From: a virus
Strand: one strand, 5' to 3'
DNA: 23,308 bases
Virus record (IMG/VR): IMGVR_UViG_3300040801_002086
Span: 1 to 23,308 of that record
Positions 1 to 23,308 of this stretch are shown one piece after another. The stretch's first letter is position 1. Every line of letters starts with the position of its first letter. Under the pieces are notes generated by a model. That model saw nothing but the letters and a program-made list of their open reading frames with translations. It was not told the origin of the DNA and did no database searches. The position numbers and the translations under genes were made by a program.

Positions 1-1
1 G

Positions 2-139
2 CGCCGGTGGCTGGAGGAGCGCGGGATCCCCTACCTTACCCGGCCGGACGGGCGGCCCGTGACGCGCGCCTCGGTCATTGACTCCGTGCTCATGCGAGGC
101 GCATCGTTATCCACGGAGCCCGATTTCTCAGGCCTGTGA
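2..139 (+). CDS. DUF4224-like small protein, 3' end only (integrase partner)
   Basis: An open frame enters from the left edge and ends at TGA 137-139, leaving 45 codons of C-terminus. The visible residues include RRWLEERGIPYLTRPDGRP, which matches the pattern of DUF4224 proteins (a W-L-x-x-x-G-I-P stretch followed by a D-G-R-P turn). In many proteobacterial prophages these short proteins are encoded just upstream of a tyrosine integrase and are suspected to act as excisionase or directionality factors; that role is inferred. The stop lies 1 nt before the ATG I chose for the integrase, so the two are probably co-transcribed and coupled. The start lies outside the window. The family call rests on a short motif recognised by eye. 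Confidence 0.62.
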   Translation, partial: RRWLEERGIPYLTRPDGRPVTRASVIDSVLMRGASLSTEPDFSGL

Positions 140-140
140 T

Positions 141-1007
141 ATGAAACTTCCCCCGAAAGTCCACGAGAAGAACGGCCGGTATTACTACGTCCATCGGAAC
201 CGCTGGCACGGCCTGAGCCGCGTCTCCGAGGGAGAAACCGCCATGCGGGAGGCGCTCCAGGGATTGCTCTCCCCGAGCCCGCGGACCTTCGGCGACCTCT
301 TCGACCAGTGGCTCACCGTCCCGCACGACCTCCGGCCCGTGACGGCCCGCGAATACCGCCGGATCGTCGAGGGTCGGCTCTCCCGGCATTTCGGGCGCAT
401 GGCCCTGGGCACGCTCCAGCCGGACCACGTCGCGGCCTACCTGGAGAAGCGCGGCGGCGTGAAGGCAAACCGAGAAATCGCCGTGCTCTCCACCGTCTGC
501 GCCTGGGCAATGCGGCGCCAGTGGCTCCGCTGGAATCCCTGCCATGGCGTGCGGCGAAACCGCGAGCGGCCGCGCCGGTATTACATCACGGACCAGGAGC
601 TCGAGCTGGCCCTGGAGCGGGCGCCCGCCGCCGTGCGGGATATCATGGAGGCCGCATATCTGACCGGGCTCCGGCAAGGCGATCTGCGCGCCCTGCGCCG
701 CTTCCAGCTCGACGACACCGGGATCCACGTCCAGGAGTCCAAGCGCGAGCGCCGGATCGTGATCCAGTGGTCGCCGCCGCTGCGCCTGGTCGTGCAGCGC
801 GCGCTCGCCCGCTCGGCCGGGCCCTTCGTCTTCACGAACAGTCGCGGCGAGGCCTGGACGCTCTCCGGGCTCCAGACGGCGATTACCCGGCTCGGCCTGC
901 CCTGGACCTTCCACGATCTGCGCGCGAAGGCCGAGAGCGATCACGCGACCGGGCTCGGCCTTATGGCTCGATACCAGCGCGCGCGGATTCTGACGCCCGT
1001 CCGATAG
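141..1007 (+). CDS. int: Tyrosine recombinase / phage integrase
   Basis: Predicted 288-residue site-specific recombinase that would integrate the phage at tRNA-Thr. An upstream in-frame ATG at 78 exists, but ATG 141 is preferred because it directly follows the preceding stop and gives a typical basic N-terminus (MKLPPKVHEKNGRYYYVHRN). Visible parts: N-terminal arm-binding-like region (about 1-45), core-binding domain (about 46-140) and catalytic domain with R178 (TGLRQGDLRAL), K201, H258-x-x-R261 (FHDLR), H268 and a candidate nucleophile Y278 (MARYQRA). Only 17 residues separate R261 from Y278, against about 35 in XerC/lambda-type enzymes, so the C-terminal lobe is short or divergent. It stops 66 nt before the tRNA-derived core and converges with the late operon. 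Identity as an integrase is secure; activity is not shown. Confidence 0.92.
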   Translation: MKLPPKVHEKNGRYYYVHRNRWHGLSRVSEGETAMREALQGLLSPSPRTFGDLFDQWLTVPHDLRPVTAREYRRIVEGRLSRHFGRMALGTLQPDHVAAYLEKRGGVKANREIAVLSTVCAWAMRRQWLRWNPCHGVRRNRERPRRYYITDQELELALERAPAAVRDIMEAAYLTGLRQGDLRALRRFQLDDTGIHVQESKRERRIVIQWSPPLRLVVQRALARSAGPFVFTNSRGEAWTLSGLQTAITRLGLPWTFHDLRAKAESDHATGLGLMARYQRARILTPVR

Positions 1008-1008
1008 C

Positions 1009-1039
1009 TTAGAGGCGAGGTTAGAAGCTAGAGGAAACG
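1009..1039. repeat. Left arm-type direct repeats of attP
   Basis: TTAGAGGCG at 1009-1017, TTAGAAG at 1021-1027 and CTAGAGGAAACG at 1028-1039 lie immediately after the integrase stop. The same order of elements (GCTTAGAGGCG, then TAGAGGAACG) recurs on the other side of the core at 1147-1175. Short direct repeats flanking a core on both sides are the usual form of integrase arm sites; that function is inferred. Confidence 0.55.
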
Positions 1040-1073
1040 ACCGGCGCCGGGGCTCATAAGTTGTTGTTTTAGA

Positions 1074-1122
1074 TGGTGCCGGAGAGTGGATTCGAACCAC
1101 CGACCTACTGATTACGAATCAG
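1074..1122 (-). other. attP core: 3' part of tRNA-Thr(CGT)
   Basis: Read on the minus strand, this 49-bp stretch starts inside the anticodon stem, shows the anticodon loop TTCGTAA (anticodon CGT, Thr), the T arm (GGTGG / TTCGAAT / CCACT), the 3' acceptor strand CTCCGGC, discriminator A and CCA. No D arm and no 5' acceptor strand (expected GCCGGAG) are present upstream, so this is not a complete tRNA gene. Tyrosine integrases often use the 3' half of a tRNA gene so that integration rebuilds the tRNA. The integrase lies on the 3' side and the late operon on the 5' side, so both flanks are phage, as expected of attP. Confidence 0.8.
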
Positions 1123-1148
1123 AGGCGGACGGCTTACGGCTCAACGGC

Positions 1149-1175
1149 TTAGAGGCGGGAGATTTAGAGGAACGG
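1149..1175. repeat. Right arm-type direct repeats of attP
   Basis: TTAGAGGCGGGA at 1149-1160 and TTAGAGGAACGG at 1164-1175 mirror the elements at 1009-1039 in the same orientation. A further related TTAGACG lies at 1217-1223. The repeats sit 26 nt beyond the tRNA-derived core. Their placement on both sides of the core and outside any gene supports a role as integrase or excisionase binding sites, which is inferred. Confidence 0.52.
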
Positions 1176-1193
1176 GCCAGCGAGCGCGGCCCG
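1173..1193 (-). terminator. Weak hairpin at the end of the late operon
   Basis: CGGGCC (1173-1178) and GGCCCG (1188-1193) can form a 6-bp GC stem with a 9-nt loop, about 30 nt past the last late-operon stop. On the minus strand it is followed by only a mildly pyrimidine-rich stretch and no U-run, so it would be a poor intrinsic terminator. No better candidate is visible between the o-spanin gene and the core. Confidence 0.25.
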
Positions 1194-1223
1194 ATATTGT
1201 GCGGAGGCGGATCGGCTTAGACG

Positions 1224-1472
1224 CTATTCGGCGCGCCGGTTGTGCTCCTCCAGGATCGCGACGAGCTGGTCCGCGTAGGCCTTGCGCAGCGCATCACGGA
1301 CCGCGAGCGACTCATAGGCCGCATCGCTCAGGCATGAGAGCTCCTCCGCCTGGACCGTCGGAAGCACGGGCGCAGGCGGGACCGGCAGCTCCGGCACGAT
1401 GTACACCGTCCGCGTGACGCAGCCGGAGAGCGCGAGAGCGACGACGAAGGCGAGCGCGGCCCGTTGCATCAT
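1224..1472 (-). CDS. o-spanin (Rz1-like outer-membrane lipoprotein)
   Basis: An 82-residue lipoprotein. The N-terminus MMQRAALAFVVALALSGC has a basic start, a hydrophobic segment and a lipobox ending at C18. A proline-rich stretch follows (PELPVPPAPVLP), a hallmark of Rz1-type outer-membrane spanins. With the i-spanin encoded just upstream it would bridge the periplasm and fuse inner and outer membranes in the last step of lysis. The ATG overlaps the i-spanin stop (ATGA) and is preceded by a good ribosome site, AGGAGA. Last gene of the late operon. Unlike lambda, the o-spanin gene follows the i-spanin gene instead of lying inside it. The function is well supported by the lipobox, the proline content and the gene pair. 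Confidence 0.85.
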   Translation of the reverse strand: MMQRAALAFVVALALSGCVTRTVYIVPELPVPPAPVLPTVQAEELSCLSDAAYESLAVRDALRKAYADQLVAILEEHNRRAE

Positions 1473-1726
1473 TTCTCCTGGAAGTGGTCGCGGCGGCCCG
1501 CCTTGGCGGCCTCCCGGACGGATTGAACGGCTTTCTCGCCGTCCTGGCGCGCCTGGTCGCTGGCGGCCTGCGTCCGGCGCGCCTGGTTTAAGGTTTCCTG
1601 CACCGCAGCGCCCCAGGCTTCCGCCCGACGCTCGCGCCGCTTGGCTCCGCGCCAGGCCTGGAAGAATCCCGCCGCCGCCACCAGGGCGGCCACGAGCGCG
1701 GCGATCAGCGTCTCGACGATGCTCAT
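1469..1726 (-). CDS. i-spanin (Rz-like inner-membrane protein)
   Basis: An 85-residue protein with an N-terminal membrane anchor (residues about 3-24, VETLIAALVAALVAAAGFF) followed by a charged, Ala/Gln/Arg-rich helix to the C-terminus that should form a coiled coil in the periplasm. This is the usual form of an inner-membrane spanin subunit, though shorter than lambda Rz (153 residues). The start ATG at 1726 overlaps the preceding stop as ATGA; a longer reading from further upstream would run antisense-like through the preceding gene and is rejected. Its stop overlaps the o-spanin start. Pairing with a lipobox protein is the strongest evidence. Confidence 0.78.
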   Translation of the reverse strand: MSIVETLIAALVAALVAAAGFFQAWRGAKRRERRAEAWGAAVQETLNQARRTQAASDQARQDGEKAVQSVREAAKAGRRDHFQEK

Positions 1727-2019
1727 TGGTACACCTTCGCGACGCGGCCCTTGACGAGATCCGTCGCCGAGTCTGAGATATATCCCAGGCCGAAGGCCGC
1801 GGCGAGCGTGAGCTGATTTGCTTCCGCCAGGATCACGACGCCGACCAGGCCCATGCCGACCGACAAGGCCGTCTGATACGGATGATCCCGCAGGTAATCG
1901 CCGATATGCAGGTGGATCTCGCCGCCCTGGCGGAGCGAGACCATAGTTTTCGCGAAGTGCATCACCAGGCCGACGAGCGCCATCGCGAAGAATGGCCACA
2001 AGGTTGAGAGCTCAGGCAT
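1723..2019 (-). CDS. Two-TM small membrane protein, holin candidate
   Basis: A 98-residue protein with hydrophobic segments at about 8-28 (WPFFAMALVGLVMHFAKTMV) and about 50-80 (TALSVGMGLVGVVILAEANQ and following residues), separated by a polar, His-containing loop. The size, the two membrane spans and the position between the lysozyme and spanin genes suggest a holin, needed because the lysozyme has no export signal. A ribosome site GAGG lies 8 nt before the ATG, and the gene overlaps the lysozyme end by 8 nt. I do not recognise a specific holin family. The membrane/coiled-coil protein at 2646-2975 is a rival candidate. Confidence 0.5.
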   Translation of the reverse strand: MPELSTLWPFFAMALVGLVMHFAKTMVSLRQGGEIHLHIGDYLRDHPYQTALSVGMGLVGVVILAEANQLTLAAAFGLGYISDSATDLVKGRVAKVYQ

Positions 2020-2440
2020 TTGAAGGTCCTCGGATCAGTGCCGCCACCCGGGCGGCGCGGTTTGGAGTCTGTACGGACCAGCGGCTATCGAGCGCCTCCC
2101 GGGCCGCGGTCTCGCGGTCGCCACGGCGCAGCGCGGCCAGCATCCGCCGGAACTTGAGCAGGCCAGGCACGCCGAGTTGATAGGCCATATTCACAAGCGC
2201 CCGCTGCACCGGCTCCGGTTGCTGGTCGAGGTCCGGCCAGCGGCGCCGGAGCTCCTCGATAACGTGCCGTATCACTTCGTCGAGCCAGTAGTCCGCGACG
2301 TGCTGCGGTAGACCTCCGCCGCGGCGCTTGTCGACAAGGAAACCGTATCCGATCGTGAAGAACCCGAGCGAATCCTCGTAAACGTGCGGCCGCCAGCCCT
2401 CGTCGCGAATCAGGTCCGCGCGGAGCTGCTCTCTATCCAT
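2012..2440 (-). CDS. Endolysin, T4-type lysozyme (GH24)
   Basis: A 142-residue muramidase that cleaves the MurNAc-GlcNAc bond of peptidoglycan at lysis. The catalytic triad is visible with exact T4 lysozyme spacing: E14 (RDEGWRP), D23 (YEDSLG) and T29 (TIGYG), against E11, D20 and T26 in T4. The C-terminal helical part contains ALVNMAYQLGVPGL and FRRMLAALRRGD, as usual for the family. The start ATG at 2440 lies 2 nt after the preceding stop; a frame extending upstream is rejected because it would add an Arg/Pro-rich tail across the neighbouring gene. There is no signal peptide or signal-anchor segment, so a holin is needed for release. Confidence 0.93.
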   Translation of the reverse strand: MDREQLRADLIRDEGWRPHVYEDSLGFFTIGYGFLVDKRRGGGLPQHVADYWLDEVIRHVIEELRRRWPDLDQQPEPVQRALVNMAYQLGVPGLLKFRRMLAALRRGDRETAAREALDSRWSVQTPNRAARVAALIRGPSNA

Positions 2441-2442
2441 GG

Positions 2443-2649
2443 TCAGCGGTAGACGCTTTCGGCCTGGGCGCGCGTGCCTGGGCTCACGCCCTCTTGTCGG
2501 GCGGCCGGGCAATGCGTCGCACCCACCCCGGCGAAGTAGACGCGGATATCGGCGAGGAGCTTATTGACCCGATCGCCGTCCGGCTTGTCGCGCGCGGCTT
2601 CGTCCCGGAGCGACTCGATCCGGTCGAGGAGGCATTCTCGCGGGCTCAT
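2443..2649 (-). CDS. Small hypothetical protein
   Basis: A 68-residue soluble protein, unrecognised. The first half (MSPRECLLDRIESLRDEA and on) is predicted helical and charged, the second half has VYFAGVGATHCPAARQEG. The start overlaps the preceding stop (ATGA), and the stop is 2 nt before the lysozyme ATG, so it is translated in the coupled chain. Its place just before the endolysin suggests a lysis-module accessory, but the sequence shows no membrane segment or catalytic motif. Confidence 0.6.
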   Translation of the reverse strand: MSPRECLLDRIESLRDEAARDKPDGDRVNKLLADIRVYFAGVGATHCPAARQEGVSPGTRAQAESVYR

Positions 2650-2975
2650 CGTGCCAGGCGGTCGAGCTTGTCGACGATCGCGTCGAGTTTCTTGTCTTGG
2701 CGATCCATCCGGGCCGCGAGGTCGATCTTCATTTCCCGCTGCGCATCTTCGGCCGCCGTCAGGCGCGCATCGAGAATCCCGATTTCACGGGACGCGCCCG
2801 GCGTTATGTTTTGCCCGGCTAGTTTCTGGATCTGCTCTTGCGTGGCCTGCCGCCACTGATCGACCTCGCCTTGCCAGCTGGCCGTCTTCGCAAACAGCGC
2901 GAGCAGTGCCAACAAGAGCGCGGTGTCGATGATCGCCCACCACGGGCGCGCGCGGTGAATGTCAGGCCTTGCCAT
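2646..2975 (-). CDS. Membrane-anchored coiled-coil protein of the lysis module
   Basis: A 109-residue protein with one N-terminal membrane segment (about 12-30, WWAIIDTALLLALLALFAK) followed by a long helix rich in Gln, Lys, Asp and Arg with heptad-like hydrophobic spacing (LDARLTAAEDAQREMKID, then MDRQDKKLDAIVDKLDRL). The ATG at 2975 is chosen because GGGAG lies 8 nt upstream; an alternative ATG at 2999 overlaps the preceding stop as ATGA and would add eight residues. The topology resembles an i-spanin or a holin/antiholin accessory, but a canonical spanin pair already exists downstream. First gene after the tail genes. Confidence 0.6.
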   Translation of the reverse strand: MARPDIHRARPWWAIIDTALLLALLALFAKTASWQGEVDQWRQATQEQIQKLAGQNITPGASREIGILDARLTAAEDAQREMKIDLAARMDRQDKKLDAIVDKLDRLAR

Positions 2976-2995
2976 TGAATTAACTCCCGTTTTTC

Positions 2996-4492
2996 TCATG
3001 CTGCGCGAATCGCCCAGCCCGTGCCATTTCCCGCCCGGCAATAAAGCCAGTCGTCGAATTCCGTGATCGCTCCGAGCGTAGACTTCACCGTGTTGTCGTT
3101 GACGTTATCCCCTGTTCGGCCGCTGTTTCTATATCCGGCGGTATATAGGCGGCCGTCCGCACCTAACGCCACCATGAAAATATTCCCGGCCTCGACGCGC
3201 CGCCATTCTCTCGAGTCGTCGATGAGCTGCGTATCCGTATACGTCCCGTTTGGCAGCGCGAGGTTTCCGAGCGAAGAGACGCCCCAGCCGAGAATTGCGC
3301 CCGTCGGCCCGATTATTGGCACCTGTCCGTATCGCGTCTTGCCGCCGAGAAACCTCACGTTGAGAGGCGCCTGCGCTGCAGCGAGCGGCGCGGTGATGCC
3401 GGAGGTTGTCCCCTGGCACGTCGCGCCGGAGTTATTCGCGCCAAACGTGAATATCTCTCCATTGATCAGGACCGCGCCCGCGGCGATCCCGATGCCCATG
3501 ATCTCTTGCGCTCCGGTAACGAAGGCCGCGGTCGGGTTTTGCGTCGCGGTCACGACATTGACGTCGACGTTTATCGCGTTGGCGTTTTGGTAGTTGCGCC
3601 CCCAACCATAGAGCTCGCCGTCCTTAATTGCGATTGCGCTCTCGTTGTTGTTGATCGCGCGAGACCATCCCGTCTCGGATCCGACCCGGGTCGGCACACG
3701 GGTGATTCCCGAGGTTGTGCCCTGGGCGGTTATATAGCTTCGGTTATCGCCCCAGGAATACAGCGAGCCGTCCGACCGGATCGCAAAGCAACAGTAATAG
3801 CCGGTGCTGCACCAGACCCAGTCGTCTATTTCTGGCGCGATCCGGGTCAGGCGCGTATGAAACCCGCTCGTCAGGTTGACCCCGGTCATGCCAGAAAGAT
3901 GCGAGCCGCAAGAGTAGAGCTGTCCGTCTCGGATCGCGAGAGTTACGGATGAGTTCGAATCCACGAAACTCCAGTCTGCGAACTCCTCCAGTAGGTTTGT
4001 TACGCGCAGCGTCGGCACCGCGGTGAAGCCCGTCACCGTGCCTGCGCCGCTTTGCGCCAGGCCATTCGAGCCCCAGGAATACAGCGAGCCTAGAATCGGC
4101 GGCTCGTCAGGCGGGAGAGTCCAAGCCCCGCTGATCACCAGCGAGGCCGAAAACATCACCGCATTTTTATATTCGCCCGTGATCTGGAGGTCCTGAATAT
4201 AGGCGCCGTCCGTCTGTATTAGATAGCCGTCCGGGAATTCGACCTCGACGTCGATCAGCTCCCCGGCGAGCTTCGGCTGGATCAGCTGGGAGACGTGCGG
4301 AAGCGAGAGCACGCCCTCGATCCCGAGCACGAGCTCGCGCGTATCTATGATGCCCAGCAAGTGCCGGAATCCGTCTTCCTCTTCGTGGCTTACGTTGATC
4401 GCTTCATTGTTGAAGCGCACCGTCTTGGCACGGGCGCCCGCGATCGCGACGCCGTCCTTCCGGATGATCAGCTGCCGCCCTGCGTAGCTCAT
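2996..4492 (-). CDS. Tail-tube-like domain fused to a seven-repeat RCC1 beta-propeller
   Basis: A 498-residue protein in two parts. Residues 1-130 are a paralogue of the tail tube protein at 10049-10456: both have G-R near the start, then K-T-x-x-x-N-N-E-x-I, a GFR motif, and near the end N-[AD]-A-V-x-F-S-A-S followed by S-G. Residues 134-498 hold seven RCC1-type repeats, each with a core like LYSWGSN, starting at about 137, 192, 244, 294, 347, 400 and 449 (spacing 49-55). The C-terminal strand (WLYCRAGNG) probably closes the ring with the first repeat. The gene directly follows the tail hub, so the tube-like domain may dock on the tail tip and the propeller may bind a host receptor; that is inferred. 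The start overlaps the hub stop (ATGA). Confidence 0.85.
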   Translation of the reverse strand: MSYAGRQLIIRKDGVAIAGARAKTVRFNNEAINVSHEEEDGFRHLLGIIDTRELVLGIEGVLSLPHVSQLIQPKLAGELIDVEVEFPDGYLIQTDGAYIQDLQITGEYKNAVMFSASLVISGAWTLPPDEPPILGSLYSWGSNGLAQSGAGTVTGFTAVPTLRVTNLLEEFADWSFVDSNSSVTLAIRDGQLYSCGSHLSGMTGVNLTSGFHTRLTRIAPEIDDWVWCSTGYYCCFAIRSDGSLYSWGDNRSYITAQGTTSGITRVPTRVGSETGWSRAINNNESAIAIKDGELYGWGRNYQNANAINVDVNVVTATQNPTAAFVTGAQEIMGIGIAAGAVLINGEIFTFGANNSGATCQGTTSGITAPLAAAQAPLNVRFLGGKTRYGQVPIIGPTGAILGWGVSSLGNLALPNGTYTDTQLIDDSREWRRVEAGNIFMVALGADGRLYTAGYRNSGRTGDNVNDNTVKSTLGAITEFDDWLYCRAGNGTGWAIRAA

Positions 4493-6747
4493 ACGTCCAC
4501 CCGCGCGCCGAGGATCGTCCCCTCGAGGGTCCAGGTAATCAGGTCGTCACCGTCCACCGCGACGCCCGCCGCGCCGCCGGTCCCGTTTGTGTCGCCGCCC
4601 GTGGCCGCGTCGCCCGCCTGCCCAGGGTCGCCGCCGTCGCCGCCGGTGCCGCTGTCGGCGGTGCCGCCTGCGCCGCCTGCAGTTTGCGTGCCCGGGTCGC
4701 CGTCTTGTGCATTGCCGGAAAGGATCGGATTGCCGAAGCCCTGGACGCCCGGCAGATAGCCCGCGCCGCCACCGCCGCCTGCGACGTATGGCTCGCCGAC
4801 GACGTCCGTCGTGGCCGCGCCGCCACCGCCGCCACCGCCTGCGATCGTCCCGTTGTTTTCAATGGCGATCGGCACGCGGGTATATATGCCGGTGCCGCCC
4901 GCCTGGCCGTCGACGAACGAACCACCCGAACCACCCTGGCCGCGGACCGCCCCGTCGATCACGAGCGAGAGCTCAACGCTTTCCGGCCAGTCGCCGACGT
5001 CCAGCGCAGGCGCGCTTAACGTGCTTCCGCCGATCGTCGCATTCGAGGTTATGACGAAGAGCACGGACTCGCCGCCCGACGAGCCGCCGCTACTGTCTTC
5101 GTCGAACGGCCCATATATTTGGTCGTGAATGTCGCGGAGGTTGATATTAAATCCGTCGACGTCGATCACCACGACGCGCCCGTCGTCGGGCAGTGCAGTG
5201 AAGGCCATTTCCTCGGCCTGGACGACGGCCCGGTCGTCGCGGTACTCGACCGACGTCACCTGGACCGGCACGACGGCCCGGCCGCCCTCTTCGTCCTGCA
5301 GTGACCAGTGCGAGATCCTGGCACCGCGCCCCAGCGAAGGACACGACGTGCCGCAGAATACGTCCCAGGAGATCCGCCGCGGTGGCGTCGAATAGCGCGC
5401 ATAGAGCAGCGAATTCAAACGCTCGGCCGCCGTCCTGTTGGCGGAGTCGATCCAGCGACTAAATACTTTCTTAATCGCCGGTTGCCCGCCGTGCTCGATC
5501 TCGGTTGAGTCCGGATCTATCAGCGCAACGGCGCTGCGGTAGTTGCTGGTATCGTCCAGGCGCCCCAGCGGATTTATCAGGTTGAAGTATGTCCAGACCT
5601 GGGAGACGCGCTTTTTAGGTTGGTCGGTCGCGGAGTAGCTGCCGCGGAGAATCGAGTCTTCGTTATAGAGCTCGGCCGTCGAGCTCACGGGCCGCAGCGC
5701 GGTTAGATATATTTGCTGGCTCAACGGGTCGGCCCATAGCACCAAACCGATCTGCTCTATCAGCTCGTTAACGAGCTCGCGAACCGGCGTCGGCTCGGCA
5801 ATCTCGGCAGAGTAGAGACGCGAGATCCATTGGTCGACCTCCGCTTGCCAGGTCGCGAGCGGGATCCATGCCGGGTCGACGTCCGCGTATGTCGTGAGGA
5901 GATCATAGATCAGGTCGGCCGGAGTCTCGCTCGAATATTCAAGCACGAGCTGGACGATCTCTCCGGCGTCGTGCGATTCGGCGTCAGTGTTCGATTGCGC
6001 CCGGGTCAGGGTCAGCACGTCGCCGGAGCGCGTGAAACTGCATATTTCCTTGCCGCCGAGCGCGACCTTACCTGAGGCGGGATACTCCGACCCGATCCCG
6101 GACGGCGATAACGTGATCGAGGTCGCCGTCTCGTCGATGCCGCTCGTGAGCAGGCCTCGACTGATCGCTGGCGCCTGCGCCCGGTCGCCGTCCGCGTACT
6201 TGAGTAGATCCTTTGCCGTGACCTGGAAGGACTCCCCGCGCGGGCCGGACGTCGATTCGATAACGTAGTGCCAGGTTCGCATCGCGGATAGGTCCTGGCC
6301 GAGCTCGCCCCGGATCACGCGCAGCGGCGCGCCCTTCAAGCTCGCGAGGCGCGCCCGCCATTTGCCCCAAAACGTGCCCTGGGAAAAAGGCGCATAACTT
6401 CGGTCCGCCAGGTACTTGTCGATGCCCGTATCCGGATGCGGGTGATCCTGGAAGCTCACAGAGACGGACTCCCGCTGGCCCATGCTCACGCCCGGGTCGA
6501 TAACTGCCGGAGTCACCCGGACCGACTTGAGGCTCGGAATCGCGTCGACCGGGTCGTCGGTTACGCCCGCCAGGGAAAAGCGCAGGGTCAAAACATCGGC
6601 GTCATAATTCGCGCGGTCCTGGCACGTCCGCCAGGTATTGAAGCATTTCGTCGCGCCGGTCACGCCAACAGCGGCCGTGCACGGCGCCGTGCCGTAGGTT
6701 AGCGAGCAGACCGGAAAGTCGATCTCTACATATGTGACCGCTTTCAC
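4489..6747 (-). CDS. Tail tip / hub protein with four-Cys motif and glycine-rich C-terminus
   Basis: A 752-residue protein in the position of the tail hub or lambda J-type tip. Residues 14-42 carry four cysteines (C14-x8-C23-x11-C35-x6-C42, including CFNTWRTCQD). A cysteine set of this kind occurs in tail-tip proteins such as lambda gpL, where it holds a [4Fe-4S] cluster, so metal binding is likely. The middle (about 45-560) is beta-rich and hub-like. Residues about 600-730 (nt 4558-4950) are very glycine-rich with runs such as AGGGGGGGAA and AGGGGGAG, resembling polyglycine-helix adhesin tips of phage receptor-binding proteins. Coupled by ATGA to both neighbours. The exact hub family is not certain. 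Confidence 0.78.
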   Translation of the reverse strand: MKAVTYVEIDFPVCSLTYGTAPCTAAVGVTGATKCFNTWRTCQDRANYDADVLTLRFSLAGVTDDPVDAIPSLKSVRVTPAVIDPGVSMGQRESVSVSFQDHPHPDTGIDKYLADRSYAPFSQGTFWGKWRARLASLKGAPLRVIRGELGQDLSAMRTWHYVIESTSGPRGESFQVTAKDLLKYADGDRAQAPAISRGLLTSGIDETATSITLSPSGIGSEYPASGKVALGGKEICSFTRSGDVLTLTRAQSNTDAESHDAGEIVQLVLEYSSETPADLIYDLLTTYADVDPAWIPLATWQAEVDQWISRLYSAEIAEPTPVRELVNELIEQIGLVLWADPLSQQIYLTALRPVSSTAELYNEDSILRGSYSATDQPKKRVSQVWTYFNLINPLGRLDDTSNYRSAVALIDPDSTEIEHGGQPAIKKVFSRWIDSANRTAAERLNSLLYARYSTPPRRISWDVFCGTSCPSLGRGARISHWSLQDEEGGRAVVPVQVTSVEYRDDRAVVQAEEMAFTALPDDGRVVVIDVDGFNINLRDIHDQIYGPFDEDSSGGSSGGESVLFVITSNATIGGSTLSAPALDVGDWPESVELSLVIDGAVRGQGGSGGSFVDGQAGGTGIYTRVPIAIENNGTIAGGGGGGGAATTDVVGEPYVAGGGGGAGYLPGVQGFGNPILSGNAQDGDPGTQTAGGAGGTADSGTGGDGGDPGQAGDAATGGDTNGTGGAAGVAVDGDDLITWTLEGTILGARVDV

Positions 6748-7520
6748 CGGATCCCCTGCATTTTCCAGCTGACCTGCATCATTCCATTATTGCGCTGATT
6801 TTCGACCTTTGCGTCTCCCTGCATCCAGCCGAAGACGACCTCGTCGGGTCGGCCCGTCGGGCGCCTTGCCCAAAAGAACGGAGTCACGGCCGCGGCATCG
6901 AGGAACGGGTCCAGCTCGTCATAGAAGTGGTCCGCGGTGAGATTCTGCAGAGAGACGGACGTCTCGAAAGTTTCGGAGCGCAGGACGCGCCCGAGGTATT
7001 GGCCGGACTCCGAGATCCCGGAGGAGACCTCCCGCGCGCGGCCGAGCTGGATCGGCGTGTGCCCGACGTGGATCCGGCGCTCGAGGGTCAGGACGGCGCC
7101 CAGGTACAGGACGCCGATCGAGGCGGCCACGGAGCCCGCGCCGAGCACGAGCCGAAAATATGGCGCGTCCGCCTCCTCGAATACATGGAAGATCGGCGCG
7201 TTGTCGCTCGGCGTCGCCTGGGCGATCGTCGTCCAGGTCGCGTCGTCAGGACTCGATTGCAGTGTGTATTGAACCCCGGTCAGATTGTGCCGGGCGATTC
7301 CCAGGTAGGTGACGGCGGTCGAAGCGTCCGGCGTTATGCTGATCGTCTTCCCGGTGGCGTCGTTGCCTTTCCATGGGAGATAGGTCGCCGGATTGGCGAG
7401 GTTGGAGACCGGAAAGCCCAAGGCCTCGCCGGTGGCGGCCAGCGTACAGTCCGGCACGATGTTGGCCCAGCCGATGCGCGGATTATTCGGCAGCGCGTCG
7501 CCGCTCGGAAGTATGATCAT
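6744..7520 (-). CDS. Distal-tail-like minor tail protein
   Basis: A 258-residue protein between the tape measure and the hub, the usual position of the distal tail protein. The N-terminal half looks beta-sandwich-like, with features of discoidin or carbohydrate-binding folds (GNDATGKTISI, then VQYTLQSSPDDATWTTIAQ, then YFRLVLGAG). The C-terminal half (RIHVGHTPIQLGRAREVSSG onward, ending MMQVSWKMQGI) resembles siphophage minor tail proteins that join tube to tip. Start and stop both overlap neighbours as ATGA. Assignment rests on position and general fold character; I see no catalytic motif. Confidence 0.65.
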   Translation of the reverse strand: MIILPSGDALPNNPRIGWANIVPDCTLAATGEALGFPVSNLANPATYLPWKGNDATGKTISITPDASTAVTYLGIARHNLTGVQYTLQSSPDDATWTTIAQATPSDNAPIFHVFEEADAPYFRLVLGAGSVAASIGVLYLGAVLTLERRIHVGHTPIQLGRAREVSSGISESGQYLGRVLRSETFETSVSLQNLTADHFYDELDPFLDAAAVTPFFWARRPTGRPDEVVFGWMQGDAKVENQRNNGMMQVSWKMQGIR

Positions 7521-9532
7521 GGTCCGAACACCACCCGACCGCCGTCGCCGACAAACTCCTCGAGGAGCTCCGCGACCTGGCGACCGGACACGAGCGAGTC
7601 CGGGCTAATGCCCTGGATGAAAATAGACCGGCTCGGACCCGCGTCGCCTGGCGTGCCGGAAGAGACCGGCGTCGTCGCTGGCGCCGGAGTCCCGCCCGCC
7701 AGGGACGGCGCGACGCCCCCGGTCCCGCCGAAACTTGCCGACTTGATCGCATTCACCTGGGCGAATGCCGACACCGCATGAGCGGCGGCCATGGCGAGGT
7801 TTATCGGATAGGGATATTTGCTCATGGTGAGCGCGATCCCTTCATATGCAGAGAGGATCGCATTCGCGATACCGGCGGCTTTGTTGAGCTCGAACATCTT
7901 CCGCGAATGTTGCGCGACTCCCGCGGTAATGTTGGCGAGCTCGGAGGAGATCGTCTTCGCCTGGTCCTTGTAGCTCATGGCCGTGAACCGCTCCAGGGCG
8001 CTAAGGCCTGCGCGTCGGATCTTCGCGAGCTGGTCCATATGCGCTTGCTCGAGCTCCTCGCGCAGAACGTTTGCCTCCTGCTCTTGGATCAGCTCGGCGT
8101 CGATCGCGGCCTGGAGGCTCTCGAGCCGCTTCTCGTGAGCCACGACCGCCAGCTCCTCGTCGCTCATTAGGTACTCTTGCAGCGAGAGCAGGCGATTTGC
8201 CAGGCTCTCGCGGTATGCCTCCTCCTCTTTCGCCAGGCGCGCGGCCTCCTTCTCGGCCTTTTCGCTTTCCGCGTCGCTGTCTCCGCCTCCCAGGGCGCCG
8301 GAAAAGACGTCCCCGGATTCGCGCCCGGCGACTGTGGCCTCGGCCGCGTCGCGCGCCCGCGCCTGCACGGCCTCGAGGAACTCTTCCGCCTTGGAGCTCG
8401 GAAGCTCCATCATGGCGAGCTCGTGCAGCTCCGAGCGCACCTGGCCGACCTCGTTTCGCGCATCCTCGCCCATTTGGCGGAGGCCCTGCATAAATGCCGA
8501 GTTTGTAAACGGGTCGATCGTTGCGATATCGACGCCCGGTAGCTTGTTGAGCCCGGTAATGATGAGATTGTTCGCGGCGATCACGGAGTCGGCGACCCGG
8601 GTAAAGGCCTCGATGATCACCTGGCCGACCGATACCATGGCCGCCTTAAATCCTACGCCGACCAGCTCCACCCCCTTGAAGGCCACCCGGAGCCCCTGCA
8701 GCACGTCGGCAAACTTCGCCATGGCCCGGATCCCGACCTCGGCCGCCTTCGAGGCTTGCCCCCCAAAGCCCTGATTAGCTTTCGCCAGGTTGTTGAACCG
8801 ATCGGCGACCTCTTTCAGGATCGGCGCGAGCGCGACCGCGAACTGATTTCGGACGCCCTCCATAACCCGACCGATCCGTGCCATGGCATCATTCGCCGCC
8901 TCGATCTGCGCAGCGTCTACTTCCGAGATCGAGAGCCCAAACTCGTCTACCTCCTGGCGGGCCGTGCGGATCGCGTCGCCGCCCTGGCGCATGAAGTCGA
9001 CTAGCTGCTTATTCTCGATGCCCAGCTGCAAAAGCATATCTGCGGTTTCCGCAGACGATAGACCCAAGGCGCGCACCTGGTCAGAGATCGCCGCGAGTCT
9101 CGCGTCGGCATCCATCTGCATTAGCGCATTCGCGGAAAGCCCGAGGCCGTCGAGCATTTCCTTCGCTGGCCCGCCGCGGCGCGCGGCTTCTCCGAGGCGG
9201 ACATTCAGCTTTTGAACGTCGGCCGCCACGTTTTCGATCCCGGCGTCGCCCGCCGCAATCTGGAGGCCGCGCAGGCCGTCGATCGTGGCGCCGATCGAGC
9301 GCGCCATTTTCGCCTGCGAGTCGACGAACTCGAGCCCGTCCTTTGTGAGCTTCGTTGCGAACGCAGCACCCGCGGCCGTCGCGGCGGCGCCGAGCAGCGC
9401 GAGCTTTTTCCCGACCTGGACCGACTTCGCGGCGATCCGATCCATGGACGCGATCGCCTGCTGGCTCCCGGCAGATAGCTGGCTTACGTCCGCGCCGATG
9501 CGGACTAGGAGTGAGGCGATCGGTTTACTCAT
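7517..9532 (-). CDS. Tail tape measure protein
   Basis: A 671-residue protein that sets tail length and is ejected with the DNA. The N-terminus (VRIGADVSQLSAGSQQAI) and the following Ala-rich helical stretch with a hydrophobic segment (LALLGAAATAAGAAFATKL) are typical of lambda gpH-like tape measures. Further on are long coiled-coil regions (about 420-520, rich in Glu, Lys and Ala) and hydrophobic segments near 250-300 and 560-610. The C-terminus is Gly/Pro/Ser-rich before a final helix. At about 1.5 angstrom per residue it predicts a tail of roughly 100 nm. It follows the chaperone frames with an ATGA overlap. Confidence 0.9.
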   Translation of the reverse strand: MSKPIASLLVRIGADVSQLSAGSQQAIASMDRIAAKSVQVGKKLALLGAAATAAGAAFATKLTKDGLEFVDSQAKMARSIGATIDGLRGLQIAAGDAGIENVAADVQKLNVRLGEAARRGGPAKEMLDGLGLSANALMQMDADARLAAISDQVRALGLSSAETADMLLQLGIENKQLVDFMRQGGDAIRTARQEVDEFGLSISEVDAAQIEAANDAMARIGRVMEGVRNQFAVALAPILKEVADRFNNLAKANQGFGGQASKAAEVGIRAMAKFADVLQGLRVAFKGVELVGVGFKAAMVSVGQVIIEAFTRVADSVIAANNLIITGLNKLPGVDIATIDPFTNSAFMQGLRQMGEDARNEVGQVRSELHELAMMELPSSKAEEFLEAVQARARDAAEATVAGRESGDVFSGALGGGDSDAESEKAEKEAARLAKEEEAYRESLANRLLSLQEYLMSDEELAVVAHEKRLESLQAAIDAELIQEQEANVLREELEQAHMDQLAKIRRAGLSALERFTAMSYKDQAKTISSELANITAGVAQHSRKMFELNKAAGIANAILSAYEGIALTMSKYPYPINLAMAAAHAVSAFAQVNAIKSASFGGTGGVAPSLAGGTPAPATTPVSSGTPGDAGPSRSIFIQGISPDSLVSGRQVAELLEEFVGDGGRVVFGP

Positions 9533-9726
9533 TGAATCAGCTCGTATAGCTCCGCGTAGTCGGTTTCTTTCTTCGCATCGCGTGGCGTCTTCGCGTCATA
9601 GATCCAGAACCATTCTTCGAGATCCATTTCCCAAAAATCGCCAGGCGGAATCCCCCAAACGCCGACCGCCAGCTGGTAAGAGGTCCGAATGAGCTCCTCC
9701 CAGCTGCCGCCGCCCTCGGCGCTCAC
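9529..9726 (-). CDS. Tail assembly chaperone, downstream (T-like) frame
   Basis: A 65-residue frame beginning at GTG 9726, which overlaps the upstream chaperone stop (GTGA). The conserved part reads ELIRTSYQLAVGVWGIPPGD followed by FWEMDLEEWFWI, matching the short second chaperone found between tail tube and tape measure genes in many siphophages and gene transfer agents. It lies in the -1 frame relative to the first chaperone. It may be made as a -1 frameshift fusion at CCCAAAA (9729-9735), giving about 173 residues, or separately from GTG. Either way it would recruit tape measure and tube subunits during tail assembly. An in-frame ATG at 9852 is rejected because the added residues are a shadow of the first chaperone. 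Confidence 0.78.
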   Translation of the reverse strand: MSAEGGGSWEELIRTSYQLAVGVWGIPPGDFWEMDLEEWFWIYDAKTPRDAKKETDYAELYELIQ

Positions 9727-10049
9727 GCTTTTGGGGCGGACTCCTCCGGGCCGGACACGATCGCGAGAATGTAGTCGCCGACCGTGCCGATATAGTTCGT
9801 GACGCCCGCATCGACCACGGCCTCGCCGATCTCCTCCGTGGAGAGCTTGCACCCGGCCAGGCGGACCCCGATCGCCAGGATCCCGACGACGTCGTCGATC
9901 CCCATAGGGACGGCGCCCCCGCTCCGATGAGCGGCGAGCGCCAGCTTCAAAGGGTCCCCGACCTTTTGCGCGATCTCCCGGGCGGCCCGGTAGCTTGCTG
10001 GCATGGCATAGGCCTGGCCGTCGAGCACGACCTCGACCGTCCGCGCCAT
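9723..10049 (-). CDS. Tail assembly chaperone, upstream (G-like) frame
   Basis: A 108-residue protein, helical after a short beta start (TVEVVLDGQAYAMPASYRAA), with GVRLAGCKLSTEEIGEAVVD in the middle. It resembles gene-transfer-agent and siphophage tail assembly chaperones that hold the tape measure before the tube polymerises. It starts as TAATG with the tail tube stop and ends at TGA 9723-9725, one sense codon after the slippery heptamer CCCAAAA. GGAGGAG lies 5 nt upstream of the heptamer and could pause the ribosome or act as a ribosome site for the next frame. Position, size and the overlapping second frame support the call. Confidence 0.82.
   Translation of the reverse strand: MARTVEVVLDGQAYAMPASYRAAREIAQKVGDPLKLALAAHRSGGAVPMGIDDVVGILAIGVRLAGCKLSTEEIGEAVVDAGVTNYIGTVGDYILAIVSGPEESAPKA
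9729..9735 (-). promoter_or_regulatory. Candidate -1 ribosomal frameshift site CCCAAAA
   Basis: In the chaperone frame the codons are GCC CCA AAA GCG TGA, so C-CCA-AAA is a proper X-XXY-YYZ heptamer. Slippage by -1 gives CCC AAA AGC GTG AGC and enters the T-like chaperone frame. Tail chaperone genes of many tailed phages use such a slip. GGAGGAG ends 5 nt upstream, closer than the roughly 10-nt stimulator spacing of dnaX. A simple GTGA restart is the alternative. Confidence 0.6.
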
Positions 10050-10456
10050 TAGCTCGAGGCCTCCGGCGTGAAGACGAATTCGCCGCTCGACTGGATGCTG
10101 GCGGAGAACGTCACTGCGTCGTTATACGGCGCCCCGAGCTCGATTGAGCCGATAAAGAAATCGCCGACGAAGTCGCCGAGCCCTTCGAAAGAGAGCGTAT
10201 ATTCCGAGATCAGGCCCGAGCCACCGGCGGCGGCCAGCTCGATGAGCGCGGTATCCTTCGTTACGCCGTCGACGCTCATATCTATGGAACGCTCGGCCGG
10301 GTCCGTCGCGAGAAACGTCCGGAAACCGAGATCGTCGTCGCTGGTAATGTCGATCGGCTCATTATTGAGCGTGATCGTCTTGGTGCGCATTCCGGTAACG
10401 GGAGTTCCCGCGCCCGTCGGCGTAAAAGTGACCCTGCGGCCTACTAATGCTGGCAT
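10049..10456 (-). CDS. Major tail tube protein
   Basis: A 135-residue beta-rich protein with the pattern of TP901-1/phage-tail-2 type tube proteins: TKTITLNNEPIDITSDDD followed by LGFRTFLA near the N-terminus, and NDAVTFSASIQSSGEFVF near the C-terminus. It polymerises into the tube around the tape measure. It sits between the DUF3168 gene and the chaperones, the usual place. A strong ribosome site, GGAG 8 nt before the ATG, follows a 44-nt gap, one of the few true spacers in the operon, fitting a protein needed in many copies. The first 130 residues of the protein at 2996-4492 are a paralogue of it. Confidence 0.9.
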   Translation of the reverse strand: MPALVGRRVTFTPTGAGTPVTGMRTKTITLNNEPIDITSDDDLGFRTFLATDPAERSIDMSVDGVTKDTALIELAAAGGSGLISEYTLSFEGLGDFVGDFFIGSIELGAPYNDAVTFSASIQSSGEFVFTPEASS

Positions 10457-10500
10457 TTCTCAATCTCCTAGAAAGTGCCCAGGTCGGGCGGTTGCCGGAA

Positions 10501-10905
10501 CTATGCCGGGCGCTCGAGCAGGATCCTAAACCGCTGGACGCCGTGAAACGTCACGCTGTCGGATTCCTCGAGAACCTCGGAGTATTCGAACTCGACCGTA
10601 CAGGTCGAGAAGCCCGCGACCGCCAGCTCGTGACGGTGCAACAGGTCATAGATATCTGACTGGAGCGCCTTCGCCGCCGCGCGGCCGCCGTAGCGAGTCC
10701 AGCTGTGGATTGTGACGGTGGCCTCGGCGCCGACGCTGTCGTCAGTGTCCCAGGCGATCGAGGTATCGTCGCCTATCACCACGAAAGGCCAGGCCGCCGA
10801 GATCCGGCCGTCTTTCTGCGGCACGTTGTCATATATATCCGGCAGCTCGGACGATTCGCCGAGGCGGGCATATATCGCTTTCTGAATCTCTAGCTCGTGG
10901 CTCAT
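10501..10905 (-). CDS. Tail completion / terminator protein (DUF3168)
   Basis: A 134-residue protein with DUF3168 features: MSHELEIQKAIYARLGES at the N-terminus, WPFVVIGDD, then ATVTIHSWTRYGGRAAAKAL and a C-terminal strand FHGVQRFRILLE. Proteins of this group end the growing tail tube and form the joint with the head. Genes on both sides (gp10-like and tail tube) fit. The start overlaps the previous stop as ATGA. Confidence 0.88.
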   Translation of the reverse strand: MSHELEIQKAIYARLGESSELPDIYDNVPQKDGRISAAWPFVVIGDDTSIAWDTDDSVGAEATVTIHSWTRYGGRAAAKALQSDIYDLLHRHELAVAGFSTCTVEFEYSEVLEESDSVTFHGVQRFRILLERPA

Positions 10906-11369
10906 TTCGCCGCCTTTTTCGCGCGCTTCTCCATTTCCTTCTCGAGCTGGACCCCGAGCCGCTCACGGTAGAGCGCGGGCACCTCCGGCCGCATGGCCTC
11001 GACCGTCGGCACAATGAAAGGCTTCCCCGGGACGAACTTCCCGCTCTTGCTGTGAACGTAGCCGAACTCGACCAAGTGCGCGTGATACCCGCGCCCCGAC
11101 TTGCTGCCGCTGCGATCAGCAACGACCCTGGCCTCGACCATGCGCCGAGTGCCCCTGGACCGCTTCGCCTTGATCGACTTCTTGAGCCGCCCGGACCGCA
11201 CCGGCGCCGCGGCCTTCACCCGGCCTTGCGCCTCGCGCGCAATGTCCAGGGTCGTGCGGCGGAGTATGTTCGTCGCCTCTCGCGGCAGCACGTCTCGGAA
11301 CGTCTTCCGGAGATCCTCGAGCCCCTCGACCTCGGCGCTCGGCGCCTTGCGGCCAGTAAACCGGCGCAT
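10902..11369 (-). CDS. HK97 gp10-like head-tail joining protein
   Basis: A 155-residue basic protein. The pattern LEDLRKTFRDVLPREATNIL, then AAAPVRSGRLKKSIKAK, then YHAHLVEFGYVHSKSGKFVP and KPFIVPTVEAM is typical of the HK97 gp10 family (neck or tail completion proteins). The ATG at 11369 shares one base with the head-closure stop (TAATG); the longer upstream frame is rejected as a shadow of that gene. It ends in a Lys-rich helix. Its exact joint position is taken from the family. Confidence 0.88.
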   Translation of the reverse strand: MRRFTGRKAPSAEVEGLEDLRKTFRDVLPREATNILRRTTLDIAREAQGRVKAAAPVRSGRLKKSIKAKRSRGTRRMVEARVVADRSGSKSGRGYHAHLVEFGYVHSKSGKFVPGKPFIVPTVEAMRPEVPALYRERLGVQLEKEMEKRAKKAAK

Positions 11370-11725
11370 TAGGCCCCGTCCGTCACGCCGGAGCGCACGC
11401 GCAGGCGGTACTCGCGGCGCGCCGTGCGGTCGGTCTCGATCGACAAGATATCGTGCGGCTCTCCCTCCCATACGATGCGCATATCCGGGCGCAACCCTGG
11501 GAACCAGCGCAGTTGTATGCGGGCCGAGGCCTCCGCCAGCTTGGTGCCCGCCGCCGCCATTTCGCGCCCTGGTCCGGTCAGGACCTCCGCCGGGACGCCG
11601 GTCATAGTGACCCCGCCGAGCACCGCAGGCCGCCAGGTATGCTCGAGCGCGCCCGTCTCATCGTCTCGAACCTCGACCCGCTCCTCGACGTCGACGCGGT
11701 GGCGCAGGCGGTTGGATAGATTCAT
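11369..11725 (-). CDS. Head-closure / head-tail adaptor protein
   Basis: A 118-residue protein with features of SPP1 gp16-type head-closure proteins: LSNRLRHRVDVEERVEV at the N-terminus (compare the usual L-R-H-R-I/V start), a beta-rich middle and a C-terminal IVWEGEPHDILSIETDRTAR followed by REYRLRVR. It plugs the connector once DNA is in. In most phages of this type the gp6-like connector gene directly precedes it; here four glycan genes (11722-14187) separate the two. The ATG overlaps the stop of the last cassette gene. Confidence 0.85.
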   Translation of the reverse strand: MNLSNRLRHRVDVEERVEVRDDETGALEHTWRPAVLGGVTMTGVPAEVLTGPGREMAAAGTKLAEASARIQLRWFPGLRPDMRIVWEGEPHDILSIETDRTARREYRLRVRSGVTDGA

Positions 11726-12360
11726 CCCGGGACCTCGTTTATTTCGTCGGGTTCCGCGAGCCAGGCGAGCGCCTCTTCCGGAGTCACCCGCGGAAAACAG
11801 TTAACCAGGCTCCGCGGCGAGCCGTTGATCACTTCAATGCCGCGCAGCTGCGGCAGTGCCGAGGCGAACAGCTCCGGCAAGTGCGCCAGCGACCAGCGCG
11901 GCCGCCCTGGCGCGTATGCGTAGCCGCGCGCCGTAGCGTCGACCCCGAAAAGCGCGATCTTCTCCGGCCGCTGGTGATAGGCGAGGCCGAGCGCGCCGTA
12001 TGCGCTGTTTCCCGTGCTGATCGCGGCCGGATCCTCCGACAAGCCCAGGCGCGAGCCGCGCACCCCGTTGCCGGTCACGCGGCGCAGATATGTGACGTGC
12101 GAGAGCCGCGTCACCCGGTGCGCCGGGCTCTTCGCGCTCGGCGTCCCGTAGTCTTCCGGGACCGCCATAAAGTACCGCACGCCGGGCCGCGGGCGATTCA
12201 CCAGGCCGCGAACGTAGCGGCTCGGATCCAGGCTAAAAAACCAGTCCGCCGCGTCGCACCATTCAATCGCGCCATTTACTGCGATCACCAGCACCCCAGG
12301 CATCCGCGGGATCTGCACGCGCCGCAGGCTCGGCCCGTTGGCAACGATCGCCACCTTCAT
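11722..12360 (-). CDS. DUF115/GT42-like putative glycosyltransferase (second copy)
   Basis: A 212-residue protein. ATG 12360 overlaps the previous stop (ATGA) and gives MKVAIVANGPSLRRVQIP; a longer frame from 12612 adds an Arg/Pro-rich shadow. Shared with the first copy (13600-14187) are an N-terminal A-x-G-P-S-L nucleotide-sugar loop, a central G-N-S-x-x-G-A motif (TGNSAYGALGLAY, residues 117-129), a strand ending in GVD or GYD (IALFGVDATARG) and a C-terminal N-x-S-P/NGSPRS. These match DUF115 and GT42 sialyltransferase-like enzymes, which transfer a sugar from CMP- or similar donors. The donor and acceptor are not readable. Some phage homologues carry the vague label norphogenetic protein. 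Confidence 0.65.
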   Translation of the reverse strand: MKVAIVANGPSLRRVQIPRMPGVLVIAVNGAIEWCDAADWFFSLDPSRYVRGLVNRPRPGVRYFMAVPEDYGTPSAKSPAHRVTRLSHVTYLRRVTGNGVRGSRLGLSEDPAAISTGNSAYGALGLAYHQRPEKIALFGVDATARGYAYAPGRPRWSLAHLPELFASALPQLRGIEVINGSPRSLVNCFPRVTPEEALAWLAEPDEINEVPG

Positions 12361-12974
12361 ACGCGCCAGCCGACCTCGGCCGGGCGCGGGCGCCCGTGGA
12401 AGCAAACGACCCTCTCGTCGGCATTCCTGGTCGCCTGCACCTTGCGGCTCACGATGAGCCCGGGCGCGAGCGCCTGCCATAGCTCCGGAGGCTCGCGCAG
12501 CTGGCGCGCGATAAATCCGCCGTCCCCCCAGCATTGCCGCGTGCGGCACCGCGCCATATGCGCCTCCGGCGCGGCGGCGAACGTCTGATATATCCGGGAC
12601 CAATCTCCGCACCAGGCCATGACGCCGGAGGCCGGAAACTGCGGCTTAAAGAAATCCGCCAGCATTGTGAACCGATGCCGTCGCGCCATGAGCGGCGCGA
12701 GCGAGCCCGTGATCACGGTATCGAGGTCCAGATATAGGACCGGCCCCTCGAAGAGACCCGGCCGGAAGAGCTCTATCTTCGACCACCAACCCGGCCAGGC
12801 GTGCTCGAGCGGGATCGTCCTGCATTCGAGCGCCTGGTCGCTCAGTGCCACGAAAGGCCAGCCGGAATATCTACGGACCCCAGCTGCCAGGCGCTCGACG
12901 TATTCGGGCCCGTAGGCGCCGCCGGAGCGCAGGACGCAAACGACCGTCGGCGTTAGATCGGCAGCATGAGCCAA
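12357..12974 (-). CDS. GT-A fold glycosyltransferase
   Basis: About 205 residues from TTG 12974; an ATG at 13019 would overlap the methyltransferase gene by 67 nt, so the start is uncertain. The conserved part begins LTPTVVCVLRSGGAYGPEYV. WWSKIELFRPGLFEGPVLYL followed by DLDTV contains the D-x-D metal/nucleotide-sugar motif, with further motifs GVMAWCGDW, WGDGGFIARQL and a C-terminal FHGRPRPAEVGW. This order is known from small GT-A enzymes in capsule and phage glycan loci. It is cytoplasmic with no membrane segment. Third in the cassette, its stop overlapping the next ATG. Donor specificity is unknown. Confidence 0.8.
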   Translation of the reverse strand: MAHAADLTPTVVCVLRSGGAYGPEYVERLAAGVRRYSGWPFVALSDQALECRTIPLEHAWPGWWSKIELFRPGLFEGPVLYLDLDTVITGSLAPLMARRHRFTMLADFFKPQFPASGVMAWCGDWSRIYQTFAAAPEAHMARCRTRQCWGDGGFIARQLREPPELWQALAPGLIVSRKVQATRNADERVVCFHGRPRPAEVGWRV

Positions 12975-13603
12975 TTTCGATCGTCCAGCACGGCCGCCAG
13001 CCCGTAACCGTCGACCCATATCTCGCGCCCCTCCGCTGGTCCCAGGACCTCGACGAATAGCGCAGGCTTACAGCGGTCGATTGTTTCCTTCGCGCCCGCC
13101 AGGACGGCCGCCTCGCCGCGCTCGACGTCAATCTTTATCGCGGCGCACTGCTCGAGGCCGAGCGAGTCGATCGTCACGCCCTCGACCTCGAGATCCTGGC
13201 TTTCTTTCCCGCCGCTAGGCCGGACCAGGCTCGCGCCCGACGTCAGGAACGGCACGCGCGGATTAAACTTGATCACCGTCGGCCCGGCAGTTGCATTCAC
13301 GCATTTCTGCTCGAGCTCGACCTCCACCCCGTTAAGTGCGAAGTTTTCAACGCAGCGCCGATAGTTCGCTGGCATTGGCTCGAACGCGAGCACCCGGCAG
13401 CCCAGCCGGGCCGCAATCATTGAGAAAATCCCCGTATAGCATCCGACGTCGACGACCGTCCCGCCTTCGCGGCAGTAGTCCGCCCAACGCTGCAGGGTCG
13501 CGGGCTCGAACTCCTGTCCGCGGCGCAACAGCTTGACTATGCTGTCCTGATCCTCGATCAGGTCGAAACTCATCCCGGCCACGGACCAGCGGAATACATT
13601 CAT
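12953..13603 (-). CDS. FkbM-family SAM-dependent methyltransferase
   Basis: A 216-residue enzyme. Motif I for S-adenosylmethionine binding is TVVDVGCYTGIFS (49-61), the acidic residue after the second strand is in AFEPMPANYRRC (73-84), and the FkbM signature is AIKIDVERGEAAVLAGA (155-171). FkbM enzymes usually O-methylate sugars of polyketides, glycolipids or surface glycans. It lies between the first DUF115/GT42-like gene (ATGA overlap) and the GT-A gene, which suggests that the sugar built by this cassette carries a methyl cap. The N-terminal 45 residues are a typical lead-in helix. Family call is secure; the substrate is inferred from context. Confidence 0.9.
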   Translation of the reverse strand: MNVFRWSVAGMSFDLIEDQDSIVKLLRRGQEFEPATLQRWADYCREGGTVVDVGCYTGIFSMIAARLGCRVLAFEPMPANYRRCVENFALNGVEVELEQKCVNATAGPTVIKFNPRVPFLTSGASLVRPSGGKESQDLEVEGVTIDSLGLEQCAAIKIDVERGEAAVLAGAKETIDRCKPALFVEVLGPAEGREIWVDGYGLAAVLDDRNWLMLPI

Positions 13604-14187
13604 GCAATGACGTCCTTAAGCTCGCCGAGCGGGAAGGCCTTTAGAGCTGTCCCTGGCGATAGGTTGATCACCGGCGCGGCGACGTGCGCCGCCACCCGGG
13701 CCATGCGCCCCTGCCACGAAGGCAGAGACTTGGCGTTTCCCAGCCCGGGCGGATGATCGCCATGATGGTGCACCCCGCCGCGCGTGTGGCTGTCATACCC
13801 GAGAAGATAGATCCGGGCCGCCCCGAAGTGCGCCGCGAGCAGGATCGCCCCGCCGCCGCTGTTTCCGACCCAGCCCCGCAGGCCGCGAACCCCGATCGCC
13901 GAGCCCGGCACCCGGCCGACGCCGTCTATGCCCGAGAGGCACGTCCACGGCTCGCCCTTGAACTCCCGCAATACCTGGGCGCGGTAGTGCTTCCACCAGG
14001 CCCGGTCCTGGGCGAAAAGTGCATCCGCGGTCGGCACCGTCGTGAACGTGGTATTCGTGACGATGATCCGGCGCCCGGCGCCCGCATCCCGCCAGGCCAG
14101 GACCCGCTCGACCTGGTCCTGGCTCAGGCTCGGCCCGCTGGCCAAGCAAAAGGCCGTGCACCCGGCCCAGCGTCCCGCCAGGCTCAC
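13600..14187 (-). CDS. DUF115/GT42-like putative glycosyltransferase (first copy)
   Basis: A 195-residue protein starting at GTG 14187, overlapping the connector stop (GTGA). It shares with the copy at 11722-12360 the loop L-A-S-G-P-S-L (15-21), W-V-G-N-S-G-G-G-A (106-114), a strand with IYLLGYDSHT (126-135) and a C-terminal N-L-S-P. A His-rich turn HHHGDHPPG (140-148) follows the GYD strand, where a catalytic or metal-binding His could sit. The fold resembles DUF115/MAF and GT42 sialyltransferase-like enzymes. It is the first gene of the glycan cassette. The two copies are diverged in the middle, so they probably act on different sugars or steps. Confidence 0.65.
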   Translation of the reverse strand: MSLAGRWAGCTAFCLASGPSLSQDQVERVLAWRDAGAGRRIIVTNTTFTTVPTADALFAQDRAWWKHYRAQVLREFKGEPWTCLSGIDGVGRVPGSAIGVRGLRGWVGNSGGGAILLAAHFGAARIYLLGYDSHTRGGVHHHGDHPPGLGNAKSLPSWQGRMARVAAHVAAPVINLSPGTALKAFPLGELKDVIA

Positions 14188-14510
14188 GCGATCCCGAGCT
14201 CACGCTTCCGGATATAGAGCAGCGCCTCGACGTCGGACGGCAGCCGCCCGGCCTGCGCCTCGCGCGGGTCCCAGCCGTCATAGAGTTTTCCGACGAGCAT
14301 CGCCGTTGCGATCTGCTCGACCTCCGGCACCTGGTCGGGCTCGCTGCTGTCGGAGCCCGTGAGATCCTCCAGTGTCGTGCCGAGGTAGTCGAGCACGGCC
14401 TGGCTTGCGGCCAGGATCAAGAGCTCGAGCTTCGTATCGTCGTGCGCGTGGATCACGGAGAGCAGGAACTTCACGCGCTCGAGGTCGACAAGGCGGACTC
14501 CCTGCGTCAT
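14184..14510 (-). CDS. gp6-like head-tail connector
   Basis: A 108-residue helical protein of the HK97 gp6 type: VDLERVKFLLSVIHAHDDTK then LELLILAASQAVLDYLG in the N-terminal half, and IATAMLVGKLYDGWDPRE toward the C-terminus. It forms the ring below the portal. ATGA with the preceding gene, GTGA with the first glycan gene. The C-terminal helix VEALLYIRKRELGIA is typical of the family. Confidence 0.88.
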   Translation of the reverse strand: MTQGVRLVDLERVKFLLSVIHAHDDTKLELLILAASQAVLDYLGTTLEDLTGSDSSEPDQVPEVEQIATAMLVGKLYDGWDPREAQAGRLPSDVEALLYIRKRELGIA

Positions 14511-15478
14511 TTCGTGCCTCCGTCGCGGCCGCGCTTCACTGCGAGGCGCCAGTCGCGGTTGTATTGGCCCGGGCGCCCCTTCGGCGCGTCTTTCTGCGCG
14601 ATCCAGAACGAACCGCCCCAGGTCACGCCGTCGCCCTTGCGATAATCGCCCTCCTCCTTATGCACGCCCCTATCGACGACGTGGTCGAGCCGGACCGTCT
14701 TCTCGACCTTGCGCCCGTCCGCCTCCGCGAAGAATCGCAGCGTGCGGCCGTCGGAGAGCATTTCGACGTCGAGATCGGCGAAGCTCAGGCCGTCGGCGCC
14801 GTCCTTTGGCTTCGGCATCCGGTCAATGGCCCGCTGCAGAGACTCTTGCGCGCGCTTCTCGAAGTCTAGCGCCCAGGCCGAATAGAGCGGCTCGAGCGTC
14901 TTCCGGACCGCGGCCTCGACCTGGTCGTCTGTAATCGGGTCGGCGTCCTTCCCGTTGCGCACCGGATTGGCCTCGAGGTACTTCGCGACCGCCCCTGCGA
15001 CCTGGTCGTCTGAGATCGGCTCCGCGTCTTTCCCGTCCTTCGGGCGCGGCAGCTTGGCGACCTCCGCCTCGACCAGCTCGCCGCATAGCCTCTTGATATC
15101 CGTCCGCGTGCCCTTGAGCTCGAGCTTTGCGATCACCTTCTCCGCGACCTGGTCCGGGTCCGCGTCTTTCCCGTCCTTCGGTTGCTGGATCCGCTCCAGC
15201 TGGCGGAGGAGAACGTCCTGCGCGCGGCGCTCGAACTCGAGAAGCCAGTCAGAGTGTTTAGCCGCGATCAGCGGATAGACCTCCTCGGCAGTAACGCTGT
15301 CGCCCTTGTCGCCCTTCTCCGGCGCGGGCCGGGCCGCCAGCGCGGCCTCGAGCTCGCGAATCCGGTCGTCTTGCGCCTTGATCCTCGGCGCCAGGAGGTC
15401 GAGCGCGGCTTGAACCTGGTCCTTCACGACGCCCGCAACGGCTCTTAGCCGGGCGCGCTCATGCTCGATAGTCGGCAT
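14507..15478 (-). CDS. Collagen-like / carbohydrate-binding virion protein
   Basis: A 323-residue protein between portal and connector. Residues about 1-55 are a helical coiled coil (VKDQVQAALDLLAPRIKAQD). The middle has repeated units: short collagen-like turns (KGDKGD, PKDGKDADP, PKDGKDAEP, RNGKDADP, PKDGADG), most followed by a helix like DDQVAGAVAKYL. The C-terminus contains GDYRKGDGVTWGGSFWIAQ, like chitin/carbohydrate-binding modules of ChiC type. Such proteins can be head fibres or decoration proteins; here that is inferred from position and domains. Its start overlaps the portal end by 20 nt. It is not a standard core head gene. Confidence 0.7.
   Translation of the reverse strand: MPTIEHERARLRAVAGVVKDQVQAALDLLAPRIKAQDDRIRELEAALAARPAPEKGDKGDSVTAEEVYPLIAAKHSDWLLEFERRAQDVLLRQLERIQQPKDGKDADPDQVAEKVIAKLELKGTRTDIKRLCGELVEAEVAKLPRPKDGKDAEPISDDQVAGAVAKYLEANPVRNGKDADPITDDQVEAAVRKTLEPLYSAWALDFEKRAQESLQRAIDRMPKPKDGADGLSFADLDVEMLSDGRTLRFFAEADGRKVEKTVRLDHVVDRGVHKEEGDYRKGDGVTWGGSFWIAQKDAPKGRPGQYNRDWRLAVKRGRDGGTK
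15021..15181 (-). repeat. In-frame DNA repeats inside the collagen-like gene
   Basis: A 23-bp exact direct repeat occurs at 15021-15043 and 15159-15181, 138 nt (46 codons) apart and in frame. It encodes the KDGKDA turns. A degraded third copy lies near 14941-14960. This indicates growth of the gene by duplication of a turn-plus-helix unit. Confidence 0.7.
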
Positions 15479-16790
15479 TCTCTAGCTCCTTGATCAGCGC
15501 GGCGCGCGTCGCCTCCTCGATTGCCTCCGGCTCCGGCTCTTCGGTCGGCGCGGGCGCGGGCGGCGCAGTGTCGGGCGGATCTCGCTTTGCCAGGACGGAG
15601 AGCGGCCAGTTCTGTTGCTGCATAATCGGCTCTTCTCCGCCCTCGACTGGCTCGTGCCCCTCGAGGATCCGGACCTCATTAGGCGATTTCCAGCCGGACC
15701 GGAGCGCCTTCTCGTAAGAATCGAACCGGGCCGCGGTATCCATGCGGAGTAGTCCCTCCTGGACCTCGAGCTCCGTCCGGTATTGCTCCGGCAGCGCCAG
15801 CCCCTCGTCGAGCTGGAGCTCGATGCATTCGATTAGCTCCTGGAGCGTCCCGGAGTAATAGGCCTGGTCCATTGGCCCGATGTTGTTGTATGCGGGCAGC
15901 TGGCCGACGCCGATCTTATAGCCCGGCACGCCGAAGGCCCGACATACGTCTTCGGAGGTCCAGCGGAGCTGTTCGATCAGCTGCGCATCGGTCGCGCTCA
16001 TGGTGAACTGTTCGAACTTAAGCCCGTCACCTGTCACCAGGAGCTTGCCGATATTGTCGCCGCCGTAGTTGGCCTGGAAGTTCGTCTGTATCCGCTTGGC
16101 GGTCTCATCCTTGATAAACCCCGGCGCCGTCAGGTGGCCGGACGGGCGCGCCATGTTCCCGAAGAATTTCTCCGAGTTGCGCTGGATCTTGATGCCCTGC
16201 ATTGCGGTAAGACCGCAGGCCGCGATCGGCGAGACGCCGATTAGCGGATGCTCAGGGGCGAGATATACGTCGTGGATCACTTCGGTGGCGGGCACCGTGA
16301 TCTGCGCCTGCTGTTGGATCATCCGGTCATAGTTGAGCCGATAGAACACCTGGCCGGACTCAGAGACCAGCGGCGTCACTTTCTGCGGATCGAGCGGCCA
16401 GATACCGCGAACAATGCCGCGCGCGTCCCGCTCCTTGAGCCCGTAGAAGTTCCCAAACAGGAGTTTGGAAAGGACCCAGCTCTCGAGGAACTTAATCCGC
16501 GTCTGGACCGGATTCGGCTTTTTCAGCACCGGCGAGAAGAGCGCGCTCTCGCCCTCTTTCCAGACGCCGGAGGCCGTGCGCTGCATGAGCATAATCCGGA
16601 GCTTGCCGATATCGCTCGCAATCAGGCGGGCGCAGGCGAACACCGCACTAAACGTCAGAACCGAGTCGATCTGGATTGGCTCGTCCTGCTGCCAGGCGCC
16701 GGTGGTCGGGTCGTGGATCGTGACCCAGCGGCCGCGGTCCGGCGGCGAGAGATCCTTGCGCCGCGTGATATCGAACCCGAATAGCTTCAC
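15459..16790 (-). CDS. Portal protein (HK97 family)
   Basis: A 443-residue portal that forms the dodecameric DNA gate at one vertex. Recognised from VLTFSAVFACARLIASDIGK (about 44-63), LLFGNFYGLKERD, IWPLDPQKVTPL, VIHDVYLAPEHPLIGVSPIA and WTSEDVCRAFGVPGYKIGVG. The C-terminus from about 390 is Pro/Glu/Ala-rich and acidic. It is coupled to the small gene upstream (ATGA). Unusual feature: in HK97-type phages the portal normally precedes protease and capsid; here it comes after the capsid gene and after a terminator. Confidence 0.94.
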   Translation of the reverse strand: MKLFGFDITRRKDLSPPDRGRWVTIHDPTTGAWQQDEPIQIDSVLTFSAVFACARLIASDIGKLRIMLMQRTASGVWKEGESALFSPVLKKPNPVQTRIKFLESWVLSKLLFGNFYGLKERDARGIVRGIWPLDPQKVTPLVSESGQVFYRLNYDRMIQQQAQITVPATEVIHDVYLAPEHPLIGVSPIAACGLTAMQGIKIQRNSEKFFGNMARPSGHLTAPGFIKDETAKRIQTNFQANYGGDNIGKLLVTGDGLKFEQFTMSATDAQLIEQLRWTSEDVCRAFGVPGYKIGVGQLPAYNNIGPMDQAYYSGTLQELIECIELQLDEGLALPEQYRTELEVQEGLLRMDTAARFDSYEKALRSGWKSPNEVRILEGHEPVEGGEEPIMQQQNWPLSVLAKRDPPDTAPPAPAPTEEPEPEAIEEATRAALIKELENADYRA

Positions 16791-17038
16791 GAGCTGGCCT
16801 CGTCGTCAGATTCGTCCAGGATTTCCGGCTCAGGCGCGGGCGCGGGCGCCGCTTCCGGGACCATATCGCGCCGCTTGTATGCGCGCCGCTTGGTGGTGGC
16901 CTTTTTCTTCGGAGTGCCCTCGACTATCTCGACCTTGCCCAGGAGCACCAGCACCCGGGCCGAGGGTCCGTCGATCTCCTTCTCTTCGCCCCGTCGGCCG
17001 ACGGACGGGACATATTTCGCAATCGCTCGGACTCTCAT
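16787..17038 (-). CDS. Small basic/acidic head-region protein
   Basis: An 83-residue protein, family not recognised. The N-terminal half (MRVRAIAKYVPSVGRRGEEK, then SARVLVLLGKVEIVEG) forms a small compact unit seen in short proteins of head gene clusters. It is followed by a Lys/Arg-rich linker (KKKATTKRRAYKRRD) and an acidic, Pro/Ala-rich tail (PAPAPEPEILDESDDEASS). GGAGG lies 7 nt before the ATG, just after the terminator, so translation starts anew here. A role in head decoration or scaffolding is possible but not shown. Confidence 0.65.
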   Translation of the reverse strand: MRVRAIAKYVPSVGRRGEEKEIDGPSARVLVLLGKVEIVEGTPKKKATTKRRAYKRRDMVPEAAPAPAPEPEILDESDDEASS

Positions 17039-17052
17039 CGAAGATCCTCCAG

Positions 17053-17084
17053 AAAAAGGCCCGGCGCCCCGAAGGACGCCGGGC
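17053..17084 (-). terminator. Strong intrinsic terminator after the capsid gene
   Basis: On the minus strand an 11-bp stem GCCCGGCGTCC / GGGCGCCGGGC (one U-G wobble) closes a UUCG tetraloop, followed by C and TTTTT (17053-17057). It starts 20 nt after the capsid stop and ends 15 nt before the next ATG. It probably stops part of the transcripts, giving more capsid mRNA than downstream portal and tail mRNA. Confidence 0.85.
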
Positions 17085-17103
17085 TCAGTTTGGCCCCTAG
17101 CTC

Positions 17104-18456
17104 TTAGGAACCGCCCGCATATGCGGCATCGCTGACGTACTGCGCCGCATGGCTCCGCCGCTTGGCGAAGTTGATCGGGCGCACCACCTTGAAAGCGACG
17201 TTTTCCGTCTGGAACATCGAGACGGGATTCGCCGTGCCTGCGGTCGGCGTGCCGCCGTCACCCGCGGGCGCGTCGTCCATTTCGATAGTCGCATCCATGG
17301 AGAGCGAAACCTCGACCCCCATATCGCCGATGCGCCAGATATCCGACGGCTTGAGCAGGATCAAGTGCGTGGCGCCGACGTTGTCGCCGGTCACTACCGG
17401 ATCGCCCTCGAGCGTGCCGCCCATGGCCGTGAGCTCCGGGAATTCCCGCTGCCCCAGCGCGTTGCGCATGAGCGAGATCGACTTCGCGAGCGTCGGAGTG
17501 CACACGAAGTGCAGCCCGGTCGCATTCTTCGCCGTGAGGAACGTCCCGTACAGCGTCGCGATATCGGTCCGCAGCGCCTCCGCGTCGGTGCCCGAGGCGG
17601 TCTCGCCGCTCACACCGTTGAGGATGCCCGCAGGCGCGCTCGAGCTCACGGCGCCGGTGCCGAGGAACGTCTGGTCAATGCGCTGGCGCGAGGCCTCGAC
17701 CAGGCCGTCGCGGATCAGCATTTCGGCCGCCGGGCTTGAGTAGCGCAACAGCTCACGCGACGCGACGGAGATCGCGCCGACCTTCTTCGCCGTCAGCTCG
17801 ACGTCGGAGAAGTCCTGCGCGCTCGCCGGGATCGCGAGCGACTCCCCGACCCAATAGCCCGAGGCGATCGCCTCCTGGCCCTTGATCGAGACGTTTGCCG
17901 GGACCTCGCGCAGCGGCAGCCGGTCAAATACCGTCTGCGAACGCAGGAACTCGACGAAGTCGCCCATGTAGCGCGAGTCCGCGCTCACGAGCTCGGCGCC
18001 CCAGGAGTCCGAGCCGTCGCCGTAGGCCGTGCCGCCGGTGACTCCGGCCTTGATCACGTTGACGAGAGTCGGGTTTGTGCGGCCCCACCGCTTTTCGGCG
18101 ATATCGGAGGCCCGCAGCTCGTACCCGGAGAGCTGGGCGAGCGTCTTCGCGATCAGCTTCCGCACGAACGACTGCCCCTGGAACTCGTCTTCCTTGTCCG
18201 TCTTGCGGACCAGGATCGTCGGCCCCTTGCCCTTGATCTCGCTCTTCGGCTCCGAGTTGTCGCCGACCAGGCGCTTGAGGCGCGCGAGGTGGTCGTCGAT
18301 GTGCTTGATCTCGGTCGAAAGGCCGTCGAATTCCGACTGCTCTTCGGCGTCGAGGGTCCTGCCCTCGTCGCTGGCGGCCTTCATGAGCACCGTTTGGCGC
18401 TCGGTCGCCTCGTTGCGCTTCTGCTGGAAGCGCGAAATATCCTGCTGGAAATTCAT
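17104..18456 (-). CDS. Major capsid protein (HK97 fold)
   Basis: A 450-residue capsid precursor. Residues 1-65 form the coiled-coil delta domain (FQQDISRFQQKRNEATERQ, then EEQSEFDGLSTEIKHIDDHL), which the prohead protease should remove. The body has SDSWGAELVSADSRYMGDFV, QEAIASGYWVGESLAI, KKVGAISVASRELLRYSSP and RQRIDQTFLGTGAVS, typical of HK97-family capsids. GGAG lies 9 nt before the ATG and the gene is separate from its neighbours by short spacers, unlike the coupled genes downstream. It ends just before a strong terminator. The C-terminus reads FAKRRSHAAQYVSDAAYAGG. Whether it crosslinks cannot be judged here. Confidence 0.95.
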   Translation of the reverse strand: MNFQQDISRFQQKRNEATERQTVLMKAASDEGRTLDAEEQSEFDGLSTEIKHIDDHLARLKRLVGDNSEPKSEIKGKGPTILVRKTDKEDEFQGQSFVRKLIAKTLAQLSGYELRASDIAEKRWGRTNPTLVNVIKAGVTGGTAYGDGSDSWGAELVSADSRYMGDFVEFLRSQTVFDRLPLREVPANVSIKGQEAIASGYWVGESLAIPASAQDFSDVELTAKKVGAISVASRELLRYSSPAAEMLIRDGLVEASRQRIDQTFLGTGAVSSSAPAGILNGVSGETASGTDAEALRTDIATLYGTFLTAKNATGLHFVCTPTLAKSISLMRNALGQREFPELTAMGGTLEGDPVVTGDNVGATHLILLKPSDIWRIGDMGVEVSLSMDATIEMDDAPAGDGGTPTAGTANPVSMFQTENVAFKVVRPINFAKRRSHAAQYVSDAAYAGGS

Positions 18457-18462
18457 GTTCAG

Positions 18463-19035
18463 TTACTCCGCTTGGTGATCGAGGTAAATAACCCCGGATT
18501 TCAGGCGGGCGCGCCTGGTAGATTCGCCAAGGTAAACGACACCGCTCCGCTTGCCGGACGCGGCGAGGAGCTGGCGGTCGATGCTCTTGACGACTTGAAT
18601 AGATGCGTCTGCATTCGCTGGGATCGTGACGGCCGAAAGCTCGAGCCAGTCCCATTTCTGGAAGTGATAGCCGCCGTCCTTTAGCTGCGAATACTCAGTA
18701 GGCTGGAATCCGATCGAGAGACCCTTCACGAGTCCCAGCTTCAACGATTCGTATGCCTCGTCGAGGCGCTCGATCAGCGCCCGCGAAACGGAGGCGGTAA
18801 ATATTTTCCCGCGCACGAAGATCCCGCCGTCGGTGATCTTGGTCGGCGTTACCTCGCCGATCGGCGCCCGCTGGTCGTGCTGCCATAGGAGCGGGATAGA
18901 CCCCTTAAATTGCGCGCCTTTCGGCTCGACAATGTCCCCCATTCGGTCCGGCGTCGGCGTGCTCGCGATCCCTTCGAATTCTCGAGTCTCGTCGTCGAAG
19001 GCCTTCGTCTGCAGCATCGAATATGCTCGGCGCAT
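18463..19035 (-). CDS. Prohead maturation protease (HK97 / U35 type)
   Basis: A 190-residue serine protease that trims the capsid delta domain. The catalytic residues are visible in family context: H53 (LLWQHDQRAPIG), S107 (VKGLSIGF) and E132 (WLELSAVTIPANADA). The N-terminus (REFEGIASTPTPDRMGDIVE) is typical. The C-terminal 30 residues contain two similar strands, SGVVYLGES and SGVIYLDHQ, a short duplication of unknown role. It lies 17 nt after TerL and 6 nt before the capsid ATG. Confidence 0.94.
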   Translation of the reverse strand: MRRAYSMLQTKAFDDETREFEGIASTPTPDRMGDIVEPKGAQFKGSIPLLWQHDQRAPIGEVTPTKITDGGIFVRGKIFTASVSRALIERLDEAYESLKLGLVKGLSIGFQPTEYSQLKDGGYHFQKWDWLELSAVTIPANADASIQVVKSIDRQLLAASGKRSGVVYLGESTRRARLKSGVIYLDHQAE

Positions 19036-19052
19036 TTTCCTACCCTCTCGGC

Positions 19053-20810
19053 CTATCCGACCGCAAAAACCTGGTATTCGGGCTCATCCTCGACCGCAGC
19101 GGCCGCCAGGCCGAAGGCCATAAGCAGCGCGATCAAGTCGTCGATTTTGTCGGCCGACCGCTTCCGGTCCGGCGCGATATTCATGTTCGCGTCATAGCGC
19201 GGCACGAGATTGGCGGCGCACCATTGCAGCACCGGATCCCCGCCGTGATTGAGGCTCCCGGCCCTGTATGCGGCCTCGAGCGCCTTAAATGCGGGCGCGT
19301 ATGACTTAGGCCCCTGGATAAACTGCCGCATTTCGATCCCGGCCGCCGTCATGCGGTTGGCGGTCGCCGCGGCATTCCAGGCGTCGAAGGCGACTAGCCG
19401 CGGCTGGAACCTCTCACAGTCGGCGACGATCTGCGCCTCTATCGCTTCATAGTCCGCGACATTGCCAGGCGTCTGCGTTATGAGCCCCTGAGCCACCCAC
19501 GAAGCGTAAGGAACCGTGCCGCGCTCGGTCCGCTGGTGCACCGCATCTTCCGGCACCCAGCGACGCCCCCAGGTAAACCAGCGACCCTCGACGAGCCATA
19601 GCAGGCGCCAGGCCGTGAGGTCGCGCGTACTGCCGAGGTCCAGGCCGCCCCAGCACGGCGCGCCCTCGAGCTCGTCGAGGTTGACGGGCCCGGAGCACCG
19701 TTTCCAGCGCGGAATGTCGATCCAGGCCTCCGCGGCGGCCGCCTGGCGGTTGAGTCGCTTGATCCGGAACTCCGCCAGGGCGCCGGGTTGCTGTTTCGCC
19801 TCCCGGGCATACTCCCGCATCTTGTCGAGCTGGATCGAGACCCCTAGCAGCGGATTGGCCTTTTGCCAGGCGGATTCGTCGAAATCATCGTCGTCGGCGT
19901 CCACCGCGTAGTACACGGCGAGAAAATGGTCCGCTTCGACCGTCCCCTCGAGCACCTGGCACGCAAACTTGCGGATCTCCGCCCACGGCCCCGGGCTCTC
20001 GTATCCCTCCGTCGTCGTGTACAGGAACAGCGGATTTTTCCGCGCGCCTGCCGCCGAGCGCAGGACGTCATAGAGATCCCGCGTCTTGTGCGCGTGGAGC
20101 TCGTCGAACACCAGCACGGACGGGTTTAGCCCGTCCTGCGTGCTCGCCTTGGCGTTTATCGGCTTGAAAGTGCCGCCCAGGTCATACCGGGCGATCGCAT
20201 TCGCGAACGGCTCCAGCATGAATGCTTCGCGGAGGTCCGAGACCTTCTCGACCATGCGCTTCGCCACCCCGAACACAATCCGCGCCTGGTCGCCGGTCGT
20301 GGCCGCCGAGAGCACCTGCGGGCCGACTTCGTCCTCATAGCAGTAACAATAGAGCGCGATCGCGGCCGCAAGGGTCGATTTCGCATTCTTCCGCGCCACG
20401 GCGAAGAGCCCGGTCGTGAACCGGCGCGCGCCGTCCGGCCGCCGGAATCCGAACAGGTTCACCACGAAAAAAATCTGCGACGGCTCGAGGCTTATCGTCG
20501 GGACCTTCCAGACCCCCTCGACGTGCGGCAACTTCTCTATGAAGTCGCAGGCGTTATTCGCCTCCCAGGCGTCGAATACGAACGGCGGCGACCGCTTCCG
20601 GCGCGCCCTGCGGACGTCCGCGAGGAACCTCTTCGCCGCGAGCCGGATCCATTTCCCGAAACGCTGGCCGCGCCGATCCGCTACCACTTCCGCCGCGTAG
20701 TCGGCGGCGATCTGGCAGTAGTTTCGAGCGTGGTCCGTCGCGTGGAATTTCGGCCGTTTAGGGCTTTTTCTTCCGGTTCCCCGCGAACTTGTTCGCTTTC
20801 GGGTCGTCAC
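19053..20810 (-). CDS. terL: Terminase large subunit
   Basis: A 585-residue DNA-packaging motor and nuclease. ATPase part: Walker A-like ARKNAKST (139-146; many relatives have RKNGKS), Walker B VLVFDE (232-237) and a coupling motif LFLYTTTEGY (261-270). Nuclease part: GGLDLGSTRDLTAW with D391, a second acidic strand RLVAFDAWNAAATA, and DDLIALLMAFG near the C-terminus. The apparent start is GTG 20810, inside the TerS gene (53-nt overlap), because no later ATG/GTG precedes the conserved region; it is uncertain. TerS and HNH genes lie upstream, as in HK97-type phages. Confidence 0.95.
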   Translation of the reverse strand: MTTRKRTSSRGTGRKSPKRPKFHATDHARNYCQIAADYAAEVVADRRGQRFGKWIRLAAKRFLADVRRARRKRSPPFVFDAWEANNACDFIEKLPHVEGVWKVPTISLEPSQIFFVVNLFGFRRPDGARRFTTGLFAVARKNAKSTLAAAIALYCYCYEDEVGPQVLSAATTGDQARIVFGVAKRMVEKVSDLREAFMLEPFANAIARYDLGGTFKPINAKASTQDGLNPSVLVFDELHAHKTRDLYDVLRSAAGARKNPLFLYTTTEGYESPGPWAEIRKFACQVLEGTVEADHFLAVYYAVDADDDDFDESAWQKANPLLGVSIQLDKMREYAREAKQQPGALAEFRIKRLNRQAAAAEAWIDIPRWKRCSGPVNLDELEGAPCWGGLDLGSTRDLTAWRLLWLVEGRWFTWGRRWVPEDAVHQRTERGTVPYASWVAQGLITQTPGNVADYEAIEAQIVADCERFQPRLVAFDAWNAAATANRMTAAGIEMRQFIQGPKSYAPAFKALEAAYRAGSLNHGGDPVLQWCAANLVPRYDANMNIAPDRKRSADKIDDLIALLMAFGLAAAAVEDEPEYQVFAVG

Positions 20811-21174
20811 CTGGCGTTTTTACCTTCCCCTGGGCGACCGGAGTCAACCCGAAGTCGTTTATCAGCGCGCGGTACTGACTGAGCATATGGCCGGTCGGCG
20901 ACTCGCCCGCGGCCCACAGCTGGACCAGTTTCCCGTGAAGCGCGCATAGGTGGCCGAAGGCCATAAGGCCCGCGTCCGTCAATAGCTTGTTATTCACCAG
21001 GACCGGCGCAAGGCGCTGCCATTCCTTCACGGCGTGAACATTCGGCAACCAATCGGGCGGATCCGGGACCTCGGACACGACGGGCAGCTCGACCACGGCG
21101 GCCGCTTCGCGGTCGCGTCTTGAAGTGCCTGCGACGGCCTTCAAGTGGCTGGGCTTTTTCCCTGGTCCTGGCAT
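20758..21174 (-). CDS. terS: Terminase small subunit (P27 family)
   Basis: A 138-residue DNA-recognition subunit of the packaging motor. P27-family features are MPGPGKKPSHLKAVAGTSRR at the N-terminus, then PDPPDWLPNVHAVKEWQRLA, helical middle and NDFGLTPVAQGKVKTPG at the C-terminus. It starts at ATG 21174 after an 86-nt spacer and overlaps the TerL start by 53 nt. The start has only a weak ribosome site (AAGGA about 11 nt upstream). Confidence 0.93.
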   Translation of the reverse strand: MPGPGKKPSHLKAVAGTSRRDREAAAVVELPVVSEVPDPPDWLPNVHAVKEWQRLAPVLVNNKLLTDAGLMAFGHLCALHGKLVQLWAAGESPTGHMLSQYRALINDFGLTPVAQGKVKTPGDDPKANKFAGNRKKKP

Positions 21175-21260
21175 CGAGTCTAAGTCCTTGAAAAATGAGT
21201 TTGCCTATCTTGACTGTGCAAAATAATGGCTACCGCGTCGGGCTAGAACGCGCGCGGTTT
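21175..21260 (-). promoter_or_regulatory. AT-rich spacer before terS, possible promoter
   Basis: This 86-nt gap is one of the longest spacers in the late operon and is clearly more AT-rich than the genes around it (minus strand CCATTATTTTGC and CAAACTCATTTTTCAAGG). A loose -35/-10 pair (TTCTAG, 17 nt, TATTTT) can be drawn but neither box is strong. It may hold a promoter or packaging-site sequence for the terminase genes; this is inferred from composition and position. Confidence 0.25.
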
Positions 21261-21566
21261 TCAACCCGCACCCTCCCCCCCGGCGTGCCAGGTCTCGCGC
21301 GCCGTCTTCGAACTGTGGCACCGGCGGCACAACGTTTGCAGATTGCTCTCGCGGTTGTTGTGACTGTCTCCGTCGACGTGGTCGACCTGGTCGCCGTACT
21401 TCCCGCATTCGCGGCAGAGATACAGGTCGCGGGCCAGGATCCGCCGCCGGATCGCTTTCCACGTCTTGCTGTTCGTGTTGAGCGCGCGCGTGGCTTGGCG
21501 GTTGTGCACCTGGCCGTGCACCTTTTGTTTCACGGGTCGCCGATGCGTCGGCGGCGAGACCGGCAT
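21261..21566 (-). CDS. HNH endonuclease (packaging-associated)
   Basis: A 101-residue nuclease with an HNH beta-beta-alpha-metal domain: zinc cysteines C51, C54, C80 and C83 (CRECGKYG and CRRCHSS), and catalytic D62-H63 (VDHVDGDSHN), N75 and H84. Small HNH proteins beside the terminase genes help TerL cut cos ends in HK97-like phages; that role is taken from the family. ATG 21566 shares its A with the preceding stop (TGATG). A longer upstream frame is a shadow. The N-terminal 30 residues are basic. Confidence 0.92.
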   Translation of the reverse strand: MPVSPPTHRRPVKQKVHGQVHNRQATRALNTNSKTWKAIRRRILARDLYLCRECGKYGDQVDHVDGDSHNNRESNLQTLCRRCHSSKTARETWHAGGEGAG

Positions 21567-21901
21567 CACCCAGCGACCCAAGGCTCGACAAAGTGGATTG
21601 TCCCGCGGCTTACCGTCTGCCGGTTGTCGCTCAGGTCGTCGAGCACCGCTTGATACGCATACAGGCCAGAGAGCGCGACCGTCTGCTCCCTTGTGAGCGT
21701 AACGCGGAAGAGCCCGGCCTCGGCATCCGTGACGGTGCCCTCGACCTGGAGGCGGTCGTCTGGATCGCTCCACCGCTCGACCGCGAGGCGCGGCGTCGTG
21801 CCTGTAATATTGGCAACGTCGCCTGCCTCGTCTGTCACGAGAAACTGCAGCACCAGCGAATCGCCGCGGACCGCTGTAAGGCCTACCGCTGCGGCGAGCA
21901 T
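21566..21901 (-). CDS. BppU-N-like virion/baseplate-type protein
   Basis: A 111-residue beta-rich protein with the pattern of small phage proteins related to the N-terminal domain of baseplate upper proteins: LTAVRGDSLVLQFLVTDEAG, then NITGTTPRLAVER, VEGTVTDAEAGLFRVTLTRE, and LSGLYAYQAVLDD. These domains attach fibres or other virion parts. Position before HNH and terminase is unusual for a baseplate gene but is known for small accessory virion genes. The start overlaps the previous stop. Confidence 0.62.
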   Translation of the reverse strand: MLAAAVGLTAVRGDSLVLQFLVTDEAGDVANITGTTPRLAVERWSDPDDRLQVEGTVTDAEAGLFRVTLTREQTVALSGLYAYQAVLDDLSDNRQTVSRGTIHFVEPWVAG

Positions 21902-22275
21902 TAGGTCCCGACCGGAACCGTAACAGTCAGACTCGTGAGCGTAACCGTCTCGCCTGCGCCGACCGTGGTCGAGCTCACCGTGACCTCTTCGCCGCTGGTG
22001 GCCGCTGCGGCCTCCGCGAGCTTAGTCGCGGCACCGTCATAGATCGACATTTGCGCGACTGTGCCGCCGGTGGCGCTAGTGTCCTGGATCGGCACGCCCG
22101 AGAGCGTGATCACGCCCGTGGCGGCGGCGCCGAAGGCCGGATCCGAGAAGGTGAACGTCGCGACCTCGGCGTCTGCGGCCGTCTCGAGCTGGGCATATCC
22201 CGGGCTCGCGTCTGCATTCACGGCGTCGTCGAAGGCATTCGCCAAGGCGTTGCGCATTGCTGTCTCGAGAATCAT
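21901..22275 (-). CDS. Small Ala/Thr-rich, probably virion-associated protein
   Basis: A 124-residue protein. Residues 1-35 are helical (LETAMRNALANAFDDAVN), the rest is Ala/Thr/Val/Gly-rich and beta-like (ATFTFSDPAFGAAATGVITL, GAGETVTLTSLTVTVPVG). The composition suits a surface-exposed virion protein. A strong ribosome site (GGAGG, 8 nt before the ATG) suggests high expression. No family recognised. Confidence 0.6.
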   Translation of the reverse strand: MILETAMRNALANAFDDAVNADASPGYAQLETAADAEVATFTFSDPAFGAAATGVITLSGVPIQDTSATGGTVAQMSIYDGAATKLAEAAAATSGEEVTVSSTTVGAGETVTLTSLTVTVPVGT

Positions 22276-22278
22276 CGC

Positions 22279-22476
22279 TCAGACCTCCGTCTGTCCGGTG
22301 GTGCTCACTTCGTCGAGCGCCTTGATCACCTTTCCGTACTTGTCGCGAAATGCCGTCAGCTTGTCGGAGGCCTCGGCATAGGCCTTGCGGCTTCCGAGCA
22401 GTTTCGCGTTTTGGTATGCCTCCGTCAGCGCGTCATGCTGCGCTTTGAGGTCCGCCAGAGTGCTATCAATGTCCAT
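22279..22476 (-). CDS. Small coiled-coil hypothetical protein
   Basis: A 65-residue helical protein (MDIDSTLADLKAQHDALTEA, then YGKVIKALDEVSTT). ATG 22476 is chosen because GGAG lies about 10 nt upstream and the more upstream frame would overlap the previous gene further. It overlaps the preceding gene by 11 nt and ends 3 nt before the next ATG. Probably a small virion or assembly protein; not recognised. Confidence 0.6.
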   Translation of the reverse strand: MDIDSTLADLKAQHDALTEAYQNAKLLGSRKAYAEASDKLTAFRDKYGKVIKALDEVSTTGQTEV

Positions 22477-22663
22477 CGCTGAGATTCTCCTCGCCGTATT
22501 TGCCCGCCAATTCGGGCCGGTCGTACTTAATCGAGCCGTCTGCACGTTGCACCACGGCCGTGCCCTCGATCTTTTGCGCCGCCATAATTAGGCGATTGAA
22601 TTCGGCCGCTGGCATGGCCTCGATCTGCGCCTTCGTGAGCGTGATTTTCTTCGTGCCGGTCAT
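22466..22663 (-). CDS. Small hypothetical protein
   Basis: A 65-residue protein, N-terminal KKITLTKAQIEAMPAAEFNR, then AQKIEGTAVVQRADGSIKYD. Its start overlaps the previous stop (ATGA). The helical N-terminus and short beta C-terminus match many small phage proteins of unknown role that sit before packaging genes. No specific family seen. Confidence 0.58.
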   Translation of the reverse strand: MTGTKKITLTKAQIEAMPAAEFNRLIMAAQKIEGTAVVQRADGSIKYDRPELAGKYGEENLSDGH

Positions 22664-23308
22664 TGCAGCGTGCCCTTCTTGCCGATGATTGTGACGCCAG
22701 CGGAGCGCCCGACGACCGTCACCGTCGCACGGAGCCCGATAACGGGCTGTATTGCACCCTGGAATGCCTGCGCGGCGATCTGGACCTCTTCGAGGGTCAG
22801 CTCACCCGATGCAAGGCGCGCGATCGCTGCCTGCGCGGCCATTTCCGGCGCCCGGACGATGAGCACGGCCTCGGCATTCACCGCGCGCTCGATACCGGCG
22901 GAGAGTGCCGGGATCGTGACCTGTAGCGCGCCGGATGCGGTCCTGGAGATCAGCGAATCCACGTCGACCACCGGGAGAGGCGTCTGCAGCGTCGCGGCGA
23001 CCGCGAGCTCCTCGCCCATGACATTACCGGCCAGGACCGGGACCGCGATAGCGAGCTCGCCCGACGCCAGGCGCACCACAGCGGCCTGCGCGTCGATCTG
23101 CAGGACCGGCGCCTCCAGTGAGCCAGCGGCAGACCGCTCAACGCCGGAACCGGCCGCCAGGCCCGGCGCAGGCGCCTGGAGCGCGCCAGAGGCCTGTTTC
23201 GATGCGACGACCAGGCCCGCGAGACTTGCCGCGGGCGCCGCCAGCGCGGCCGACGCTGTCCTGGCGATCACTAGGTCCGAAAGTAGCTGCGGCGCCTGGA
23301 CCTCGAGC
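22660..23308 (-). CDS. Tandem 21-residue repeat protein, partial (possible fibre)
   Basis: The frame is open to the right edge, so the N-terminus is missing; a GTG at 23271 is only an internal possibility. The visible 215 residues are mostly tandem units of 20-22 residues with the pattern x-x-R-x-A-S-G-x-L-x-h-x-x-P-x-L-x-A. Examples are VVRLASGELAIAVPVLAG, ISRTASGALQVTIPALSAG, VERSAAGSLEAPVLQID and IARLASGELTLEEVQIA. At least eight units are visible. The last 30 residues (VGRSAGVTIIGKKGTLQ) lose the pattern. Regular short hydrophobic repeats suggest a beta-solenoid-like stalk, fitting a fibre, but no known fibre family is recognised. Confidence 0.7.
   Translation of the reverse strand, partial: LEVQAPQLLSDLVIARTASAALAAPAASLAGLVVASKQASGALQAPAPGLAAGSGVERSAAGSLEAPVLQIDAQAAVVRLASGELAIAVPVLAGNVMGEELAVAATLQTPLPVVDVDSLISRTASGALQVTIPALSAGIERAVNAEAVLIVRAPEMAAQAAIARLASGELTLEEVQIAAQAFQGAIQPVIGLRATVTVVGRSAGVTIIGKKGTLQ

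Follow-up and report, generated by a model that had tools for sequence, protein, structure and literature searches.

A candidate cytosolic glycosylation cassette of the P1 pmgO/pmgP/pmgQ type within a phage head-neck operon

Introduction

Phage P1 carries pmgO-pmgP-(ppp)-pmgQ in one late cluster, for which hdmB-hdmC-hdmD is the counterpart in phage P7. The three P1 genes are non-essential for plaques by CRISPRi (PMC10695390), and PmgO, PmgP, and PmgQ are missing from the virion proteome table (PMC9024508) of a study in which glycosylation goes unmentioned. Natural capsid glycosylation has been described in mycobacteriophages [Freeman et al. 2023, as cited in PMC12691614]. Maf enzymes O-glycosylate flagellin, and the Maf of C. 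botulinum transfers Kdo too (PMC11339370).

Four genes from a stretch of phage DNA of 23,308 nucleotides (the window) are described here; they are one version of a widespread set with relatives in P1 (pmgO/pmgP/pmgQ) and D3 (orf7).

Gene content and expression

The cassette consists of four coupled minus-strand genes (11722-14187) between Ad1, a gp6-like connector, and Hc1, the head-closure gene (Table 1). The initial annotation had placed four glycan-type genes here, and each now has independent family support. Profile matches across the protein assign ST4603 to the family of P1 PmgO and ST2111 to that of P1 PmgP; GT1962 is assigned to the family of P1 PmgQ by its profile match together with a GT-A DxD motif (LDLDTV; D83 and D85 invariant). 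A PDB profile search with GT1962 returned Skp1 alpha-galactosyltransferase (2.5e-8) and glycogenin (1.8e-3). The FkbM gene scores 59.9 bits against PF05050 (Pfam gathering cut-off 22.7), and its product is proposed to be a sugar O-methyltransferase. No match to the whole window was found by megablast against phage records.

Table 1 Features of the cassette and its flanks; coordinates are those of the window.
Feature	Coordinates	Strand	Description and matches
Hc1	11369..11725	-	Head closure protein, downstream flank; Pfam PF05521 (Phage_HCP) 1.4e-17; phrog_25 7.8e-14
ST2111	11722..12360	-	phrog_2111 transferase, 212 aa; phrog_2111 E 2.2e-37, residues 2-184
GT1962	12357..13019	-	phrog_1962 GT-A glycosyltransferase; phrog_1962 E 2.4e-49
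FkbM	12953..13603	-	FkbM-family SAM methyltransferase; Pfam PF05050 4.4e-16; phrog_8156 2.8e-28
ST4603	13600..14187	-	phrog_4603 transferase, 195 aa, GTG start; E 1.2e-37, residues 15-195
Ad1	14184..14510	-	gp6-like head-tail connector, upstream flank; Pfam PF05135 (Phage_connect_1) 9.3e-7; phrog_40 2.5e-8
Portal-adjacent protein	14507..15478	-	Structural neighbour outside the cassette; phrog_1289 'portal protein' 7.7e-34

ST2111 starts at ATG 12360, the start at 12612 belonging to a longer mechanical ORF; the start of GT1962 is ambiguous (ATG 13019 or TTG 12974). The overlaps of 4 nt (GTGA or ATGA) reported by the initial annotation are present at Ad1/ST4603, ST4603/FkbM, GT1962/ST2111, and ST2111/Hc1, and the overlap at FkbM/GT1962 is 22 or 67 nt, depending on the start of GT1962. 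Short overlaps also occur at 14507-15478/Ad1 and at gp10/tail terminator; because neighbouring structural genes overlap likewise, the coupling characterises the operon in general and does not set the cassette apart. A scan for sigma-70-like promoters found 0 (1.7 in shuffles), and terminator-like sites were found at neither cassette boundary. An independent moron was rejected on the promoter scan; together with the overlapping junctions, these results agree with the earlier view that the cassette has no promoter of its own and is translated with the structural genes. Co-expression with late structural genes and a methylating step, both claimed earlier, are likewise supported. GC and GC3 of the cassette resemble those of the neighbouring genes, with no sign of recent import.

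The product of 14507-15478 had been put forward as a carbohydrate-binding partner. It matched no carbohydrate-binding family (no CBM at E 1 in Pfam), and its homologue in phage JLK-2012 adjoins the portal in a genome where Ad1-Hc1-gp10 are contiguous and no cassette is annotated; on both grounds the partnership was rejected.

Predicted folds

In the PDB, the best match of both models is Maf (5mu5), with Z 15.1 across 171 residues for ST4603 (pLDDT 88) and Z 13.4 across 174 residues for ST2111 (pLDDT 93.6). GT42 sialyltransferases follow, Cst-II at Z 11.7 and 11.4, respectively; both models have the GT42-like catalytic domain fold of Maf. Residues invariant across 50 relatives of ST4603 are SGPSL, N45, D61, W64, GxD, and HxHxxH. 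Since sequence similarity to solved GT42 structures (Cst-I/Cst-II) is marginal (E 2.5e-3 with the diverse profile A1, none with the larger A7 and A9), the assignment of the transferases rests on predicted folds; a PDB profile search with ST2111 gave no match. ST4603 is proposed as a putative initiating protein O-glycosyltransferase.

The same fold occurs in HPPK/MptE-type pyrophosphokinases (8sd5, Z 11.7; also the first Foldseek match). Homologues with proven non-glycan roles, which according to the initial annotation would speak against a glycan cassette, do exist at the level of the fold; Maf is nevertheless the closer match, and the genes alongside encode sugar enzymes. MptE-like PF01973 scored 15.9 and 11.1 bits, under its gathering cut-off of 34.6. 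We consider it improbable that the transferase-fold proteins are assembly factors, minor virion components, or MptE/HPPK-like nucleotide kinases. The 'putative morphogenetic' names in P1, the label of PAJU2 ORF010 as structural protein, the Eowyn label, the HPPK fold match, and the adjoining connector genes would all suit such roles; against them stand transferase motifs invariant across the 50 relatives, the enzymes encoded around ST4603 in other loci (see below), and, in P1, the absence of the three products from the virion table and the dispensability for plaques.

Distribution and genomic context

A viral-contig search with a single ST4603 protein confirmed no relative, and alignments were required as queries. 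Dereplicated cassette loci numbered 156, of which 109 have a recognised structural gene at <=3 kb. ST4603 is present in 76 of the 80 loci showing the whole head-neck region, and in 25 of 28 full-span loci picked via Hc1 instead (our own count). The set is no peculiarity of the window phage, being near constant among the D3-like phages sampled. Its place in the window, between Ad1 and Hc1, is the rarer arrangement (3/78 placements of ST4603); usually ST4603 is flanked by the major capsid gene and Ad1 (66/78).

By tblastn, ST4603 reaches P1, D3, Psp6, and PAJU2. The hosts of ST4603-bearing records and prophages are Gram-negative; a search of genome contigs with the ST4603 alignment (A4), a narrow pattern search, gave 24 matches, all 24 from Proteobacteria by record title.

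Across loci, ST4603 adjoins exchangeable sugar enzymes, the partners being swapped freely, and in 15 ORFs it is fused to a GT. Neighbours in relatives include glycosyltransferases, methyltransferases, a sulfotransferase, a pyruvyl transferase, and Kdo-pathway genes. Methyltransferases are present, and phage glycosyltransferases acting on modified DNA bases exist, so that a nucleic acid or small molecule (e.g., phage DNA, a nucleotide) might be the substrate. This is very unlikely: none of the scanned cassette genes was recognised as one for base hypermodification, the genes sit with head-neck genes and not with replication genes, and enzymes of the FkbM, GT8-like, and GT42-like families modify sugars or proteins. 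DNA modification was set aside on genomic context alone.

Kdo-pathway genes occur in or near three of ~50 relatives only. In one (L050), ST4603, kdsA (TIGR01362, 394 bits; cut-off 314), a KpsF/KdsD-like isomerase, ST2111, a methyltransferase, and GT1962 lie between Ad1 and Hc1. In two P1-like lineages (L065, L057), kdsB (TIGR00466, 242 and 180 bits; cut-off 155) lies 2.4 and 2.6 kb downstream of the cassette. The frequency of kdsB, 2/50 cassette contigs versus 7/50,697 phage records, is a comparison that mixes different collections; GenBank phage records with kdsA/kdsB were checked for the cassette only through the match lists of ST4603, ST2111, and GT1962. CMP-sialate-type synthetases, searched for in the 50 contigs, were set aside, as the only two CTP_transf_3 genes found were both kdsB. 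The kdsA and kdsD-like genes of L050 and the kdsB genes near the other two cassettes suggest, without proving, that CMP-Kdo may be the donor sugar nucleotide.

In 51 loci, the distance of ST4603 tracks that of the major capsid protein (rho 0.43) and portal (0.42) more than that of the adjacent Ad1 (0.19) and Hc1 (0.14), and linkage alone could yield the correlation with the major capsid protein. Neither this better correlation with head genes nor the tight head-neck placement is predicted if the cassette instead changes the host surface late, LPS or capsule precursors being glycosylated or methylated just before lysis, by which sticking of the progeny to debris would be avoided or superinfection blocked. 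We hold such a role to be rather unlikely, even though the LPS inner core contains Kdo and heptose, the GT9-like partner from related cassettes distantly resembles LPS heptosyltransferase II (E 0.067), the hosts are Gram-negative, and PAJU2 also has an O-antigen acetylase, far from its cassette. Known seroconversion sets depend on membrane proteins (GtrA/GtrB/Gtr, O-acetylase), and the identified cassette genes include no membrane protein of this type; the closest fold and profile matches, moreover, include the protein modifiers Maf, TibC, Skp1 galactosyltransferase, and glycogenin.

Proposed function

On balance, the cassette is probably a late-expressed, cytosolic O-glycosylation module for virion proteins, and a virion protein as target, proposed by the initial annotation, is upheld as likeliest. 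ST4603, compact, soluble, and of predicted Maf fold, would act in the cytoplasm, linking the first sugar to Ser/Thr residues of a structural protein on the head side, with a donor perhaps drawn as CMP-Kdo from the host LPS pathway; GT1962 and ST2111 would next lengthen the glycan, which the FkbM enzyme would methylate. The protein acceptor, the head-protein target, the order of action, and the donor are what we infer from the computed identities, folds, and contexts given above. The likeliest benefit would be that the particle is masked or its surface properties are changed. The dispensability of pmgO, pmgP, and pmgQ is what one would expect of an accessory modification. In the literature searched, no glycan is reported on any phage carrying the set.

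More tentatively, and with doubt, the set may be a widespread and previously unrecognised system by which phages of Gram-negative hosts O-glycosylate protein: a mini Maf-like enzyme would add host Kdo to a head protein during assembly, and exchangeable extending, methylating, and tailoring enzymes would give a phage-specific particle glycan. If true, many Gram-negative phages would have glycosylated particles, which would matter for immune recognition of phages and for how particles adsorb and how stable they are; protein glycosylation in E. coli would also gain a compact set of enzymes. P1 pmgO/P/Q and D3 orf7, unexplained genes of classic phages with mutants and mass spectrometry already available, gain a testable function.

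Comparison with known systems

The closest described set is that of P1, where pmgO, pmgP, and pmgQ are homologues of ST4603, ST2111, and GT1962 (32, 40, and 35% identity, respectively). Unlike the set of the window, it has pmgP and pmgQ separated by the gene of the Ppp phosphatase, has no methyltransferase, and lies elsewhere than between connector and head-closure genes. In D3 (orf7) and PAJU2 (ORF010-012), ST4603 is within a siphophage head-neck operon, as in the window; GT1962, ST2111, and FkbM are replaced there by a GT9-like protein together with a Methyltransf_23 enzyme, and the positions differ. The GT9-like gene, absent from the window itself, has as weak profile relatives (E 0.005) the TibC/BAHT autotransporter heptosyltransferases; TibC is a cytosolic protein O-glycosyltransferase. 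The glycosylation systems of mycobacteriophage virions belong to phages of Actinobacteria and resemble the proposed role of the cassette in that capsids are naturally glycosylated. Maf, the best fold match of ST4603 and ST2111, modifies a structural protein that has yet to be assembled, and CMP-Kdo is a donor for some members; its long multidomain architecture (632 residues in 5mu5) is not shared by the phage proteins, which are single domains of 195 and 212 aa.

Gene content of the window

Megablast gave no match between GenBank phages and the 23,308-base window, the late genes of which lie on the minus strand (see table). In profile searches each of the four cassette genes had a family match well above chance; all four are real, and the initial annotation was right about gene content and kind of function. 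The start of the last gene, encoding the phrog_2111 transferase (ST2111), is at 12360; the start codon of the phrog_1962 glycosyltransferase (GT1962) is ambiguous. A 4-nt overlap is present at four of the five cassette junctions, several structural-gene junctions overlap likewise, and a promoter scan at the cassette found no promoter-like site.

Between the capsid gene and a small gene (16787-17038), a strong terminator-like hairpin (17059-17084, minus strand; 11 pairs, 10 of them G-C; T-rich tail) may determine the level of capsid message relative to messages from the genes downstream, the cassette among them. The gene at 2996-4492 (minus strand) matches major tail proteins (phrog_1407) over its N-terminal ~125 residues and RCC1-type repeats (phrog_4219) in its C-terminal part; as predicted, its product would join a tail-tube-like domain to a probable beta-propeller.

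Features of the window, in order of the late genes, and of related loci (L-numbers, surveyed virus contigs). MCP, major capsid protein; Ad1, gp6-like connector; Hc1, head closure protein.
Feature	Position	Remark
Large terminase, head protease, MCP, portal	window (-)	
Portal-adjacent protein	window 14507-15478 (-)	
Ad1	window (-)	upstream flank of cassette
ST4603	window 13600-14187 (-)	phrog_4603 transferase
FkbM	window (-)	methyltransferase
GT1962	window 12357-13019 (-)	GT-A enzyme, DxD motif
ST2111	window 11722-12360 (-)	phrog_2111 transferase
Hc1, HK97 gp10-like protein	window (-)	Hc1, downstream flank of cassette
Tail terminator, major tail protein, tape measure	window (-)	
kdsA + KpsF/KdsD-like gene	L050:6522-7984	inside head-neck operon of virus contig
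kdsB	L065:11647-12402; L057:11186-11974	P1-like phages
Sulfotransferase	L262:9506-10201	in related cassette
Polysaccharide pyruvyl transferase	L179:8610-9506	in related cassette
2OG-Fe(II) oxygenase	L276:12216-12806	in related cassette

Folds and enzyme families

ST4603 and ST2111 are, as modelled, two divergent members of one fold. AlphaFold modelled both with good confidence (mean pLDDT 88 for ST4603, 94 for ST2111), and the best match of each model is the Maf flagellin glycosyltransferase 5mu5 (Z 15.1 over 171 residues; Z 13.4 over 174 residues), followed by the GT42 sialyltransferases Cst-II/Cst-I (Z 11-12); both also match a Methanocaldococcus pyrophosphokinase, HPPK (Z 11.7 and 10.6). 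At sequence level Cst-II was reached with one diverse profile only (E 2.5e-3), larger profiles giving no match. The best solved relatives of GT1962 in a PDB profile search were Skp1 alpha-galactosyltransferase (2.5e-8) and glycogenin (1.8e-3), the acceptors of which are proteins. We somewhat favour cytosolic O-glycosylation of a virion protein as the most likely reading of the cassette; a non-glycan role in assembly ranks third and is improbable.

Position and linkage to the head module

The survey comprised 350 loci and the window, dereplicated to 165; the window, D3, PAJU2, and P1 supplied the seeds of the profiles used for gene calling. A recognised structural gene lay within 3 kb in 109 of the 156 dereplicated loci having a core gene; among the 47 lacking one in that range are P1-like late regions, large phages, and short contigs. 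ST4603 was present in 76 of 80 full-span loci (Hc1, MCP or portal, and gp10 or tail terminator in view), a figure biased by the use of the cassette itself to find most of the loci, and in 25 of 28 full-span representatives among Hc1-fetched loci, the Hc1 profile itself deriving mostly from cassette loci. Its placements were MCP/Ad1 (66), Hc1/gp10 (5), Ad1/Hc1 (3), MCP/Hc1 (2, at least one with an adaptor missed by the survey profiles), and protease/Ad1 (2). The nesting between Ad1 and Hc1 noted initially in the window is thus an uncommon yet repeated position, and the module, of which the window's cassette represents one local form, is widespread. Empty sites occur in L013 (MCP-Ad1-Hc1-gp10) and in coliphage JLK-2012, which has the head type of the window and, by annotation, contiguous Ad1-Hc1-gp10.

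The proposal that the portal-adjacent protein is a carbohydrate-binding partner is unsupported. A Laminin_G/ConA lectin-domain protein between Hc1 and a GT9-like gene (L159:8493-9941) is a better lectin candidate, but is absent from the window.

The nearest relative of the window, L010 (IMGVR 3300012147_000208), carries its cassette upstream of Ad1. Its neck and tail genes are 66-91% identical to those of the window, and FkbM, GT1962, and ST2111 64-73%; the portal (28%) and the capsid module differ, and ST4603 is only 45% identical. Among 51 loci ordered MCP-ST4603-Ad1-Hc1, ST4603 distance correlated with that of MCP (rho 0.43) and portal (0.42), and more weakly with Ad1 (0.19) and Hc1 (0.14). 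ST4603 seems to be inherited together with the head module, which fits a head-protein acceptor, although linkage alone could also produce the correlation. Modification of the host surface, the second-ranked reading, is rather unlikely.

Partner exchange and a possible Kdo donor

Across loci, ST4603 is accompanied variously by GT1962, GT2, a GT9-like or GT29-like gene, a sulfotransferase, a polysaccharide pyruvyl transferase, or methyltransferases, which belong to several families; 13 ORFs fuse ST4603 to the GT9-like domain, and two fuse it to GT1962. The GT9 label derives from one record's annotation and a weak TibC heptosyltransferase profile match (E 0.005). A constant ST4603 with variable sugar-tailoring partners is the pattern that would be expected if it acted first and interchangeable enzymes then carried out the extension. 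A gene resembling GT29 sialyltransferases (Pfam 22.5 bits, slightly below cut-off) lies beside ST4603 in L169 (4228-4923), and relatives of this gene recur beside ST4603 in L137, L155, L156, L162, and L165.

CMP-Kdo is a reasonable guess for the donor because of four observations taken together. First, L050 has the order Ad1, ST4603, kdsA, KpsF/KdsD-like isomerase, ST2111, methyltransferase, GT1962, Hc1; its kdsA (3-deoxy-8-phosphooctulonate synthase) is above the equivalog cut-off, with a weak PHROG match, and the isomerase is under full-length cut-offs. Second, in the P1-like contigs L065 and L057, kdsB (CMP-Kdo synthetase), above the equivalog cut-off, is found 2.4 kb and 2.6 kb, respectively, downstream of the cassette, beyond a gene for a coiled-coil protein; the two KdsB proteins share 37% identity, that of L065 has no PHROG match, L356 has almost the same arrangement as L057, and L357 is a further kdsB contig with no cassette nearby. 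Third, kdsB occurred in 2 of 50 cassette contigs vs kdsB-like genes in 7 of 50,697 GenBank phage records (Fisher p 3e-5, indicative only as the collections differ). Fourth, Clostridium botulinum Maf, a fold-level relative of the phage transferases, adds Kdo to Ser/Thr upon expression in E. coli (PMC11339370). Kdo genes are absent from most relatives, which would draw on the host pool.

Comparison with known phages

ST4603 homologues lie within the head-neck operon of D3 (orf7) and PAJU2 (ORF010), partnered by a GT9-like protein and a methyltransferase. Homologues of the three glycosyltransferase-type genes of the window are pmgO, pmgP, and pmgQ of P1 (hdmB, hdmC, and hdmD of P7), with the phosphatase gene ppp between pmgP and pmgQ in P1. 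No published glycan test on the particle of such a phage was found in the literature searched, and glycosylation is unmentioned in the main text of the P1 knockout and proteome study (PMC9024508). By CRISPRi, P1 pmgO, pmgP, ppp, and pmgQ were non-essential, as in an earlier study cited in the same table (PMC10695390); 24 of 29 P1 single-gene knockouts had no plaque defect, and pmgO, pmgP, and pmgQ are not among the five essential genes (PMC9024508). Since the three are non-essential and PmgO, PmgP, and PmgQ are absent from the P1 virion proteome table (PMC9024508), these gene products are accessory, and their role is probably enzymatic.
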